A stretch of DNA of 64,000 nt from Halobellus rarus (GTDB lineage Archaea > Halobacteriota > Halobacteria > Halobacteriales > Haloferacaceae). The notes under the pieces are model-generated. The model ran no database searches. It saw only the letters and a program-made list of their open reading frames with translations, and was not told the DNA's origin. Positions 1 to 64,000 of the stretch are shown in pieces (within the stretch, counting starts at the first letter, position 1; each line of letters opens with the position of its first letter). A program made the position numbers and the translations under genes. The stretch is from assembly GCF_024494595.1 (NCBI RefSeq), contig NZ_JANHDI010000001.1:248001-312000 (forward strand). Reading direction: 5' to 3'.

Positions 1-1698
1 ATGTTCGGCGACGAGATCGTCCCCTCGAACGTCGGCACGGGCTACCTCGCGCGGATGGTCCTGCGGCGGACGAAGCGGCTGGTCGACGACGTCGGCGTCG
101 ACGCGCCGCTGGACGAACTCGTGGACATGCAGGCCGAACGCCTCGACTACGACAACCGCGACACGATCCGCGACATCGTCCGCACCGAGGAGCGGAAGTA
201 TCGAGAGACGCTCGAACGCGGCCGCCGGAAGGTCGAGAACCTGGCCGTCGAATACGCCGAGAAGGCGGAGTCGATCCCCGTCGAGGAACTCATCGAACTG
301 TACGACTCCCACGGTATCCAGCCCGAGATGGTCGAAGAGATCGCGGCCGACCGCGGCGCGAGCGTCGAGGTCCCCGACGACTTCTACTCGCTCGTCGCGG
401 AGCGCCACGAGGGCGAAGGGGCGTCCCGAGAGGCCGTCGAACGCAGCGAGCGCCTCGCGAACCTGCCCGAGACGGAACGCCTCTACTACGACGACCAGGA
501 GCGCACGGAGTTCGAGGCGGTCGTCCTCGACGTCATCGAACGCGAGGAGGGCTACGACGTCGTCCTCGACCAGACGATGTTCTACCCCGAGGGCGGCGGT
601 CAGCCCGCCGACCACGGGACGCTCGCGAACGACGACACGACCGTTCAGGTGACGGACGTCCAGATCCGCGACGGGATCGTGCTTCATCGCGCAGACGGGA
701 ACCCCGGCAAGGGCGAGTTCGTCCGCGGCCAACTCGACGTCGAGCGTCGCCGGCGGCTGATGCGACACCACACCGCCACGCACGTCATCGGGTACGCCGC
801 CCGCCAGGTCCTCGGCGAGCACGTTCGGCAGGCCGGCGCACAGAAGGGCACACGCCGCTCACGCCTCGACGTCAGGCATTACGATCGGATCTCCCGCGAG
901 GAGGTAAAACGGATCGAGGCGGTCGCCAACGACCTCGTGATGCGGAACGTCTCGGTCAAGCAGCACTGGCCGGACCGACACGAGGCCGAGGAGGAGCACG
1001 GCTTCGACCTCTATCAGGGCGGCATCCCGCCGGGACAGAACATCCGGACGATCACCATCGACGACGACGTCCAGGCCTGCGGCGGGACGCACGTGAGCCG
1101 CACCGGTGATATCGGGACGATCAAGATCCTCACGACCGAGCCGGTACAGGACGGCGTCGAGCGCATCGCCTTCGCCGCCGGCGACGCCGCGATCGAGGCC
1201 ACCCAGCGCACCGAGGACGCCCTCTACGAGGCGGCCGACGTGCTCGACGTGACGCCCGAGGACGTCCCCGAGACGGCCGAGCGGTTCTTCACCGAGTGGA
1301 AGGAGCGGGGCAAGACGATCGACCGCCTGAAGACCGAACTCGCGGAGGCCCGCGCCGCCGCCGGCGAGGACGAGATCGACGTCGACGGGACGCCCGCCGT
1401 GGTGCGGCGACTCGACGGCGACGCCGACGAACTCAGAGCGACCGCCAACGCGCTCGTCGAGGAGGGAACGGTGGCCGTGCTCGGCTCCGCGAGCGGCGGC
1501 AGCGCCCAGTTCGTCGTCGGCGTCCCCGACGACGTCGGCATCAACGCCGGCGAGGTCGTCGGCCGACTCGCCGGCCGCGTCGGCGGCGGCGGCGGCGGCC
1601 CGCCGGACTTCGCCCAGGGCGGCGGTCCCGACGTCGACGCGCTCGACGACGCGCTCGACGAGGCACCCGAGATCCTCCGGGCCGTCCGGAGCGCCTGA
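1..1698 (+). CDS. alaS: Alanyl-tRNA synthetase, C-terminal part (5' end outside window)
   Basis: The open frame begins at the window edge inside the gene. The 565 visible residues are the C-terminal 60% or so of an archaeal AlaRS (usually about 920 aa), so the class II aminoacylation core is missing. Visible parts are the end of the tRNA-recognition helical region, the editing domain with the zinc-binding HxxxH motif (HHTATH, about residue 256) and the matching CGGTH motif (about residue 360), and the C-Ala domain with its glycine-rich stretch (GGGGGG, about residue 530) followed by DFAQGGG. The editing residues are all present, so it should clear Ser/Gly-tRNA(Ala). It stops at TGA. The next gene starts 141 nt later behind its own TATA-like box. 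Confidence 0.97.
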
Positions 1699-1732
1699 TC
1701 GGGGGACGTCGGTGCCGATCCCTCGACCGCGG

Positions 1733-1787
1733 CGCGCTGCTGTCGGTCCCGGCCTCTTTATGTCGACGCGCTGCTGTCGGTCCCGGC
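1733..1787. repeat. 21-nt direct repeat between alaS and the next gene
   Basis: A 21-nt sequence starting CGCGCTGCTGTCGG occurs perfectly at 1733-1753 and again at 1767-1787, a period of 34 nt. A TCGA precedes each copy. It lies in the 141-nt gap, upstream of a TATA-like element (TTATCGAT, 1811-1818). It could be a local duplication or a pair of regulator sites; nothing in the sequence decides between these. Confidence 0.6.
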
Positions 1788-1839
1788 AACGGAGTCGTTC
1801 GACACAAGACTTATCGATACTTGTTGATCTTCTAACATT

Positions 1840-2448
1840 GTGTCCTCCATCGAGCAGGTGGCGTCACGAGCCGAGGGGGCGTCCACCGCGTTAGTCCTCC
1901 GACCACAGACGGCGGTCCTCGGTGACGTCGAGTGCAAAGGAGCGATCGTCGGGGAGTCAGCGGACGTCGAACTGCTCGGCGTGTCCTTCTCTCAGCCACC
2001 GGCAGTCTGGTACGACGAGTGGACCGAGGCACTCGGAAACGCCCCCGAAGCGGCGGCCGTGATCACGACACCGGAACTGGCGGGCGGGAACCTCGACGAC
2101 CGCGATATCGACGTCGAGACCGTCGCTTCCCCGTCGAACCTCACGGGAATCGGCGTCAAATCGACGCCGTACCTGAGCCAGTGGGACGACGCGCTCACGG
2201 TCGTCGAGTCGCTCACGGTGCCGCTGCGGTACACCGACACGCAGAGCGTCTACAAGTTCGTCCACGTGCTGACGAGTCGACTCCAGGCCACCGACGCCGC
2301 GGGGCAGTTCTATCTCGATCCGGCGGTCGAAGACGAGCGGACCGTCGAACTGTTCAAGACGCTGTTCGACGCGGTCGTCGAGTGCGAAGTCGACACCGAC
2401 GGCGGCGATCCGACGGTCGAGTGGTCGGTGACGCTCCGCGACGGCTGA
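1840..2448 (+). CDS. Haloarchaeal orphan, RecA/KaiC-fold-like (DUF7504-type)
   Basis: A 202-residue acidic protein with no signal peptide or membrane segment. The alternating hydrophobic strands (STALVLRP, AAAVITTP, TGIGVKSTPYL, ALTVVESLTVPLRYT) resemble the P-loop/RecA fold of KaiC-like proteins, but there is no Walker A motif, so it probably does not hydrolyse ATP. I associate it from memory with the haloarchaeal DUF7504 family; this is not verified. The GTG start at 1840 is preferred because TTATCGAT at 1811-1818 sits the usual 22-29 nt upstream, which gives a leaderless transcript. It is monocistronic, and the function is unknown. Confidence 0.75.
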   Translation: MSSIEQVASRAEGASTALVLRPQTAVLGDVECKGAIVGESADVELLGVSFSQPPAVWYDEWTEALGNAPEAAAVITTPELAGGNLDDRDIDVETVASPSNLTGIGVKSTPYLSQWDDALTVVESLTVPLRYTDTQSVYKFVHVLTSRLQATDAAGQFYLDPAVEDERTVELFKTLFDAVVECEVDTDGGDPTVEWSVTLRDG

Positions 2449-2578
2449 GCGGTCGTCGCACGTCGACGCGGGCGACCGGTCGTCGCGATCCGACGGCGGG
2501 ATGGCCGTCTCACCCCGACACGTTCGCGCCACGACCGCGCTTCGAGACGCCTAAACCGGCCCCGAGCCACGCGTCCCT

Positions 2579-3355
2579 ATGGTCCGAACCTCGAACGGCG
2601 ACGTCTCCCTCTACTACGAGACGGCCGGCAGCGGCCCGACCGTCGCGTTCGTCGGCGACGTCGGCTACGGCGCGTGGCAGTGGGGCTGGCAGCACGCCGC
2701 GGTCGCGGGCCCCTACGAAAGTCTCGTGGCCGACCTCCGCGGTACCGGACGGTCGGACGCGCCGTCCGGTCCGTACGCCGTCGAAGACCTCGTCGGAGAC
2801 CTCACGACGGTTCTTTCGGACGCCGGCGTCCGCTCGGCGCACGTCGTCGGCGCGGGACTCGGCGGGATGGTCGCCCTGGAGGCGGCGCGAACGACGTCCC
2901 GAGTCGACAGCCTGTTCCTCCTCGGGACGGCCGCCCGCGGGAGCGGAATCGACCTCGAACCGCTGTGGGGCGACCCCGACGACCCCGATGCGCTCGAACG
3001 CTCGCTCGCTGCGGGGCTGTCGGACTCGTTCGTCGACGCCCGCGACGACGCCGTCGAGCAGATGGTCGAGTGGCGGTCCGGGGAGGACGCCCACCGGGCG
3101 GCGTGGGAGGCGCAGGCCGCCGCCGTCGACGACTTCGACGTCTCCGATCGGCTCTACGAGATCACGGTCCCCGCGCTGGTCGTCCACGGCCGCGACGACG
3201 CCGTCTGGTCGCCCGAGAGCGCGGAAGCGCTGGCCGAGGGCCTTCCCCGCGGCGAGTTCCGTCCGATCGCGGACGCGGGGCACCTCGTTCACGTCGAGGC
3301 GTCGCGGCGGGTCAACGACGAACTGCTCGGGTTCCTCGACGAGCGGGAGGCGTAG
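2579..3355 (+). CDS. Alpha/beta-hydrolase fold protein lacking the nucleophile Ser
   Basis: A 258-residue protein with the fold of alpha/beta hydrolases (prolyl iminopeptidase/haloalkane dehalogenase-like): the DLRGTGRSD loop at residues 52-60, the late acidic loop VHGRDDAVW and the C-terminal DAGHLVHVE carrying the catalytic His. The nucleophile elbow reads GAGLGG at residues 91-96 instead of GxSxG, so position 93 is Gly (codon gga, 2855-2857) where Ser, Asp or Cys is expected. The Asp and His partners are kept. It is therefore either a non-catalytic relative or uses another mechanism. The upstream stretch has no strong promoter. The neighbours do not suggest a pathway. Confidence 0.85.
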   Translation: MVRTSNGDVSLYYETAGSGPTVAFVGDVGYGAWQWGWQHAAVAGPYESLVADLRGTGRSDAPSGPYAVEDLVGDLTTVLSDAGVRSAHVVGAGLGGMVALEAARTTSRVDSLFLLGTAARGSGIDLEPLWGDPDDPDALERSLAAGLSDSFVDARDDAVEQMVEWRSGEDAHRAAWEAQAAAVDDFDVSDRLYEITVPALVVHGRDDAVWSPESAEALAEGLPRGEFRPIADAGHLVHVEASRRVNDELLGFLDEREA

Positions 3356-3474
3356 GAATCCGACTGGGACGGGTCGTCGGACTCCCCGTTTCCGTCGCCG
3401 AATCGCGTCCGAGAGACCTGCACGACCGCCCGCGGGCGCAAGGCCTTTTCTGTCCCACCCCGTTGCGAACACTG

Positions 3475-4188
3475 ATGACTCGGCCCAGCGACCGACTCCG
3501 CCTCGCACTCTTGGACGCCTCCCACGGCGACGAGCACACGCCACGGAACTTCCGTCGGGAGCTCGACGCCGACCTCGTCGAGTTCGACGTGACGGACAAC
3601 GAGCGGCCGGCGGGCTTCGACTTCGACGGCGTCGTCGTCACCGGATCCCGCTCGTCGGTCTACTGGGACCGCGACTGGATCCGGCCGCTGCTCGACTACG
3701 TTGCCGAGGCCGACGAGCGCGGGCTCCCGATCCTCGGCGTCTGTTACGGCCACCAGGTCGTCGCCGCGGCGCTCGGCGGCCGCGTCGAGGACATGGGCGA
3801 GTACGAGATCGGGTATCGCGAGATCTGGAAAACGAGCGACGACGAGCTCCTCGCTGGCGTCCCCCAGCGGTTCACGGCCTTCACGACCCACTCGGACGCG
3901 GTCACCGAACTCCCGCCCGGGGCCGAACTGCTCGCGGAGAACGACTACGGCGTTCACGCGTTCCGCCGCGGCGACGCGTGGGGCGTGCAGTTCCACCCGG
4001 AGTACGACCGGGAGACGGCCGTCGCGATCACGAACGAGAAGGACCTCTCCGAGCGGCGTCGCCGATCGGTCCTCGAGGGGATCGACGACGAGAACTACGC
4101 CGCCGCCTGCCGCACGAAGCGGCTGTTCGACAACTTCACCGACGCGGTTCGGCGGATCCGGGGCGAACGGATCTCCGCAGCCGATTGA
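3475..4188 (+). CDS. Class I glutamine amidotransferase (GMP synthase-like)
   Basis: A 237-residue stand-alone GATase1 domain. The nucleophile Cys is in GVCYGHQ and the His/Glu pair is in QFHPEYD, so the catalytic triad for releasing ammonia from glutamine is complete. The N-terminal half is a flavodoxin-like fold (GVVVTGSRSSVYWD). It lacks an attached ATP-pyrophosphatase domain, so it is not GuaA of the fused type. Homologues of this type are annotated GMP synthase-like or gamma-glutamyl hydrolase-like, and the substrate cannot be read here. The ATG at 3475 is chosen because the frame upstream has haphazard Arg-rich composition typical of a non-coding frame. Confidence 0.9.
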   Translation: MTRPSDRLRLALLDASHGDEHTPRNFRRELDADLVEFDVTDNERPAGFDFDGVVVTGSRSSVYWDRDWIRPLLDYVAEADERGLPILGVCYGHQVVAAALGGRVEDMGEYEIGYREIWKTSDDELLAGVPQRFTAFTTHSDAVTELPPGAELLAENDYGVHAFRRGDAWGVQFHPEYDRETAVAITNEKDLSERRRRSVLEGIDDENYAAACRTKRLFDNFTDAVRRIRGERISAAD

Positions 4189-4248
4189 ACCGCTCGAAGG
4201 CCGATTTTTCCCGTTACCGCCGTCGGTCCGTATCACGCGTCCACCAGG

Positions 4249-5273
<1,025 letters not shown>

Positions 5274-5331
5274 GACGGTTCTCGCCTTTTCTCTGTTCGG
5301 CACCGCCCGGGAGATCGACTTCCTCGCCCCG

Positions 5332-6666
5332 TCACCCGCCGATATTCCGCAGTGTGGCCCCAACCCGCCCGCCGACGCGACCGAGCGCTCGACGGGGCTG
5401 CACGCCGTACGTCGCCGCCGCGCACGCGAGCAGCATAATCGCGATCCCGTACAGCGGCACCGTGGCGAACGTGAAGACGTCGACGAGGAGGACCTCCAGC
5501 AGGTGCGGAAGCCCGAACTCCCGAACCGCCTCGACCAGCGAGCCCGGGTACTCGTTCGCGAACATCACCGCACTGCCGGCGAGAAAGAGCCGGCGTCCCG
5601 GCCCCTCCCAGACGTACCACAGGGGAATCATCGGGAAGAAGAAAAGCACGAGGTACCACTGCAGCGCCGGGACCAGCGTGACCGTCACGACCAGCGTCGC
5701 GAAGACGGCGATCAGCCGCCCTTGCAGCGTCTCCACGTCGGCGTACAGCGCAAGAAGGATCCCCGCACCGACGAGCGCGGCGAGCGGGGTCAACACCTCC
5801 GGCGGAGCGTTCGGGAAGAGCCCCCAGACGACGTGCGACAGCGGCCGCTGGAGCGTCACGTAGAACGTCGCGTCCGCGGGGTAGCCGCCGACGAAAGCCG
5901 CGGTCTCCGCGCGGTCGAACACGACCTCCGAGAAGAACGTGACCGTCGGCCCCGTTCCGTAGGCGACGACGCCCGCGAGGATCCCGCCGATCCCGACCGC
6001 CGTCGCGCTCGCGACCGCGCGCCACGACCGCCGTTTCAGGAGCCACGCGCCGACGAGCGCGGGGAACAGTTTGAACAGCGCGGCGAGGCCGAACGCCGCG
6101 CCGGCGACGCCCGGGCGATCGCGTTCGAGTGCGAGGAAGCCGACGACGAACGCCAGGGCGACGAGCAGGTTGATGTTGCCGTAGTAGATCGTCCCAAAAG
6201 TGAAGGGCGAGACGAGCACGAGACCGGTGATCAACCCGACGTCGAGCCACCCGAGTCTGTAGGCCGTCCGGTCGACGAAGCGCACGATGGCGGCGGCCAC
6301 GGCGAGGCCGGCCAGGACGTTCAGCGCGACGACGATCCAGTAGCCGATCTGCCAGTCGATCCCCGTGAACGGGTAGTAGGCCGTGACGGTGATCGGGGGG
6401 TAGAGATAGACCGCCCACTCGCCCAGTTCCGGCGGTGCGACGCCGTAGAACGACTGTCCCTCGCGGGCCAGTTTCGCGGCGTACCGGTACGTTCGGACGT
6501 TCGCGCCGAGGTTGCCGCCGGGATTCCAGGCCCACTCGGCCCACTCGGGGTTGAAGTTACGGTCGTAGGCGGCCGCACCCCACAGGATCGCGAAGGCCAT
6601 CACGGCCCAGACGGTTCTCTTCGAGCGGGCGACGAGCGGTCTGTGGAGGGGATCTGGGAGGGCCAT
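5332..6666 (-). CDS. GT87 (DUF2029) family membrane glycosyltransferase
   Basis: A 444-residue polytopic membrane protein with about ten hydrophobic segments. After the first membrane helix comes a polar loop (NVRTYRYAAKLAREGQSFYGVAPP) and then VYLYPPI. This arrangement (a conserved Asp/Arg loop after TM1 and a YPP motif) is characteristic of GT87/DUF2029 polyprenyl-phosphate-sugar-dependent mannosyltransferases. FKLFPALVGAWLL in the middle is another family hallmark. It probably moves a sugar from a dolichol-phosphate donor to an acceptor outside the membrane (glycolipid or glycoprotein). No other glycosylation gene is adjacent. A TATA-like TTATATAT at 6721-6728 lies upstream on this strand. 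Confidence 0.88.
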   Translation of the reverse strand: MALPDPLHRPLVARSKRTVWAVMAFAILWGAAAYDRNFNPEWAEWAWNPGGNLGANVRTYRYAAKLAREGQSFYGVAPPELGEWAVYLYPPITVTAYYPFTGIDWQIGYWIVVALNVLAGLAVAAAIVRFVDRTAYRLGWLDVGLITGLVLVSPFTFGTIYYGNINLLVALAFVVGFLALERDRPGVAGAAFGLAALFKLFPALVGAWLLKRRSWRAVASATAVGIGGILAGVVAYGTGPTVTFFSEVVFDRAETAAFVGGYPADATFYVTLQRPLSHVVWGLFPNAPPEVLTPLAALVGAGILLALYADVETLQGRLIAVFATLVVTVTLVPALQWYLVLFFFPMIPLWYVWEGPGRRLFLAGSAVMFANEYPGSLVEAVREFGLPHLLEVLLVDVFTFATVPLYGIAIMLLACAAATYGVQPRRALGRVGGRVGATLRNIGG

Positions 6667-6720
6667 CGATCGCCACGGTGCGATTGGGTCGTGACGGCCG
6701 AACCATCTTCGGTCATCCCC

Positions 6721-6728
6721 TTATATAT
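6721..6728 (-). promoter_or_regulatory. TATA-like box in the GT87/ferritin-like divergent gap
   Basis: TTATATAT is the most AT-rich octamer in the 207-nt divergent gap. It lies about 55-60 nt before the GT87 start, which would give a leader of about 30 nt. The ferritin-like gene probably uses a weaker box near 6839-6846. Confidence 0.4.
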
Positions 6729-6873
6729 GACTCTTGTTTGGACCGTTCGACGGCCGTTGAGGGCCGAGAGCGGGCCGCGAAGCGTTCCACACGAGGTTCG
6801 GTATGGCGTTCGCTCCATCGTCGGCGCTCCCGTCGACAGTATCTTGTCGCCGGCGGCCGAACGTGTAAACACG

Positions 6874-7326
6874 ATGTCTGAAGAAGTCGTTCGGCTGCTG
6901 CAGAAGGCCTACCAGGACGAGATCGAGACCGTGATGAACTACATGACCAACTCCATCGTTCTCGACGGCGTCCGCGCCGAGGAGATCAAAGAGTCCCTCC
7001 AGCAAGACATTCAGGAGGAACTCGGGCACGCCGAGCAACTCGGCAACCGGCTCAAGCAACTCGACGAGCATCCGCCCGGCTCCGCGGCGTTCGAGGCGAC
7101 CCAGATGAGCCTCCAGCCCCCAGAGGACACCACGGACGTGCTCTCGGTCATCGACGGCGTCCTCGACGCCGAAGAGGGCGCTATCGAGACGTATCGGGCG
7201 TTGATCGACGCAGCCGAGGCGGCCGACGATCCGGTGACCGAGGACCTCGCGGTGACGCTCCTGGGCGATGAGGAAGCCCACCGGACGGAGTTCCGCGGGT
7301 TCAAGAAGGAATACAGCCAGGAGTAG
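6874..7326 (+). CDS. Ferritin-like diiron four-helix protein
   Basis: A 150-residue all-helical acidic protein with the two ExxH signatures of ferritin-like diiron proteins: EELGHAEQL in helix 2 (about residues 49-57) and DEEAHRTEF in helix 4 (about residues 131-139). Extra Glu residues in helices 1 (QDEIETVMNY) and 3 (AEEGAIETY) complete the set of ligands. It is shorter than bacterioferritin, has no evident heme Met, and lacks Dps N-terminal features, so it may be a rubrerythrin/DUF-type ferritin-like protein for iron or peroxide handling. The ATG at 6874 is preferred over upstream codons because the cytoplasmic helix 1 begins directly after it. Confidence 0.87.
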   Translation: MSEEVVRLLQKAYQDEIETVMNYMTNSIVLDGVRAEEIKESLQQDIQEELGHAEQLGNRLKQLDEHPPGSAAFEATQMSLQPPEDTTDVLSVIDGVLDAEEGAIETYRALIDAAEAADDPVTEDLAVTLLGDEEAHRTEFRGFKKEYSQE

Positions 7327-7366
7327 CCGCTCTTTTCGCTGCCGGCCGAGCGGGACTGTACCGTCT

Positions 7367-8095
7367 TCAGAGCGCGATCGAACCCGCGAGCGCGGCGACG
7401 ACGAGGAGTCCCAGGACGTCGAGCCGTCCGAATCGAAGCACCGGCAGCGTCGGGTTCCACGCGAAACAGCGGGCGCGGAGCGCGAGCGCCAGCCGGTCCG
7501 CGCGGCCGAACGCTCGACGGAGTCCCGCTGCGGCGACGATTCGTATCCGCTCGCGGAGCGGCCGTTCCTCGCCCAACCGGGCGGCCGACGCCTCCCGGAC
7601 GGCCCGGAGATCCGCGCGCAGCAGCGGGAAGAAGCGGAAGACGAGCGCGACGCCGACGCCGAGCAGGCGGCCGGCGCGCCCCGGCACGAGCCGCTGGATC
7701 GCCGCCCGGGAGTCGCGGACGGGCGTCGTGTGTAGATAGACCGCCGATACGAGCAGGATGAGCAGGACGCGATAGCTCGCCAGCAGCGGGCCGGTCGCCG
7801 CGCTCGGATCGACCCCGATGGACCACGCCAGAGCGGTCGACCCGACCGCCACATCGACCACCGAAATCAGCGGCCCGGCGGCCAGAAACGGCAACGCGGG
7901 TAGGTAGCCGCGGATCGCCCGGAGGGGCGAGAGCCATCCTGCGACGAGGAACGCGGCCGCGACGACGGTCGCTCCCAGAAGCCCTCGCGGCGTCGTGTGC
8001 GCGAACGCGGCGGCGGCGAACGCGGCCTGTGCGAGCAGTTTCGTCCGCGGGTCGAGACGGTGGGCGAGCGAGTCGCCGGGCGTGAACGTCAGCAT
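7367..8095 (-). CDS. bioN: Energy-coupling factor transmembrane protein EcfT (BioN-like)
   Basis: A 242-residue membrane protein, the T component of an ECF vitamin importer. It has about five transmembrane helices and a cytoplasmic region with the two Ala-Arg-Gly-type coupling motifs: ADLRAVREAS near residue 165 and ALALRARCFAW near residue 205, degenerate ARS/ARG helices that contact the ATPase. The opening (FTPGDSLAHRLDPRTKLL) is the family's usual N-terminus. The ATG at 8095 overlaps the last 7 nt of the ATPase gene, which implies translational coupling; an upstream in-frame ATG at 8164 would extend far into that gene. With the ATPase and BioY it forms a biotin uptake complex in the cell membrane. 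Confidence 0.9.
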   Translation of the reverse strand: MLTFTPGDSLAHRLDPRTKLLAQAAFAAAAFAHTTPRGLLGATVVAAAFLVAGWLSPLRAIRGYLPALPFLAAGPLISVVDVAVGSTALAWSIGVDPSAATGPLLASYRVLLILLVSAVYLHTTPVRDSRAAIQRLVPGRAGRLLGVGVALVFRFFPLLRADLRAVREASAARLGEERPLRERIRIVAAAGLRRAFGRADRLALALRARCFAWNPTLPVLRFGRLDVLGLLVVAALAGSIAL

Positions 8096-8841
8096 CGACC
8101 GGACGGGCGGGTGGATCGGTCGCGCGCCTCCGCTCCGGTCGTCTCCGGGACACGGATATCGCACTCCGCGAGCGAGTCGACGACGCCCCCGGGCGCGCCG
8201 TCGACGGCGACGCGGCCGTCGGCCATCGCGACGACTCGATCCGCCAGCCCGAGGACGTCGCGGAGGTCGTGCGTGACGATCACGACGCTCGTTCCCGACG
8301 CCGAAAGCGCGCGGAGCCGGTCCAGCACGGAGTTCCGGGCCGGATTATCGAGCCCGGTGAACGGCTCGTCGAGGACGAGGTGATCCGGCTCCATCGCCAT
8401 CGCGCCCGCGATAGCGACGCGTTCGCGTTCACCGCCGGAGAGCTGATCGACCCGCTCCTCCTCGCGGCCCGTGAGGTTCACCGCCGCGAGCGCCTCCTCG
8501 ACGCGCCGATCGATCTCCTCTCTCGGAAGCCCGAGGTTCTCCGGCCCGAAGGCGACGTCAGCGCCGACCGTGGCGGCGACCAACTGGTCGCGCGGCTCCT
8601 GAAACACCATCCCGACGGCCGTCCGCGCGGCGACGAGATCGCTCGCCACGTCCCGGCCGTTCACCGCCACTGTTCCCTCATCCGGTTCCAACAGCCCGTT
8701 GAAGTGGCGGACGAGCGTCGTCTTCCCGGAGCCGTTCGCGCCCGCGACGACGACGCACTCGCCGTCGTCGATCGCGAGCGACACGTCGTCGACGGCGACG
8801 CACTCGCCGTAGCGGTGAATCAGCCCTTCGGTCCGGATCAT
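8089..8841 (-). CDS. bioM: ECF transporter ATP-binding protein (BioM-like)
   Basis: A 250-residue ABC ATPase with all catalytic motifs: Walker A GANGSGKTT (about residues 34-42), Q-loop FQEPRDQLV with the DQ typical of CbiO/EcfA, signature LSGGERERVAIA, Walker B HLVLDEPFTGLD and the switch His in VTHDL. It energises biotin import together with EcfT and BioY. Only one ATPase gene is present, so it would act as a homodimer, as in bacterial BioMNY. It lies 42 nt downstream of bioY and overlaps bioN, so the order is bioY-bioM-bioN in one operon under the operator at 9480-9509. Confidence 0.93.
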   Translation of the reverse strand: MIRTEGLIHRYGECVAVDDVSLAIDDGECVVVAGANGSGKTTLVRHFNGLLEPDEGTVAVNGRDVASDLVAARTAVGMVFQEPRDQLVAATVGADVAFGPENLGLPREEIDRRVEEALAAVNLTGREEERVDQLSGGERERVAIAGAMAMEPDHLVLDEPFTGLDNPARNSVLDRLRALSASGTSVVIVTHDLRDVLGLADRVVAMADGRVAVDGAPGGVVDSLAECDIRVPETTGAEARDRSTRPSGRC

Positions 8842-8883
8842 CGCGTCACCGTGACTCCTCGACGCGCTGTTTCATCGCTTCGG

Positions 8884-9465
8884 TCACGCGGCTGTCGCAG
8901 CGTCGCTGCGGACGACGCCGACGGCCGCGGCGATCTTGACCGCCTCGAAGGGGACGAACGCGAGCGCGCTCACCGCGAAGGCCTCGACCAGGCCGACGCT
9001 CTGGACGAGCGCGAACCCGACCGTTCCGAGCGCGTAGATCACGACCGTCCCGGCGAGCATCCCGCCGACGAGGCGGGCGGTGCCGATCGTCTCGGGATCC
9101 TCCAGGCCGTCGAACCCGTGGACGACGGCGCCGATGAGCGCCGCGGCGATCGGGTACGACCAGAGGTATCCCGCCGTGTAGCCGACGAGGGGTCCGAACC
9201 CGGCGGACCCACCGGCGAAGATGGGTGCCCCCGCCGCACCGGCGACCAAGTAGAACGCCATCGACGCGCCGCCCCACACCGGGCCGAGGAAGACCCCTGC
9301 GAGGAACACCCCGAGCACCTGGAGGCTCACGGGGACCGGCGAGATCGGGTTGGGAAACGACACGTACGCGAACGCGCCGGTGAGCGCCGCGAAAAGCGCC
9401 GCGCGCGCGACGTTCCCGACGACGTCCTCGCCGACGAGTTCGACCGACTGCGTCTCTGCGGACAT
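8884..9465 (-). CDS. bioY: Biotin transporter substrate-binding protein BioY
   Basis: A 193-residue membrane protein of the BioY S-component family with six hydrophobic segments. Recognisable family stretches are PNPISPVPVSLQVLGVFLAG after helix 1, the GAPIFAGGSAGFGPLVGPT-like loop (here GPLVGYTAGYLW) that lines the biotin pocket, and the C-terminal PFEAVKIAAA helix. It binds biotin outside and delivers it through the BioMN module. It is the first gene of the operon. The start at 9465 is 15 nt downstream of the biotin operator, so binding of a repressor there would cover the promoter. No biotin synthesis genes are in the window. Confidence 0.95.
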   Translation of the reverse strand: MSAETQSVELVGEDVVGNVARAALFAALTGAFAYVSFPNPISPVPVSLQVLGVFLAGVFLGPVWGGASMAFYLVAGAAGAPIFAGGSAGFGPLVGYTAGYLWSYPIAAALIGAVVHGFDGLEDPETIGTARLVGGMLAGTVVIYALGTVGFALVQSVGLVEAFAVSALAFVPFEAVKIAAAVGVVRSDAATAA

Positions 9466-9479
9466 ACTCTCTCCCCTCT

Positions 9480-9509
9480 CGTAAACCCAAATGAATACTT
9501 CGGTTTACG
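9480..9509 (-). promoter_or_regulatory. BirA-type biotin operator upstream of bioY
   Basis: CGTAAACC at 9480-9487 and its perfect complement GGTTTACG at 9502-9509 form an inverted repeat with a 14-nt spacer. This matches the half-site and spacing of the BirA operator known from bacteria and some archaea (TGTAAACC, N14-16, GGTTTACA). The AT-rich spacer (about 9488-9496) can serve as the TATA element of a leaderless or short-leader bioY transcript. A biotin protein ligase with a DNA-binding domain would repress the operon when biotin is plentiful; no such gene is in the window. Confidence 0.85.
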
Positions 9510-9549
9510 ATGGTAACGTTTGTACGTCCACGCGCCGTATTACTCCCCG

Positions 9550-10260
9550 ATGGACGAGAAGACGGCCGAACTCCGGGACCTCTTCGTGGAGACGACCGGC
9601 GAGGAGACCGTGACCGAGTCGCAGTCGACGCCGCGCGGCACTATGGGGAGCGACCGCGACGACGAGGCCGTCGACGACCGGGTGACGGAACTCATCGAGA
9701 CGATGCGCGAGCGCTACGAGTTCGCCTCTCCGCTCGCGACCCCCGACCTCCGCCGCGTCGTCCGCGCGTTCTTCGACCCGGACGCGGGGGCCGCGGACGC
9801 CGAGTCGTGGTCGGCGGAGGCCGACAGCGCGCTCGCGGACTCGCTCGCCGCCGACGTCGATGGCGGCGATGTCTTCCGCGCGCGGATGGATCTGCACCTC
9901 GTCGGCGACGCGGACCGGGACGGACCGGTCCCGTACGACCGCCTCCGCCGTCGCGTGCTGGAATCGGCCGAGGACGGCTTCGGCCCCGTCCGGACGGATC
10001 TCGACGACGACGCGCTGGCGGCCGAACTGGCCGCGGCCGTCGACGAGGAGACCGCTGCAGCACTCGATCCCGAGGCGGTCCGCCGCGCCCGACTCGTCGT
10101 CGAGGCCGAACTCGCCTCTCGACAGGTGAACCACCGCTTCCGCGACGCCTTCACCGACCTGCTGACCGACGCGGACCTGTCGACTCGTCTCGCGACCGAC
10201 GCCCGCCGCGACGGGCTGAAAGAGGCGACCGAGGACATCGAAACCGACGTGTCGTTGTAA
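9550..10260 (+). CDS. Conserved haloarchaeal protein (Cmi4-like), upstream of mcm
   Basis: A 236-residue, strongly acidic, mostly helical soluble protein without known catalytic motifs. Regions of note are a disordered start, a helical pair ERYEFASPLATPDLRRVVRAFF, and a C-terminal helical stretch rich in Ala/Glu/Arg. I recall homologues annotated 'conditioned medium-induced protein 4' next to mcm in haloarchaea; this is from memory. The ATG at 9550 is chosen because the upstream extension to 9520 needs a TTG and would approach the biotin operator. It is divergent from bioY and lies 121 nt ahead of mcm in the same direction. Confidence 0.75.
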   Translation: MDEKTAELRDLFVETTGEETVTESQSTPRGTMGSDRDDEAVDDRVTELIETMRERYEFASPLATPDLRRVVRAFFDPDAGAADAESWSAEADSALADSLAADVDGGDVFRARMDLHLVGDADRDGPVPYDRLRRRVLESAEDGFGPVRTDLDDDALAAELAAAVDEETAAALDPEAVRRARLVVEAELASRQVNHRFRDAFTDLLTDADLSTRLATDARRDGLKEATEDIETDVSL

Positions 10261-10381
10261 AGCCGCGAGCGGAGCCGAAACGGCGGTCTTCTCTTTCCGA
10301 TCGACACCGATCGGCGCCCCCCGACTACTTTCACTTCTCTTGGCGAAGACTCTTACCCGATGAGGACCCTACTCCGGTGCG

Positions 10382-13300
10382 ATGGCCCAGGCCCCCCAGG
10401 ACTCCCGCGACCTCACCGATCGGTTCATCCAGTTCTATCGGAAGTACTACCGCGACGAGATCGGGACGCTCGCGCAGAAGTACCCGAACGAACAGCGATC
10501 GCTGTACATCGACTACGACGACCTCTACGCGTTCGACGCGGAACTGGCCGAGGACTACAAGCAGAAACCCGACCAGATCCGCGAGTACGCCGAGGAGGCC
10601 CTCCGCCTCTACGACCTGCCCGCCGACGTCAAACTCGGGCGCGCGCACGTCCGCCTGGCGAATCTCCCCGAAACGGTCGACATCCGGGGTATCCGGGTCC
10701 ACGACGACCACATCGGCCGGCTGATCGCGGTCCAGGGAATCGTCCGGAAGGCGACCGACGTCCGACCGAAGATCACCGAGGCGGCCTTCGAGTGCCAGCG
10801 CTGCGGGACGATGACGTACATTCCCCAGTCGGACAGCGGCTTCCAGGAACCGCACGAGTGTCAGGGGTGTGAGCGTCAGGGGCCGTTCCACGTCGACTTC
10901 GACCAATCCGAGTTCGTCGACGCCCAGAAGGTGCGCGTCCAGGAGAGCCCCGAGGGCCTGCGGGGCGGCGAGACGCCGCAGAGCATCGACGTCGACCTCG
11001 AAGACGACGTCACCGGCCGGGTGACCGCCGGCGACCACGTCACCGTGACGGGCGTCCTCCACATCGAACAGCAGACCTCCGGCAACGAGAAGACGCCCAT
11101 CTTCGACCTCTACATGGACGGCGTCAGCGTCGAGATCGAGGACGAGGAGTTCGAGGACATGGACATCACCGAGGCGGACGTCGCCGAGATCGTCGATCTC
11201 TCGAACGAACCCGACATCTACGAGAAGATGGTCGCCTCCGTCGCGCCGTCGATCTACGGCTACGACCAGGAGAAACTCGCGATGATCCTCCAGCTGTTCT
11301 CGGGCGTGACCAAACACCTCCCGGACGGGTCGCGGATCCGCGGCGACCTGCATATGCTTCTCATCGGAGACCCCGGTACGGGTAAGTCCGCTATGTTGCA
11401 ATATATCCGCAATATCGCACCTCGATCCGTCTATACATCCGGGAAAGGCAGTAGTTCGGCCGGGCTTACTGCAGCGGCCGTCCGCGACGACTTCGGCGAC
11501 GGACAGCAGTGGACGCTCGAAGCCGGTGCGCTCGTCTTGGCTGATAAAGGGATTGCGGCCGTCGACGAGCTAGACAAGATGCGATCGGAGGACCGCAGTG
11601 CAATGCACGAAGCGCTCGAGCAGCAGTCCTATCACCCTGAATCGGAGGTTCTCCTCTCCGATGGCCGTCGCGTCGAGATCGGGCCGTTCGTGGATTCGAT
11701 GATGGAGAAGAGAGACGGAGAAGTCGTCGACGGCGTCGACTGCGAGATCCTCCCCGTCGACGACGTGGGTGTCCACACCGTCGACCTTGACACCAACGAC
11801 GTGGAAAAAGTGCCGGTCGACCGCGTGAGCAGACACGAGGCACCCGACGAGTTCGTTCGCGTGTCCTTCTCGAACGGCCGGTCGGTGCTCGTCACGCCCG
11901 AACACCCGATGTTCGTCGAGTCCGGCGGCGAGGGCGGAACGACTGACGCTCGCGACATCTCCGAGGGCGACTTCGTCCCCGCGCCGCGGAAGCTTCCGAA
12001 CTCCGCCGCGCCGATGTCGCTCGAAGATGAAGCCCATCAGGGCCGCGAGCGCGACGTCGACCTCCCGACGGAGATGTCGCCCGACCTCGCGGAGATTCTC
12101 GGCCTACTGACCGCCGAGGGGCACTCCTACTCCGGCGGTCGCACCCACGAGATCGGCTTCTCGAACCAAGACGAGCGGCTGCTCGATCGGGCCGGACGGC
12201 TGATGGCCGACGTCTTCGGTCTCGACAGCACAGACGCCGTCAACGGGGTCGGCACGACGACGAAGCGCTGGGTGTCGACGAAGCTCTACCGCTGGTTCGA
12301 GTCGAACTTCCCGGAGGTGATGCGGGAGTCGCGGGAGAAACGGATGCCGAAGGCCGTCCTCGGCGCGTCGGAGGAGGAGATCCGACGGTTCCTGGTCGGT
12401 GCGTTCGCCGGTGACGGCGGCGTCGAGAGCGAGGCGATGTCGTTCTCGACGGCCTGTCACGGACTCGCGGAGGACTACGCCGACGCGCTCCTGAAGATCG
12501 GTGTCGCGTCGCGGATTCACCACGATAGCTCCGAGGACGCGTGGAAGACGTACGTGATGGGTGATTCGACGGAGCGCTTCGTCGAGGCCGTTGTCGACCC
12601 CGCGGACGATCGATACGAGAAAGCGCGAGCGTTCGTCGATCGGAGCAACGCGACGGAACGGCATCACGACGTTCTCCCGACGAGCGCGGCGAGGGAGATT
12701 CGCTCGCTCAAACGGCTGCTCGGCGTTCCGCTCGACGGCCGGTTCCGAACGGCGCTCGACGCGGGATACGGCGTGCGAATCGGCACGGTCCGATCCGAAG
12801 TCGCGTCGCTGCGGGACAGAACCGAGACGATTCGGTCCGATGTCGACTCGGCTTCGACGCTCGCGGGGGCCAGAGACCTCGTCGGCTGGTCCGGACGGCA
12901 ACTCGCCGAACGCCTTCCGGGCGTGACGACGAGCGCCGTTCACTATGCCGAAGACGGCGGATACACGGATCAAAAGCGAACCGAAATGCGAGACGCTGCC
13001 GTCGACGCGATCGAACGGTCGCTCGCCGAGGCCGACGAACGACTCGACGATCTCGAATCGCGTTGTGACCTCCGGTACTACCGCGTGACCGACGTCGAGA
13101 CGGTTCCGAACGAGGGCGAGCACGCCTGCGAGTGGGTCTACGACGTGACCGTCGAGCCGACGAACACGTTCGTGAGCGGGGGCGTCGTGCTGCACAATTC
13201 CATTTCCGTATCGAAGGCCGGCATCAACGCCACCCTCAAATCCCGGTGTTCGCTGCTCGGCGCGGCCAACCCGAAGTACGGTCGTTTCGACCAGTACGAG

Positions 13301-14065
13301 CCGATCGGCGAGCAGATCGACCTCGAACCCGCGCTCATCTCCCGCTTCGATCTGATATTCACGGTCACGGACAACCCCGACCCCGAGACCGACGCCGAAC
13401 TCGCAGAGCACATCATCAACACGAACTACGCGGGCGAGCTCAACACCCAGAAGACGAAGGTGCCGACCTCGGAGTTCACCGACGGCGAGATCGAGAGCGC
13501 GACCGAGGAGGTCACCCCCGAGATAGACGCCGAACTCCTGCGGAAGTACATCGCCTACGCGAAGCGCAACTGCTATCCGACGATGACCGACGAGGCGAAG
13601 GAGGTCATCCGCGACTTCTACGTCGACTTCCGGGCGAAGGGGGCCGACGACGACGCTCCCGTCCCGGTGACGGCGCGGAAGCTCGAAGCGCTCGTCCGGC
13701 TCTCGGAGGCCTCCGCGCGACTCCGGCTCTCGGATACGGTCGAACGCGAGGACGCCGTCCGCGTCACCGAGATCGTCGAGTCGTGTCTCCGCGACATCGG
13801 GATGGATCCCGAGACGGGAGAGTTCGACGCCGACATCGTCGAGACCGGAACCTCGAAGAACCAGCGCGACCGGATCAAGGACATCAAGCACCTGATCGAG
13901 GAACTCGAAGACGAGTACGAGGAGGGCGCGCCGGTCGAGCAGGTCATCGAACGCGCGGGCACGGACCTCGGCTTGGAGGAGACGAAAGCCGAAGACGAGA
14001 TCGAGAACCTCAAACGGAAGGGGGAGCTCTACGAACCGCGGCAGAGTTACCTCCGGACGACGTGA
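10382..14065 (+). CDS. mcm: MCM replicative DNA helicase with intein
   Basis: A 1227-residue precursor. Removing the 524-residue intein leaves a 703-residue MCM, the usual archaeal length. The N-terminal domain has the zinc finger (CQRCG ... CQGCE, about residues 137-165) and OB fold. The AAA+ core has Walker A GDPGTGKSAM (residues 329-338), Walker B IAAVDELDKM just before the intein, sensor 1 GAANPKYGRF and the arginine finger SRFDLIF after it. A C-terminal winged helix ends the protein. It unwinds DNA at the fork as a hexamer. The exon between about 11351 and the intein uses A/T-ending codons far more than the rest (see findings). Its stop codon overlaps the start of the next gene. Confidence 0.97.
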   Translation: MAQAPQDSRDLTDRFIQFYRKYYRDEIGTLAQKYPNEQRSLYIDYDDLYAFDAELAEDYKQKPDQIREYAEEALRLYDLPADVKLGRAHVRLANLPETVDIRGIRVHDDHIGRLIAVQGIVRKATDVRPKITEAAFECQRCGTMTYIPQSDSGFQEPHECQGCERQGPFHVDFDQSEFVDAQKVRVQESPEGLRGGETPQSIDVDLEDDVTGRVTAGDHVTVTGVLHIEQQTSGNEKTPIFDLYMDGVSVEIEDEEFEDMDITEADVAEIVDLSNEPDIYEKMVASVAPSIYGYDQEKLAMILQLFSGVTKHLPDGSRIRGDLHMLLIGDPGTGKSAMLQYIRNIAPRSVYTSGKGSSSAGLTAAAVRDDFGDGQQWTLEAGALVLADKGIAAVDELDKMRSEDRSAMHEALEQQSYHPESEVLLSDGRRVEIGPFVDSMMEKRDGEVVDGVDCEILPVDDVGVHTVDLDTNDVEKVPVDRVSRHEAPDEFVRVSFSNGRSVLVTPEHPMFVESGGEGGTTDARDISEGDFVPAPRKLPNSAAPMSLEDEAHQGRERDVDLPTEMSPDLAEILGLLTAEGHSYSGGRTHEIGFSNQDERLLDRAGRLMADVFGLDSTDAVNGVGTTTKRWVSTKLYRWFESNFPEVMRESREKRMPKAVLGASEEEIRRFLVGAFAGDGGVESEAMSFSTACHGLAEDYADALLKIGVASRIHHDSSEDAWKTYVMGDSTERFVEAVVDPADDRYEKARAFVDRSNATERHHDVLPTSAAREIRSLKRLLGVPLDGRFRTALDAGYGVRIGTVRSEVASLRDRTETIRSDVDSASTLAGARDLVGWSGRQLAERLPGVTTSAVHYAEDGGYTDQKRTEMRDAAVDAIERSLAEADERLDDLESRCDLRYYRVTDVETVPNEGEHACEWVYDVTVEPTNTFVSGGVVLHNSISVSKAGINATLKSRCSLLGAANPKYGRFDQYEPIGEQIDLEPALISRFDLIFTVTDNPDPETDAELAEHIINTNYAGELNTQKTKVPTSEFTDGEIESATEEVTPEIDAELLRKYIAYAKRNCYPTMTDEAKEVIRDFYVDFRAKGADDDAPVPVTARKLEALVRLSEASARLRLSDTVEREDAVRVTEIVESCLRDIGMDPETGEFDADIVETGTSKNQRDRIKDIKHLIEELEDEYEEGAPVEQVIERAGTDLGLEETKAEDEIENLKRKGELYEPRQSYLRTT
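11627..13198 (+). mobile_element. Intein with LAGLIDADG-type homing endonuclease inside MCM
   Basis: Residues 416-939 of the precursor, inserted between EQQ and SISVSKAG. It begins with Ser (SYHPESEVLLSDG, splicing block A), has block B (VLVTPEHPMF), two dodecapeptide motifs (LAEILGLLTAEGH and FLVGAFAGDGG), block F (VYDVTVEPTNTFVSGG) and ends in VVLHN followed by Ser. A Ser1/HN/Ser+1 set is sufficient for standard splicing. The endonuclease motifs keep acidic residues (Glu in the first, Asp in the second), so DNA-cutting activity may remain. The boundaries were placed by comparing the flanks with the uninterrupted MCM sequence EQQ-SISVSKAGI known in archaea. Confidence 0.93.
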
Positions 14066-14349
14066 TGGACCGAATATCCGCGCTCCGGAACGTCGAAGAG
14101 GCGCTGCGTGACTTCGAGGCCGGGGAGTCGGACCTCGCGGCGACCGAACAGCGCGTCGTGACGGTCCTCCGGACGTACGCGACCGACTTCGAGGGCGAGG
14201 AGGGCCTTCGGGCGTATCAGGCGACCGGCGACGGCCGGGCACACGGCCTCGTCGTCGTCGCCGAGAGCGAGGGTGAGGCCCGCGAGCGCATCGCGGACCT
14301 GCTGGACGAGGACCCGGCGGCGCTCGACGCGGACATCTCGCCGGTGTGA
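14065..14349 (+). CDS. Small acidic haloarchaeal protein downstream of mcm
   Basis: A 94-residue, very acidic soluble protein. It starts with a helix (SALRNVEEALRDFEAGESDLAATEQRV) followed by an alpha/beta segment (LRAYQATGDGRAHGLVVVAESEGEARERIADLL). Its ATG shares one base with the mcm TGA, so it is translationally coupled to the helicase. It probably belongs to one of the consecutive haloarchaea-only DUF families that follow mcm (DUF7854 from memory). The tight coupling hints at a role with MCM or at least co-expression. There is no motif from which to state a function. Confidence 0.8.
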   Translation: MDRISALRNVEEALRDFEAGESDLAATEQRVVTVLRTYATDFEGEEGLRAYQATGDGRAHGLVVVAESEGEARERIADLLDEDPAALDADISPV

Positions 14350-14431
14350 ACCGGTCCCGGACCCGCCGGTGTGTGTCGGTTTCGCCGGTGTAGGTGGGTT
14401 TTTATTCCGCCCCGGGAATCTGGGCGTAGCC

Positions 14432-14770
14432 GTGTTGCTAGTGGTGACGTACTCGCGTCGAGCGCGCGAGACGCTGCGAAACGCCTGCCGGGCGCACGAG
14501 GAGACTGTCGTCAGGCGGTTCGGGCGCGCCGCGCTCCTGCGAGAGACGGAGTACGGCGCGTTTCTGGCGTATCGGCTCCGGGAGCGACACGCCGCGGACG
14601 TGCAGGTCGAGCGGACCGAACCGTTCAACGAGTTCGCCGACGCGCCCGACGCCGTTCGCGAAGCCGCAGCGGCCTACGAGGCGCGGGAATCGCCGAGCAC
14701 GCCGTACGACCGGTTCGCGACCGGGACCGACCATCCGAACTCCGACGCGATGCGAGAGCGGGAGCTGTGA
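14432..14770 (+). CDS. Small haloarchaeal protein of the mcm-linked cluster
   Basis: A 112-residue soluble protein, less acidic than its neighbours (RRARETLRNACRAHEETVVRRFGRAALL, then an acidic tail). No catalytic motif is visible. The start could be GTG at 14432, 14441 or 14444. I favour 14432 because a T-rich TATA-like run (TTTTTATT, about 14397-14404) lies about 30 nt upstream. It is separated from the previous gene by 82 nt and overlaps the next by 3 nt. It is probably one of the haloarchaeal DUF families (DUF7855 from memory). The function is unknown. Confidence 0.75.
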   Translation: MLLVVTYSRRARETLRNACRAHEETVVRRFGRAALLRETEYGAFLAYRLRERHAADVQVERTEPFNEFADAPDAVREAAAAYEARESPSTPYDRFATGTDHPNSDAMREREL

Positions 14771-15684
14771 CCGGCGGCGGCTTCGATCGGCGCTTCGCGA
14801 TCCGTCTCCCGGACGGGACCACGGAGAGCGGTCCGATCGCCGACCTCCGCGACGCGGACGCCTCGGTGGTTCCCGCCGCCTCACAGCTTCAGCGAGCGAT
14901 CCGCTGCGGGGGACCGAACCCACCTGACGGCCCCGCCGTCCACGCGCCGCCTCCCGGCCGGGTTCACGCGCACGTCGCTCGGCTCGCGTCCGATACCACC
15001 GTTCGAACGCGCCCCGCACTCGCGGCGGTCGCCGCCGACCGCGGAGTCGAAACGCCGCACGACGACGACCTGGCCGACGCGATCAGGTCGTTCCGGGCGC
15101 TCTCGCCCGCACCCGTCTGTGACGCCGATCTGCGAACTGCGCGGCGTCGCGCCGCCGAGGCGGGGGCCGAGACGGAGCGACTCAGAGAGCGGGTCGCCAC
15201 CGTCCGCGGGCGGGTGACCGCGCTCCGCGATGGGGGCTCCGCGGACGACGAGGCGTTGACCGCCGCGGAGGCGTCGCTGTCGGAGGCGACCCGGCGGCTC
15301 TCGGAGGTGGCGACGGAACGCGTCGCCGCCGCCCAGCGGTTAGCGCTCCTCGAAGAGCGCGCTCGAAGCGCCCGAGATCGGCGGGAAACCCGACTGCGAC
15401 TCGAAGATCGGATCGGGAACCTCGAACGGGCGGTCCGGGCAGCCCGTATCGACGCCGTCGCGGACGACTTCCGCGACGCTCGCCACGCGCTCGCCGCCCT
15501 GAGCCGAGACGCCGACAGCGATGTCGACTTTTCAGGGATAGCGTCGGGTCTTCTCGATGCACTGACCGTCGTCCGGATCGCACCGATCCGCGCGCCCGTC
15601 GTCGCCGCCCCCGAGGTCACCGCCGCCTTCGGCGGCCCTCGCCCGGCGTTCGAGGCGCTCGACTCGCCGCTCGTGATCCGATAA
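14767..15684 (+). CDS. Coiled-coil haloarchaeal protein of the mcm-linked cluster
   Basis: A 305-residue protein with a globular N-terminal part (residues 1-115), a long predicted coiled coil rich in Glu/Arg/Ala (about residues 120-235, for example AEAGAETERLRERVATVRGRV and ERVAAAQRLALLEERARSA), and a hydrophobic C-terminal segment ending in VVAAPEVTAAFGG. The coiled coil suggests a structural or partner-binding role. The GTG start at 14767 overlaps the TGA of the previous gene (GTGA), so the two are translated together. No enzyme motif is visible. From memory it corresponds to DUF7856. Confidence 0.8.
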   Translation: MTGGGFDRRFAIRLPDGTTESGPIADLRDADASVVPAASQLQRAIRCGGPNPPDGPAVHAPPPGRVHAHVARLASDTTVRTRPALAAVAADRGVETPHDDDLADAIRSFRALSPAPVCDADLRTARRRAAEAGAETERLRERVATVRGRVTALRDGGSADDEALTAAEASLSEATRRLSEVATERVAAAQRLALLEERARSARDRRETRLRLEDRIGNLERAVRAARIDAVADDFRDARHALAALSRDADSDVDFSGIASGLLDALTVVRIAPIRAPVVAAPEVTAAFGGPRPAFEALDSPLVIR

Positions 15685-15747
15685 GACGCGGTATCGCCCG
15701 ATAGGCGGCCCCGACGGTTTACGTACTAGCGCGGGACTAGAACCGGC

Positions 15748-16683
15748 GTGCAAACCGCTTTCGACGTCACTGATTCGACTGCCGAATCGGCCCCGCCCGT
15801 CGACGGACCGCTGGAGACGGGCGTCTCGACGACGGCCATCGCGGGCGTGACGCTCGTACGGGTCGAGCTACGCAGCACCGTGGACGCCGACCTGCGCGTC
15901 CGGGTCGCGAACGAACTCGCCGGCCCCGTCCTGCCGCCGCGTCGAGAGGGCGTCCCAGCGGCCGGCTGGGACGCCGACGGCTTCCGTGGGGTCGTCCCCG
16001 CGTCTGGACGCCTCGGCGTCGGTTACGCGTGTCCGGTGTCGGCTTCCGAGGAGCGCCCGACCGCTGACTCCGACCCCGCCCGCGAGCCATCCGCGGCGGA
16101 GGACGATCCCGACGCGGTCTCGATCGATCTGCTCGGCCCCGCACACGGAACGGAAGCACCTCCGGATGCCGTCGCGACGACGATCCGATCGCTCGGTCGG
16201 GCCGCGCCGCCGGTCGACGCCGTGCCAGTCGGCGCTGACGCAGGCTCGTTCGGGATCACCGCGAGAGAGGCGACCGATCCATCGATCGACGCGCCGGACG
16301 CACCGGACGCGCTCCCCGCGGCGATCGAAGAGTGGCTCGACGCGGTCGAATCCCGCGTGGGGCGCGCCGAGCGGCTGACGGGGGCCTCGGCCGCGGAGGC
16401 GACGGCGGTGCTCGTCGACTCCGGCGGCATCGACGCGCTCGCACACCTCCCCGAGTCGGTTGCCGCCGACGAGTCGACGCTGCGGGCCGTGAGAGCGCGG
16501 GTATCGGAACTCGCCGAACGCGCAGCGGCGACGGACGCTCGGCCGGTCGTCTCCTCGCTGTCGGCGGCCGCACAGCGGGAGCGGTTCGACGACGCGACGC
16601 TGTCGGGTGGAGACCGATGCGCCGGCTTCCAATCGAACGGGGACCGATCCGTCGACTTCCGTTCGAACGGAGCCGACCGGTGA
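15748..16683 (+). CDS. Haloarchaeal protein of the mcm-linked cluster, upstream of MinD-like ATPase
   Basis: A 311-residue soluble acidic protein. The N-terminal 90 residues have an immunoglobulin-like beta pattern (GVTLVRVELRSTVDADLRVRVANEL, followed by GFRGVVPASGRLGVGYAC). An acidic disordered linker and a helical C-terminal region (PAAIEEWLDAVESRVGRAERL) follow. The last residues are polar and repeat-like (QSNGDRSVDFRSNGADR), encoded by near-duplicate DNA. The start is GTG at 15748, 63 nt after the previous gene. Its stop overlaps the GTG of the ATPase gene. The function is unknown; the coupling suggests it is a partner of that ATPase. Confidence 0.78.
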   Translation: MQTAFDVTDSTAESAPPVDGPLETGVSTTAIAGVTLVRVELRSTVDADLRVRVANELAGPVLPPRREGVPAAGWDADGFRGVVPASGRLGVGYACPVSASEERPTADSDPAREPSAAEDDPDAVSIDLLGPAHGTEAPPDAVATTIRSLGRAAPPVDAVPVGADAGSFGITAREATDPSIDAPDAPDALPAAIEEWLDAVESRVGRAERLTGASAAEATAVLVDSGGIDALAHLPESVAADESTLRAVRARVSELAERAAATDARPVVSSLSAAAQRERFDDATLSGGDRCAGFQSNGDRSVDFRSNGADR

Positions 16684-17348
16684 TCGTCGCCGTCACCGGC
16701 GGCAAGGGCGGCGTCGGCAAGTCGACGATCTCGATCGAACTCGGCGCGGCTCTCGACGCGACGGTCGTCGACGCCGACCTCGGGATGGCGGACCTCCCGA
16801 CCGGTCCCGGGCCGGACCTCCACGACGTGCTCGCCGGTCGCGCCGCTCCCGCCGAGGCGGTACGGGAGGGCTGCGGTCCGGTTCGGCTGCTCCCGTGTGG
16901 GCGCTCGCTCGCGGGCGCTCGCGCGGCGGACGTGGGCGCGCTCGGTGAGACGCTCCGCGCCGTCGAGGACGCCTACGGCGACGTCGTCGTCGACTGTCCG
17001 GCGGGGATGAAGGCCGACGCGGGCGTCCCGCTGGCGATCGCCGACGCCTGCGTCGTGGTGGCGTCGCCGCAGCCGTACGCGCTCGCCGACGCCGTTCGCT
17101 CGCGAGAACTCGCACGCGAACTCGACGCGGGACTCGTCGGCGTCGTCGTCAACCGCGTCGTCGACGATCCGCCGACGTCGGCCTTCGAGGAGGTGCTGGG
17201 AGCGCCGGCGGTCGCCGTTCCGGCGGACCCCCGCGTCGGGGAGACGGTCCCTTCGTTCCGACCGGTCGTCCGGTCCGCGCCGTCGACGCGGGCCGCCCGC
17301 GCGGTGACGGCCGTCGCGGACGCGGTGCGTCGAGCGAAACGCGTGTGA
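16680..17348 (+). CDS. MinD/ParA-type deviant Walker ATPase
   Basis: A 222-residue cytoplasmic ATPase. It opens with the deviant Walker A motif GGKGGVGKSTIS (residues 7-18) including the signature Lys, then VVDADLGMADL (switch I region, with Asp), and VVVDCPAGMKADAGVPLAIADACVVVASP (switch II and beta-strand). These are the hallmarks of MinD/ParA proteins that dimerise on ATP and position DNA or protein complexes. There is no clear C-terminal amphipathic membrane helix. The GTG at 16680 overlaps the preceding TGA (GTGA); an ATG at 16617 would need a 64-nt overlap. It is the last gene of the mcm-linked run. Confidence 0.9.
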   Translation: MIVAVTGGKGGVGKSTISIELGAALDATVVDADLGMADLPTGPGPDLHDVLAGRAAPAEAVREGCGPVRLLPCGRSLAGARAADVGALGETLRAVEDAYGDVVVDCPAGMKADAGVPLAIADACVVVASPQPYALADAVRSRELARELDAGLVGVVVNRVVDDPPTSAFEEVLGAPAVAVPADPRVGETVPSFRPVVRSAPSTRAARAVTAVADAVRRAKRV

Positions 17349-17496
17349 GCACCCGGCAGCGAGTGCGGCCGCTACGGGACATCTATCGGCAATCCCCGCT
17401 TCCGGAGCACCGAGACCGCTCTCGGTCCGCACCGTAATCGTCGTATTCTATCCGCGATAGTCGCGTCAGAGCGACGTCCGAGGGGCCCCGTTCCGC

Positions 17497-18384
17497 TTAC
17501 TCGTCGTCGCTGAGCGCCTGGTACGTCGACCGCAGCGTCACGGGCGTGACGCCGGCGGCGTCTGCGGCGTCCCGCTGGGTCAGGTCCGCGCCGACGTCGC
17601 GACCCGCGGTGTACAGACACGCGGCGGCGACGCCGCTCGGGTGTCGGCCGGCGACGATGCCGCGCTCGGCCGCTTCGGCGACGTACTCCCGGGCGCGCCG
17701 TTCGACGTCGCCGGAGAGGTCGAGTCGAGAGGCGAAGCGGGGCACGTACTCCGCGGGATCGATCGGTCCGACGGGCAGGCCGAGTTCGCGGTTGATCGCG
17801 TCGTAGGCGGCGGTCTGCTCGTTCTCCGTCGCCTTCGCCACGTCGGCGACCTCCTGAACCGTACGCGACACGCGAGCGACGCGGCAGGCCGCGTAGACGC
17901 AGGCCGCGGCGAACCCCTCCAGCGAGCGGCCGGGGAGCAGGTCCTCCGACTGGGCGGAGCGGAACAGCGAGCACGCGTGGTCTCGAATCCGGTCCGGAAG
18001 CGACAGCACGCCCGTGAGCCGTCTGATCTCGGTGAACGCGTACACCTGATTGCGCTCGCGCTTCGAGGAGATGCGCGCGCGGTTGTGCTGCCGGCGCATC
18101 CGCGCGAACTGTCGGCGCTTCCGGCCTTTGGCCCGCGTCGAGCGACCGATCTTCGTCGACAGCCCCCTGTCGTGACGCGAGCGCGTCAGGGGCGCGCCGG
18201 TCCGCTTCGGATCCCGATCGTCGTCGGCGAAGGAGCGCCAGTCGGGGCCGTGGTCGATCCGGTACTCCGAGAGCACGAGTCCGCAGTCCCCGCACAGGGT
18301 CTCCCCGCCGGCGGTCTCCGGGCGACCGCCGCATTCGGGGCAAGTGTTCGTCGTCGTGGCGGCGTCGGCGGGTGCTTCACTCAT
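17497..18384 (-). CDS. tfb: Transcription initiation factor IIB (TFB)
   Basis: A 295-residue archaeal TFB that joins TBP at the promoter and recruits RNA polymerase. The zinc ribbon is CPECGG ... CGDCG (about residues 15-40), followed by the B-reader region and two cyclin repeats (about residues 105-195 and 200-290). It is shorter at the linker than the canonical H. salinarum TFBs, and haloarchaea carry many paralogues, so it may serve a promoter subset. The ATG at 18384 is preferred to the GTG one codon earlier. A strong TATA element (ATATTTAAAA, 18411-18420) lies 27-36 nt upstream. It is convergent with the ATPase gene (148-nt gap). Confidence 0.95.
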   Translation of the reverse strand: MSEAPADAATTTNTCPECGGRPETAGGETLCGDCGLVLSEYRIDHGPDWRSFADDDRDPKRTGAPLTRSRHDRGLSTKIGRSTRAKGRKRRQFARMRRQHNRARISSKRERNQVYAFTEIRRLTGVLSLPDRIRDHACSLFRSAQSEDLLPGRSLEGFAAACVYAACRVARVSRTVQEVADVAKATENEQTAAYDAINRELGLPVGPIDPAEYVPRFASRLDLSGDVERRAREYVAEAAERGIVAGRHPSGVAAACLYTAGRDVGADLTQRDAADAAGVTPVTLRSTYQALSDDE

Positions 18385-18410
18385 CACAATTGAAACTCGG
18401 TCGCGAAGCC

Positions 18411-18420
18411 ATATTTAAAA
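18411..18420 (-). promoter_or_regulatory. TATA box of the TFB gene
   Basis: ATATTTAAAA on the top strand (TTTTAAATAT on the gene's strand) is about 30 nt before the TFB ATG, the normal spacing for a leaderless or near-leaderless haloarchaeal transcript. Confidence 0.65.
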
Positions 18421-18548
18421 GCGTGAGAAAACCGGTGGATAGACCCTCTTCAGCGGCTGATAACCAACCGATAACCGGTAGGTAGTGAGAATCAGATAAG
18501 ATAATCGAAACGAACCTTCTTATCGGAACGGGCGGAGACACAATCACG

Positions 18549-19070
18549 ATGGGTTTGTCGGAGATCGCAGCGGGGCTGGAGTTGAGAACGGAGCAGGTAC
18601 GGCGCGGCGTCGCGACCGTGGACGACACCGACGTCGACCTCGACGCGCGGCTTCGGGAGCACGAGGCCGACCTCCCGTGCACGGCTGCCGCGGCGACGAC
18701 CGTGCTCGAACGGTACGACGAGGGCGCGAGCGTCGGCGACGCGGGCGAGGCGGCGGCGATCGCGCCGGTCACGGCCGCGAAGCTCCTCCACCGGTGCGGG
18801 TTCGAGGGTGTGACGCCGCTGTCGCCGACGGCGCGGCGGGTGCTCCGCGACTGGATCGACGGCCGACTTTCGCGGGCGGACGCGCTCGAACTCACGGGTT
18901 CGGACGAGGCGGAGTTCGCACTCGCCGTCTACGTCGAGACGCACGACCCGATCACGGAACTCGCCGAGGCCGTCCGCCGCGACGCCTCGACGCCGATCGC
19001 GGGCGACGCGCTCGTCTCGAAACGCGACGCGCTCGCCGAGACGATGACCGGCAGTTCCGACCTCCGGTAG
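18549..19070 (+). CDS. Haloarchaeal orphan with HTH-like N-terminus
   Basis: A 173-residue soluble acidic protein. The N-terminus (SEIAAGLELRTEQVRRGVATV) and the middle (EGASVGDAGEAAAIAPVTAAKLLHRCG) look like helix-turn-helix segments, so DNA binding is possible. No catalytic site is visible. The gene is divergent from TFB, with a TATA-like CTTCTTATC at 18516-18524 that fits a leaderless ATG at 18549. It sits between TFB and the second MinD-like gene. I associate it with DUF7858 from memory. The function is unknown. Confidence 0.78.
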   Translation: MGLSEIAAGLELRTEQVRRGVATVDDTDVDLDARLREHEADLPCTAAAATTVLERYDEGASVGDAGEAAAIAPVTAAKLLHRCGFEGVTPLSPTARRVLRDWIDGRLSRADALELTGSDEAEFALAVYVETHDPITELAEAVRRDASTPIAGDALVSKRDALAETMTGSSDLR

Positions 19071-19172
19071 TCTGCCGCCACTCGGTCTCTGCGAACCGCT
19101 CGCTCGGCCTCACGCGGCCGGGCTGTCCACTGCGGTTGAGGTGCGACGAACGAAACGGTCGCGATCGACGCC

Positions 19173-19934
19173 TTACCGACCGACGAGTCCGCCGACCGAT
19201 CCGAGCAGTCCGTCGCCATCCTCGTCCGAGCCCCGGAGCTCCTCTCCTGTGAGTGCGGCGGCGATGCGGCCGATCGCCGCAGCAAACGCGTCCTCGTCGC
19301 CGAGGCAGGCGGGAGCGGCGTCGGCCGCCGTCGCTTCGGTCGCCGGTACAGACACGTCGGCGGTCTCCAGGTCGCCGCGAACCGAAACCACGAGCGAGGC
19401 CTCGGTGCCGACGTCGGCCAGTCGCTCGTGGCACCGCTGGACGGCCTCGGCCCCCCGGTCGCTCGCCGGCGTGACGACGGCGATTCGATCTGCGACGTTC
19501 ACCGCGGCGACGGCCTGGTTCGCCGCGATCGGCGGCACGTCAAGGAGGACGTGATCGAACCGCGACGACGCGGTCGCGATCAGCGACTCGAACCGCCGGG
19601 CGGCCTCGACGCGCTTCGCCCAGGCCAGCCGCTCGAAGGGAGCGTGCGCGGGGCAGACGGCGGCCCGGCCGGGAACGGCTCCGCCGAGATCCAGTGCCAG
19701 TAACCCGGTCGAGAGGTCCCGACCGTCGTCGACGAGGAGTCGCGTCAAGTCCGGGTCGATCCGACCCTGGACGTAATCGGCGAGTCCCTGCGTCGCGAAC
19801 GCGGCGTCGAGGATCGCGACCTCGCGGCCGTCAGCCGCCAGCGCCGCACCGACCTCGACTGCGGTTCGCGTCGTCCCCGCCCCGCCCGCCGCGCCGACGA
19901 ACGCCGTGACGTCCGCCGTCTCCGTCTCTCTCAT
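19173..19934 (-). CDS. ParA/MinD-like protein with degenerate P-loop (TadZ/CpaE-like)
   Basis: A 253-residue protein with the ParA/MinD fold: opening strand TAFVGAAGGAGTTRTAVEVG, the following VAILDAAFATQGLADYVQG (switch I region), FDHVLLDVPPIAANQAV (switch II) and RIAVVTPAS. The P-loop lacks the signature Lys and the catalytic Lys (GGAGTTR instead of GGVGKT), as in CpaE/TadZ proteins, so ATP binding or hydrolysis may be weak or absent. The ATG at 19934 is supported by a TATA-like TTTAAATC about 27 nt upstream. It stops 102 nt from the orphan gene, with which it converges. It may be a non-hydrolysing partner of the canonical ATPase at 16680. Confidence 0.82.
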   Translation of the reverse strand: MRETETADVTAFVGAAGGAGTTRTAVEVGAALAADGREVAILDAAFATQGLADYVQGRIDPDLTRLLVDDGRDLSTGLLALDLGGAVPGRAAVCPAHAPFERLAWAKRVEAARRFESLIATASSRFDHVLLDVPPIAANQAVAAVNVADRIAVVTPASDRGAEAVQRCHERLADVGTEASLVVSVRGDLETADVSVPATEATAADAAPACLGDEDAFAAAIGRIAAALTGEELRGSDEDGDGLLGSVGGLVGR

Positions 19935-20109
19935 ACCCACTCTGGCCGCGCACTGGGATTTAAACAATCCGGTCGGACGTCCGGCCGACCCCGACGCTGT
20001 CACCGAGGTCGTCGCTCGTTTCGCTCGTCGGGATGGCGGCGACGACGTCGTCGGTCACTCGCTCGCGCCGATCACTCGCCGGTGTCGACATCCGCCACGA
20101 TACCGTCGG

Positions 20110-20538
20110 TCATTTGCCCGCCTCGATGGCGGTGGCGATGTCGTCGAGTTCGTCGTCCGAGAGGTCCGGTCGGTCGCCCGCGACCGCGTGGATCGGCCTG
20201 CCGCCGTCGCCCTCGAAGCGCGGGACGATGTGCACGTGCACGTGCGGGACCTCCTGACCGGCGGCGCTCCCGTTGTTCACGCCGACGTTCGACGCGTCGG
20301 CGTCGACGGCCGATTCGATCCGCGGCGTCAGTTCCTGTACGGCCGCCCAGACGTCGGCGGCGATCTCGTCGGGCAGCTCGCCGAGTCGCTCGTAGGCGTC
20401 TTTCGGCACGACGAGCGTGTGACCCGGTGCAAGCGGGTTCGCGTCGAGGAACGCCGCGACCGTGTCGGTCTCGTAGACGATTCGCGCCGGGATCTCGCCG
20501 GCGACGATCTGCTCGAAGATGGTCGGGTCGTCGCTCAT
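20110..20538 (-). CDS. HIT family hydrolase
   Basis: A 142-residue protein with the histidine triad HVHVHIVPR (about residues 98-106) and the family opening TIFEQIVAGEIPARIVYETD. It resembles Hint/HinT-type nucleoside phosphoramidase or nucleotide hydrolases that cleave AMP from adenylated compounds. It is soluble. All three catalytic His residues are intact. Conserved N-terminal LDANPLAPGHTLVVPK is also present. No operon partner is tightly linked: 175 nt separate it from the P-loop gene downstream of it. Confidence 0.95.
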   Translation of the reverse strand: MSDDPTIFEQIVAGEIPARIVYETDTVAAFLDANPLAPGHTLVVPKDAYERLGELPDEIAADVWAAVQELTPRIESAVDADASNVGVNNGSAAGQEVPHVHVHIVPRFEGDGGRPIHAVAGDRPDLSDDELDDIATAIEAGK

Positions 20539-20636
20539 ACGCGGTTCATCGGGGGAATCGCCGAAGTAAGTTCGGGTCTGTACTAGAACGAGGTCGTGAA
20601 CACGGTGGTCGGTGATTCAGCAACGGGATTGAACTC

Positions 20637-20734
20637 GGAAGCCCCCGCGCGCTCGGCTCGGGGGACTCGTTGCGCGCGCTCGCTGTGCTCGCGTGCTTAC
20701 GTCGTCCGCCGTCGCCGAGCGCGCGGCCCCTTCC
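20637..20734. repeat. Imperfect inverted-repeat element (20-nt arms)
   Basis: The left arm at 20637-20656 (GGAAGCCCCCGCGCGCTCGG) pairs with the right arm at 20715-20734 at 17 of 20 positions; the three mismatches all fall in the C/G run. The loop is GC-rich with repeated cgct units and ends in a TTACGTCGTCCGCC stretch. The flanks also resemble one another in inverse sense (GAACTC before, AGTCCC after). It lies in a 259-nt gap. I recall similar GC-rich elements dispersed in haloarchaeal genomes, so this may be one copy of a family; this is not verified. Confidence 0.6.
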
Positions 20735-20797
20735 AGTCCCGCCCGTGTAGTTGTCCCTGCCACCATCGCGCGCCAAAACCGTCTTTCGATCCCGAAA

Positions 20798-21427
20798 TCA
20801 GGACGGGCCGTCGTCGAGCGCCGTTCGGATCGCGTCGTGGACCGCCTCGCGGTATTCCTCGGCGCTGTAGCCGAGTCGCGCGCGCCAGACGTCCTGATAC
20901 GACGGGTGGAGGATGGGAAGCAACGTCGCGAACGGCAGCTCGACCGGCTCTAAGATCCGATCGACGAAACCGTCGATCGTCCGGTCGTCGAGCGCGAGCG
21001 TCGTCGCGGTTGCGTGTTTGCCGGTCGCGACGATCACCGTCGGGTCGACGGTCCCGATCTCTCGCCGGAGGTGCGTCCGACAGTTCGCGCGTTCGATCTC
21101 TGCCGGTTCGCGGTTCGACCCGTCGCCGTCGCAGGGGAAGCACTTCACGGCGTTCGTGACGTAGGCCGCCGGACGGCCGATCTCGACGAGGAGCCGTCTG
21201 ACGCGACGCCCCGAGTGCCGCGCCGTGTAGGCCTTTCCGGTCCAGTTGCCGCCGCGCCACGTCTCCGCGTCGGGGTTCCCGGCACCGGGCGCTTCGCCGA
21301 CGACCATCACGTCGGCGTCGAGGTCGCCGGTCCCCCACGAGATCCGCTCGCGGCACTCGACGAGCGCCGGGCACCGCTCACAGTCGGCTTCGAGGACGTG
21401 CCGTTCGGCGGGGAATTCGGGGTCCAT
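20798..21427 (-). CDS. Uracil-DNA glycosylase, iron-sulfur type
   Basis: A 209-residue UDG superfamily member. The N-terminal CERCPALVEC supplies two cluster cysteines (CxxC), and KCFPCDGDGSNREPAEIERANC supplies the others, as in family 4/5 glycosylases. The active-site motif is GEAPGAGNPD and the C-terminal loop is LHPSYQ, with the catalytic-site His. It removes uracil from DNA, which matters for deaminated cytosine in GC-rich genomes. It overlaps nothing and is followed by prs upstream on the same strand after 27 nt, so the two may share a transcript. Cluster spacing fits a [4Fe-4S] centre. Confidence 0.9.
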   Translation of the reverse strand: MDPEFPAERHVLEADCERCPALVECRERISWGTGDLDADVMVVGEAPGAGNPDAETWRGGNWTGKAYTARHSGRRVRRLLVEIGRPAAYVTNAVKCFPCDGDGSNREPAEIERANCRTHLRREIGTVDPTVIVATGKHATATTLALDDRTIDGFVDRILEPVELPFATLLPILHPSYQDVWRARLGYSAEEYREAVHDAIRTALDDGPS

Positions 21428-21454
21428 CGTCAGTTCCGCTCCGTCGGCGCGCCG

Positions 21455-22321
21455 CTACGCCGCTTCGACCGCGTCGACGGCGGCGGCGACGATCGGCGCG
21501 ACGGAGACGGCGCTCACGTCCCGCTCGACCGTGTCGGTCGCGACGACCCGCTCGATCCCGGCGCGCTCGAGCTTCGTCCGGGCGTTTCGTGCCAGGAGCG
21601 GGTGGACGCACGCCGCGAAGACGCGCTCGGCCCCGTCGGCGTCGAGGTGGGCGACGGCCTCGCTCATCGTCGACCCGGTCGCGACGATGTCGTCGACGAT
21701 CACGACGTCGCGGCCCGCGGCGTCGGCGTCGCTCGGCGAGATTTCGACCTCCGTTCCGGAGTGGCGGGTCTTCTCGAAGTAGTCGGTCTCGCCGCGCCCG
21801 TAGGCGTCACAGGTCGCAACCGCGAGATCGACCGCGCCGGAGTCGGGCGAGAGAAACAGCGGCGCTGTGAGATCGTCGGGGAGCGGATCGGCGAGCAGCC
21901 CCGCGGCGTCGCAGACGGTGACGTGGGCGTCGAAGAAGTCCGTGATCGACTCCTCGTGAGGATTTACGAGGACGACCCGGTCGGCCCCGGTCGAGACCGC
22001 CCGGGCCATCGCCCGCGCGGAGACGGGCTCGCCGGGGTTGAACGCCTCGTCCTGGCGCGCGTAGCCCATATACGGAATCACGGTGACGACCTCGCTCGCG
22101 CCGGCCTCCCGGACGGCGTCCTGCAACTGGAGCAGTTCGACCCACGCGTCGTTCGAGTCCGTCGTCGCGACGACCACCGCGCGGTCGGCGTCGAAGTCGG
22201 GGACGGCGGCGAACGTCTCACCGTCGGGGAAGCGGTCGTACTCGACGGCCGAGAGCGGTTCGCCCAACTCCGAGGCGAGCGCGGCCGCGAGCGCCTGCGA
22301 GGATGCGCCGGGAACGATCAT
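21455..22321 (-). CDS. prs: Ribose-phosphate pyrophosphokinase (PRPP synthetase)
   Basis: A 288-residue archaeal PRPP synthetase, which makes the pyrophosphoryl donor for nucleotide, His and Trp synthesis. Visible motifs are the N-terminal MIVPGASSQALA, PDGETFAAVP, MGYARQDEAF (ATP-binding flexible loop), SPDSGAVDLA, and the PRPP-binding VVIVDDIVATGSTMSEAV. The start at 22321 is chosen because homologues begin with this strand (MI-L/V-PG); the frame is open upstream to 22423 but that part is not conserved-looking. It lies downstream of the beta-propeller gene (156-nt gap) that contains the large palindrome. Confidence 0.95.
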   Translation of the reverse strand: MIVPGASSQALAAALASELGEPLSAVEYDRFPDGETFAAVPDFDADRAVVVATTDSNDAWVELLQLQDAVREAGASEVVTVIPYMGYARQDEAFNPGEPVSARAMARAVSTGADRVVLVNPHEESITDFFDAHVTVCDAAGLLADPLPDDLTAPLFLSPDSGAVDLAVATCDAYGRGETDYFEKTRHSGTEVEISPSDADAAGRDVVIVDDIVATGSTMSEAVAHLDADGAERVFAACVHPLLARNARTKLERAGIERVVATDTVERDVSAVSVAPIVAAAVDAVEAA

Positions 22322-22397
22322 ACCGGTATCTCTCGACCCGCGGTAAAACCCCTTTTCGTCTTCGTTCGGAGTCGCATCGCCGCTTCGATGGTTCTCA

Positions 22398-22478
22398 TAC
22401 TGATTACTCTCGTCTCTTACCACCGAGCGCTACCCCGGTTGACGGCGCTCGGCGGTAAAACGTGAGAGTAATCAGTAT
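22398..22478. repeat. Nested palindromic element (81 bp)
   Basis: The outer arms ATACTGATTACTCTC (22398-22412) and GAGAGTAATCAGTAT (22464-22478) are perfectly complementary. Inside them TTACCACCGAGCGC (about 22418-22431) pairs with GCGCTCGGCGGTAA (about 22445-22458) at 13 of 14 positions. The whole can fold into one long hairpin. It spans the gap between the beta-propeller gene and prs, and its last base is the first of the beta-propeller stop codon. It could be a MITE-like element (terminal inverted repeats without an ORF), a bidirectional terminator, or a structured regulatory RNA. I see no clear target-site duplication. Confidence 0.7.
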
Positions 22479-23368
22479 CAGACCGTGGCGGCCGCGACGT
22501 CTCTCACGCCGAGCACCCGATAGCGCCACTCGTCGCCCGGCAGTCGAACGGCGAGCGTACCGTCGGCGGTGACCGCGTACGACGCCTCGACGCCGTGTGT
22601 CACGGCCACGACGTCGCCGCCGACCGGGAGTTTCTCCTCGACCCAGCGGTCCCGCCCGCCCGACGCGTCGCCGCTCTCTCCCGAATCGAGCCCTCGCGCG
22701 TACAGCGCGCCGTCGACTGCCGCCAGTCCTCGCTCCCGGACGGCGTCGACGGCCTCGACTGACCCCTCAAGAACGTCCATCCAGCCGTTGCCGAGCTTGT
22801 ACAGTCCCGCTCCGGTCGCCACGAGGGGTTCCGCGTCGACGTCGCGGGCGTCGTCGAGGCCGGCGTGGGCCACGCCGCCGGAACCCATCCGGTAGACGCC
22901 GTCGGCGGCGGCGACGAGGCCGCCGTCGAGTGCGCGCACCGGCCCGGTCGTTCCGACGTCGGTCCACGCGGCCGATTCGGTGCCGTGGCCGTCGTCGTTC
23001 CCGACTCTGCGTGCCACTCGGCCCTCGCCGTCGCCTGCGAGCAGCGACCCGTCGTCGAATCCGACGGCCGTGGCCGGGCCGAATCCGGTCTCCGCGAAGT
23101 CGATCTGCGGGGCCGCACTCGAGGTTTCAGCGTCGCGCTCGCCGTCACCGTCGGACCGATCCGCGAGCAACACGTCCTCGTCGGTCGCGACCGCCACCAG
23201 CGATCCGGCGGTCGCAACGTCGCGCGCCTCACACCGGCAACGCAGGCCGAACTCGCCGATCAGGTCGTCGGAGACCGAGACGGAGACGACGCCCAGTCCG
23301 GTCGCGAGCAGCACCGTTTCGGTGCCGGAGTTGTCGGTGTACACTCGCTTCTCGTCGATCGTGGGCAT
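22478..23368 (-). CDS. Beta-propeller-like haloarchaeal protein (HVO_0234-type)
   Basis: A 296-residue soluble acidic protein built from repeating beta-strand units: TVLLATGLGVVSVSVSDD, GSLVAVATDEDVLLADR, GSLLAGDGEGRVARRVG, GGLVAAADGVYRM, PLVATGAGLYKLGNGWMD and RGLAAVDGALYARG, each about 40 residues apart. This is a propeller of about six or seven blades. It has no enzymatic motif. I recall a haloarchaeal family named HVO_0234 beta-propeller at this synteny. The ATG at 23368 starts the first blade. Its stop codon touches the palindrome at 22398-22478. Confidence 0.8.
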   Translation of the reverse strand: MPTIDEKRVYTDNSGTETVLLATGLGVVSVSVSDDLIGEFGLRCRCEARDVATAGSLVAVATDEDVLLADRSDGDGERDAETSSAAPQIDFAETGFGPATAVGFDDGSLLAGDGEGRVARRVGNDDGHGTESAAWTDVGTTGPVRALDGGLVAAADGVYRMGSGGVAHAGLDDARDVDAEPLVATGAGLYKLGNGWMDVLEGSVEAVDAVRERGLAAVDGALYARGLDSGESGDASGGRDRWVEEKLPVGGDVVAVTHGVEASYAVTADGTLAVRLPGDEWRYRVLGVRDVAAATV

Positions 23369-23482
23369 TGCCCGACGTTCGTCGAGACGGGGTAAAAACG
23401 GTGCGAAGCGAGCGGGTGGGGTGTTCGGCGTCGCGACGGGACGGCCGGGTGACAGTCCCGGACGCCGGGGCGCGTCGGCACC

Positions 23483-24052
23483 TCAAAGGAAGTCCCGCAC
23501 TTCGGAGTACCACATCTCGTGGTGGTCGACCTCGCCGATGCGCTCGGCGATGGCGACCGCGAGGACGTGCCAGCAGCGCTCCGTCGGATCTTCGGGGTCG
23601 AGATTGTAGGCGCTGTCCTTGCAGGTGCACCCGCCGTCCTCGACGACGTACTCGTCCTCGTGCCCGACGACGACGGTGAAGTCCCGGTAGCGTTTGACTC
23701 GTCCCTCGGAGACGGCCTCGACGGCGCGCGCCCCGCGGTCGTCGTGACGCGATATCAGGGCGTCGACGGCGTCGGGCGTGAGCTCGCCGCGCTCGGCCAA
23801 CTCGCGCCGCCAGGCGGTCTCGGCGTCCGTCCCCGTCTCGGTCGGGACGACGAAACCGTCGCCCGGGTCGTCGCCGTCGGTGGAACCGCCACCAGCTCCG
23901 GAGCCGGGGACGCTCTCACTGTCGCCCGCAACTTCGGGAAAGCGCTCGCCGTCGTCCGCAACTCCGGATTCGTGGGCGCGTCCGCTGTCTCTCCCGCCCG
24001 AGCCGCGGGAGCCCCCGCTTTCGTTTCCCGCCGAGTCGTCGCCGTCGCTCAC
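23483..24052 (-). CDS. SWIM zinc-finger domain protein
   Basis: A 189-residue protein with a low-complexity acidic Ser/Gly/Asp-rich N-terminal half (about residues 1-75) and a C-terminal SWIM zinc finger. The finger reads [10 protein letters not shown] ... [10 protein letters not shown], giving CxCx(n)CxH. SWIM domains bind DNA or protein; with no helicase or transposase domain it is likely an accessory factor. Upstream in-frame starts at 24118 (ATG) and 24208 would extend toward or into the divergent trm1 gene. GTG at 24052 leaves 98 nt for both promoters and gives a plausible N-terminus ([14 protein letters not shown]); this start is uncertain. Confidence 0.78.
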
Positions 24053-24150
24053 GGCCCGTTCTTCCCCCGGCCCCGACAAAACCTCACCGGTGGCCCGGTC
24101 CGCTCGCGCCGACCGCATCGCTTTTCGCCGCGCGGCGTCCGAGCCGAGGT

Positions 24151-25266
24151 ATGGACGTTCGTGAGGGCGGCGTCGTGGTGTCGGTCCCCGACGCCCGCGA
24201 CGGCGCATCCGAGGGCGCGGGCGACGGCGTGTTCTACAACCCGACGCAGGAACTCAACCGCGACGTGACGGTGGCGACGCTCCGGGCGTACCGCGAGCGC
24301 GAACCCCGCGCGAGCTCGTATCTCGACGCGATGGCCGCGAGCGGGATCCGCGGCGTCCGAGCCGCCGCCGAGGGATACGACGTCACCTGCGCCGACGTCG
24401 ACGCCGACGCGGTCGAACTGGCCCGCGAGAACCTCGCGCGCAACGACCTCGGCGGGGAGGCCGTCGAGCGCGACGTCAACCCCCTCCTGTACGAGTCCCT
24501 GTTCGACGTCGTCGACCTCGACCCCTTCGGCACGCCGATCCCCTTCGCCGACGCGGCCCTCTCGAACGCGCGGAGCATGGTCTGCGTCACCGCCACCGAC
24601 ACCGCGCCGCTGTGTGGGGCCCACCAGCGCTCCGGGATCCGAAAGTACTCGACGCTCCCGCAGAACACCGACTACCATCCCGAGATGGGCCTGCGCGTCC
24701 TGCTCTCGGCGCTGATCCGCACGGCCGCCCGCTACGACAAGGCGGCCGTCCCGATCCTCTCGCACGTCACGCGTCACTACGCTCGCACCTACCTCCAGAT
24801 CGACGCGCGGGCCACGCGGGCGGACGAACTGATCGATCGACTGGGCTACGTCCACCACTGCGAGGACTGCCTCCGCCGGACGCACGAGTTCGGCCTGATC
24901 GCGCACCCTCCAGACCAGTGCGACGCCTGCGGCGGCGACCGAATCCTCTCCGCGGGGCCGCTCTACCTCGGTCCGATCCGCGACGCCGACTTCGTCCACA
25001 CGGTCCGCGAGCACGTCACCGACGAGATGGGCGAGGCCGCGCGGGCCGAACGGCTGCTGGAGACGGTCGAGACGGAGCTCGACACGCCGACGCACTACGA
25101 CCAGCACCGCCTGTGTAAACAGTGGAGCCGCTCCGCGCCCGCGATGGACGATTTCCTGGAGTCGCTTCGGGACGCCGGCTTCGAGGCCACGCGGGCGCAC
25201 TACTCGGGGACGGCGTTCAAAACCGACGCGGGCGTCCCGGAGATCCGCGAGGCGACGACCGAGTAG
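24151..25266 (+). CDS. trm1: tRNA (guanine26-N2)-dimethyltransferase Trm1
   Basis: A 371-residue SAM-dependent enzyme that dimethylates G26 in tRNA. Family motifs: [16 protein letters not shown] near the N-terminus, [13 protein letters not shown] (SAM motif I), [13 protein letters not shown] (catalytic motif IV), [11 protein letters not shown] and the zinc-like CEDC ... CDACGG knuckles (about residues 238-275). The length is normal for archaeal Trm1. It is divergent from the SWIM protein gene and is followed by the YihY-type gene 113 nt later, so it is probably expressed alone. Confidence 0.97.
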
Positions 25267-25379
25267 GTGGCGGCGTCGGTGCCGTCGGGGAGGAGTCGCG
25301 GAGCCGCCGTGGTTCGAGCGGCGGCGACGCGTCGACCGTCGCCGGGTGATTCTTGTGCGAATCCGCCGAATCGGTCCGT

Positions 25380-26816
25380 GTGAGCGTCTGGACTCGAAAC
25401 CGGTTCGCCGTACCGCGTTCGATCGTCGAAACCGTCCGCGACCGGGAGGTGACGTTCCTCGCGGCGGGGATCTCGTATTACGTCCTCGTCTCGCTCGTGC
25501 CGCTTCTCACGCTCGCGGTCGTCGTCGCGACCGTCGTCGGCGGGGCGGAACTCGCGACGCAGGTCCAATCGATCGCACAGCGATATCTGCTCCCGACCGG
25601 CTCCGAACTCGTCGTGGGCGCGGTCACGGATCCAACGGGGCGCGGGACGCTCTCGATACTCAGCCTGCTGGTCACGACGTGGGGCGCGCTGAAGCTCTTC
25701 CGCGGCATCGACGTCGCCTTCGCTCGGATCTACGAGTATCCCACGAGCCCCGTCATCGAACAGCTGTCGGACGGGGTCATCACGCTCGCGACGCTCGGCG
25801 GGGCGACGATCGGCGTCGTGGTCACGACCGCCGTGATGGCGCTCGTCGACGTGCCGTTCGTCGGCATCGTGAGCCCGCTCGTCCTCCTCGCGTTTCTCGT
25901 CGTCGCGTTCCTCCCCCTCTATACCGTCATTCCGGACGTTCCGATCGGGGTCCGCGAGGCCCTTCCGGGGGCGGTCTTCGCCGCCGTCGGCTGGGCCGTC
26001 CTGAGCGCTGGCTTCGGGCTGTACGCCCAGTTCTCGACCGGCGTCGCCGGGGCGCTCGGGGCGGTTCTGCTGCTCGTAACCTGGTTTTATTTTTCGGGAA
26101 TCCTGGTGCTCACCGGCGCGGTGCTTAACGCGGTGCTCGTGCGCGACGGCGAGGACCGAGACCGGCAGGTACAACACCCGCGGGACCGACGTCCCGAGCG
26201 GACGATGAGCGCGGACGACGAGACGACCGACGACGACGCCGTGTCCGGAGACGCCGGTCCCGCGAGCGACGCACGCGAGGAGCCGAACGCCGCCGACGCC
26301 GACGCCGACGCCGGACCTTCCGCCGACGCGGGCGGCTTCGCTGGCGACACCGACGCCGGACCTTCCGCCACCGACGCGGGCGGCTTCGCTGGCGACACCG
26401 ACGATTCCTCATCCGCCGCCACCGACGTCGATCCCCGCGGTGCGCCCGATATCGATCAGCTCGACCGCCGCGTCGAGGAACTGCGCGCCGACCTCGACGC
26501 CTTCGAGGAGGACGTCCAGTCCCGAACGGTCGAGCGGCCGGACGTCGAATCGGAGATGCGCCGCTACGTCCGCGGGCGACTCCGACGGGGGAAAGCCCGC
26601 GGCTGGGGCCCGTATCTGGTGTTGCTGTACGGCACCGCGGCGACCATCGCCGCGTTCTACCTGCTGGAGGACGACCTGCTGGCGGTGGTCGCGATGCTCG
26701 TGATCTACCTCTCGACGCTCGGGCTCTACGCGCTGTTCGTGATCTTCGGCGTCGGACTGAACGCCCTCGGCGTGCCCGGCCGCCTCGTCGACTGGGTGCG
26801 CGACCGACGGACCTGA
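25380..26816 (+). CDS. YihY/BrkB-type membrane protein fused to a two-helix acidic-linker domain
   Basis: A 478-residue frame made of two parts. Residues 1-270 are a YihY/BrkB-type membrane domain (six hydrophobic helices, SYYVLVSLVPLLTLAV, FFRGIDVAFARIYE-like and WFYFSGILVLTGAVLNA). Then follows an acidic linker, residues 275-360, with a tandem repeat, and a C-terminal region with a coiled coil (DQLDRRVEELRADLDAF) and two membrane helices. An in-frame ATG at 26205 could start a separate protein; in other haloarchaea I recall these as two genes. A GTG at 25380 with a TATA-like element about 30 nt upstream is my start. Transport or envelope roles are suggested for YihY proteins, but the function is not settled. 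Confidence 0.78.
   Translation: MSVWTRNRFAVPRSIVETVRDREVTFLAAGISYYVLVSLVPLLTLAVVVATVVGGAELATQVQSIAQRYLLPTGSELVVGAVTDPTGRGTLSILSLLVTTWGALKLFRGIDVAFARIYEYPTSPVIEQLSDGVITLATLGGATIGVVVTTAVMALVDVPFVGIVSPLVLLAFLVVAFLPLYTVIPDVPIGVREALPGAVFAAVGWAVLSAGFGLYAQFSTGVAGALGAVLLLVTWFYFSGILVLTGAVLNAVLVRDGEDRDRQVQHPRDRRPERTMSADDETTDDDAVSGDAGPASDAREEPNAADADADAGPSADAGGFAGDTDAGPSATDAGGFAGDTDDSSSAATDVDPRGAPDIDQLDRRVEELRADLDAFEEDVQSRTVERPDVESEMRRYVRGRLRRGKARGWGPYLVLLYGTAATIAAFYLLEDDLLAVVAMLVIYLSTLGLYALFVIFGVGLNALGVPGRLVDWVRDRRT
26307..26399 (+). repeat. Tandem repeat coding the acidic linker of the YihY-type protein
   Basis: Two units, 26307-26351 (45 nt) and 26352-26399 (48 nt). They are identical except for a 3-nt insertion (one codon, Thr). 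Each encodes DAGPSA(T)DAGGFAGDT. The exact DNA identity points to a recent duplication by slippage or unequal recombination rather than selection on protein alone. Confidence 0.85.
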
Positions 26817-26903
26817 TCCGTCGGCCGTACGTCTGCGCAAGGTTTTGCTTGCTGAGACCACTTCCCGTGGCTATTTGTTTCCCGCGCGGCGAGTGAGCGA
26901 CCG

Positions 26904-27818
26904 ATGACCGCTCCAGTAACGCCGCTCGCCGCCCGCGGCGTCGGCGAGATCGCGTTCGCCGAGTCGCTTCCCGAGGCGGTGGCGTCCGTCTTCTGGGCGC
27001 TCACCCATCTCGGAAACCCGTACCTCCTCCTGGCGCTCGTCGCGATCGCGTACCTGCTCGGCGACCGCGTCGGCGTCTCCCGTCGAAACGCCGCGTTCGC
27101 GCTCGGACTCGGGCTCTGCGCGATCGGGCTCACCGTCGGACTGAAACACCTCTTCGGACTCCCGCGCCCGCCGATCTCCTACCGCGACGGCCTCGGCTTC
27201 CCCAGCGGGCACGCGCTCGGGTCGACGACGTTCTGGGGCGGCGTCGCCGTCCTCGCCCACCGCGGACGGTGGCGACGCCGACTCGCCGTCGCCGGAGGCG
27301 TTGTCGCCGTCGTCGCGCTCTCCCGCGTTCTCATCGGCGTTCACTACCTCGCGGACGTCGCCGCGGGCGTCGCGATCGGCGTCGCCTTCCTCGCGGCGGC
27401 GTTCGCGCTCGGGCCGGGATTCTCGCTCGACGATCCCGCGGGGGCGCTCGCGACGCCGACACACCGCCACGTCGTCGCGCTCTTCGGTGTCGCGCTCGCT
27501 TTCGGCCTCGCGGCGCTCCTCGTCGCCCCGGGCGAGAGCGAACTGTTCCTCGGGGTCGGCACCGCAGCGGGGGGGACCGTCGCCTGGTACCGATTCGGCG
27601 ACCGCGCGGCGGCGGCGACGGTCGACCTCTCGGGGCGCACCCTCGCCGTCGGCGGAACCGGGCTGGCGGTCGTCCTCGGCGCGATGAGCGGGACGGCGGA
27701 ACTGACCGAGAGCGGTGCTCTGATCGTCGTCGTCGGCGCCGTCGGTGCGGTCTGCCTGCTCGCGCTCCCGGTCGTCGTCGCACGGGGGGCGACCGATTCC
27801 GGGGCCGACGGCTCCTGA
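26904..27818 (+). CDS. PAP2 family phosphatase
   Basis: A 304-residue polytopic membrane phosphatase. The three-part catalytic signature of the PAP2/acid phosphatase family is complete: KHLFGLPRP (KxxxxxxRP), FPSGHALGS (PSGH) and SRVLIGVHYLADV (SRxxxxxHxxxD). It probably dephosphorylates phosphatidate, prenyl diphosphate or similar lipid at the outer face. The C-terminal half adds further hydrophobic helices (for example VALFGVALAFGLAALLVAP), more than a minimal PAP2. It could recycle the polyprenyl diphosphate carrier used by glycosylation, consistent with the cis-prenyltransferases elsewhere in the window, but there is no direct link. Confidence 0.92.
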   Translation: MTAPVTPLAARGVGEIAFAESLPEAVASVFWALTHLGNPYLLLALVAIAYLLGDRVGVSRRNAAFALGLGLCAIGLTVGLKHLFGLPRPPISYRDGLGFPSGHALGSTTFWGGVAVLAHRGRWRRRLAVAGGVVAVVALSRVLIGVHYLADVAAGVAIGVAFLAAAFALGPGFSLDDPAGALATPTHRHVVALFGVALAFGLAALLVAPGESELFLGVGTAAGGTVAWYRFGDRAAAATVDLSGRTLAVGGTGLAVVLGAMSGTAELTESGALIVVVGAVGAVCLLALPVVVARGATDSGADGS

Positions 27819-27882
27819 ACTGACGAAACAGAAAAGTCGGAGAAAGAACTGTCGCCTTCGGTACGTTTCGAGGCCTGGACGT

Positions 27883-29256
27883 TCAGTACGTCTCGAGGTA
27901 GCGGTCGAGTTCCCACTGGGAGACGTCGATGCGGAACTCGTCGTACTCCTGGGTCTTCGCCTCGATGAACTTCTCGTAGACGTGCTCTCCGAGCGCCTCC
28001 TCGATGACCTCGTCCGCTTCGAGCGCGGAGACGGCCTCGCCGAGGTTCGCCGGCAGCGTGTCGATACCGTACTCCTCGCGCTTCTCCTCGTCGAACTCGT
28101 AGATGTTCTCTCTGACCGGGTCGGGCGCTTCGAGGCCCTCCTCGATACCGTCGAGACCGGCCGTGATGATCGCCGCGAAGGCGAGGTAGGGGTTACACGA
28201 CGGGTCCGGCGAGCGGAGTTCGATGCGGGAGGCCGCGGGAACGCGGGCGGCCGGCTTGCGGATGAGCGCCGAGCGGTTCCGGTCGGACCACGCGACGTAC
28301 ACGGGTGCCTCGTACCCGGGGACGAGGCGCTTGTAGGAGTTGACGGTCGGGTCGGCGACGGCCGTGATCGCCGGGGCGTGTTCGAGGACGCCCGCGAGGA
28401 ACGAGTGCGCGGTGTCCGAGAGGTTGAACTCGTCGTCCTCGTCGTGGAACGCGTTGTTGCCGTCCTCGTCGAACAGCGACACGTGGGTGTGCATCCCCGA
28501 GCCGTTGATCTTCGGGATCGGCTTGGGCATGAACGTCGCGTGCAGGTCGTGCTGGGCCGCGATGGCGCGGACGACCGTCCGGAACGTCCCGACGTTGTCG
28601 GCGGTGGTGAGGGCGTCGTCGTACTCGAAGTTGATCTCGTGTTGGCCCTCGGCGACCTCGTGGTGACTGGCCTCGATCTCGAAGTCCATCTGTTCGAGGC
28701 CGTAGATGATGTCTCGGCGGACGTCGCTCGCGAGGTCCTTCGGCGCGAGGTCGAAGTACCCGCCGGCGTCGTTGGTCTTCGTCGTCGCGCGACCGTCCTC
28801 GTCCTCCTCGAAGAGGAAGAACTCCGGCTCGGGGGCGACGTTGACGGTGTAACCCATCTCCTCGGCGCGGTCGAGCACGCGCTTGAGGACCGTTCGCGGG
28901 TCGCCCTCGAACGGCTCGCCCGTCGACGTGTCGATGACGTCGCAGATGAGGCGGGCCGACCGGCCGTCGCGCCACGGGAGGATCGCGAACGTCTCGGGGT
29001 CGGGCTTGAGGCGCATGTCCGACTCCTGGATGCGGACGAAGCCCTCGATGCTGGACCCGTCGAAGTAGATCCCGTCCGTGAAGGCCTTCTCGGCCTGCGT
29101 CGCCGGGACGGCGACGTTCTTTACAGTCCCGAGGATGTCGGTGAACTGCAGGCGGAGAAAGTCGACGTCTTTCTCCTCGATCTCGTCGATGACGCGCTGT
29201 GCTTCGGCGGAGAGACCGCCGTCGGGTGCGGCGGCAGATTCGTTTTCGTCCGTCAT
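27883..29256 (-). CDS. glnA: Glutamine synthetase (type I)
   Basis: A 457-residue GSI that makes glutamine from glutamate, ammonia and ATP. Motifs: [10 protein letters not shown] near the N-terminus, [42 protein letters not shown] (active-site/ATP), NSYKRLVPG and the [16 protein letters not shown] stretch. The length fits the short archaeal GSI-alpha type, without an obvious adenylylation loop Tyr. A TATA-like TATAAAG at 29288-29294 lies upstream. It is divergent from lrp across 126 nt; in Halobacterium an Lrp-type regulator controls glnA, so control by the neighbour is a reasonable inference. Confidence 0.97.
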
Positions 29257-29287
29257 ATCCTGGACAATCGAATCCGAACACTCCCAG

Positions 29288-29294
29288 TATAAAG
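29288..29294 (-). promoter_or_regulatory. TATA-like box upstream of glnA
   Basis: TATAAAG on the top strand (CTTTATA on the gene's strand) lies 32-38 nt before the glnA ATG, in an AT-rich divergent gap with lrp. A second AT-rich run (GTAAAATTCTA, 29346-29356) about 30 nt before the lrp ATG is the likely box for the other direction. Confidence 0.6.
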
Positions 29295-29382
29295 ACGTTA
29301 TCGCTTAGTGCAAATGCCTCTAGTCTCATTTTGAATTGGATATTCGTAAAATTCTAATGCCCCCAGGCGCATCGTGAGTGTA

Positions 29383-29841
29383 ATGACGTACGAAAACCTC
29401 GACGCAAAACTGATCAACGCACTACTCGGCGACGGCCGCGCCAGCCTCCGGAGCCTCGCAGAGGACCTCGACGTCTCGGTCACGACCGTCTCGAATCACC
29501 TCCGCGACCTCGAAGACGAGGGGGTCATCGAGGGGTACTCCCCGCGCGTGAACTACGACGCGCTCGGCTACGACGTCACGGCGATCATCCAACTGAAAGT
29601 CGAAGGAAGCGCCCTCCCGGACATCACCGAACGGCTCAAGGGCCACAAACAGATGGTCACCGTCTACGAGGTGACCGGCGACTACGACGTCATCGCGGTC
29701 GGGAAATTCGAGGACACCGACGGGATGAACGACCAGATCAAGGAGCTGCTCACCGACGCAGACATCCGCGAGTCGAACACCAGCGTCGTCCTCAACGCCG
29801 TCGTCGAGAACGCACAGTTCGACCTCGACGTCGACGAGTAA
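29383..29841 (+). CDS. lrp: Lrp/AsnC family transcriptional regulator
   Basis: A 152-residue protein with an N-terminal winged helix ([49 protein letters not shown]) and a C-terminal RAM effector domain ([31 protein letters not shown]). Such feast/famine regulators bind amino acids and form octamers. ATG at 29383 is preferred to the GTG at 29374. Sharing a 126-nt control region with glnA suggests it regulates glutamine synthesis, as reported for Halobacterium Lrp. Nothing else in the sequence indicates the effector. Confidence 0.95.
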
Positions 29842-29898
29842 TTCGGCCTCGACGAGTAACTCCGTCGAACGCGCCTCGCCGCGGCATCCGCGCCGCCG

Positions 29899-30825
29899 TC
29901 ACGCCGATTCATCGAGCGGTTCGTCCTCGGCGTGGGCGCGCACCCAGAGCTGTCCGATCCGCGAGAGCCGAGTCCGGTATGACTTCCCGTGCTCCTCCTG
30001 TTCGATGTAGCCCTTCCCGCCCGGGCCGAGTCGGTCGACGTTGTAGATGACCTTTGACCGAAATGAGTCGGTGTACTCCTCGTTCATGTCGCGGGCGAGC
30101 GTCTCCGCGAGTTCGGAGACCGAGTCGAACTCGCCGTACTCGCCGAGTTCGAAGAGGATCACCTCCTCGAAGGGCTTGACGTTCTGGAAAGACGCGATCG
30201 GGAGTTCGACGATGTGGCTGTCGCCGATGCGCTTCGCGCCGATCGTCGTCCCGCGCTCGTCGAACTCGTCTAAGATGTCCGCCGCCGATTCGTAGCGCTC
30301 GCGAATCCGCTCGTCGTCGACGTCCTCGATATCGGTCCCCCTCAGTAACTCCCCGAGTAGTTCCTTCGCCGCGCGGACCTCCTCGGCGAGGTCGGTCTCT
30401 AAGTACTTCTCGGGGGCGGTGTAGTAGGTGTGGATCCGGTCGCGGTCCTCCTGGCGCTCGACCATAATCGAGTGGGCGGCGGTGGCGAAGGCGAAGGAGA
30501 CCGGCCGCGGCATCGCCGAGACGTTCACCCACACCTCCGAGTCCTCGGCGGCGTCGAGTTCGGCGTTGATGAGGTCGTACGCCTGCTCGAAGGCGGCGTC
30601 GTAGTCGTAGACGTCGTCGACGACGACGCGCTCGGTGTCGGCACCGAGCAGGTTCTGGAAGTCCTTTTCCAGTTTCCCCGAGAGGTTCCGCGAGTACTCG
30701 ACGTTCGACTCGCTGCCGACGGCTCCCTCCAGGAGGATCACCCGGTCGACGTCCTGTTGGTCCCGGATGAGCGGGGCAATCAGCCGGTCGTAGTCGAAGC
30801 CGACCGGCACGATGTGCGTCTGCAT
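29899..30825 (-). CDS. CARF-like/winged-helix regulator (HFX_2341, DUF6293 type)
   Basis: A 308-residue soluble protein. The N-terminal 150 residues form a Rossmann-like unit starting MQTHIVPVGFDYDRLIAPLI, containing VDRVILLEG and VNVSAMPRPVSFAFATAA, the layout of CARF domains that sense cyclic oligonucleotides. The C-terminal part is a winged helix (FDSVSELAETLARDMNEEY, then VIYNVDRLGPGGKGYIEQEEHGKSYRTRLSRIG). I recognise it as the HFX_2341/DUF6293 family from memory. No CRISPR or cas gene is in the window. The ATG at 30825 is supported by ATAAAAAG (minus strand CTTTTTAT, 30851-30858) about 30 nt upstream. Confidence 0.85.
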   Translation of the reverse strand: MQTHIVPVGFDYDRLIAPLIRDQQDVDRVILLEGAVGSESNVEYSRNLSGKLEKDFQNLLGADTERVVVDDVYDYDAAFEQAYDLINAELDAAEDSEVWVNVSAMPRPVSFAFATAAHSIMVERQEDRDRIHTYYTAPEKYLETDLAEEVRAAKELLGELLRGTDIEDVDDERIRERYESAADILDEFDERGTTIGAKRIGDSHIVELPIASFQNVKPFEEVILFELGEYGEFDSVSELAETLARDMNEEYTDSFRSKVIYNVDRLGPGGKGYIEQEEHGKSYRTRLSRIGQLWVRAHAEDEPLDESA

Positions 30826-30850
30826 ACGCCCTCGTTTGCCGGGGGCGACC

Positions 30851-30858
30851 ATAAAAAG
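30851..30858 (-). promoter_or_regulatory. TATA box of the CARF-like regulator gene
   Basis: ATAAAAAG on the top strand reads CTTTTTAT on the gene's strand, 26-33 nt before its ATG. This fits a leaderless transcript. Confidence 0.6.
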
Positions 30859-30926
30859 CGCGAGGCGGTCGGCCGCGGGCGACGAGCGTCTCGGGCCGCC
30901 GCCTCCGGCCGATCCGGACGCACGAC

Positions 30927-30936
30927 ATATTTATAA
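30927..30936 (+). promoter_or_regulatory. TATA box of the small membrane protein gene
   Basis: ATATTTATAA is a near-perfect archaeal TATA box, 35-44 nt before the ATG at 30971. It is among the strongest-looking promoters in this window. Confidence 0.65.
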
Positions 30937-30970
30937 TTATCTACCGTGTGGTTCTAGCCGGGTGGTATGT

Positions 30971-31234
30971 ATGACCACATCCGGGCGGGCGGGGACGGAT
31001 CGGCATCGAGGGATCTCTCCCTCCGGTAACACGCTCTGGGCGTCTCTGGAGTGTCTGCTGGGCGGCGTCGCCGCGGGGGTCCTCGTGCTGTTCGCGCTGC
31101 CGACGCTCTCGGATCTGGCGCGATCGCTGGGGCTGCTCTCGACGACGGTTCTGGCGTTCGTCTTCCTCTTCCTGTGGCTCTCGCTGTGGGCGGTCATCGG
31201 CACGGTCCACGAACGAGTCTGGACGGTCGGCTGA
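30971..31234 (+). CDS. Small two-helix membrane protein
   Basis: An 87-residue protein with a short charged N-terminus (TTSGRAGTDRHRG) and two predicted transmembrane helices (LLGGVAAGVLVLFALPTL and LLSTTVLAFVFLFLWLSLWAVIG) joined by a short loop. No known family is evident. The ATG at 30971 is preceded by a strong TATA box at 30927-30936, so expression is likely. It lies 145 nt from the CARF-like regulator, which is divergent, so that protein may control it; this is only positional inference. Confidence 0.7.
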   Translation: MTTSGRAGTDRHRGISPSGNTLWASLECLLGGVAAGVLVLFALPTLSDLARSLGLLSTTVLAFVFLFLWLSLWAVIGTVHERVWTVG

Positions 31235-31298
31235 CGCGGCCGCTCCTGTCTTCCGCTCGCCTTCGCCGAACCGCGTCGATATCGAGGGAACTCCGCCG

Positions 31299-31904
31299 CT
31301 ACGCTCCGGCCTGCGGTTCGACCGCCGCGAGTACCTCCTTCGTGGCCATCACGTCGGCGAACTCGCCGTACAGGTGCGTCAGCGCGGTTCGGTGGACTTC
31401 AGACGCCGAGTAGTGCGTCCCGTCGGGCGCGTCGCGCTCGAACGTGGCCGTCGCGTCGGCGACGACGACGGCGTCGAAGCCGAGGTTCTCGGCCAAGCGA
31501 GTCGTCGTCGACACGCAGTGGTCCGTCGTGAGACCGACGACGACGACGGTCTCACAGCCGCGGTCGCGGAGCCGTTCGGCCAGATCGGTGCCCACGAACG
31601 CCGCGTTCACGCGCTTCGTTATCACCGGTTCGTCGCCTTCGGGCGCGGTCTCGGGCTTCCACGCGAAGCCGGGGGCGTCACTGCGAAGGGGCGAGTCCGG
31701 CTCCGCGGAGTCGTGACGGACGTGGAATCGCGGTAGGTCGGCCGCGCGCCACGCCTCTAGGAGCCGCGCGGCGTTCGCCTCGGCGTCGGGGGTGCTCCGC
31801 TCGCCCCACGCCGGGTCGTCGAAGCCCGTCTGGAGGTCGACGAGCACGAGCGCGGGCGCGTCGCCGAGACGACCCCGGAGCCGAGCGGTTTCAGTCCCGG
31901 TCAT
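31299..31904 (-). CDS. Isochorismatase/nicotinamidase-type cysteine hydrolase
   Basis: A 201-residue cytosolic hydrolase. The catalytic Asp is in [11 protein letters not shown], the Lys in [15 protein letters not shown] and the Cys in [15 protein letters not shown], so the triad is complete. Substrates of this family include nicotinamide, isochorismate and ureido compounds; metal-binding His residues of true nicotinamidases are not clearly visible, so I do not assign nicotinamidase. ATG at 31904 lies 4 nt after the stop of the upstream gene; a GTG at 31919 is possible. Confidence 0.9.
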
Positions 31905-31908
31905 CGGC

Positions 31909-32727
31909 TCAGTCGTCACCGGTCGCGGCCGGCGGTTCTCCCCGCGGCGTCGCCGCCTTCGGATGCTCGCGCGTCACTCGGATGGGACACTCGTCGGGCG
32001 ACTGCTCGGGGTCTGTTTCGAACAGGTACTGCGGCCACTCTCGGTCGCCCTCGACGCCCCAGTCGCCGAGGTCGGCGTGGGGACAGACGCCGTCGTACTC
32101 CGCGAGTCGGCCCTGGATCTGTTCGCGTGCGCGCTCGCCAGCCTCGGTGTCGTGGGTGATCCCCTCGAAGAGGGCGCGGGGTTGGAACGTGATCTCCAGG
32201 CCGACCGGGCAGTAGCGGCTCTTTCGGTCGTCGTAGAAGGGGGCGCGGCAGGTCGGGAACATCGGTTCGCCGCCGAAGCAGAACTCCCAGTGGGGGTCGT
32301 CGGGGTCGGTCGGGATCTCCGCGGGCCACGGTTCGGGGTCGTGGACGTGGAGGAATTGGAGGAGATGCCACAGCGTCTCGTGGTAGTCGGCCTCCGTGAA
32401 CTCCCGCTCGGGCGGCCTGAAGAACGTCACCAGCGAGGCCCGTCCCGGCGCGTCGGGATAGGTGTCGAGGTACTCTAGGAGCGTGTCTCGGAACGACAGC
32501 AGCGCGTCGGGATCGGTCGTCGACGGTACGGCCGTGTAGAGCGGTTCGCCGTCGCGGACCGACTGGGCTCCGAAGTGACACGGGAACGGCGTTCCGCCGC
32601 GCTCGCCGAGCAGCGCGTCGGTGAAGGTCTCGAAGTGTCGGCGGACCCACCGGGGAACGTCGCCGTCGTCGACGCGGGCCGAAAGCGTCTCTTGGTCCAC
32701 GAGCGACTGGACGCCCGATTCGTTCAT
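31909..32727 (-). CDS. YqcI/YcgG family protein
   Basis: A 272-residue soluble acidic protein matching the YqcI/YcgG family: [17 protein letters not shown] near the N-terminus, LLEYLDTYP, the His-rich [20 protein letters not shown] region, the [20 protein letters not shown] core and [14 protein letters not shown]. In bacteria members are small stress-associated proteins of unknown biochemistry, possibly heme-binding. It is transcribed with the isochorismatase gene, whose ATG lies 4 nt past this stop. No secretion signal is visible. Confidence 0.9.
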
Positions 32728-32804
32728 ACCGACAGCACGGATTCCGTAATCAAGAGCGCTTCGCCAGTCCCGAGAAGCCGAGAAGGGAGTGAGAGATCCT
32801 CGCG

Positions 32805-34307
32805 TCAGTCAGCCCGCGTCCCGACGGCGAACCGTTCGGCGCGCTCGTCGGCGTCGGCCGCGGTCAGGAGCGACCCCCCGACGGTGAGGAAAAGCGAGAG
32901 CGCCATCCCGTAGAGCGCGAAGTCCCAGGTGAAGTACGCCGAACCGAGAACCGTGACGCCGCCGATCGTCGCCGCGGGGACGAAGACGTGGGCGACGTAG
33001 AACACCTGTGACCCCACGATGCCGGCGAACATCCCCTGTCGGGTCGTCCGCGGCCAGTAGAGCGCGACGATCACCGGCAGGGCGAGCTGGGCGTAGCCGC
33101 CGAAGGCGGTGTCGCCGACGGTGATGAGCGTCCCCGGGCGGAACAGGCTGACGACGAACGTCCCGATCGCGAAGGCCGCGACGCCCAGCCGGGCGATCCA
33201 GGTCTCGCGGGCCGCGTCGGCGTCGGGGTTCACGAACGGGCGATAGAGGTCCCGCGTCAGGTACGACGACCCCGAGAGCAGCATCGAGTCCGAGGAGGAC
33301 ATCATCGCCGCCATCGCGCCGGCGACGACGAGTGCGGCGAACCACCCGGGCGTGTACGCGTTCAAGACGACCGGGACGACGTTCGCGCCCTCGGGGACGG
33401 CCACGCCGAGGCCCGCCGCCCACGTGCCGAGGAGGAACGCCGGCACGAAGAGCAGGAGGACGAGCACCGGCCACAGCGCGAAGGAGCGCTTCAGGACGCG
33501 GACGTCCCTCGCGACGAAGAAGCGCTGGTTGATCTGCGGGAACATCGCGACGCCGAAGGCGATGGTGACGGCCTGGGCGATCATCCACTGCGGCGAGTAG
33601 ACGCCGCCGCCGAGCGAGAGGAACTCGGGGTTCGACGCCGCCAGCGACGCCGACACCGCGTCGAGGCCGCCCGCGGCCGAGAGCACCCAACCGACGGCGA
33701 TCCAGACGATCCCGAGCATGAACACGCCCTGAATCGTGTCGGTCCACGCGACCCCGCGGAGCCCCGCGAGGACGACGTAGACGATCATGAACAGCGTGAT
33801 CGCGGCCGCGCCGACCCAGTAGGGGACCGCGCCGTCGGAGAGGCCGACGATGGCCTCGCCCGCGCCCATCTGCTGGAGCATCACGTACGGGAACAGCCAG
33901 AAGAGCGAGACGCCGGCGACGAGCGCGCGGAGGCGCTTCGAGCCGAACCGGTCGCCGAGCATCTCGCCGAGCGTGACGTAGCGCTCGTAGCGACCGATCA
34001 GCCACTGCCGGTAGCCGATCACGTACCAGAGGATCGCGAAGAGGATCCCGTCCATCAGCCCCATCACGAGGATCCACTCGGGGCCGGCGGCGTACGCGAG
34101 GTTGGGGCCGCCGAAGAACGTGAAGGCCGACAGCAGCGTCGCGAACGTCGTGAACAGGAGGACGCCGGTGCCGATCGACCGGCTCGCGAGGTAGTAGTCC
34201 TCGGCGTCCCGCCCGGTCACTCGATAGGCGAGCACGCCGACCGCGAGCGCGACCACGAGATACGCGCCCACGACGCCGAGTTGAACGAGCAGTTCCGACT
34301 CAGCCAT
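32805..34307 (-). CDS. Sodium:solute symporter family protein
   Basis: A 500-residue polytopic membrane protein (about 13 hydrophobic helices) of the SSS family. Family stretches are YRVTGRDAEDYYLASRSIGTG near the N-terminus and GGPNLAYAAGPEWIL. It uses a sodium gradient to import a solute, probably a monocarboxylate or amino acid; the substrate cannot be read. Overlap of its start (34307) with the end of the DUF3311 gene by 8 nt implies that the two products are made together; DUF3311 proteins are often small subunits of such symporters. Confidence 0.93.
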   Translation of the reverse strand: MAESELLVQLGVVGAYLVVALAVGVLAYRVTGRDAEDYYLASRSIGTGVLLFTTFATLLSAFTFFGGPNLAYAAGPEWILVMGLMDGILFAILWYVIGYRQWLIGRYERYVTLGEMLGDRFGSKRLRALVAGVSLFWLFPYVMLQQMGAGEAIVGLSDGAVPYWVGAAAITLFMIVYVVLAGLRGVAWTDTIQGVFMLGIVWIAVGWVLSAAGGLDAVSASLAASNPEFLSLGGGVYSPQWMIAQAVTIAFGVAMFPQINQRFFVARDVRVLKRSFALWPVLVLLLFVPAFLLGTWAAGLGVAVPEGANVVPVVLNAYTPGWFAALVVAGAMAAMMSSSDSMLLSGSSYLTRDLYRPFVNPDADAARETWIARLGVAAFAIGTFVVSLFRPGTLITVGDTAFGGYAQLALPVIVALYWPRTTRQGMFAGIVGSQVFYVAHVFVPAATIGGVTVLGSAYFTWDFALYGMALSLFLTVGGSLLTAADADERAERFAVGTRAD

Positions 34308-34533
34308 CGAATCCCACCTCCTCGGGGTCGACGTTCATCCCGCGGTCCCACGCCCCGCGGGCGAACAGCGCGAACGCGACCGAGGCGAGCACCATCCAGC
34401 CGATATGCCACCAGAGCCACACTGGGAGCCCCGACCAGGTCGCCGCGTTCCCCCAGAGGAACCACGGGATCGCGAACGCGACGAGCACTACGAAGACGCC
34501 GATCCACAGGTAATCCGTCTTCCGTCGTCTCAT
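34300..34533 (-). CDS. DUF3311 small membrane protein, symporter partner
   Basis: A 77-residue protein with two hydrophobic helices (LWIGVFVVLVAFAIPWFLWG and WHIGWMVLASVAFALFA), a DUF3311 layout with a Pro-Trp bend between them. It is the first gene of a pair with the sodium:solute symporter, overlapping by 8 nt. Such proteins are found as a fixed partner of SSS transporters and probably help assembly or transport. TAAATATT at 34561-34568 is the likely TATA box. Confidence 0.9.
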   Translation of the reverse strand: MRRRKTDYLWIGVFVVLVAFAIPWFLWGNAATWSGLPVWLWWHIGWMVLASVAFALFARGAWDRGMNVDPEEVGFDG

Positions 34534-34841
34534 CGAAGCAGACTAATCACTCGGCACACGTAAATATTGCTCTTACAAATTCACCAATGCATTATGAAGA
34601 AATTTCTTCTTCAGTAATCGGAAACGGAGGATATCTGCATCTCCCCCAATCCTACGGAGAATCCACGGCCAGAAAACGGAAACACCCGCTCCCGCGTCCA
34701 TCATCCGAGTGGTGGCTCGGGGTCACCGCCGCTGCTCTCGGGTACGATAGATATTTGCCGGGAGCAGCCCATATTTAAGCACGTCATCGGGTTTCCCATG
34801 ACGCTCACATCACCATCACGCCCCTTCGGGGGTATTCACCA
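34534..34841. other. 308-nt intergenic region between DUF3311 and dnaG
   Basis: This AT-richer stretch contains TATA-like AAATATT (about 34562-34568, for the DUF3311 gene), the perfect palindrome GAAGAAATTTCTTC at 34596-34609, and ATATTTAAG at 34771-34779, the probable TATA box of dnaG, 63-71 nt before its ATG. ATTCACCAATG occurs twice, at 34579-34589 and overlapping the dnaG start at 34834-34844. There is no ORF that I would call a gene. The dnaG message probably has a 5' leader of about 40 nt. Confidence 0.6.
34771..34779 (+). promoter_or_regulatory. dnaG: TATA box of dnaG
   Basis: ATATTTAAG is the best archaeal TATA match before dnaG. It lies 63-71 nt upstream of the ATG, so the transcript would start near 34798-34806 and have a leader, unlike most genes in the window. 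Confidence 0.55.
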
Positions 34842-36473
34842 ATGGAAGACACCGAAAAATACCTCATCCACGCAGCGATCACCGCCGACGGCATCGTCGA
34901 ACGGTCCGACGTCGTCGGGGCCATCTTCGGGCAGACCGAAGGGCTCCTCGGCGACGACCTGGACCTCCGCGACCTCCAGCAGTCGTCGAAAGTCGGACGC
35001 ATCGACGTCGAAATCGACTCCCAGAACGGCCAGTCGTTCGGGACCGTCACCATCGCGAGCAGCCTCGACCGCGTCAAGACCGCGATCCTCGCCGCCTCCC
35101 TCGAGACGATCACCCGCGTCGGGCCCTGCCGGGCCACCGTCGAGGTAACCGACATCGAGGACGTCCGCGAGGCCAAGCGCCGCGAGGTCGTCGAGCGCGC
35201 GAAGGAACTCCTCTCGGAGTCGTTCGACGAGAGCGTTATCTCCTCGACCGAAATCTTAGACGAGGTCAAAGAGAGCGTCCGCATCGAGGACATCAGCGAG
35301 TACGAGGGCCTCCCCGCCGGTCCCAACGTCGAAGGCTCCGACGCGGTCGTCGTCGTCGAGGGCCGGGCGGACGTCCTGACGCTCCTGAGCTACGGCATCA
35401 AGAACGCCATCGCGGTCGAGGGGACGAACGTCCCCGACGCCGTGGCCGACCTCACCGCCGAGCGGACCACGACCGCCTTCTTCGACGGCGACCGCGGCGG
35501 CGAGCTCATCCTCCGCGAGCTCACCCAGGTGGGCGACGTCAACTACGTCGCGTTCGCGCCGAAGGGTCGATCCGTCGAGGACCTCAAGCGCCACGAGGTC
35601 TTCGCCGCGCTCCGCGACAAGGAACCGATCGAGTCCTTCGAGGTCGAGGGAGCGGTCCCGAACGGGGACGACGCGGAGCCGGCCGCGGAGGGTGACCAGC
35701 CGGACCCTCTGCGGGGGTCGCCGACGACTGAGTCGGCGGCCCCGCGGTCCGACGGATCCGAGTCGCAAAGTCAGATCGAACGCGATCCCGTCACAGATTC
35801 GGGCCTGACACCGCCGAACGACGCGGACACGACCGGGGAATCGGAGCCCGGCTCGCCCGAGTGTTCGACCGGAAACGCCGTGGTCGACGTGGCCGATGCG
35901 ATCGACGACCGGGCCGAGGGCGACGCCACGTCCGGCGCGGCGTCCGACGACGCCGTGGCCGATCCCGCGGAGTCCGTCGGGTCGGACGTCGAACGCGGCT
36001 CCGACTCTGGGACCCCTACCGACGGGGAGGAAGGTGACGTCGCTGCTGACGCGGCCGGCCCTGACCGCGACGACGAGGACAGCCCGGACGCGGAGTCGGC
36101 CGCCCCGGCTGAATCTGCCCGCAAAGCGTCCGACTCGGCCGAGTCGGACGCCGACTCCGAGCGCCCGCGGTCGCTCAGAGATCACGTCCGCGAGGTCATC
36201 GACGGCGACACCGGGGCGATTCGCCTCCTCGACGAGGAGTTCGGCACCCTCGACGAGCGGCCGACCGAGGACGCCTTCGATGCGATCGCCGAGGCCGACC
36301 CCGCACCGTACGCCGCGGTCGTCGACGGCGAGTTCACGCAGCGGCTCCTCGACGTGGCGGCCCAGCGCGGCGTCGACCACGCGATCGCCACGTCGACCGG
36401 CGAGTTCGTCAAGAAGCCGATCGGGACGCGACTCCTCACGGCCGATCAACTGGCGAAGTCGGTCGCGAACTAG
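34842..36473 (+). CDS. dnaG: Archaeal DnaG primase
   Basis: A 543-residue archaeal DnaG-type protein. The N-terminal part (residues 1-155) is followed by a TOPRIM domain, [17 protein letters not shown] ... [16 protein letters not shown] (about residues 165-245), with the catalytic Glu and DxD residues. A long, low-complexity acidic linker of about 165 residues (roughly 265-435) follows, and then a C-terminal domain ([22 protein letters not shown] ...). In other archaea this protein is known in RNA processing complexes (exosome) as well as in primer synthesis. The linker is long for the family. The gene ends overlapping the convergent GNAT gene by 4 nt. Confidence 0.95.
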
Positions 36474-37030
36474 CTGCCGGAAGCGACGTCGTAGGCGTAG
36501 ACGACGGCGTCTCTCGACCCCTCGACTCCCTCCTCGTAGAACGACGCCCGATAGTCGATCCGCCGGAACCCGACTGACTCGTACAGCGAGCGCGCGGGGC
36601 CGTTGTCGGCGGCGACGGCGAGCGTCACCCTCGTCCCCGGTTCCTGTCGGTCGATCGCCGCCCGGAGGAGCGCCCGTCCGCGACCCTCTCGACGGTGTGC
36701 GGGGTGGACGACGAGCTCTGCGAGGTGGACGTCGTCGCCGCCGATCAGCAGGACGTAGCCGACGGGCGTGTCGTCGGCCGTTGGGGGGTTGTCCCCGGTC
36801 GTCGAGTGGTCGTCGGCGGTCGTTGGGGGATCGCTGTCGTCGGCCGTTGGGCGGTCGCTGCCGGTCGAGTCGATGTCAGCGACCGCCCCCGGCTCCCCAT
36901 CGTCGACGACGCTGACGAGACAGGTGCCGAGCGATGCAAACGACGCGAGCAGTCGCGGTGCGGGCGCATCGAGATGCGATTGAAGCGAGGCCAGGACCGG
37001 CGCGTCGGAGGGCCGCGCAGTTCGGATCAC
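36470..37030 (-). CDS. GNAT family N-acetyltransferase with repeat-bearing linker
   Basis: A 186-residue protein with the GNAT fold. The acetyl-CoA loop is [19 protein letters not shown] (the RxxGxG/A loop) and the C-terminal [16 protein letters not shown]. The N-terminal third is interrupted by an inserted low-complexity stretch ([31 protein letters not shown], about residues 55-86) encoded by tandem-like repeats of gtcgtcggccgttggg. The fold continues on either side, so the stretch is an insertion loop. The substrate is not known; members acetylate ribosomal proteins or amines. It lies 16 nt downstream of the DUF92 gene, so the two probably share a transcript. GTG start. Confidence 0.88.
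36772..36860 (+). repeat. Short direct repeats inside the GNAT gene
   Basis: The unit gtcgtcggccgttggg and close variants recur about three times (near 36771, 36809 and 36837) within 90 nt. On the opposite strand they encode the Thr/Asp-rich linker of the acetyltransferase. They are probably products of slippage in GC-rich DNA. Confidence 0.5.
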
Positions 37031-37046
37031 GCCCGGATCACGACCG

Positions 37047-38351
37047 TCACAGCAGCGCGAACACGGCGAGGGCGCTCACGACCGCGCCGACCAGGGTCGC
37101 GGCGAAGTTGACCGCCTCGTTACCGAACGTCGCCCCCTCCACGGTCGCTCCCAGGACGCTGTCGGCGTTCATCCCGAGGAACCCGCCGAGCGCGACGGCG
37201 GCCCCGCCGAGCGGCGTGACCCCGGGCAGGAGCGCGAGCGCGACGACCCCGACGACGGCCGCACCGATGAGCCCGAACACCTCGCCCTGCCAGGTCACCC
37301 CGCCGTCGGTGCCCGGCGGCACGGTCTCGAACGACGTGATGAGCCGCGGGTTGTCGTACAGTCCGCCGAGTTCCGAGGAGAGCGTGTCGCTCAGCGCGGC
37401 CGCCATCGACCCGGCGAAGGCGTACTGAAAGAGGGTCCCGTCGACCGGGAGGGACTGGCTGGCGGCGAAACAGATGACGCAGACGAGCGCGACGGCGGCG
37501 TTTCCGAGCACGTTTCCGGTCCCGCGGGCTCCCTCGTTCTCCTCGGCGATTCCGCGCTCCGTCTTCTCGTCGTACCTGTACTTCGTCGAGAGCGATCCGA
37601 CGCCGAAGAAGCTGATGAGCACGGCGAACCAGCCGACGCCGCCGAAGACGATCACGAGCAGGCCGAGGAGGACCCCCGAGAGCATCCCCGCGACCGAGGC
37701 CGCCCCGAGCGCGTAGGAGGCGATTCCCAGCGCGACCGTGACCGCCAGTCCCGCCACCACGTCGAGCGTCCCGACCGCGACGGCGAGCGCGTCGAACAGC
37801 CACAGCAGCATCCCGGTCGAGAGCATCACCAGCGGGTCGTCGCGCTCGAAGAGCATCTCCCTGAACAGCGCCGCGACGAGCGTGCCCGCGACCGCGAGGA
37901 AGGTGAACCGCGGCAGGAGGATCGACGTCGACGACAGCGACGCCACCGCGGCCTGTCCTGCGACGCCCGCGAGGCTCCCGCCGAGCCCGAACCCCGCCGC
38001 CCCGAGGAACGGGTTGTCGGTCGTCTCGGCGACGAGTCGCTTGCCCAGGTTGCCGTAGGCGAGTACTAACACGGCGGCGACGAAGAGCGGGATGGGAAGA
38101 CCGATCTCGGTCGCGAGAATCGCGAGCCCGGCGGCGGCTAGCGCGAACCCGGTGAGACCGTTCAGTCGGCCTTCCCGGCGGTCTGCCGGCCGGGCGAACA
38201 GCTCGAACAGCGGCCCGTCGGTGATCCCGAACGCGGCGGCGACCGCGACCGCGGCGAAGGGAGCGAACGCCGCCCGCCCGAGCACCGGCGCGGCCACCGC
38301 CAGGGTCCCCACCAGGGCGAATCCGCCCGCCCGCCGGAGCGTCGGTTGCAC
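37047..38351 (-). CDS. DUF92 family membrane protein
   Basis: A 434-residue polytopic membrane protein (about ten helices). The C-terminal half carries the DUF92/TMEM19 pattern: FFGVGSLSTKYRYDEKTERGIAEENEGARGTGNVLGNA, AALSDTLSSELGGLY and GEVFGLIGAAVVG. Some members act in phytyl phosphate or isoprenoid metabolism; no function is settled for archaea. I use the GTG at 38351 because TTAAGTG-type sequence (about 38374-38382 on the opposite strand) lies 23-31 nt upstream, the correct distance for a TATA box. The first in-frame ATG (38399) lies upstream of that box. It is followed by the GNAT gene. Confidence 0.88.
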   Translation of the reverse strand: MQPTLRRAGGFALVGTLAVAAPVLGRAAFAPFAAVAVAAAFGITDGPLFELFARPADRREGRLNGLTGFALAAAGLAILATEIGLPIPLFVAAVLVLAYGNLGKRLVAETTDNPFLGAAGFGLGGSLAGVAGQAAVASLSSTSILLPRFTFLAVAGTLVAALFREMLFERDDPLVMLSTGMLLWLFDALAVAVGTLDVVAGLAVTVALGIASYALGAASVAGMLSGVLLGLLVIVFGGVGWFAVLISFFGVGSLSTKYRYDEKTERGIAEENEGARGTGNVLGNAAVALVCVICFAASQSLPVDGTLFQYAFAGSMAAALSDTLSSELGGLYDNPRLITSFETVPPGTDGGVTWQGEVFGLIGAAVVGVVALALLPGVTPLGGAAVALGGFLGMNADSVLGATVEGATFGNEAVNFAATLVGAVVSALAVFALL

Positions 38352-38531
38352 GTCACCGGATACCTCCGACGCGCACTTAACCCTCCCGACATCCGGCATC
38401 GCCGTCCCCCGCTCGTGGTTCCGTCGCCCTCGGCTCCGGACGTCGTCTCGCCCCACCGCTTCGGCGGCGTCGTCGCTGCCGCGAGCGTGGCCGTCTGCGC
38501 GACCGGGGGCCGCGACGACCCGGCGTCGAGA

Positions 38532-39290
38532 TCACAGCGTCGACGTCACCTGTTCTGCGCTCGCGACCTCGGGGATGATCACCTCGTCCGCGCCGGCGCG
38601 GCGCGCGAGCGCCTCGTACATCTCGTCGCCGACGCGGACGACGAGTCGGACGGTCGGCGCGATCTGGCTCGCCCCCATCGCGATCTGGATGTTCGCGTTC
38701 GAGTCGTCGATCGCGCCGACGACCGTCGTCGCCCGCTTGACGCCCGCGTCTCGCAACACCTGCTCGCGCCGCGCGTCGCCCTGCACCGCGAGGAGATCGT
38801 CGTCGAGCGCGCGCTGGAACTCCGAGTCCTGCGTCTCGATCACGACGACGTCGCGCTCCCCGTCTCGAAGCCGCCGGGCGACCGTCTTCCCGAACGTCCC
38901 GTAGCCGCAGATGATGACGTGGCCCTGCAACTCGTCGATCGTCCGTTCGATCTGCATCGCTTTGAACTCCGTTTGAATCTGTCCGCCGAACGCCGCCGAG
39001 AACACCGTCTCGCCGATCCAGAGGCCGGTGACGACGAGCCCCGACAGCACGACGACCGCGTAGCCTTTCGTGAGCGTTTCTGCCCCATCGTGCGCCTGAA
39101 AGTGCAACTCGATGCTCGTCGGGTCCAGGAGCCAGAAGAGCGCGTCGACGACGCCGACCCCGCCCAGCGAACTGAACCCCGCGACGCCGACGGCGACGAC
39201 GACCCCGAAGGCCGCAACCGGACGGAGCAGGCGGCGAAGCAGCGGCCGCTGCACGACTGCCCGAACCGGCCCGGGAGACGACGCGCTCAC
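38532..39290 (-). CDS. RCK/TrkA-N-type protein with two membrane helices
   Basis: A 252-residue protein. Residues 20-100 include two hydrophobic segments (VAAFGVVVAVGVAGFSS and TLTKGYAVVVLSGLVVTGLWIG) with a pore-loop-like region between them. Residues 120-252 form an RCK-type Rossmann domain with the NAD-binding signature HVIICGYGTFGKTVARRL and the acid-ended VVVIETQ strand. This is the architecture of two-helix RCK potassium channels, but I cannot find the K+ selectivity filter (T-V/I-G-Y-G). It may be a channel of different selectivity or a sensor subunit. GTG start at 39290. No clear operon partner. Confidence 0.85.
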   Translation of the reverse strand: MSASSPGPVRAVVQRPLLRRLLRPVAAFGVVVAVGVAGFSSLGGVGVVDALFWLLDPTSIELHFQAHDGAETLTKGYAVVVLSGLVVTGLWIGETVFSAAFGGQIQTEFKAMQIERTIDELQGHVIICGYGTFGKTVARRLRDGERDVVVIETQDSEFQRALDDDLLAVQGDARREQVLRDAGVKRATTVVGAIDDSNANIQIAMGASQIAPTVRLVVRVGDEMYEALARRAGADEVIIPEVASAEQVTSTL

Positions 39291-39515
39291 TCGGCCCTCC
39301 GTGGCGGCGTTCTACCCCGACTCATTTCCAAACATATCTGCACCACTAGTGCGCTATCACACAACATCGTGTTCTTATCTTTCGAATACCTTTCTTTATC
39401 GGCACGTAATAGTGCTTTCTATGACACAATCGAACACCACGTTACCGCGTTGGCGTGTCCGAACGCGACGTCTCGAACCCGGAGGCATATATCGCCGTGG
39501 CTCACAGGACTGCCC

Positions 39516-40124
39516 GTGGGACTGTACGACCGCTATCTCGCCCTCCGCCATCGCATCCACGACGCCGACCCGCCCGCGCACGTCGCGGTCGTGATCACCG
39601 AACGGGACCTGCTCGAACAGGGGGCGTACGAGACGCTCGCGGAGTTCCTCGGGTGGGCCTTCGAGTACGGCGCAGCGCGCGTCACCGTCTCCGTGAGCGT
39701 GCTCGACGAAGCCGTGGTGCCGACCCTGTCGCGGGAGCTTCGGAACGTCGACTCGCCCCGCCCCGTCGCGGTCCGAGAACCGGGCGACACCGAACGGGCC
39801 GACGCCCCCGTGCGGGTGAACATCGGACTCGGCGGGAAGCGCGAGTTCGCCGCGGCCGTCCGTCGGATCGCCGAGTCCGTCGACTCCGGCGAACTCTCGC
39901 CCGACGACGTCGACGCCGAGGAGATCGAGGAGCGACTCGTCTTCGACGACGAGCCCGACCTGCTGATCAAGACCGGAGCGGAGCGGCTGTCGGACTTCCT
40001 CATCTGGCAGTCGGTCTACTCGGAGTTGTACTTCACCGACGTGAACTGGCGGGACTTCCGCCGACGGGACTACCTCCGGGCCGTGTTAGACTACCAGAAC
40101 CGACAGCGGCGGTTCGGTCGGTGA
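39516..40124 (+). CDS. Cis-prenyltransferase-like protein, probably non-catalytic subunit
   Basis: A 202-residue homologue of undecaprenyl diphosphate synthase. It keeps the C-terminal family part (LLIKTGAERLSDFLIWQSVYSELYFTDVNWRDF, matching IIRTGGDERTSNFLPWHANGNEAAVYFC of the neighbour) but the N-terminal P-loop reads HVAVVITERDLLEQGAY where catalytic members have HVAIIQDGNRRYA. The catalytic Asp/Gly/Asn/Arg cluster is gone. This pattern resembles NgBR/Nus1-type subunits that activate a catalytic partner. It is convergent with uppS (78 nt between stops). GTG start at 39516 with TATATATCG (about 39486-39494) about 25 nt upstream. Confidence 0.8.
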   Translation: MGLYDRYLALRHRIHDADPPAHVAVVITERDLLEQGAYETLAEFLGWAFEYGAARVTVSVSVLDEAVVPTLSRELRNVDSPRPVAVREPGDTERADAPVRVNIGLGGKREFAAAVRRIAESVDSGELSPDDVDAEEIEERLVFDDEPDLLIKTGAERLSDFLIWQSVYSELYFTDVNWRDFRRRDYLRAVLDYQNRQRRFGR

Positions 40125-40202
40125 CCGGAGTCGGTCACGTCGCGACTCGGCACGCTTCGGTGTCGCGGACGGCCGCCGGTCGGTCTGCGAGATGGCCGGC
40201 GA

Positions 40203-41144
40203 TCAGTCCGCGCGTTCGCCGGCGTCCGCGCCGCGCTGGCGTTCCAGTTCCGCCGACACCTCGCGAGCGCCCGCGGAGGGGAGTTGCGTCCGCAACCGTC
40301 CGGCGACGGTCTTCGCGTCGGCGAGTTCCGTCTCGGCGACGGCGCGGAGGAGCGCGACGGCGCGGTCGGCCCGGGACTGCCGCCAGGACTGCTCGCGGGA
40401 CTCGTAGGTCCGCAGGCCGCGCAGGAAGTCCACTTTCGAGAACTCCGGCCAGTAGGGCGCACAGAAGTAGACGGCGGCCTCGTTGCCGTTGGCGTGCCAC
40501 GGCAGGAAGTTCGAGGTCCGCTCGTCGCCGCCGGTCCGGATGATCAGGTCGACGTCCCGTGTCGTGTGCTCGGCGAGGCGGTCCTCGACGGCGTCGGCGT
40601 CGACGTCCGCGGGCGCCAGTTCGCCGGCGGCGACTTCCCGGGCGACCGTCCTGGCCGCACCCAGCAGTTCGGATCGGCCGCCGTACGCCAGGGCGATGTT
40701 AAGTCGGAGCGAGTCGTACTCGACCGTCTGCGACTCCGCGTAGGCGACGGCGTCGCGGACCCGCTCGGGCAGTCGCTCGACGTCGCCGATCGCCCCGATC
40801 CGGACGCCGTTCTCGTGGACGCGGTCGGCGTCGGCGAACTCGTAGAGCTTCGATTCCAGCAGGTCGAAGAGGGGTTCGAGCTCCTCGTCGCGGCGGTCGA
40901 AGTTCTCCGTCGAGAAGGCGTACAGCGTGAGCTCTTCTATCCCGAGTTCCTCGCACCACTCGAGGACGCGTTCGGTCGTCTTCGCGCCCTCGCGGTGTCC
41001 GTCGGGTGCATCGTCCCCGCGTCTGCGGGCGTAACGCCGGTTGCCGTCCTGGATGATCGCGACGTGCGTGGGTGCGGCCTCCAGCTGTCGGCGGAGCATC
41101 CGCTCGTACGCGTCGGTGAAGCGTCGGCGGAGCCACTGCGACAT
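40203..41144 (-). CDS. uppS: Cis-polyprenyl diphosphate synthase (UppS family), catalytic
   Basis: A 313-residue cis-prenyltransferase that makes the dolichol-type carrier precursor for glycosylation. It has the catalytic motif HVAIIQDGNRRYARRRG (Asp of the DGNRR), LTLYAFSTENFDR, LNIALAYGGRSEL and the C-terminal IIRTGGDERTSNFLPWH. It carries an N-terminal helical extension (MSQWLRRRFTDAYERMLRRQL) and a C-terminal extension of about 40 residues. It converges with the related gene at 39516, which lacks these catalytic residues, so the products may form a heteromer. A large frame extends upstream but the ATG at 41144 gives the family start. Confidence 0.94.
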   Translation of the reverse strand: MSQWLRRRFTDAYERMLRRQLEAAPTHVAIIQDGNRRYARRRGDDAPDGHREGAKTTERVLEWCEELGIEELTLYAFSTENFDRRDEELEPLFDLLESKLYEFADADRVHENGVRIGAIGDVERLPERVRDAVAYAESQTVEYDSLRLNIALAYGGRSELLGAARTVAREVAAGELAPADVDADAVEDRLAEHTTRDVDLIIRTGGDERTSNFLPWHANGNEAAVYFCAPYWPEFSKVDFLRGLRTYESREQSWRQSRADRAVALLRAVAETELADAKTVAGRLRTQLPSAGAREVSAELERQRGADAGERAD

Positions 41145-41271
41145 ACCTACTCCGACTCCGGCCTCGGATATGTGTCTTTTCGTTGTGACAAATTGACATT
41201 CGACCCCCGTGGACGGGCCGAACGAACACTGAGACGACACGGTTTTGCCACGTCCCGGAGAACCGACGGGT

Positions 41272-42654
41272 ATGATCGGGAGACAGTTCCTCCGCGAGAA
41301 CCCGGAGACGGTTCGGGCGGCCCTGGAACAGAAAGGCGTCGAGGACGTCGATCTCGACCGCGTCCTCGCCGTCGACGAGGAGTGGCGGGAGCTCAAACAG
41401 CGCGGCGACGACCTGCGACACGAGCGCAACCAGATCTCCTCGAAGATCGGCGATCTGAAGGCCGACGGCGACGACGAGGCCGCCGAGGAGGCAATCGAGC
41501 GCTCCCAAGAACTCAAAACAGAGCTCGAAGAGGTCGAGGAACGGGCCGACGAACTGGAGGCCGAACTCGAGGCGGCGCTGCTCGAAATCCCGCAGATCCC
41601 GGACGACGACGTCCCGGTCGGCGAAGACGAATCCGAAAACGTCGAACGTCGACGCGAGGGCTTCGACGACCTCCGGACGCTCCCTCGGGAGGTCATCCCG
41701 CACTACGACCTCGGCGAGGACCTCGAAATCCTCGACTTCCAGCGCGGCGCGAAGGTGACCGGCGGCGGCTTCTACTTCACGAAGGGCGACGGCGCGCGCC
41801 TCGAACACGCCCTGGTGCAATTCATGCTCGACGTGCACCGCGAGCAGGGCTATACGGACGTGTTCCCGCCGATCCCGGTCAACTCCCGATCGATGATCGG
41901 CACCGGCCAGTTCCCGAAGTTCACCGAGGACGCCTACCGCATCGGCGGCGCGAACGAGGAGCCCTGGGACGACGACGACCTGTGGCTCTGTCCGACCGCG
42001 GAGGTGCCGGTCACGAATATGTACCGCGACGAAATCCTGCTCGATGACGACCTCCCGCTCAAAATCCAGGCGTACACGCCGAACTTCCGGCGGGAGGCCG
42101 GCGAACACGGCACGGAAACCCGCGGTATCGTCCGCGTCCACCAGTTCAACAAGGTCGAGATGGTGAACTTCGTGCGCCCGTCGGAGAGCGAGGAGCGATT
42201 CGAGGGCCTCGTCGACGAGGCTGAGGAGGTCCTCCGTCGACTCGACCTGCCCTACCGCATCTTGGAGATGTGCACTGGCGACCTCGGGTTCACCCAGCGC
42301 AAGAAGTACGACCTCGAGGTGTGGGCTCCGGGCGACGAGATGGAGGACGGCCCCGAGGAGGGCGGTCGATGGCTCGAAGTCTCCTCGGTCTCGAACTTCG
42401 GTGCGTTCCAGGCGCGGCGCGCCGGACTGCGCTACCGGCCCGAACGCCACGAATCCGCCGAGTACCTCCACACGCTGAACGGCTCGGGGCTCGCTATCCC
42501 GCGCGTGATGGTCGCCATCTTGGAGTACTACCAGAACGACGACGGCACGGTGACGGTTCCGGAAGCGCTCCGATCGTATATGGGCGGGACCGAAGTCATC
42601 GAGGGCCACGATCCGATCGGCGAATCCGCCGTCGGGGCCGGCAAGCGCGACTGA
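41272..42654 (+). CDS. serS: Seryl-tRNA synthetase
   Basis: A 460-residue class II synthetase that charges tRNA(Ser) with serine. The N-terminal 100 residues are the coiled-coil tRNA-binding arm (WRELKQRGDDLRHERNQISSKIGDLKADGDDEAAEEAIERSQELK). The catalytic core has motif 2, PNFRREAGEHGTETRGIVRVHQFNKVEMV, and the ATP-binding motif 3, GSGLAIPRVMVAILEYYQ. This is the bacterial-like SerRS type, as expected in haloarchaea. The ATG at 41272 gives the canonical MIGRQFLRENPE start. It is divergent from uppS across 127 nt. Confidence 0.97.
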   Translation: MIGRQFLRENPETVRAALEQKGVEDVDLDRVLAVDEEWRELKQRGDDLRHERNQISSKIGDLKADGDDEAAEEAIERSQELKTELEEVEERADELEAELEAALLEIPQIPDDDVPVGEDESENVERRREGFDDLRTLPREVIPHYDLGEDLEILDFQRGAKVTGGGFYFTKGDGARLEHALVQFMLDVHREQGYTDVFPPIPVNSRSMIGTGQFPKFTEDAYRIGGANEEPWDDDDLWLCPTAEVPVTNMYRDEILLDDDLPLKIQAYTPNFRREAGEHGTETRGIVRVHQFNKVEMVNFVRPSESEERFEGLVDEAEEVLRRLDLPYRILEMCTGDLGFTQRKKYDLEVWAPGDEMEDGPEEGGRWLEVSSVSNFGAFQARRAGLRYRPERHESAEYLHTLNGSGLAIPRVMVAILEYYQNDDGTVTVPEALRSYMGGTEVIEGHDPIGESAVGAGKRD

Positions 42655-42800
42655 ACGACGGTCCCCTGCCCACCGTGGGCCCGCTAAGGTGTCGATAGGA
42701 AACCGAAAGGATTCATTAACTCGATAATCCGGCTAAATCGGGCTTAATCAGACCCTCACCGTCGATCCGTTTCTTGTCCCGAGAGACGGTAGCGAGCGGT

Positions 42801-43100
42801 ATGAATCACCGATCGACGGACGCCAACCGAAACGGGACGTCGGACTGGGACGTCGTCGCGCACCACGACTTCGGAGGCGCCACCGAACTCGACGCGACGA
42901 TCGTGGCCGCTCTCGAAGCCGAGGGCTGCTGCGACGACTCACCCCTGTACGCCGCGGTCGACACCGAACCCGCCGAGCGGTTCCTGCGTTCCGTCGACGG
43001 CGACGACGCGAGCATCGTCTTCTCCGTCTCCGAGTGGACCGTCCGCGTGTCGGCCGACGGAACCGTCGAAGTCCGAGACGCCGCGGCCCTCCCCGGGTGA
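42801..43100 (+). CDS. Stand-alone HalOD1 output domain protein
   Basis: A 99-residue soluble acidic protein. It matches the haloarchaeal output domain 1 pattern: [34 protein letters not shown] followed by [21 protein letters not shown]. Such domains usually sit at the C-terminus of signalling proteins, or stand alone as here, probably as a protein-interaction or signalling adaptor. It lies 71 nt upstream of tsr3 on the same strand and 146 nt from serS. The ATG at 42801 is used; an upstream frame exists. No partner is indicated. Confidence 0.85.
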
Positions 43101-43171
43101 CCGATCGCTCGGAACGGTCCCCGGCCGCCGCGCGACGAACGGCTTTTGTTTTCGGCCCCCCTCTCGCGACT

Positions 43172-43753
43172 GTGACTGCCGACGCCGACGACTCCGCCGG
43201 GGCCGCCGCCGCCGACAACTCCGCGGAGCCCGCTCCCGACGCCGTGGACTCGTACGCGCTACACGTGCGCTACGAGGGCGACGACGACCCCGAGAAGTGC
43301 ACGGCCCGAAAGCTCGCGCGGTTCGACCTCGTCGAACTCCACCGCTCCGACCGCGCGACGCCGTACGGCGTCGTCCTCAACCCGCACGCCGACCGCGCGC
43401 TCTCACCCGCCGACGCGGACACGGACCGGCTCGTCGCGCTCGACTGCTCGTGGGAGTCCGCCGGCGAGGCGCGCTTCTCGCTCCCCGGCGAGCACCGGGC
43501 GCTCCCGTATCTCGTCGCCGCGAACCCCGTCAACTTCGGTCGCCCGATGCGGCTGACCACCGTCGAGGCGCTCGCGGCCGCGCTCGCGATCTTCGACCGG
43601 CGCGAGCGGGCGGCGGCGTTGCTCTCGAAGTTCACCTGGGGACACACCTTCCTGGAGCTGAACGACGAACCGCTCCGGCGCTACGCCGAGTGCGACGATT
43701 CGTCCGAGATCGTCGCCGTCCAGCAGGAGTACCTCGATCGCGGCGAGGATTGA
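43172..43753 (+). CDS. tsr3: DUF367/Tsr3-type rRNA aminocarboxypropyltransferase
   Basis: A 193-residue protein matching the Tsr3 (DUF367) family, which transfers the 3-amino-3-carboxypropyl group from SAM to a modified uridine of the small-subunit rRNA. Motifs: [56 protein letters not shown] and [21 protein letters not shown]. The first 35 residues are low-complexity (Ala/Asp). GTG at 43172 has TTTTGTTTT about 28 nt upstream, consistent with a leaderless transcript. It follows the HalOD1 gene by 71 nt. Confidence 0.93.
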
Positions 43754-43777
43754 CGTCGCTCGCCTGCTCCCCGAACC

Positions 43778-44140
43778 TCAGCGGTTGAACAGGCCGCCGA
43801 TCGCTCCTCCAATTGCGCTGTCGACCGCGAACAAGAGCGTGATGACGACGCCCACGAGGAACACCCCAGCACCGCCGAGTAGTCCGCCCAACGGCCCCCC
43901 TGTAAGTCCGATCAACCCGCCGAGCAGCGCGGCGAGCACCGAGACCGCGATCCCGGATATCGAGCCGGCGACCAGCCCGTTCCACGCGCCGTTGCCGACC
44001 CCGCCGGCGAGGTAGCCGGCGACGAACCCGCCGACGAGGCCCGCGCCGATCTGGCCGACGACCGGGAGCCACAGGCCGAACGCGCCGACGACGAGCATCA
44101 CGACGAAACCGATGCCGACGGCCCGCCAGTTCGTGTTCAT
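43778..44140 (-). CDS. DUF5518 membrane protein
   Basis: A 120-residue membrane protein with four hydrophobic segments rich in Gly/Ala/Val, beginning MNTNWRAVGIGFVVMLVVGAF. The Gly-rich segments (VGNGAWNGLVAGSISG, GGLIGLTGGPLGGLLGGAG) match the DUF5518 family of small haloarchaeal proteins of unknown role. It is convergent with tsr3, the stops 24 nt apart, and divergent from the NOG1-type gene. No operon partners. The ATG at 44140 starts a normal N-terminus. Confidence 0.87.
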   Translation of the reverse strand: MNTNWRAVGIGFVVMLVVGAFGLWLPVVGQIGAGLVGGFVAGYLAGGVGNGAWNGLVAGSISGIAVSVLAALLGGLIGLTGGPLGGLLGGAGVFLVGVVITLLFAVDSAIGGAIGGLFNR

Positions 44141-44253
44141 ATGTCTCTAGAGGTGCCCGACGGACAAAACCTCCGCGAACGGCCCGAAGAGAGGGGCCCA
44201 CACGACCGCCGAACGGACGCGCTTTTACGGTTCGGCGATGTAACGTGACCAAT

Positions 44254-45228
44254 ATGATTTTCGAGTCCCTCCCGACGACGCCCCGGTCGGAGGAACTTAT
44301 CGACAAGGCGTTCTCCCGGGCGGCCCGCACGGGGCGCGCGAAGTCCGGCCTGGAGGCTCAGCAGTCGATGCTCCAGACGGCCTCGTCGATCCTCTCTGAC
44401 AATCTGGAGAACGTCGTCACGCAGTGGCCCGACTTCGGTACGGTCGACCCCTTCTACTACGAGATCGCGGACGCCATCGTCGACGTCGACGAGCTCAGAC
44501 AGAGCCTCTCGCGGGTCACGTGGACGAGCCGGCAGATCGGCGAACTCCGCCGGGAGTACCAGCCGAAGCTCCGGAAGACCGACCCCGAGACGGCGCGGAA
44601 ACACCGCAAGCAGGCGTTCGCGCGGATGGCCGACCTCGTCGAGGACGTCGCCGACGACCTCGAACGCATCGGCGAGGCCCGCGACGCGCTGAAGACGCTC
44701 CCGGACATCCGCCCGGACGAACCCGCCATCGTCGTCGCCGGCTACCCGAACGTCGGCAAGTCCTCGTTCGTCAACGAAGTCACCCGCGCGACGAACGAGA
44801 TCGCGCGCTATCCCTTCACGACGAAGGGCGTCCACGTGGGACACTTCGAGCGCGATCGGATCCGCTATCAGATCATCGACACGCCGGGGTTGCTCGACCG
44901 CCCCGAAGCGGAGCGAAACGACATCGAACGGCAGGCGGTGAGCGCGATCGAACACCTCGCGGACGCGGTCGTCTTCGTCCTCGACGCGAGCGGGGCCTGC
45001 GGGTATCCGCTGGACGCGCAGCTCGAACTGCGCGACGCCGTCGCCGAGCGGTTCCGCGAACGCGACGTCCCCGTCCTCACGGTGAACAACAAGAGCGACC
45101 GGTCGCGCGACGTCGAAGCCGACTTGCAGATGAGCGTCGAGACCGGCGACGGCGTCGACGCGGTCCTCGACGCGGCGGTCGAGGCGGTCGACTGGACGCC
45201 GGACATCCCGCCGTCGCGCCAGGAGTAA
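44254..45228 (+). CDS. NOG1-type GTPase
   Basis: A 324-residue Obg/NOG1-like GTPase. The N-terminal 150 residues are helical (IFESLPTTPRSEELIDKAFSRA). The G domain contains G1 GYPNVGKSSFVN, G2 region YPFTTKGVHVGHFERD, G3 DTPGLLDRP and G4 NKSD. NOG1 proteins act in large ribosomal subunit assembly in eukaryotes; the archaeal member probably does the same. ATG at 44254 is 29 nt after a TTTTACGG-type element (44223-44230). The upstream GTG at 44245 is an alternative. The next gene begins 42 nt further on. Confidence 0.93.
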   Translation: MIFESLPTTPRSEELIDKAFSRAARTGRAKSGLEAQQSMLQTASSILSDNLENVVTQWPDFGTVDPFYYEIADAIVDVDELRQSLSRVTWTSRQIGELRREYQPKLRKTDPETARKHRKQAFARMADLVEDVADDLERIGEARDALKTLPDIRPDEPAIVVAGYPNVGKSSFVNEVTRATNEIARYPFTTKGVHVGHFERDRIRYQIIDTPGLLDRPEAERNDIERQAVSAIEHLADAVVFVLDASGACGYPLDAQLELRDAVAERFRERDVPVLTVNNKSDRSRDVEADLQMSVETGDGVDAVLDAAVEAVDWTPDIPPSRQE

Positions 45229-45269
45229 CCCCGACTCGCCCGTAGCGCTGACGGCCCACTGGTGAACTG

Positions 45270-46529
45270 ATGTTCGATCCACTCACTGCTCCACTGTCGG
45301 AAGTCGTCCTGCGACTTCTCGTCGCGACCAGCCTCGGCGCGCTCATCGGCCTGGAACGCGAACAGAGCGAATCGGCCGGGCGATTCGCCGGCAGTCGCAC
45401 GTTTCCGCTGCTCGCGCTCTACGGTGCGCTGACCTTCGCATTTTTCGACGGGACGCTGCTCGCGGCGCTCGGCGTCCTCGTCGTTCCGCTGACCGTCGCG
45501 TACGCCGCGAAAGTCTGGAGTGACGGCGATCTGGGACTCACCACGCTCACCGCAGCGGTTCTCACGACGGTTCTGGGCGCGATGACGATGCACTCCGATC
45601 GCGCCGCGACGCTCGCCGTCGTCGTCGGCGGGGCGATCACTGTCCTCCTCACGGTGAAGGATCCGCTCCACGAGTTCGCGGGCCGAATCAGCGCGAGCGA
45701 GCAACGGGCCTCGGCGAAGTTCATCCTCATCGTGCTCGTCGTGTTGCCCTCGCTTCCGGACCGCTCGATGGACGTCCTCTACGGGCTCAACCCGCGATTC
45801 GTCTGGCTGATGGTCGTCTTCGTCACCGGCCTCGGGTTCGTCGCGTACGTGCTGGGCAGCGTCCTCGGCGCGGAGCGCGGCATCGCGCTCACGGGCGTCG
45901 TCGGCGGGTTCGTCTCCTCGACGGCGACGACGGTGTCGATGGCAGGCAAGACCGCCCAGAACGAGACGCTGTATCGGATCTGCGCGTTCGCGGTGGTCAC
46001 CGCGTCGATCGTGATGTTCCCCCGAGCGCTCGTGGAAGTCTCGGTAGTCAATCCGGCTCTCCTGCCTGCGGTCGCGCTGCCGCTCGGCGTGATGACCGGC
46101 GTCGGTGCCGTCTCGGCGGCGTTGCTCTACTGGCGGACGGCCACCGATGAGCCGATCGAGGCCGACGAATTGAAGAACCCGTTCCGGCTCCGCCCGGCGC
46201 TCGTGTTCGGTGCGGTCTTCGCCGTCGTCCTCCTCGTCTCGGAGTACGCCAACCAGTGGTTCGGCGCGTCGGGCATCTACGCGACCGCGTTCTTCTCCGG
46301 ACTGGCGGACGTCGACGCGATGACGATCACGCTGAGCAGACTCGCGGCACAGGGAACCGTCTCGACGGAGGTCGCGACGACCGGGATCGTGATCGCAGCG
46401 ATCGCGAACACGCTCGTCAAAGCCGGGCTAGCGCTGTTTCTCGGCACCTACCGGCTCGGACGACTCGTCTCGATCGTTCTGGGCATCGTCGTGCTCAGCG
46501 GGGTGGCGATGCTCGCGCTGCCGGTGTGA
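45270..46529 (+). CDS. MgtC/SapB plus DUF4010 membrane protein
   Basis: A 419-residue protein with an N-terminal MgtC-type helical bundle (FDPLTAPLSEVVLRLLVATSLGALIGLEREQSES, with the family's GLEREQ motif) and a C-terminal DUF4010 domain (about residues 180-419, SSTATTVSMAGKTAQNE, FSGLADVDAMTITLSRLA). About 11 membrane helices in total. Members are linked to magnesium or ion homeostasis and envelope stress, but no transport function is proven. It follows the NOG1-type gene by 41 nt, so may be in its transcript. ATG at 45270. Confidence 0.92.
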   Translation: MFDPLTAPLSEVVLRLLVATSLGALIGLEREQSESAGRFAGSRTFPLLALYGALTFAFFDGTLLAALGVLVVPLTVAYAAKVWSDGDLGLTTLTAAVLTTVLGAMTMHSDRAATLAVVVGGAITVLLTVKDPLHEFAGRISASEQRASAKFILIVLVVLPSLPDRSMDVLYGLNPRFVWLMVVFVTGLGFVAYVLGSVLGAERGIALTGVVGGFVSSTATTVSMAGKTAQNETLYRICAFAVVTASIVMFPRALVEVSVVNPALLPAVALPLGVMTGVGAVSAALLYWRTATDEPIEADELKNPFRLRPALVFGAVFAVVLLVSEYANQWFGASGIYATAFFSGLADVDAMTITLSRLAAQGTVSTEVATTGIVIAAIANTLVKAGLALFLGTYRLGRLVSIVLGIVVLSGVAMLALPV

Positions 46530-46563
46530 TCGACTGATAGACGTCCTCGCGGTGAGTCCGGCG

Positions 46564-47304
46564 TTACTCCGCGGCGGTGAACGTCACGTCGACGTTCGCG
46601 GTGACCGTCACCGACCCGCCCTCGAACTGCGTCGGGGCGCTGCCGCCGCTGTCGGCGGCGGTCTCTCGGACCTCGTACGCCGGCGCGTAGCCGCCGCTCG
46701 TCGAGGCGGACTGGACGCCGGTCACGGTCAGTCCGGCGGCCGATGCGATGGCCTCTGCGTCGGCGCGCGCCGAACTCATCGCCCGATCGAGCGCCTCTTC
46801 ACGGAGCTCCGCGCGTGTCTCGTCGCTGAGGGTGAAACTCACGCCGTGAACCTCGGTGGCTCCGTTGCCGACTGCGGTGTCGACGACGGTGCCCGCGGCG
46901 TCGGGCGTCGTTTCGATGCGGTAGGCGTGAACGGCCTCGTAGCCGGTGATCTCCCGCTCGCCGCTCTCGGGGACGGGCTCCGAGATCGGGCGGACGCGGT
47001 AGGCCGCCGTCGTCACCGCGTCGTCGTCGACGCCGGCCTCACGGAGCGCGTCGCGCATCTCGGTCGCGTTCGCGGCCACCGCCGACCGCGCTGCCTCGGC
47101 GCTGTCGGCGCGGGCGGTGACGGCGACCGTCACGACGGCCCGGTCGGCTTCCGTGGACACTTCACCGTTGCCGCTCGTCGAGATCGTCCGCTGTGCGTCC
47201 CCGAACGCGGAATCGTCGTTCGTCGTCTGCAGCGGGGCGGTGCATCCCGCCAGCAGGACGAGCGTTACGATGGCGATCGTCCCGATACCGAGTCGTCGGT
47301 TCAT
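46564..47304 (-). CDS. SIMPL domain lipoprotein
   Basis: A 246-residue exported protein. The signal sequence MNRRLGIGTIAIVTLVLLAGCTAPL has a lipobox (LAGC) so Cys20 would be lipidated. The mature part is the SIMPL/DUF541 fold: RTISTSGNGEVSTEADRAVVTVAVTARADSAEAARSAVAAN, then the later TANVDVTFTAAE strand. Function in archaea is unknown; members are outer-envelope proteins in bacteria. It is convergent with the MgtC gene (34 nt apart). The tandem repeats at 47363-47400 lie 59-96 nt upstream of its start. Confidence 0.9.
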   Translation of the reverse strand: MNRRLGIGTIAIVTLVLLAGCTAPLQTTNDDSAFGDAQRTISTSGNGEVSTEADRAVVTVAVTARADSAEAARSAVAANATEMRDALREAGVDDDAVTTAAYRVRPISEPVPESGEREITGYEAVHAYRIETTPDAAGTVVDTAVGNGATEVHGVSFTLSDETRAELREEALDRAMSSARADAEAIASAAGLTVTGVQSASTSGGYAPAYEVRETAADSGGSAPTQFEGGSVTVTANVDVTFTAAE

Positions 47305-47362
47305 ACCCTCCCCTTCGTCGTCTCAGATATTCAACGTATGCTAGGCGCAAGGAACTCTTTGA

Positions 47363-47400
47363 GTCTCCGTACGAACGCTTTGCGTCTCCGTACGAACGCT
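47363..47400 (-). repeat. Pair of 17-nt direct repeats upstream of the SIMPL gene
   Basis: GTCTCCGTACGAACGCT occurs at 47363-47379 and again at 47384-47400, period 21 nt (two helical turns). The repeat contains the palindrome CGTACG. It lies in the 144-nt gap between the DUF389 gene and the SIMPL gene, upstream of a probable TATA element near 47328-47335. This spacing is what one expects for two regulator dimers on the same DNA face. The regulator is unknown. Confidence 0.6.
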
Positions 47401-47448
47401 CGTGTCGCCGCACTCATACGCTGTAAGCGGGACATTCCGACGGTTCGA

Positions 47449-48762
47449 TCAGCTCTCCGCCCGATCGACGGCGACGTATCTGATCTCGACGCGGACTCCC
47501 TCCTGTCCGAACGGGCCAATCGGATCGGGAGTCAGCGCCTTGACGCGCTCGCGTATCGGCTCGGCAACGGGCGGCGGCGACGACGACGGCGGATACCCGA
47601 CCGTCACGAGGACCGTCTGTGGCGTCTGCAGAGGGAACCCCTCGTAGGTCACGTCGAGACTCAGGAGCGTGGTATCCGGCGGAAGTTCCGATTCGATAGC
47701 AGCGCTCGCGTCCGCCTCGTAGTCGGCGGTCTGATACGAACTGTACGTGAACGCGCCGAGCAACCCCGTGAGGAGGAGCAGAACCGCTGCGAGAACCGCG
47801 ATCCGTTTGATCGTCGCCGAACGGGCTTCGTCCTCGCGGAACCAGAGCTTCGGCCGGTATCCCATCCGCCAGAGGACGACGAGCGCGACGAGGTTGATCG
47901 CGAGGATGTTCACGAGCACGAGCACGGCCGACCCGAGCACCGCCTGTGGCTCGCCCCACGCGATGCCGATCCCGACGACCGCCGTCGGCGGAACGAGCGC
48001 GGCGGCGATCATCACACCGACGAGCGCGGAGGAGACGCCCGACGCGAGCGAGACCGCGCCCGCGGCCCCCGCGCCGAGCGCGATCACCAGCGAGAGGACG
48101 TCGGGTGCGAGCCGCTCTCTCACCTCGCCGATCGCGAACACCTCCTCGGCGGTGAGCGGCACGACGTTGGTCAGTCGGATCAGCACCGCGAAGACCGCGG
48201 CCGCGCCGATCGCCAGCACTCCGCCGAGCGCCTGCAATTTGACGCCCCGCAGGGCGAGTTCGCTGTCGTCGACGACGGTCCCGACGCTGGCGGCCATCGC
48301 CGGGCCGATGAGCGGCGCGATGACCATTGATCCGACGACGACCGCGGGGGAATCGAGAAGCAAGCCCGCGGTGGCGACGATCGCGCTCACCGCCGTCATC
48401 AGCACGTACGGACGAATCGTCGGTGCCATCTCGTCCGCCCGCGCGACCAGTTCCTCGCGGGCGATCCGATCGCCGTTCTCTTCCTCCTCGGACGCGTAGC
48501 GTTCTTCGAGCGCTTCGAACCGTTCGGAGACGACCGTTTCGGCCTGCACGACGACGGTGTAGGCGTCTCGTTCGATTCCGACGCCTCGGAGGTCCTCTAA
48601 GATCGGTTCGACGGCCGCCGTCGGGAGCGGGAAGGTGACGACGGCGGCGTAATCGCGGCCGCTGGTCTCGTCGGAGACGGCGTAATCGACGTCCTCCTCG
48701 TCGAGGACGCCGAGAACCGCCTCCTGCTTCCCGGTCGGAACCATCACCTGAACGAGTCGCAC
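47449..48762 (-). CDS. DUF389 family membrane protein (TIGR00341)
   Basis: A 437-residue protein with an N-terminal soluble alpha/beta domain (MRLVQVMVPTGKQEAVLGVLDEEDVDYAV) and a C-terminal domain of about seven helices of the DUF389 type (DEMAPTIRPYVLMTAVSAIVATAGLLLDSPAVVVGSMVIAPLIGPAMA). The central PLIGP and GVSSALVGVMIAAALVPP motifs are typical. Function is unknown. GTG at 48762 is 24 nt after GGATTCATATTT-type AT-rich DNA on this strand (48779-48792). Confidence 0.9.
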   Translation of the reverse strand: MRLVQVMVPTGKQEAVLGVLDEEDVDYAVSDETSGRDYAAVVTFPLPTAAVEPILEDLRGVGIERDAYTVVVQAETVVSERFEALEERYASEEEENGDRIAREELVARADEMAPTIRPYVLMTAVSAIVATAGLLLDSPAVVVGSMVIAPLIGPAMAASVGTVVDDSELALRGVKLQALGGVLAIGAAAVFAVLIRLTNVVPLTAEEVFAIGEVRERLAPDVLSLVIALGAGAAGAVSLASGVSSALVGVMIAAALVPPTAVVGIGIAWGEPQAVLGSAVLVLVNILAINLVALVVLWRMGYRPKLWFREDEARSATIKRIAVLAAVLLLLTGLLGAFTYSSYQTADYEADASAAIESELPPDTTLLSLDVTYEGFPLQTPQTVLVTVGYPPSSSPPPVAEPIRERVKALTPDPIGPFGQEGVRVEIRYVAVDRAES

Positions 48763-49080
48763 GTGCGTCGGTCTCGGCGGCGAAATATGAATCCGGCGGG
48801 TGCCGGCGACTCATCGGTCGGCGGTGCGACTCTCCGTTCGGCCGAGGGACTCTCCTTCGGTGGCCCCTCGTCCGTCGGACCGTTCGAGAGCGCGTCGGCT
48901 CACACCTGATGGCGAACAGCCGGCACGACGCCCCCGCGTCGACGTGCCGGACAACCGCTGCCCGACGCGGGGTGACGCTCACGTCACACCGACGCTGGTT
49001 CCGTCCCCCTATATGAACCCTCGTGGGTGTCGCGGGGTCCGCCCAAGCACTCATATCGACCCAGACCGGATACGTGTACA
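48763..49080. other. 318-nt intergenic region before the rhomboid gene
   Basis: It is GC-rich with no convincing ORF. It contains the AT-rich GAAATATGAATCC (48781-48793), the probable promoter of the DUF389 gene; an 8-nt perfect inverted repeat CCGGCACG ... CGTGCCGG (48920-48927 and 48943-48950); and two AT-rich elements, CCTATATGAA (49009-49018) and TCATATCGAC (49051-49060), the second 21-30 nt before the rhomboid ATG, so probably its TATA box. Confidence 0.5.
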
Positions 49081-49830
49081 ATGCGGCCCGTTTCGGTGGC
49101 GAACCTGATGACGCCGTTCGAGAACGGCGTGCGAGTACTCTTCGCACAGCACCGGGCGCTGTCCGCGCCGATCACCGACCTGCTCACGGTGGCGGTGTGT
49201 GGCATTTACGCGGTGCAGGCCGCTCAGACCGCGATCTGGGGCGCGCCGTCGGTCTTCGAGGCGACCAACTACGTGTACCTCCGTGCGCCCTGGCTCGCGT
49301 GGCCGCTGTCGCCGCTGCTTCACGGCGGACTCGCACACGTCGTCCCCAACGTGGTCACGTTGTTCGTGTTCGGTCGGGTCGCGGAGGCGCACCTCCCGTT
49401 CCGCCAGTTCGGGACGATGGCGTTCGTCGCGGCGGCCGGGTCGATCGCCGCTCTCGCCGGCTGGGGCGTCGTTTTCGGATCGGGATCGAACGTCGCCGTC
49501 TACGGCATCAGCGGCGTCGTCTTCGCTGCCGGTGGGTTCGCCGTGCTTCACTTCCCCCGCCACGACCGGGTGACTGATCTCGAACTCTTGACCGTCCTGT
49601 TCGGCCTCTGTGCCGTCGCGCTCGTCGCCGCCGAGTCGCTCGTCGCGCTCGTCCTGTTGTCGCCCGCGACGATCAACGTCGGCCACGCGGTGGGCCTCCT
49701 CGTCGGTCTCGGGACCGCCGCGGTCTCGCGTGTCTGTCCGGACACGTGCGACTCGTGGCGGTCGAAACCGGACGAGCACGACGAGCGAGGCCCGCGAGGT
49801 CGTGACCCGACGGGTTCAGAAGAGAGCTAG
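49081..49830 (+). CDS. Rhomboid family intramembrane serine protease
   Basis: A 249-residue polytopic protein with about six helices. The rhomboid catalytic pair is visible: the Ser in VYGISGVVFAAGG (GxSG) and the His in INVGHAVGLLVG, plus the earlier LLHGGLAHVVPNVVTLFVFG (the HxxxxHxxxN motif). The C-terminal tail is acidic and cytoplasmic (CDSWRSKPDEHDERGP). It should cut membrane-embedded substrates. The ATG at 49081 has an AT-rich element 21-30 nt upstream. A run of 43 nt separates it from the next kinase gene. Confidence 0.9.
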   Translation: MRPVSVANLMTPFENGVRVLFAQHRALSAPITDLLTVAVCGIYAVQAAQTAIWGAPSVFEATNYVYLRAPWLAWPLSPLLHGGLAHVVPNVVTLFVFGRVAEAHLPFRQFGTMAFVAAAGSIAALAGWGVVFGSGSNVAVYGISGVVFAAGGFAVLHFPRHDRVTDLELLTVLFGLCAVALVAAESLVALVLLSPATINVGHAVGLLVGLGTAAVSRVCPDTCDSWRSKPDEHDERGPRGRDPTGSEES

Positions 49831-49873
49831 CGAATCAGTACATTCAATTTTCTCCCCTCGATGAGACGAGGTA

Positions 49874-51973
49874 GTGCAGATCAAGCGAGCGTTCCTCGTC
49901 TCGATTCTCGTCGTCGGGATCGTCCTCTCGGCGGCGGTGTTCGTCGGGTTCCAGGAGTACAAGGACACGCTCTACGACCACGAACAGGCGGGCGTCGATC
50001 GTACGGCCGAACACGTCGGGTCGGAACTCGAAAAGCAGCTCTCCTCGCTGAAACGAACGGTGGTCGTCGCCTCGGCCAATCCCGAGATCGCCGATCACGG
50101 AACTCAAAGACAGCGACGCGCGTTGGCGGCGTTCGTCGAACGCTCGGAGTTCGCCGGCGTTTCCGTGATCGCCGCCAACGGAACGATGACGAACATCGTC
50201 TCGAACGTCTCCGAGGAGCGTCGGGACGCGCTCGTCGGCGCCGATTTCAGCGACCGGACCTACTACCGGCGAGCGATGAACGGCACGACGTACGTCAGCG
50301 ATCCCGTGGAGGCCGACTCCGGGAACCACATCATCACGGTGAGCACGCCGCTCTACCGCGACGGGCGAATCGTCGGCACGATGAACGCCGCGTTTCACCT
50401 CTCCGAGCGCGAGTTCTTCGAGACGTTCGCCAGCACGCTCGAAGACGACCAACGGCTGGCGCTCCACGCTGCGGACGGGACGCCGATTTACACGACTGGA
50501 CCGGCCGTCTCCCCCGCGTTCTCACGCGAAGTGTCCGTCTCGGAACTCGGGTGGACGGTCAGGGTCGAAAAGGGCCCCGACTCGGTGCAGTCGACGATTC
50601 GAGCGGTGACGCTCGTCCAGGCCGGTTCGATCACGGCGGTGCTGGGGCTCCTCGGCGTGTTCGGTTGGCGGCTCTACCGACTGAGCATCGCTCAACTCTC
50701 TCGTCTCTTACGGGGGTTTCGTGACCTCGAGGACGGCCGGTACGGGACGCGCATCGACCTCGTCGCTTCCGACGAGTGGCAACAGGTCGAAACCGGATTC
50801 AACCACCTCAGCGAGACCATCGCCGCGTCCCGGGCCGAGCGGATGGCGCGCCAGCGCGAACTCGAGCGCGAGCGCGATCGGTTCGAGGCGCTGTTCCAGG
50901 GCGTTCCGGAACCGGTCGTCGACGTCGAGATCACGGACGAATCGACGGTCCTGCGCGACGCCAACGAGGCGTTCGAGACGACGTTCGGTCACGCTGTCGA
51001 GGACGTCGTCGGCGAGGATATCAACGATCTCATCGTTCCCGACGACGCGGGGATGGCCGACGAGGCCGATGCGATCGACGGGGAGGCGGCCGCGGGCGAG
51101 CAGATCACCCGGCAGATCCGGCGAGACGCGCGCGACGGCGTCCGCGAGTTCCTCTTTCGATCCGCGCCGATCGACGCCGAGGGAGACGTCTCGCGGCAGT
51201 TCGGCGTCTACATCGACATCACCGACAGAAACGAGTACGAGGCCCGCCTGCGGGAGCAGCGTGACAACCTCGATACGCTGAACCAGGTCCTCCGGCACGA
51301 CATTCGGAACGACCTCCAGTTGGTCACCGCCTACGCAGATCTGCTCACGGAGGTCTGCGAGCAACGAGACGGCGAGGAAGACAGCGAGGAACGGGCGTAT
51401 CTCGAAAAGATCAGTGAGAGCGCGGCCCACGCGGTCGAACTCACCGAGACGGCACGGAATATGGCGGACGTGATGCTCACCGACGAGACCGAGCGCAAGC
51501 CGATGCGCCTCCGGACGGCGCTGGAGAGCGAACTGGAGACTCTCAGATCGGAGACCGACGCCGTGGTCGTCACCGACGGGACGGTCCCGGACGTGACCGT
51601 CTCCGCCAACGAGATTCTCGGCTCGGTTTTCCGGAATCTCCTGACGAACGCCGTCCAGCACAACGACAAAGACCTCCCGGAGGTGCGGGTCTCGGCGACG
51701 GTCGACGGGGGCGACGGCGTCGTTCGGGTCCGGGTCGCCGACAACGGCCCCGGGATTCCGGACGACAGAACGGAGCAGATCTTCGGGAGGGGAGAGAAGG
51801 GACTGCAAAGCGGCGGCACGGGACTCGGACTCTACCTCGTTCAGACGCTCGTCGACACCTACGGCGGCGACGTCTGGGTCGAAGACGGGGAAGACGCATC
51901 CGTCCCGAACGGAGCGAGCGACGACAGTCCGACGGGTGCGGTGTTCGTCGTCGAACTGCCGCTGGCGGAGTGA
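49874..51973 (+). CDS. Sensor histidine kinase with Cache, HAMP and PAS domains
   Basis: A 699-residue membrane kinase. Domains in order: TM helix (residues 5-27), a Cache-like extracellular sensor domain (about 30-245, with VGADFSDRTYYRRAMNGTTYVSDPV), a second TM helix (about 250-275), HAMP-like helix, PAS (about 345-455), HisKA with the phospho-acceptor His475 in VLRHDIRNDLQLVTAYADLL, and the HATPase domain (GSVFRNLLTNAVQHNDKDLP, NGPGIPDD, and GLGLYLVQTLVDTYGG). No response regulator or receiver domain is nearby, so it is an orphan kinase. GTG start at 49874. Confidence 0.94.
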   Translation: MQIKRAFLVSILVVGIVLSAAVFVGFQEYKDTLYDHEQAGVDRTAEHVGSELEKQLSSLKRTVVVASANPEIADHGTQRQRRALAAFVERSEFAGVSVIAANGTMTNIVSNVSEERRDALVGADFSDRTYYRRAMNGTTYVSDPVEADSGNHIITVSTPLYRDGRIVGTMNAAFHLSEREFFETFASTLEDDQRLALHAADGTPIYTTGPAVSPAFSREVSVSELGWTVRVEKGPDSVQSTIRAVTLVQAGSITAVLGLLGVFGWRLYRLSIAQLSRLLRGFRDLEDGRYGTRIDLVASDEWQQVETGFNHLSETIAASRAERMARQRELERERDRFEALFQGVPEPVVDVEITDESTVLRDANEAFETTFGHAVEDVVGEDINDLIVPDDAGMADEADAIDGEAAAGEQITRQIRRDARDGVREFLFRSAPIDAEGDVSRQFGVYIDITDRNEYEARLREQRDNLDTLNQVLRHDIRNDLQLVTAYADLLTEVCEQRDGEEDSEERAYLEKISESAAHAVELTETARNMADVMLTDETERKPMRLRTALESELETLRSETDAVVVTDGTVPDVTVSANEILGSVFRNLLTNAVQHNDKDLPEVRVSATVDGGDGVVRVRVADNGPGIPDDRTEQIFGRGEKGLQSGGTGLGLYLVQTLVDTYGGDVWVEDGEDASVPNGASDDSPTGAVFVVELPLAE

Positions 51974-52062
51974 GCCTTGGGGCGCGACCTCGCTCCAGTC
52001 GTCCGATGCCGACGTCCCGACGAGGAGTAGAATTATGACGGACCGCTTCGTTCGTGCGTACG

Positions 52063-52296
52063 ATGGAGGACAGCGAGTACGACGAACTCACCACGTCGCT
52101 GACGCCGCACGAGTCGGCCGGCGGGGTGACGACGTACCGGAACACCGTGAGCATCGCCTGTCCCGCGTGCGGTGACCCGTTCGACGACCTGGTCATCTGC
52201 GAGGACGAGTACAACAGCCTAGAACTCAGTATGCTGCTCGACATCTGCGTGACGACGCACGAGGACGAGGTCCTCCTCTTCACGCACAAGCAGTGA
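52063..52296 (+). CDS. Small zinc-knuckle protein ('flagella cluster'-like)
   Basis: A 77-residue acidic soluble protein. One CxxC (SIACPACGDPFDDLVICEDEYN) and two further Cys (VICEDE, DICVTTH) with a His can bind one zinc. I recall homologues annotated as flagella cluster protein or DUF7385 in haloarchaea; this is from memory and the archaellum link is not supported by neighbours here. ATG at 52063 lies 27-36 nt after the AGAATTATG element near 52029. It follows the kinase by 89 nt and converges with the RNB gene. Confidence 0.78.
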   Translation: MEDSEYDELTTSLTPHESAGGVTTYRNTVSIACPACGDPFDDLVICEDEYNSLELSMLLDICVTTHEDEVLLFTHKQ

Positions 52297-52362
52297 CGCG
52301 GCCGCTCGCCGCGCTCGCGGTGGTGGCGAGCGACCGATCGCGGAAGCGAGTGCCGAGAACGG

Positions 52363-53709
52363 TTAGCTGTCCGATCGGTCTCGCAGGTCGATCTCCTCGG
52401 GCGGCAGTCCCTTCTCGTTGACCACGTCGCCGTCCTCGTCGACAGTGACGATCCCGCGGTTGTTCACCGCGTGGGGATCGAGGTGGACCTCCTCTAAGAA
52501 CTGCTTGTAGAGGCGTTCGGCCGTCTCGCCGTCCTTCTGTTTCTCCGAGGCGCGGTCGCAGAGTTCGACGAGGTCCTCGGGGACGTCGTTCTCGTGGACG
52601 ATCCAGTGGTTGATCAGGTCCGAGAGCCGTCGAATCGGCGAGGTGAAGTGCCCGTAGATGTCGAAGTTCAGCGCGTAGTGCCCGCCGAAGGGGTCGTTCA
52701 TGTACTTCGCCCGCGGCATCACCTTCAACACCGCCCGCTGGATCTTGTTGAGCGCCCGTTTGTCCGAGTTCTCTAAGGCGTCGTTGACGGCCTTCCGCGG
52801 GTCCTCCCAGTTTGCTCCCGAGATGTTGACGCCGTCGAGTTCGGTGATCTCCCGCAGGGCGTCGTCCCACTGGTCGGGGGTCGGCTGCGGGTGGACGCGG
52901 TACATCGCCTCGACGCCGCGGTTCCACATCAGTTCGTGCGTGACGGCCTTGTTGGCCTTCAGCATACACTCCTCGATGATCGTGTGCGCGCGGTCCCGAC
53001 TCGGGTTCAGCACGAGCGAGCCGTCCTCCTTGCGCTGCTCGTGGAGCTGATCGGCGAGTTCATAGACGAGCGCGTTCTCGTCGTGCAGCGGCGCGTCGGG
53101 GTCGTCGAGGCGGTTCTCACACTGCGTGTAGGTCAGCCGCTCGTTCGAGTGGACGACGGACTTGTAGATGTCGACCTCCTCGAACGACAGCGTGTCCTTC
53201 TTGATCTCCATCTCAACCGTGTGCGCCAGGCGGTCCTCCTCGGGGACGAGCGAGCAGACCGTCTCCGCGAGGATCGGCGGGAGCATATGGATCGTGTAAC
53301 CCGGGAGATAGACCGTGTTGCCGCGCTCGACCGCCTCGGCCCACATCTCCGAGTCCGGGTGGACGTAGTGGCTCACGTCGGCGATGTGGACCCACAGCGT
53401 GTACGTCTCCTCGTTCTCGCGGATGCTCAGGGCGTCGTCGAAGTCCTGGGCGTCGATCGGGTCGGTCGTCCACGTCGTCAGGTCCCGGAGGTCCTGTCGG
53501 TGATCGAGTTCGTCCTCGATCTCCTCCTGTATCCCCTCGGTCCGCGATTTCGCCTCCGAGCGCACCGCGGGGGGGAACTCGTCGCGGATCTCGAACTCCG
53601 AAAAGAGCTCCTCGCGCTTCTCCTGTAACTGCCGGGCGACGTCGATAGAGATCTCGACGGGGCCCTGCCCCTCGGCCGTCCCGGCCTGTGACTGCGCGTC
53701 GTTCGACAT
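52363..53709 (-). CDS. RNB-domain exoribonuclease (RNase R/II-like)
   Basis: A 448-residue protein consisting mostly of an RNB catalytic domain. The signature LTTWTTDPIDAQDFDDALSIR has the four catalytic Asp, and the downstream NRGVEAMYRVHPQPT and PFGGHYALNFDIYGHFTSPIRRLSDLINHW are standard RNB motifs. The usual N-terminal cold-shock domains and C-terminal S1 domain are not visible, so it is the short archaeal form. It degrades RNA from the 3' end. ATG at 53709 begins the acidic, disordered N-terminus. The upstream 427-nt gap contains no other gene. Confidence 0.92.
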   Translation of the reverse strand: MSNDAQSQAGTAEGQGPVEISIDVARQLQEKREELFSEFEIRDEFPPAVRSEAKSRTEGIQEEIEDELDHRQDLRDLTTWTTDPIDAQDFDDALSIRENEETYTLWVHIADVSHYVHPDSEMWAEAVERGNTVYLPGYTIHMLPPILAETVCSLVPEEDRLAHTVEMEIKKDTLSFEEVDIYKSVVHSNERLTYTQCENRLDDPDAPLHDENALVYELADQLHEQRKEDGSLVLNPSRDRAHTIIEECMLKANKAVTHELMWNRGVEAMYRVHPQPTPDQWDDALREITELDGVNISGANWEDPRKAVNDALENSDKRALNKIQRAVLKVMPRAKYMNDPFGGHYALNFDIYGHFTSPIRRLSDLINHWIVHENDVPEDLVELCDRASEKQKDGETAERLYKQFLEEVHLDPHAVNNRGIVTVDEDGDVVNEKGLPPEEIDLRDRSDS

Positions 53710-54136
53710 ACCCTGGTCTTCTTGTGTGAGGTAGTTAGTCGTGTCGCACCGATACCGTGTGAGATGTCTACTCTGAACCCGGATTCGCGTCGAGCGGGCT
53801 TCGGAACCCCGCGTTCTCGACACGGGGGTAGTGGGGCGGCGTTGCTGCCGCGGAATTGCGAACGGCGTCCCGAGCCGTGAGTAACCCTCGCTGCGCGCCT
53901 TCTTGGTCACTATGGTAGCGCTTGCACCCGATTGCGCGGCCGGCTGCACGCCGTTGGCCGATCGGATACGTACAGACGGGTGAACATATCACGACTCGCT
54001 GGCGGTACGTACCGGTTTTGCGGCCAAAGCCCGCAGATCTCTGTTCAAAGTGAATACCCGAGACGTGCCTCCCTGCGATTCTCGTCAGTCAGTATTGTAG
54101 ACCGGGCTTTATTCCATTCGGGAATATACGAGTAAT
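53710..54136. other. 427-nt intergenic region between RNB and the second kinase gene
   Basis: No convincing ORF: frames on both strands are Arg/Ser-rich and non-conserved. It contains a TATA-like TAACTACC (about 53729-53736 on the bottom strand) for the RNB gene and GCTTTATTCC (54103-54112) 25-34 nt before the kinase ATG. The middle, 53800-54000, is GC-rich with no repeat or hairpin that I can pick out. Confidence 0.4.
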
Positions 54137-55186
54137 ATGAGCAACGCATCGCTCGGCAAACGACGCGATTTTCGGAACTTATTCGATCAGCTGGACGGGG
54201 TCGCGCTCTGGACGGCCACCGAACCCGGAACGTTCGACTACGTCAGCGACGGCTTCGAGGGAATCTGGGGGATTCCGCCCGAAGAAGTCCGAGATGACGT
54301 TGACAGGCTGCTGGAGACCATCCATCCCGACGACCGCGATCGCGTGCGAGCCAATATGGAGGCCTCGGGTCAGGAACTCCGCGACGAATCGTATGAAGGC
54401 CGCGTCGTTCGGCCGGACGGGTCGATACGATGGGTACTGACCCGACAAGTGCTCATCCGAGACAGTGAGGGGAGGGTGACTGAAGCCGTGGGCATCTCCA
54501 CGGACATCACGGAGCAAAAGCGCCGGGAGCAAGAACTCGAAATGCTGAATCGGATCGTTCGCCACGACATGCGCAACGATCTGTCCGTGCTGCTCGGCTG
54601 GGCGGAGATGCTCGGAGAACACGTCGACGACGAGGGCCAGGAGTATCTCGAAAAAGTGCTCAACAGCGGCGAGCACGTGGTCGAACTAACGAAAATCGCT
54701 CGTGACTACGCCGAGACGGTCGTCGCTAACGAGGGTCTCACCGTAGAGCCCACTTCACTCTCCGATGCCCTAGAGACCGAACTCTCGCTTCGAGCGGAGT
54801 CCTTCCCGGACGCGGAGTTTGTGGTCCGTGACTCGCTTCCCGAAGCCGAGGTGACTGCCAACAGTATGCTCGCGTCGGTGTTCCGGAACCTCCTGAACAA
54901 CGCCGTCCAGCACAACGACAAGGACACCCCCGTTGTCGAAGTCTCCTGTGAGCCGCGAGACGAAGACGTCGACGTACGGATCGCCGACAACGGTCCCGGG
55001 ATTCCCGACGAACGGAAAGAGACGATCTTCGGGAAGGGCGAGAAAGGCCTCGACAGCCCGGGGGCGGGGATCGGACTCTATCTCGTCCACACGCTCGTCA
55101 CTCAGTACGGCGGCGACGTCTGGGTCGAAGATAACGATCCGACGGGCTCGGTCTTCGTCGTCCAGTTGCCGAGAGCCAGCGACTAG
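54137..55186 (+). CDS. Soluble PAS histidine kinase
   Basis: A 349-residue cytosolic kinase without a signal or membrane helix. PAS/PAC (residues 10-130: EGIWGIPPEEVRDDVDRLLETIHPDDRDRVRANME, then GRVVRPDGSIRWVLTRQV), HisKA with His143 in IVRHDMRNDLSVLLGWAEML, and HATPase (ASVFRNLLNNAVQHNDKDTP, NGPGIPDE, GIGLYLVHTLVTQYGGDVWVEDND). The C-terminal 200 residues are close in sequence to the kinase at 49874, so they share an ancestor. TATA-like GCTTTATTCC lies 25-34 nt upstream. No response regulator is adjacent. Confidence 0.94.
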   Translation: MSNASLGKRRDFRNLFDQLDGVALWTATEPGTFDYVSDGFEGIWGIPPEEVRDDVDRLLETIHPDDRDRVRANMEASGQELRDESYEGRVVRPDGSIRWVLTRQVLIRDSEGRVTEAVGISTDITEQKRREQELEMLNRIVRHDMRNDLSVLLGWAEMLGEHVDDEGQEYLEKVLNSGEHVVELTKIARDYAETVVANEGLTVEPTSLSDALETELSLRAESFPDAEFVVRDSLPEAEVTANSMLASVFRNLLNNAVQHNDKDTPVVEVSCEPRDEDVDVRIADNGPGIPDERKETIFGKGEKGLDSPGAGIGLYLVHTLVTQYGGDVWVEDNDPTGSVFVVQLPRASD

Positions 55187-55253
55187 CGGGTGTGACCGAA
55201 GCGGCCGGCCGCAAACCGTATCGGTTTACTCGTCCCGGACTGAATCCGCTCTC

Positions 55254-55997
55254 GTGTTCCGCTCTCGTCTCCCTGCGGAGGTCCGCCGCGGCGTCCGCGA
55301 CGTCGCGCCGCTGCTCGTCGGCGTCGCGCCGTTCGGCCTCGTCGCGGGCGCGGCCGCCGTCGACGCCGGGCTGACGCCGCTGCAGGCCGTCGGGCTCTCG
55401 GTCGTCGTCTTCGCGGGCGCGTCGCAGCTGGCCGCGATCGACCTCTTCGGCAGCAACGCCGAACTGCTCGTGATCCTCCTCACGGGCGTCGTGATCAACC
55501 TCCGGATGCTGATGTACTCCGCGTCGATCGCGCCGCACTTCCGCTCGCTCCGCAGCGCCTGGAAGTCCCTCTGCGCGTACGTCCTCACCGATCAGGCGTA
55601 CGCGCTCTCGATCGCACGGTACACCGACGCGACGGCCGAACTCGACGCGACCGAACGCCGCCGGTACTACCTCGCGGCCGGCGGGTCGCTGTGGATCGTC
55701 TGGCAGTGCTGTACGATCCTGGGGATCGTCGTCGGCGCGCGGGTCCCCGACGCCTGGGGGCTGTCCTTCGCCGTCCCGCTCGTCTTCTTGAGCCTGCTGA
55801 TACCCGCGGTCACCTCCAAGCCGAAAGCGGTCGCCGCGCTCGTCGGCGGGGGCGTCGCCGTCGCCGGCGACGTGTTCGCCGTGCCGCTGGATCTGGGACT
55901 CATCCTCGGCGGTCTCGCGGGCGTCGTCGCCGGCGTCCTCGCCGACGAGTGGCTCGCGACGCCGGACGGTGACGCAGACGCGGGAGGTGCGCACTGA
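55254..55997 (+). CDS. azlC: AzlC family branched-chain amino acid exporter subunit
   Basis: A 247-residue membrane protein with about seven helices. AzlC pattern: DVAPLLVGVAPFGLVAGAAAVDAGLTPLQAVGLSVVVFAGASQLAAIDLF and INLRMLMYSASIAPHF. With AzlD it exports branched-chain amino acids (azaleucine resistance). The last base of its TGA is the first of the azlD ATG, so the two are coupled. GTG at 55254 has GGTTTACT (about 55222-55230) 24-32 nt upstream, so a leaderless start is likely. Confidence 0.93.
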   Translation: MFRSRLPAEVRRGVRDVAPLLVGVAPFGLVAGAAAVDAGLTPLQAVGLSVVVFAGASQLAAIDLFGSNAELLVILLTGVVINLRMLMYSASIAPHFRSLRSAWKSLCAYVLTDQAYALSIARYTDATAELDATERRRYYLAAGGSLWIVWQCCTILGIVVGARVPDAWGLSFAVPLVFLSLLIPAVTSKPKAVAALVGGGVAVAGDVFAVPLDLGLILGGLAGVVAGVLADEWLATPDGDADAGGAH

Positions 55998-56332
55998 TGC
56001 CGACCGAGTACGGGCCGCTCGCGGTGTGGAGCGTCGTCGTCGCGCTGGGGCTCGCGACCTTCGGCATCCGCGCGTCGTTCATCCACCTGTTCGGCCGGAT
56101 CGACGACGTCCCCGACCGGGCGACGAACGCGCTCCGGTTCGTCCCGCCGGCGGTGTTCGCCGCGCTCGTCGCCCCCGCGTTCGTCGCTCCCGAGGGCGCG
56201 ATCGCCGTCGTCGGCAACGAGCGACTCCTCGCGGGCGTCGTCGCCGCCGGGGTCACCTGGTACCTCGACGACGTCTTCGCGACGATCGTGGCCGGGATGG
56301 CGACCCTGTGGCTGCTGCGGTTCGGGATCTGA
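55997..56332 (+). CDS. azlD: AzlD family branched-chain amino acid exporter subunit
   Basis: A 111-residue membrane protein with about four helices, beginning MPTEYGPLAVWSVVVALGLATFGIRASFIHLFG, and with the family region DRATNALRFVPPAVFAALVAPAF. It is the small partner of AzlC and overlaps its stop by one nucleotide. Length is normal (about 105-110 aa). After it lies a 140-nt gap with the promoter of the next gene. Confidence 0.93.
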   Translation: MPTEYGPLAVWSVVVALGLATFGIRASFIHLFGRIDDVPDRATNALRFVPPAVFAALVAPAFVAPEGAIAVVGNERLLAGVVAAGVTWYLDDVFATIVAGMATLWLLRFGI

Positions 56333-56472
56333 CGGTCCTCGTGGACGATAGCTGACCGTTCCGAGGCGGCTGTTGGATAAACGCCGCCTGCGTGTGTCAC
56401 GGTTGAACGGCGAACAACCGAGCGATTTCAGAACTACTACACATTTAATTCACGTCGGCTTCTGATGCACCT

Positions 56473-58443
56473 ATGGAGTGGCGGGACGCGGAAGCGAGGT
56501 TCGACGACGACGTCCTCGGAGAGACGACGCTTCCCCGGATGTTCGACGAGAGCGCGGCGCGAAACGCCGATAGCGTCGCCCAGCGGTACAAAGGCGGGAT
56601 CTACGACCGGTCGCTCGTCGCCAGCGACGTCGTCCCGTCCGCGCCCGACGGCGAATACGCCGATCTGACGTACGCCGAGATGCGCGGCATCGTCCGACGA
56701 CTGGCGGCGGGCTTCCGCGACCTCGGCGTCGCCCCCGGCGACCGCGTCGGTATCCTCTCGGACACCCGGATGGAGTGGGCCCAGACCGACTTCGCGCTGC
56801 TCTCGATCGGCGGCGTCGTCACCACCGTCTATACCTCCTCCTCTGCGTCGCAGGTCGAGTACCTCCTCTCCGATCCCGGTGCGAGCGGCGTGGTCGTCGA
56901 GAACGCCGATCTGCTCTCGAAGGTGCTCGCTGTCGAAGACGACCTCGAACTGGAGTTCGTCGTGGTCGTCGACGAGATCCCCGACGGAAGCGGGATGGCC
57001 GGTGCGGTGCGCGACCGCGACGACGTCCACACGCTCGGCGACGTCTACGCCCGCGGCGACGGGGAGTTCGACCCCGCGGCCTTCGAATCGTGGCTGGGTG
57101 ACCGCGACCCCGACGACCTGGCCTCGCTCATCTACACCTCGGGGACGACCGGCCGTCCGAAGGGCGTCGAACTGACGCACCGGAACTTCCGCTCGAACGT
57201 CGACGGCTGTTACCGGCGGTTCGGTCCCCGTCCGGACAGAGACCGAGGAACGATCTCCCCCGAGGCGACGACCCTGTCGTTCCTCCCGCTGGCGCACGTC
57301 TTCGAGCGCCTCGCCGGCCACTTCCTGATGTTCGCCGCGGGCGCGACCGTCGCCTACGCGGAGAGCCCCGATTCGCTCCGGGAGGACTTCCGGGCCGTCC
57401 GGCCGACGGTCGGGACGTCGGTCCCGCGGGTCTACGAGAAGCTCTACGACGCGATCCGATCGCAGGCGGCCGAATCCGGACTGAAGCGACGGATCTTCGA
57501 GTGGGCGGTCGAGGTCGGACGCGCCCACCAGGCCGCGGACGACCCCGGTACCCTACTGTCCGCGAAGCACCGGATCGCCGACCGACTGGTGTTCGAGCAG
57601 GTCCGCGAGGCCCTCGGCGGCCGCGTCGAGTTCCTCATCAGCGGCGGCGGCAGCCTGTCGCCGGAGCTGTGCCGCCTGTATCACGCGATGGGGCTGCCGA
57701 TCCTGGAGGGATACGGCCTCACGGAGACGTCTCCGGTCGTCGCGGCCAACCCGCCGGAGGAACCGCGGATCGGGACGATCGGCCCGCCGCTGTCGAACGT
57801 CGAGATCCGACTCGACCGATCGATCGTCGCGGACGGCGACAGTGGTTCCGAAGTGGGCTCGGACGCCCCCGACGTCGGCGAACTGCTCGTCCGCGGGCCG
57901 AGCGTCTCGGCCGGCTACTGGAACCGCCCCGACGAGACGGCCGCGGCGTTCACCGACGACGGCTGGTTCCGGACCGGCGACGTCGTCGAGCGCGCCCCCG
58001 ACGACTACCTCACGTTCCGCGAGCGGGCCAAACAGCTCCTGGTTCTCTCGACGGGCAAGAACGTCGCGCCCGGGCCGATCGAGGACGCCTTCGCCGCCAG
58101 TTCCGTGATCGAGCAGTGTCTCGTCGTCGGCGACGGCCGCAAGTTCGTCTCCGCGCTCTTCGTCCCCAACGTCGAGGGCATCCGCGAGTGGGCACTGCGA
58201 GAGGGGATCGACCTCCCCGACGACCGGGCGGCGATCAGCCGCGACGACCGGGTCCGACGGCGGATCCAGCGAGAGGTCGACGAGATCAACGAGCGGTTCG
58301 AGCCCTACGAGCGGATCAAGCGGTTCAGAGTCCTTCCGGAGCCGTTTTCGGAGGACGACGACACGCTGACGCCGACGATGAAGAAGAAACGGCGGAACAT
58401 CTTGGATCGATACGCCGACCGGATCGAGATGATTTACGAGTAG
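56473..58443 (+). CDS. Long-chain acyl-CoA ligase (AMP-binding)
   Basis: A 656-residue AMP-forming ligase. Motifs: SLIYTSGTTGRPKGVELTHRN (P-loop), FLPLAHVFERLAGHF, ISGGGSLSPELCRLY, GYGLTETSPVV, GWFRTGDVVERAPDDYLTF (A8 hinge) and the C-terminal LTPTMKKKRRNILDRY with the catalytic Lys. It activates a fatty or other carboxylic acid to acyl-CoA. It is 30-40 residues longer than short-chain ligases, consistent with the long-chain type. ATG at 56473 has ACATTTAATTC (56441-56451) about 28 nt upstream, giving a leaderless transcript. Confidence 0.95.
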   Translation: MEWRDAEARFDDDVLGETTLPRMFDESAARNADSVAQRYKGGIYDRSLVASDVVPSAPDGEYADLTYAEMRGIVRRLAAGFRDLGVAPGDRVGILSDTRMEWAQTDFALLSIGGVVTTVYTSSSASQVEYLLSDPGASGVVVENADLLSKVLAVEDDLELEFVVVVDEIPDGSGMAGAVRDRDDVHTLGDVYARGDGEFDPAAFESWLGDRDPDDLASLIYTSGTTGRPKGVELTHRNFRSNVDGCYRRFGPRPDRDRGTISPEATTLSFLPLAHVFERLAGHFLMFAAGATVAYAESPDSLREDFRAVRPTVGTSVPRVYEKLYDAIRSQAAESGLKRRIFEWAVEVGRAHQAADDPGTLLSAKHRIADRLVFEQVREALGGRVEFLISGGGSLSPELCRLYHAMGLPILEGYGLTETSPVVAANPPEEPRIGTIGPPLSNVEIRLDRSIVADGDSGSEVGSDAPDVGELLVRGPSVSAGYWNRPDETAAAFTDDGWFRTGDVVERAPDDYLTFRERAKQLLVLSTGKNVAPGPIEDAFAASSVIEQCLVVGDGRKFVSALFVPNVEGIREWALREGIDLPDDRAAISRDDRVRRRIQREVDEINERFEPYERIKRFRVLPEPFSEDDDTLTPTMKKKRRNILDRYADRIEMIYE

Positions 58444-58518
58444 GTGGCGGCCCCGCGACGTCCCGGTCTTTCGTCGGACACGTGGTTTTATACGGGATCG
58501 GACCCCCGAGAGAGAAGT

Positions 58519-58533
58519 ATGGAGGACGAATAG
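58519..58533 (+). other. Four-codon leader ORF overlapping the antiporter start
   Basis: ATG GAG GAC GAA TAG at 58519-58533. Its last G is also the first base of the GTG start of the next gene (TAGTG). TTTTATAC at 58486-58493 lies 26-33 nt before this ATG, the leaderless-transcript distance, so ribosomes could begin here and re-initiate at GTG. It may be chance; see findings. Confidence 0.35.
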
Positions 58534-60404
58534 TGGCTGCGGCAGGTGGCTCGTTCCTGCTTCCGATCGTCGCGTCGATCATCGCCATCGGCGTGATCGC
58601 CCAGATCCTCGCAGACCGGTTTCAGGTCCCGAGTGTCGTGTTTCTCATCGCGGCCGGCGTCCTCCTCGGTCCGGAAGTTCTCGGCGTCGTCGGCCCCGAT
58701 TCCTTCGGGAACGCGCTGGGTGCGATCGTCGGTCTCTCGGTGGCGATCATCGTCTTCGAGGGCGCGTTCCACCTCCGAATCGAGAAACTCCGTGAGGCCC
58801 CGGCAGCGACGCTGAAACTCGTTACGCTCGGTGCCGCGGTCGCGCTCGTGGGAACCGCCGCCGCCGTCCATTTCCTGCTCAGTGCGCCGTGGGACATCTC
58901 GTTTCTCGTCGGCGCGCTCCTCGTGGCGACGGGACCGACGGTCGTCACGCCGATCCTCAACGTGGTACCCACCCGCGACCGGGTGGCGGCCGTACTGGAG
59001 ACGGAGGGGATCGTCAACGACGTGACGGCGGCGATCACCGCGGTCGTCATCTTCAACGCGATCAACGTCGGCATCGACGATCCGCTGCCGCTTCTGACGC
59101 TGTTCGCGGAACGCCTGGGCGTCGGCGTCGTCGTCGGCGGACTGGTCGCCGGACTGTTGATTTACGCGCTTCGGCACGTCGACCTCTCGCCGGGGAACGC
59201 GCCTCGAAACGCCCGACTGCTCGTCCTCGCCGGGGCGCTCGTCGCCTACGGCGCGGCCGACACGATCGACACGGAAGCGGGCGTCGCGGCCGTCGCGACA
59301 GCGGGGATCCTCCTCGGGAACGCCGACATCCCCTACGAAGACGAGATCTCGGCGTTCAAAGGCGACGTGACGCTCGTCGTCCTCTCGTTCGTCTTCATCG
59401 CGCTCGCGGCGCTTCTCCGGTTCGAGGTGCTGTTGGACCTCGGCGTTCGCGGCCTCCTCGTCGCCGTCATCGTGGCGCTCGTCCTCCGACCGGCCCTGGT
59501 GTTCGCCTCCGCGACGGGGAGCCGCTTTACGACCGGCGAGAAGTGGTTTATGAGTCTGGTCGGTCCCCGGGGGATCATCCCGGCGTCGGTCGCGACGCTC
59601 TTCGCCATCGGTCTCCGGGACGCGGGACGGACCGCGTCGGCGGATCTGCTCGTCGGGACCGTCTTTCTCGTCATCTTCGTCACTGTCGTTTTCGAAGGCG
59701 GATTCGCCCGACAGATCGCAGAATACCTCGATATCATTCCAATGCGCGTACTCATCATCGGAGGCGGACGGGTGGGCCGAACGCTCGCCGAACGCCTCGA
59801 AGACCGCGGAGAGAACGTAGTGCTAATCGAACAGGACGAATCGGTCGTCGAGACCGCGCGGAACGCCGGGTTCACCGTTCACCAAGGCGACGGAACCGAC
59901 ACGGAGGTTCTCCGGTCCGCCGGCGCGGCCAACGCGCGGATCGTCGTCGGCGCGACCGGCGACGACGACGTGAACCTGCTCGTCTCACAGCTGAGCAGCT
60001 CGAAGTTCGACCCCGAGACCGTCCTCGCGCGGGTGAACAACCCCGAGAACGCCGACGCGTTCGAGGAACTCGGCGTGCGGACCATCTCGGCGACGGTCGC
60101 GACGGCGCAGGCGATGGACAACTACATCGAGCGGCCGTCGATGATGGGCTGGATGGACGAGGTCGGCCACACCGGCGAAATTCAGGAAGCGGCGGTCACG
60201 TCCGAGGACCTGATCGGGCGACCGATACGCGAGGTCGGTCCGGATCTGCCGGGCGACTGCCTGATCGCGCTCGTCCAGCGGGACGGTGAGACGCGGGTCC
60301 CGAGCGCGGACTTCCCCATCGAACGGGGCGACCGGCTGACGATCATCGGCGACCGCGAAGACGTCCACGAGGCAATTCGGCAGGTCGACCCCGAGGGCAG
60401 GTAG
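58533..60404 (+). CDS. CPA-type cation:proton antiporter fused to RCK domains
   Basis: A 623-residue protein. Residues 1-400 are an antiporter domain of about 12 helices (GVIAQILADRFQVPSVVFLIAAGVLLGPE, FEGAFHLRIEKLREAP, TEGIVNDVTAAITAVVIFN with the Asn-Asp pair of CPA1 antiporters). Residues 404-520 are a TrkA-N Rossmann domain (MRVLIIGGGRVGRTLAERL, VVLIEQDES) and the tail a TrkA-C-like domain (SEDLIGRPIREVGPDLPGDCLIALVQRDGE). This resembles Na+/K+:H+ antiporters regulated by nucleotide. Start GTG at 58533 because the upstream frame is a non-coding extension. It is preceded by a four-codon leader ORF. Confidence 0.92.
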   Translation: MAAAGGSFLLPIVASIIAIGVIAQILADRFQVPSVVFLIAAGVLLGPEVLGVVGPDSFGNALGAIVGLSVAIIVFEGAFHLRIEKLREAPAATLKLVTLGAAVALVGTAAAVHFLLSAPWDISFLVGALLVATGPTVVTPILNVVPTRDRVAAVLETEGIVNDVTAAITAVVIFNAINVGIDDPLPLLTLFAERLGVGVVVGGLVAGLLIYALRHVDLSPGNAPRNARLLVLAGALVAYGAADTIDTEAGVAAVATAGILLGNADIPYEDEISAFKGDVTLVVLSFVFIALAALLRFEVLLDLGVRGLLVAVIVALVLRPALVFASATGSRFTTGEKWFMSLVGPRGIIPASVATLFAIGLRDAGRTASADLLVGTVFLVIFVTVVFEGGFARQIAEYLDIIPMRVLIIGGGRVGRTLAERLEDRGENVVLIEQDESVVETARNAGFTVHQGDGTDTEVLRSAGAANARIVVGATGDDDVNLLVSQLSSSKFDPETVLARVNNPENADAFEELGVRTISATVATAQAMDNYIERPSMMGWMDEVGHTGEIQEAAVTSEDLIGRPIREVGPDLPGDCLIALVQRDGETRVPSADFPIERGDRLTIIGDREDVHEAIRQVDPEGR

Positions 60405-60407
60405 CCG

Positions 60408-61541
60408 CTACCGCGAGAACTCGATCGCCGCGCCTTGGCCGAAGCCGACGCAGAGTGTCGCGAGTCCGCGCTCGACGTCGCGCTTCTCCATTTCGTGAAT
60501 GAGCGTCACCGGGAGACGCGCACCCGAGGCGCCCAGCGGATGACCGATCGCGATCGCGCCGCCGTTGACGTTGTACCGCTCGGGATCGACGCCGAGTTCA
60601 CGGCGCGCGTAGACGCACTGGCTGGCGAACGCCTCGTTGAGTTCCACCAGGTCGTAGTCGTCGACGTCGGTCCCGGCGCGCGAAAGCAGGTTCCGCGTCG
60701 CCGGCACGGGGCCGATTCCCATCACCGTCGGATCGACGCCGGCGACGGCGTTGGTTCCGACCTCCGCGAGGACGTCGAGGTCGTGATCCTCGGCGAACGC
60801 CCGCGACGTGACGAGCGTCGCGGCCGCGCCGTCCGTCACCTGTGAGGAGTTGCCGGCGGTGACGCTCCCGTCGCCGGTGAACGCTGGCGAGAGCTCCGAG
60901 AGTACTTCCAGCGACGTGTCCGGCCGGATCCCCTCGTCCTCGGAGACGGTCCCCTCTCCCGCCTCGATCGGGACGATCTCGTCGTCGAAGCGCCCCGACT
61001 CGGTCGCCTCAGCGGCGCGCTGGTGCGACCGAAGCGCGTACTCGTCCTGAGCCTCCCGGGAGACGCCGTACTCCTCGGCGACCTTCTCGGCGGTCATCCC
61101 CATCTGGAGTTCGAAGACGTTGTACCGCTCCGAGAGCTCCGGGTGGAGGTGCTGATACGAGTCGCCGTCCATCGGGACGCGACTCATACTCTCGACGCCG
61201 CCGGCGATGACGCACTCGCGGTTCCCCGCGGCGATCGCATCGGAGGCGGAGATGACCGCCTGCATCGACGAGGCGCACCAGCGGTTGATTGTCGTCGCCG
61301 GGACGCCCTCGCCCAGGTCCGAGAGGAGCGCGATCACGCGGGCGACGTTGTTGTCCTGTTCGCCGCGCTGCTGGGCGACGCCCCACATCAGGTCGTCGAC
61401 GGCGTCGCTTCCCAGTCCGGTCTCGGCCAGGATGTGGTCGATCAGCGCGGTCGAGAGGTCCTCGCTCCGGACGTCCTCGAAGGCGCCGCCGGCCTTCCCG
61501 AACGGCGTGCGGTTCGCGGCGGCGATGACTGGCGTTGGCAT
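60408..61541 (-). CDS. Thiolase family acetyl-CoA acyltransferase
   Basis: A 377-residue thiolase. The nucleophile Cys is in INRWCASSMQAV, the His in GGAIAIGHPLGASGAR, and the second Cys in LATLCVGFGQGAA, so the degradative/biosynthetic triad is complete. MPTPVIAAANRTPFGKAGG is the family start. It may condense or cleave acyl-CoA, joining with the acyl-CoA ligase nearby but in another transcript. The ATG at 61541 has ATAAAAG (minus strand CTTTTAT, 61567-61573) 26-32 nt upstream. It converges with the antiporter (3-nt gap). Confidence 0.95.
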   Translation of the reverse strand: MPTPVIAAANRTPFGKAGGAFEDVRSEDLSTALIDHILAETGLGSDAVDDLMWGVAQQRGEQDNNVARVIALLSDLGEGVPATTINRWCASSMQAVISASDAIAAGNRECVIAGGVESMSRVPMDGDSYQHLHPELSERYNVFELQMGMTAEKVAEEYGVSREAQDEYALRSHQRAAEATESGRFDDEIVPIEAGEGTVSEDEGIRPDTSLEVLSELSPAFTGDGSVTAGNSSQVTDGAAATLVTSRAFAEDHDLDVLAEVGTNAVAGVDPTVMGIGPVPATRNLLSRAGTDVDDYDLVELNEAFASQCVYARRELGVDPERYNVNGGAIAIGHPLGASGARLPVTLIHEMEKRDVERGLATLCVGFGQGAAIEFSR

Positions 61542-61746
61542 AGGGGCACATGGAATCCGCGCCGGCATAAAAGGGGGAGAACGCGGGAGACCGCACACGG
61601 AGTTGTACGCAGGAGGCGTTTGTTTCCCTCGAGATCGACACCGCTGCGCTCTGTGGCCGGATGGTCCGGCGGATATGTTTCGGCCGGGAGTGGCGGCTAC
61701 GGACGTTTCGACGCGCTTATGCGGATGAGTCGGCAACGTCTTTGGG

Positions 61747-63117
61747 ATGACTAATCGGGCTCTCGAAGTCGTCGAGTTCCTCCTCACGGCGCACCTCTAC
61801 AGCGAAAACCGTGACCTCGACGAGAACGATCTGCCACCGCGATACCGCCGGGTCTTCTGGACGGAGCCGTCTGAAGACGACGAGGACGACGACGGTCCCA
61901 ACGTCGTCGGCATCGAGCGACCGCTCGTCGTCACCGACAGCGTCGCGCGGAAAGCGACCGGCGTCGAGCACCCCTGGGACGCCATCTCCGATCTGCTCTT
62001 CACTCAGCGCGAGGAGTTCTCGGGACGCATCTCGCTGACGCAGCCCGAGATGGCGATCGAGTGGTACCTCGACCGCGCCGACCGCGAGCGGCTGGAGACG
62101 AACCCGACGATCGCGGCCACCGTTGAAGACCGCGACGGGGTCGACGTGACCCACGACGAGGCGCGCGAGCAGACCCGTCCGATCCAGGCCGACCGCGTCT
62201 GGATCGACAGCCTGCTCGAGGAGTACTTCGACGAGGAGGAGGACGCCGAGATGCTGGATCTCGTCCAGGTCCGCGCGCCCGAGGAGATCGAGATGACCCT
62301 CGACGACCTCGTGCTCACCGGCGATCAGGAGGGCGAGATCCACAAGCTGATGCAGGCGATCGAACACCGCGAGTACCTCGCGGACATTGGCCTGCGCGAG
62401 ATCGGCAAGATCCTCTTCGTCGGCCCGCCGGGGACGGGGAAGACGACCGTCTCACGGGCGCTCGCACACGAGCTCGGCCTCCCCTTCGTCGAGGTGAAGC
62501 TCTCGATGATCACGAGCCAATACCTCGGCGAGACCGCGAAGAACGTCGAGAAGACCTTCGAGGTCGCAAAGCGGCTCTCGCCGTGTATCCTCTTCATCGA
62601 CGAGTTCGACTCCGTCGCGAAGACGCGCCGCTCCGACGAGCACGCGGCGCTGAAGCGCGCGGTCAACACGCTCCTGAAGAGCATCGACGACATCTCGCTG
62701 ATCCGCGACGAGGTGATCCTCATCGGCGCGACCAACCACCCCGATCAGCTCGACGCGGCGGCCTGGCGGCGCTTCGACGAGATCGTGAACTTCCCGAAGC
62801 CGGACAGCGGGATGCGCGCGGACATCCTCCGCATCATCACCCGACGGATGGACATCGACGAGTTCGACCCGGAGGCCATCGCCGAACTGACCGAGGGACT
62901 CACCGGCTCGGACCTCCGGATGGTGTTCCGCGAGGCCGTCCTGGAGGCGCTCACCGAAGAACGGATGACGCTCACACAGGACGACATCGTCGACGCCGTC
63001 GAGGACTTCGAGGAGCGGGACAACCTGAAGAATATGGATATGATGTCCGACGGCGAGCAGTTGGTCGCGGGCGACGGCGGAGACGGGAACTCGCACGACC
63101 ACTCCCACGACCACTGA
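61747..63117 (+). CDS. AAA ATPase, Cdc48/FtsH-related, with His-rich tail
   Basis: A 456-residue protein with one AAA domain. N-terminal 200 residues (LEVVEFLLTAHLYSENRDLDENDLPPRYRRVFWTE) are a haloarchaeal domain with no known fold I recognise. Then Walker A FVGPPGTGKTTVSR (residues 226-233 for GPPGTGKT), Walker B CILFIDEFDSVAK, sensor 1 LIGATNHPD and the arginine finger WRRFDEI, plus the four-helix lid. The tail GNSHDHSHDH could bind metal. It probably acts as an unfoldase or remodelling ATPase; substrate unknown. It is divergent from the thiolase (205-nt gap). TATA-like GCTTATGC at 61715-61722 is 25-32 nt before ATG. Confidence 0.9.
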   Translation: MTNRALEVVEFLLTAHLYSENRDLDENDLPPRYRRVFWTEPSEDDEDDDGPNVVGIERPLVVTDSVARKATGVEHPWDAISDLLFTQREEFSGRISLTQPEMAIEWYLDRADRERLETNPTIAATVEDRDGVDVTHDEAREQTRPIQADRVWIDSLLEEYFDEEEDAEMLDLVQVRAPEEIEMTLDDLVLTGDQEGEIHKLMQAIEHREYLADIGLREIGKILFVGPPGTGKTTVSRALAHELGLPFVEVKLSMITSQYLGETAKNVEKTFEVAKRLSPCILFIDEFDSVAKTRRSDEHAALKRAVNTLLKSIDDISLIRDEVILIGATNHPDQLDAAAWRRFDEIVNFPKPDSGMRADILRIITRRMDIDEFDPEAIAELTEGLTGSDLRMVFREAVLEALTEERMTLTQDDIVDAVEDFEERDNLKNMDMMSDGEQLVAGDGGDGNSHDHSHDH

Positions 63118-63244
63118 ATCGGTTGGGAAACAGCCCGACGGGACAAAACGACGCCGTCCTCGCCACTCCGCTGGACGGTACGGATTCTGTCGCCGCCGAT
63201 CGTTTCGGCCACGCTTATGAGTCGTCCGCCCTCACTCCTCTACG

Positions 63245-64000
63245 ATGCGGGTCACGCTCCTCGGCACGGGCGATACGACCGGGACGCCGACCGTGGATTG
63301 CGACTGCGAGACGTGCGCCGAAGCGCGCCGTCGCGGCGTCGAACGCACCCGCTTTTCGGTCCACGTCGAGAACGAGCGCACCGGCGAGTCGCTGCTCGTC
63401 GACTTCAGCCCGGACTTCCGGCACCAGTTCCTGACGCAGGCGGTCCCGCTTCCGGACGCCGGTATCGTCACGCACATCCACTTCGATCACCTCGACGGCC
63501 TCGGGAACGCCTACCGCCTCTTCGACGACCTCCCGGTGTACGCCGCCGACGAGACCGACCCGCTGACCGACGAGAGCGTCGCCGAGACCGTCTCGCGGAA
63601 GTACGATTACCTGGACCGCGTGAGCGTCCACGCTTGCTCTCCCTTCGAACCGTTCGAGGTCTGCGGGCTGGAGGTGACGCTCGTCCCCGTCGACCACCCG
63701 CCGCTGCTCTGTTACGGGCTGGCGATCGAGGATCCCGAAACGGGAGCGAAGCTGTCGCTGTCGGGCGATACGAGCTACGGCGTCCCCGAGGAATCGCGGG
63801 ACGTCCTCGACGACCCGGATCTGCTCCTCGCAGACGGGATCGTTCCGGCGTCGCTGAGCGAACATCACCCGCGCGGCGGGAAACACTTCGACGATGACGG
63901 CGTCCCGCGGACGTTCGGTCAGAAGCACATGACCAGAGAGGGCGCGCTCGACCTCGCGGCCGATCTCTCGGCGACGGCGACGCGCGTCGTCCACACGGCG
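63245..64000 (+). CDS. PhnP-like metallo-beta-lactamase-fold hydrolase (3' end outside window)
   Basis: The frame starts at ATG 63245 and runs off the window after 252 codons. It has the MBL motif THIHFDHLDG, an N-terminal LLGTGDTTGTPTVDCDCETC (a Cys-rich zinc knuckle typical of PhnP-type phosphodiesterases) and later LSLSGDTSYG and PVDHPPLLCYG. It should hydrolyse cyclic phosphodiesters or a related compound with two metal ions. TATA-like GCTTATGA (63213-63220) is 25-32 nt upstream. It follows the AAA ATPase by 127 nt with its own promoter. Confidence 0.9.
   Translation, partial: MRVTLLGTGDTTGTPTVDCDCETCAEARRRGVERTRFSVHVENERTGESLLVDFSPDFRHQFLTQAVPLPDAGIVTHIHFDHLDGLGNAYRLFDDLPVYAADETDPLTDESVAETVSRKYDYLDRVSVHACSPFEPFEVCGLEVTLVPVDHPPLLCYGLAIEDPETGAKLSLSGDTSYGVPEESRDVLDDPDLLLADGIVPASLSEHHPRGGKHFDDDGVPRTFGQKHMTREGALDLAADLSATATRVVHTA

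What the first reader, a model, noticed from the sequence alone, without database searches (positions are those of the whole stretch)
39516..41144. Two convergent cis-prenyltransferase genes: likely heteromeric enzyme
The gene at 39516 encodes a homologue whose catalytic P-loop (DGNRR) has become ITERD, while the adjacent uppS product keeps all catalytic motifs. Heteromeric cis-prenyltransferases with an inactive NgBR/Nus1-like subunit are known in eukaryotes and in Methanosarcina. Here the pair is side by side but on opposite strands, so expression would have to be balanced by other means. If so, the haloarchaeal dolichol carrier needs both proteins.
Basis: partly seen in the sequence, partly recalled or inferred. 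Interest (0 to 1): 0.55.

Follow-up and report, generated by a model that had tools for sequence, protein, structure and literature searches.

The report
Two-part lipid-carrier enzyme in haloarchaea
Two neighbouring genes of a salt-loving archaeon look like the working half and the helper half of one enzyme that makes the lipid carrier for sugar chains, laid out much like the human enzyme; the arrangement is a known kind, traced here more widely.

Summary
Observation confirmed. Window 39516-40124(+) encodes a 202-aa cis-prenyltransferase (cPT) homologue whose catalytic P-loop DGNRR reads TERDL; 40203-41144(-) encodes a complete catalytic cPT (UppS). The genes converge, 78 bp apart, and are the only two cPTs that Pfam finds in the genome.

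The active site is divided: DGNRR is in none of 133 partners, while the C-terminal RxG motif is in 132 of 133 partners and aligned in 0 of 168 UppS. All 133 partners stop one residue after RxG, as human NgBR does, whose terminal carboxylate contacts DHDDS. The partner is under purifying selection and occurs in 240 of 242 Halobacteria. Partners and UppS form two clades, each with a Methanosarcina member; M. mazei MM_0618/MM_1083 is in print as heteromeric. So this is a new member of a known kind.

Less expected: linked pairs are nearly always convergent across the phylum, and each gene has its own TATA-like element.

The parts
39516..40124 (+). Non-catalytic cis-prenyltransferase subunit (NgBR/Nus1-like), 202 aa, GTG start; P-loop replaced by TERDL, IKTG for IRTG, C-terminus ...NRQRRFGR
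   Evidence: PF01255 94.3 bits; alignment of 59 orthologues; motif tables; RxG and C-terminus count
40203..41144 (-). Catalytic cis-prenyltransferase (UppS), 313 aa, catalytic motifs kept, no RxG at the homologous place, helical C-terminal extension
   Evidence: PF01255 228.5 bits and TIGR00055 232.1 bits over a cut-off of 109.55; motif tables; model with helices 237-272, 274-287, 290-309
39597..39611 (+). Place of the former catalytic P-loop: codons for T28 E29 R30 D31 L32 of the partner
   Evidence: E29 R30 D31 L32 invariant in 59 partners; aligned with E. coli D26-R30; DNA
40110..40121 (+). C-terminal R-F-G-R: RxG motif plus one last residue
   Evidence: RxG in 132 of 133 partners, all 133 ending one residue later; NgBR counterpart R290-L291-G292-K293 described in PMC7573591 section 9
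39486..39492 (+). TATA-like element (CATATAT) of the partner gene, centred near -28 from the GTG
   Evidence: A+T fraction 0.90 at -28 over 71 Halobacteria genes, mostly 0.2-0.4 around it
41168..41173 (-). TATA-like element (ACATAT) of uppS, 24-29 bases before the ATG
   Evidence: A+T fraction 0.87 at -27 and 0.89 at -34 over 79 Halobacteria genes
37047..38456 (-). DUF92 membrane protein, frequent neighbour of the partner gene in Halobacteria (divergent from it); possible lipid kinase of the same pathway (inference)
   Evidence: PF01940 196.2 bits; present and divergent beside the partner in 59 of 80 named Halobacteria loci; uppS link in print, PMC5898192, passage

Best explanation
The two genes encode the two subunits of one heteromeric cis-prenyltransferase that makes the polyprenyl diphosphate precursor of the dolichol carrier (C55-60 expected for haloarchaea, recalled). 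UppS supplies the P-loop, the hydrophobic tunnel and the IPP-binding RTGG...RxxS residues (shown by sequence). The partner has lost the residues that bind the allylic substrate and most likely serves by reaching across the dimer with its C-terminal R-F-G-x tail: RxG and the terminal carboxylate complete the pyrophosphate sites of UppS, as NgBR does for DHDDS (inferred from homology, from the complementary lack of RxG in UppS and from the exact position of the C-terminus). The pair most simply arose by one duplication before the radiation of the phylum and is often kept as a convergent gene pair, each gene with its own promoter.
For: Complementary motifs: DGNRR in 86 of 88 Halobacteria UppS (the other two, L041 and L045, are cut off by the end of the fetched locus), in 80 of 80 UppS of other classes, and in 0 of 133 partners; aligned RxG in 132 of 133 partners and 0 of 168 UppS. 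All 133 partners end one residue after RxG, as NgBR does: the partner profile aligns with NgBR to the last residue of its chain, and the terminal residue K293 of NgBR contacts DHDDS R37 and R85 (PMC7573591 section 9). Co-occurrence: 240 of 242 Halobacteria have the partner, the two misses being a divergent copy (L224) and a contig end; of 63 phylum genomes looked at one by one 61 have both types, one lacks UppS (G072) and one, 64% complete, lacks the partner (G490); family f18 has no PF01255 match and no partner-profile match in 5 of 5 genomes. Purifying selection. Partners form one clade (100/99) and UppS another (99/94) in an 85-row tree. A Methanosarcina genome, recognised by its near copy of MM_0014, has one other cPT in each clade; PMC8131916 states that MM_0618 and MM_1083 form a heteromeric cPT making C45-50 (passage). 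Folds agree with the family: partner model Z 13.7 to NgBR; UppS model Z 28.2 to DHDDS, tied with a bacterial cPT.
Against: No binding or activity was measured. Lack of RxG does not prove that a partner is needed: MM_0014 lacks it and is a homodimer in crystals (passages). Two UppS of family f15 (L067, L072) have RRYG or RRFG two residues off register, and ten UppS in all have an R.G near the tail. The gene pair is unlinked in many genomes. The match of the partner profile to NgBR is weak (E 0.0012), and fold comparison ranks NgBR (13.7) no higher than DHDDS (14.6) or plant and bacterial cPTs (up to 14.9), all within little more than 1 Z. In Halobacteria the partner keeps IPP-site-like residues (R200 in 74, S202 in 75, E213 in 75 of 75; K for R194 in 73), which an inert subunit would not need.
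Confidence: 0.87

Rival explanations
1. UppS works as a homodimer; the partner is a separate protein that lost catalysis and took a new role, for example sensing IPP or polyprenyl phosphate or scaffolding later dolichol steps.
For: The partner keeps IPP-site-like residues in 73-75 of 75 Halobacteria sequences, as if it still bound a diphosphate; MM_0014 shows that a cPT without RxG can be a homodimer; the genes are unlinked in several families.
Against: RxG and the exact C-terminus, which in known cPTs reach into the other subunit's active site, are among the most conserved parts of the partner; UppS has no aligned RxG in 168 of 168; the Methanosarcina pair is in print as heteromeric.
Confidence: 0.08
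2. The partner is a decaying duplicate without function.
For: The catalytic P-loop is gone, and the stretch from the first strand to the N-I-A/G strand is about 42 residues shorter than in UppS (from the sequences).
Against: dN/dS 0.05-0.15, 80% mean column identity against 59% for UppS in the Halobacteria alignments, 240 of 242 genomes, conserved promoter position.
Confidence: 0.01
3. The partner is itself an active enzyme with a remodelled active site and a different prenyl product.
For: IPP-site-like residues and RxG remain.
Against: In 75 Halobacteria partners D26, N28, R30, R39, H43, F70 and R77 are kept in 0, N74 in 1 and G27 in 2; in 58 partners of other classes D26 is kept in 12, N28 in 3 and R39, H43, F70, R77 in none. 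UppS has no RxG to give back.
Confidence: 0.03

Closest known systems
Methanosarcina mazei heteromeric cPT MM_0618/MM_1083 (Emi et al. 2019, not held; described in PMC8131916, passages seen)
   Same: Same phylum and the same two clades: the Methanosarcina catalytic protein and partner (L143, L144) fall with the window's. Which of MM_0618 and MM_1083 is which was not seen.
   Different: In the eight family f13 genomes looked at, the genes are over 11 kb apart or on different contigs; in the window they are a tight convergent pair. M. mazei has a third cPT, MM_0014, of which the window's genome has no counterpart.
Human DHDDS/NgBR (NUS1) complex, PDB 6z1n, 6w2l, 7pb1
   Same: Inactive cPT-fold partner ending in RxG plus one residue. 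UppS profile aligns with DHDDS over 4-295, beyond the catalytic domain; partner profile aligns with NgBR to its last residue. That DHDDS lacks RxG is recalled.
   Different: The partner begins directly with the cPT domain, without NgBR's N-terminal transmembrane domain (mentioned in PMC7573591, passages); it keeps IPP-site residues; the match to NgBR is weak (E 0.0012). A shared origin is not shown.
Homodimeric bacterial UppS such as E. coli IspU
   Same: Fold and, in the window's UppS, the catalytic motifs.
   Different: E. coli carries P-loop and RRFG in one chain, with nine residues after RxG; here they are divided between two chains.
Archaeoglobus fulgidus heteromeric cPT
   Same: I recall such a report; family f15 and the rest of the phylum have both types here.
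   Different: Not seen: the paper search found nothing.

Membership tests
Heteromeric cis-prenyltransferase | One subunit with the catalytic motifs | tested here: met
   DGNRR, H43, F70, N74, R77, R194, R200, S202 equivalents in UppS
Heteromeric cis-prenyltransferase | Second subunit homologous to cPT but without the catalytic P-loop | tested here: met
   PF01255 match, TERDL at the P-loop
Heteromeric cis-prenyltransferase | RxG supplied by the non-catalytic subunit and missing from the catalytic one | tested here: met
   132 of 133 partners against 0 of 168 UppS aligned; yeast Nus1 has N for R, so R is not universal (PMC7573591, passage)
Heteromeric cis-prenyltransferase | The two proteins form a stable complex | not testable with these tools
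   No complex prediction or binding assay was available
Heteromeric cis-prenyltransferase | Activity depends on both subunits | not testable with these tools
   For the phylum only a statement about the M. mazei pair was seen
Clade of the Methanosarcina non-catalytic subunit | Falls in one supported clade with it | tested here: met
   Partner clade 100/99, 40 rows of an 85-row tree rooted on one E. coli row
NgBR/NUS1 proper | C-terminus one residue after RxG | tested here: met
   133 of 133; profile end coincides with the NgBR chain end
NgBR/NUS1 proper | N-terminal transmembrane domain | tested here: not met
   202 aa, model starts with a helix at 3-14 followed by the first strand at 22-28; no room for an anchor before the cPT domain. 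NgBR's anchor: PMC7573591, passages
NgBR/NUS1 proper | Common ancestry with eukaryotic NgBR apart from other cPTs | not tested
   No eukaryotes and no other archaeal phyla in the tree
Homodimeric UppS | P-loop and RxG in the same chain | tested here: not met
   Neither protein has both

The most novel reading that the evidence does not exclude
The eukaryotic DHDDS/NgBR enzyme descends from this archaeal split: the duplication that divided P-loop and RxG between two chains happened once in archaea and was inherited by eukaryotes, so that the partner studied here stands for the ancestral form of NgBR, still carrying an IPP half-site and lacking the membrane anchor. The exact shared C-terminus and the DHDDS-like C-terminal region of haloarchaeal UppS would be traces of it.
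Probability: 0.22. Interest if true: 0.75.

Novelty: new member of a known kind. Interest (0 to 1): 0.45.

Why it matters
It extends a heteromeric enzyme that this library reports from one methanogen to a whole archaeal phylum, with a sharp sequence signature (P-loop in one gene, RxG plus one final residue in the other). Haloarchaea with good genetics would allow a simple test of why dolichol synthesis uses a dead subunit, a question that also bears on human glycosylation disease. It offers a rule for annotation: a second 'UppS' that ends in RRFGx and has no DGNRR is the partner, not a second synthase. The conserved convergent order of two presumed subunits of one enzyme is, to my knowledge, unusual, and it is unexplained.

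Tried and rejected
NCBIfam gives no hit over its cut-off for the partner, so naming rests on Pfam and alignment. Foldseek and VIA-align do not single out NgBR: many cPT structures tie, so the fold search is not used to claim NgBR membership. A DHDDS-type tetramerisation domain in UppS was considered: three C-terminal helices are predicted with modest confidence in the window protein and the DHDDS alignment runs to 295; Halobacteria UppS have a median of 55 residues after the RxG place but those of other classes 5, so it is not part of the core argument. A conserved element between the two stop codons was looked for by spacing only: distances run from 1 to 6967 bases over 53 loci, so none is claimed. 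A plasmid search matched 93 records; the ten listed are bacterial and no haloarchaeon is among the ten commonest organism names. The genome-contig scan returned 80 Halobacteria loci, its cap, so other archaeal phyla, Asgard archaea among them, were not reached. Paper searches for haloarchaeal cPTs, archaeal or heteromeric cPTs and DUF92 with uppS gave listings whose titles and abstract openings name no heteromeric cPT of haloarchaea; passages of PMC7839719 and PMC6770870 have none either. The library lacks most subscription journals, and the primary paper of 2019 is not held.

Rows left out: A1 used 59 of 71 distinct Halobacteria partners, A2 56 of 82 Halobacteria UppS found by then, A3 37 partners; the tree used 85 of 307 sequences. 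The five MM_0014-like proteins were set apart from UppS by me (0 of 5 with RxG). Orientation counts used the 85 genomes whose two genes both appeared in the capped lists and 61 of the 63 genomes. The partner-profile search of the phylum (381 of 392 genomes, 316 of 320 at least 90% complete, at E 1e-25) is weak evidence for the partner itself, since UppS also passes that limit: nine genomes, 64-89% complete, have a best E above 1e-40, and G501 has one Pfam match only, a full-length catalytic one, yet E 7e-44.

Full report
What is there. [quoted passage not shown] The partner, 39516-40124 (+), is 202 aa; UppS, 41144-40203 (-), is 313 aa. Pfam PF01255 matches both, the partner over its last hundred residues only, and finds no third copy in the genome.

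The partner is catalytically dead by sequence. On E. coli numbering the P-loop D26-R30 reads TERDL in 71 and AERDL in 2 of 75 Halobacteria partners; R39, H43, F70 and R77 are kept in none of 133 partners. The new stretch is itself fixed: E29 R30 D31 L32 L33 E34 are invariant in 59 Halobacteria sequences, though not across the phylum. dN/dS against six close relatives is 0.05-0.15 for the partner and 0.13-0.19 for UppS, so this is not decay.

The active site is divided. DGNRR is present in 86 of 88 Halobacteria UppS (the other two are cut off by the end of the locus) and in 80 of 80 from other classes, and in none of 133 partners. The RxG motif, which PMC8131916 calls highly conserved at the C-termini of homodimeric cPTs (passage), is aligned in 132 of 133 partners (one has K) and in 0 of 168 UppS; ten UppS have some R.G nearby, two of them (L067, L072) an RRYG or RRFG two residues off register. 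All 133 partners stop exactly one residue after RxG. Human NgBR does the same: PMC7573591 (section 9 read) reports that RxG of NgBR builds both pyrophosphate sites of DHDDS and that its last residue, K293, contacts R37 and R85 of DHDDS. The partner profile aligns with NgBR to the last residue of the chain, though weakly (E 0.0012).

Distribution. 240 of 242 Halobacteria genomes have the partner at E 1e-25 or better. One miss, G218, has a divergent copy (L224); the other, G236, runs into a contig end. Of 63 phylum genomes listed match by match, 61 have both types; G072 lacks UppS and G490, 64% complete, lacks the partner. In a wider draw 385 of 392 genomes have a PF01255 match, most of them two. 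A partner-profile search finds a match in 381 of 392, or 316 of 320 at least 90% complete, but UppS can pass its limit too, so this is supporting only; of the four misses, two (family f20) have a divergent copy found by Pfam and two (family f18) have no PF01255 match. All five f18 genomes, 75-91% complete, lack both genes by both searches: a joint loss, but at most one event.

Phylogeny. In an 85-row tree rooted on E. coli all partners form one group (100/99) and all UppS another (99/94), with Halobacteria inside each. One duplication before the radiation of the phylum is the simplest reading; a single outgroup row is a weakness, and the bootstrap had not fully settled. Genome G347 carries a near copy of MM_0014, which marks it as Methanosarcina; its other two cPTs (L143, L144) fall one in each group. 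PMC8131916 (passages) says that MM_0618 and MM_1083 of M. mazei form a heteromeric cPT making C45-50 and are likely responsible for the glycosyl carrier lipid. By elimination the window pair is orthologous to that pair; the M. mazei sequences themselves were not compared, and the primary paper is not held.

Gene order. Of 85 Halobacteria genomes with both places listed, 63 have the genes within 50 kb and all 63 are convergent; 42 lie within 1 kb; 12 are more than 50 kb apart (6 convergent, 1 divergent, 5 on the same strand) and 10 on different contigs. Of 61 further genomes, 58 of them of other classes, the 19 pairs within 1 kb are all convergent; at 1-11 kb there are 4 convergent and 1 on the same strand; 15 are further apart and 22 on different contigs. 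Close convergent pairs occur in twelve families outside Halobacteria and look ancestral; none of the 8 genomes of family f13 (Methanosarcina's) or the 9 of f15 has one. These genomes are related, so the counts are not independent events. Each gene has its own A+T peak, at -28 for the partner (GTG start in 69 of 71) and at -27 and -34 for UppS (ATG in 73 of 79), as expected for leaderless transcripts. Balanced supply therefore does not come from one operon. That the conserved GTG tunes the partner's level is a guess; partners of other classes mostly start with ATG by my choice of start (43 of 58).

Neighbours. In 80 named Halobacteria loci the partner gene lies divergent to a DUF92 gene in 59 and convergent to uppS in 50; 20 show neither within the fetched stretch. 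In the window a TrkA-N gene sits between DUF92 and the partner. PMC5898192 (passage) already links DUF92 proteins (arCOG02245) to uppS (HVO_2318) and suggests a kinase step of isoprenoid metabolism.

Mechanism. Shown: two conserved genes, complementary motifs, exact C-terminus, co-occurrence, clades shared with Methanosarcina. Inferred: the partner dimerises with UppS, its RFGR tail enters the UppS active site, and the product is the dolichol precursor. Not tested: binding, activity, chain length. Against: MM_0014 shows that absence of RxG need not mean a partner, and Halobacteria partners still have IPP-site-like residues (K for R194 in 73, R200 in 74, S202 and E213 in 75 of 75), of which E213 is kept in 133 of 133; its role is open.

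Verdict. Observation confirmed, interpretation supported, kind known. The new content is the wide extent, the clean division of motifs with the fixed C-terminus, the two clades, and the conserved convergent layout.

Noticed in passing
window 37047-38456 (-) and loci L234-L313: A DUF92 membrane protein is divergent from the partner gene in 59 of 80 named Halobacteria loci; perhaps a prenol-phosphate kinase of the same lipid-carrier pathway (inference).
   Followed up: partly
window 38532-39290 (-); L234-L237: A TrkA-N (potassium channel type) gene stands between DUF92 and the partner. Among 80 named loci only L234-L237, all Halobellus, have it, and the same four have serS beside uppS; L254, also named Halobellus, does not.
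   Followed up: partly
window 39516 and 71 Halobacteria loci: The partner gene starts with GTG in 69 of 71 Halobacteria, while uppS starts with ATG in 73 of 79: a conserved GTG start on a leaderless-type promoter.
   Followed up: partly
partner protein K152, R157, S159, E170: IPP-site-like residues persist in the inactive partner (E213 equivalent in 133 of 133); possible vestigial or regulatory phosphate site.
   Followed up: no
genomes G248, G257, G266, G275, G282 (family f18): No PF01255 match at all in 5 of 5 genomes (75-91% complete) of one family: possibly archaea without a cis-prenyltransferase of this family.
   Followed up: no
L270, L277, L282, L286, L293, L298, L307, L309, L312, L313 (nine Halorubrum records and one unnamed relative): Partner matches of 636-678 bases instead of 606 indicate insertions of about 10-24 residues in this group.
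   Followed up: no
L134, L145, L148, L229, L230: A third, MM_0014-like cPT without RxG in some genomes of families f12, f13 and f28; L145 was matched to MM_0014.
   Followed up: partly
G061, G068, G098, G149, G148, G002, G105 (three) and G195, G226 (four): Some Halobacteria genomes have three or four PF01255 matches instead of two; at least in G068, G195 and G226 an extra one is a full-length catalytic copy.
   Followed up: no
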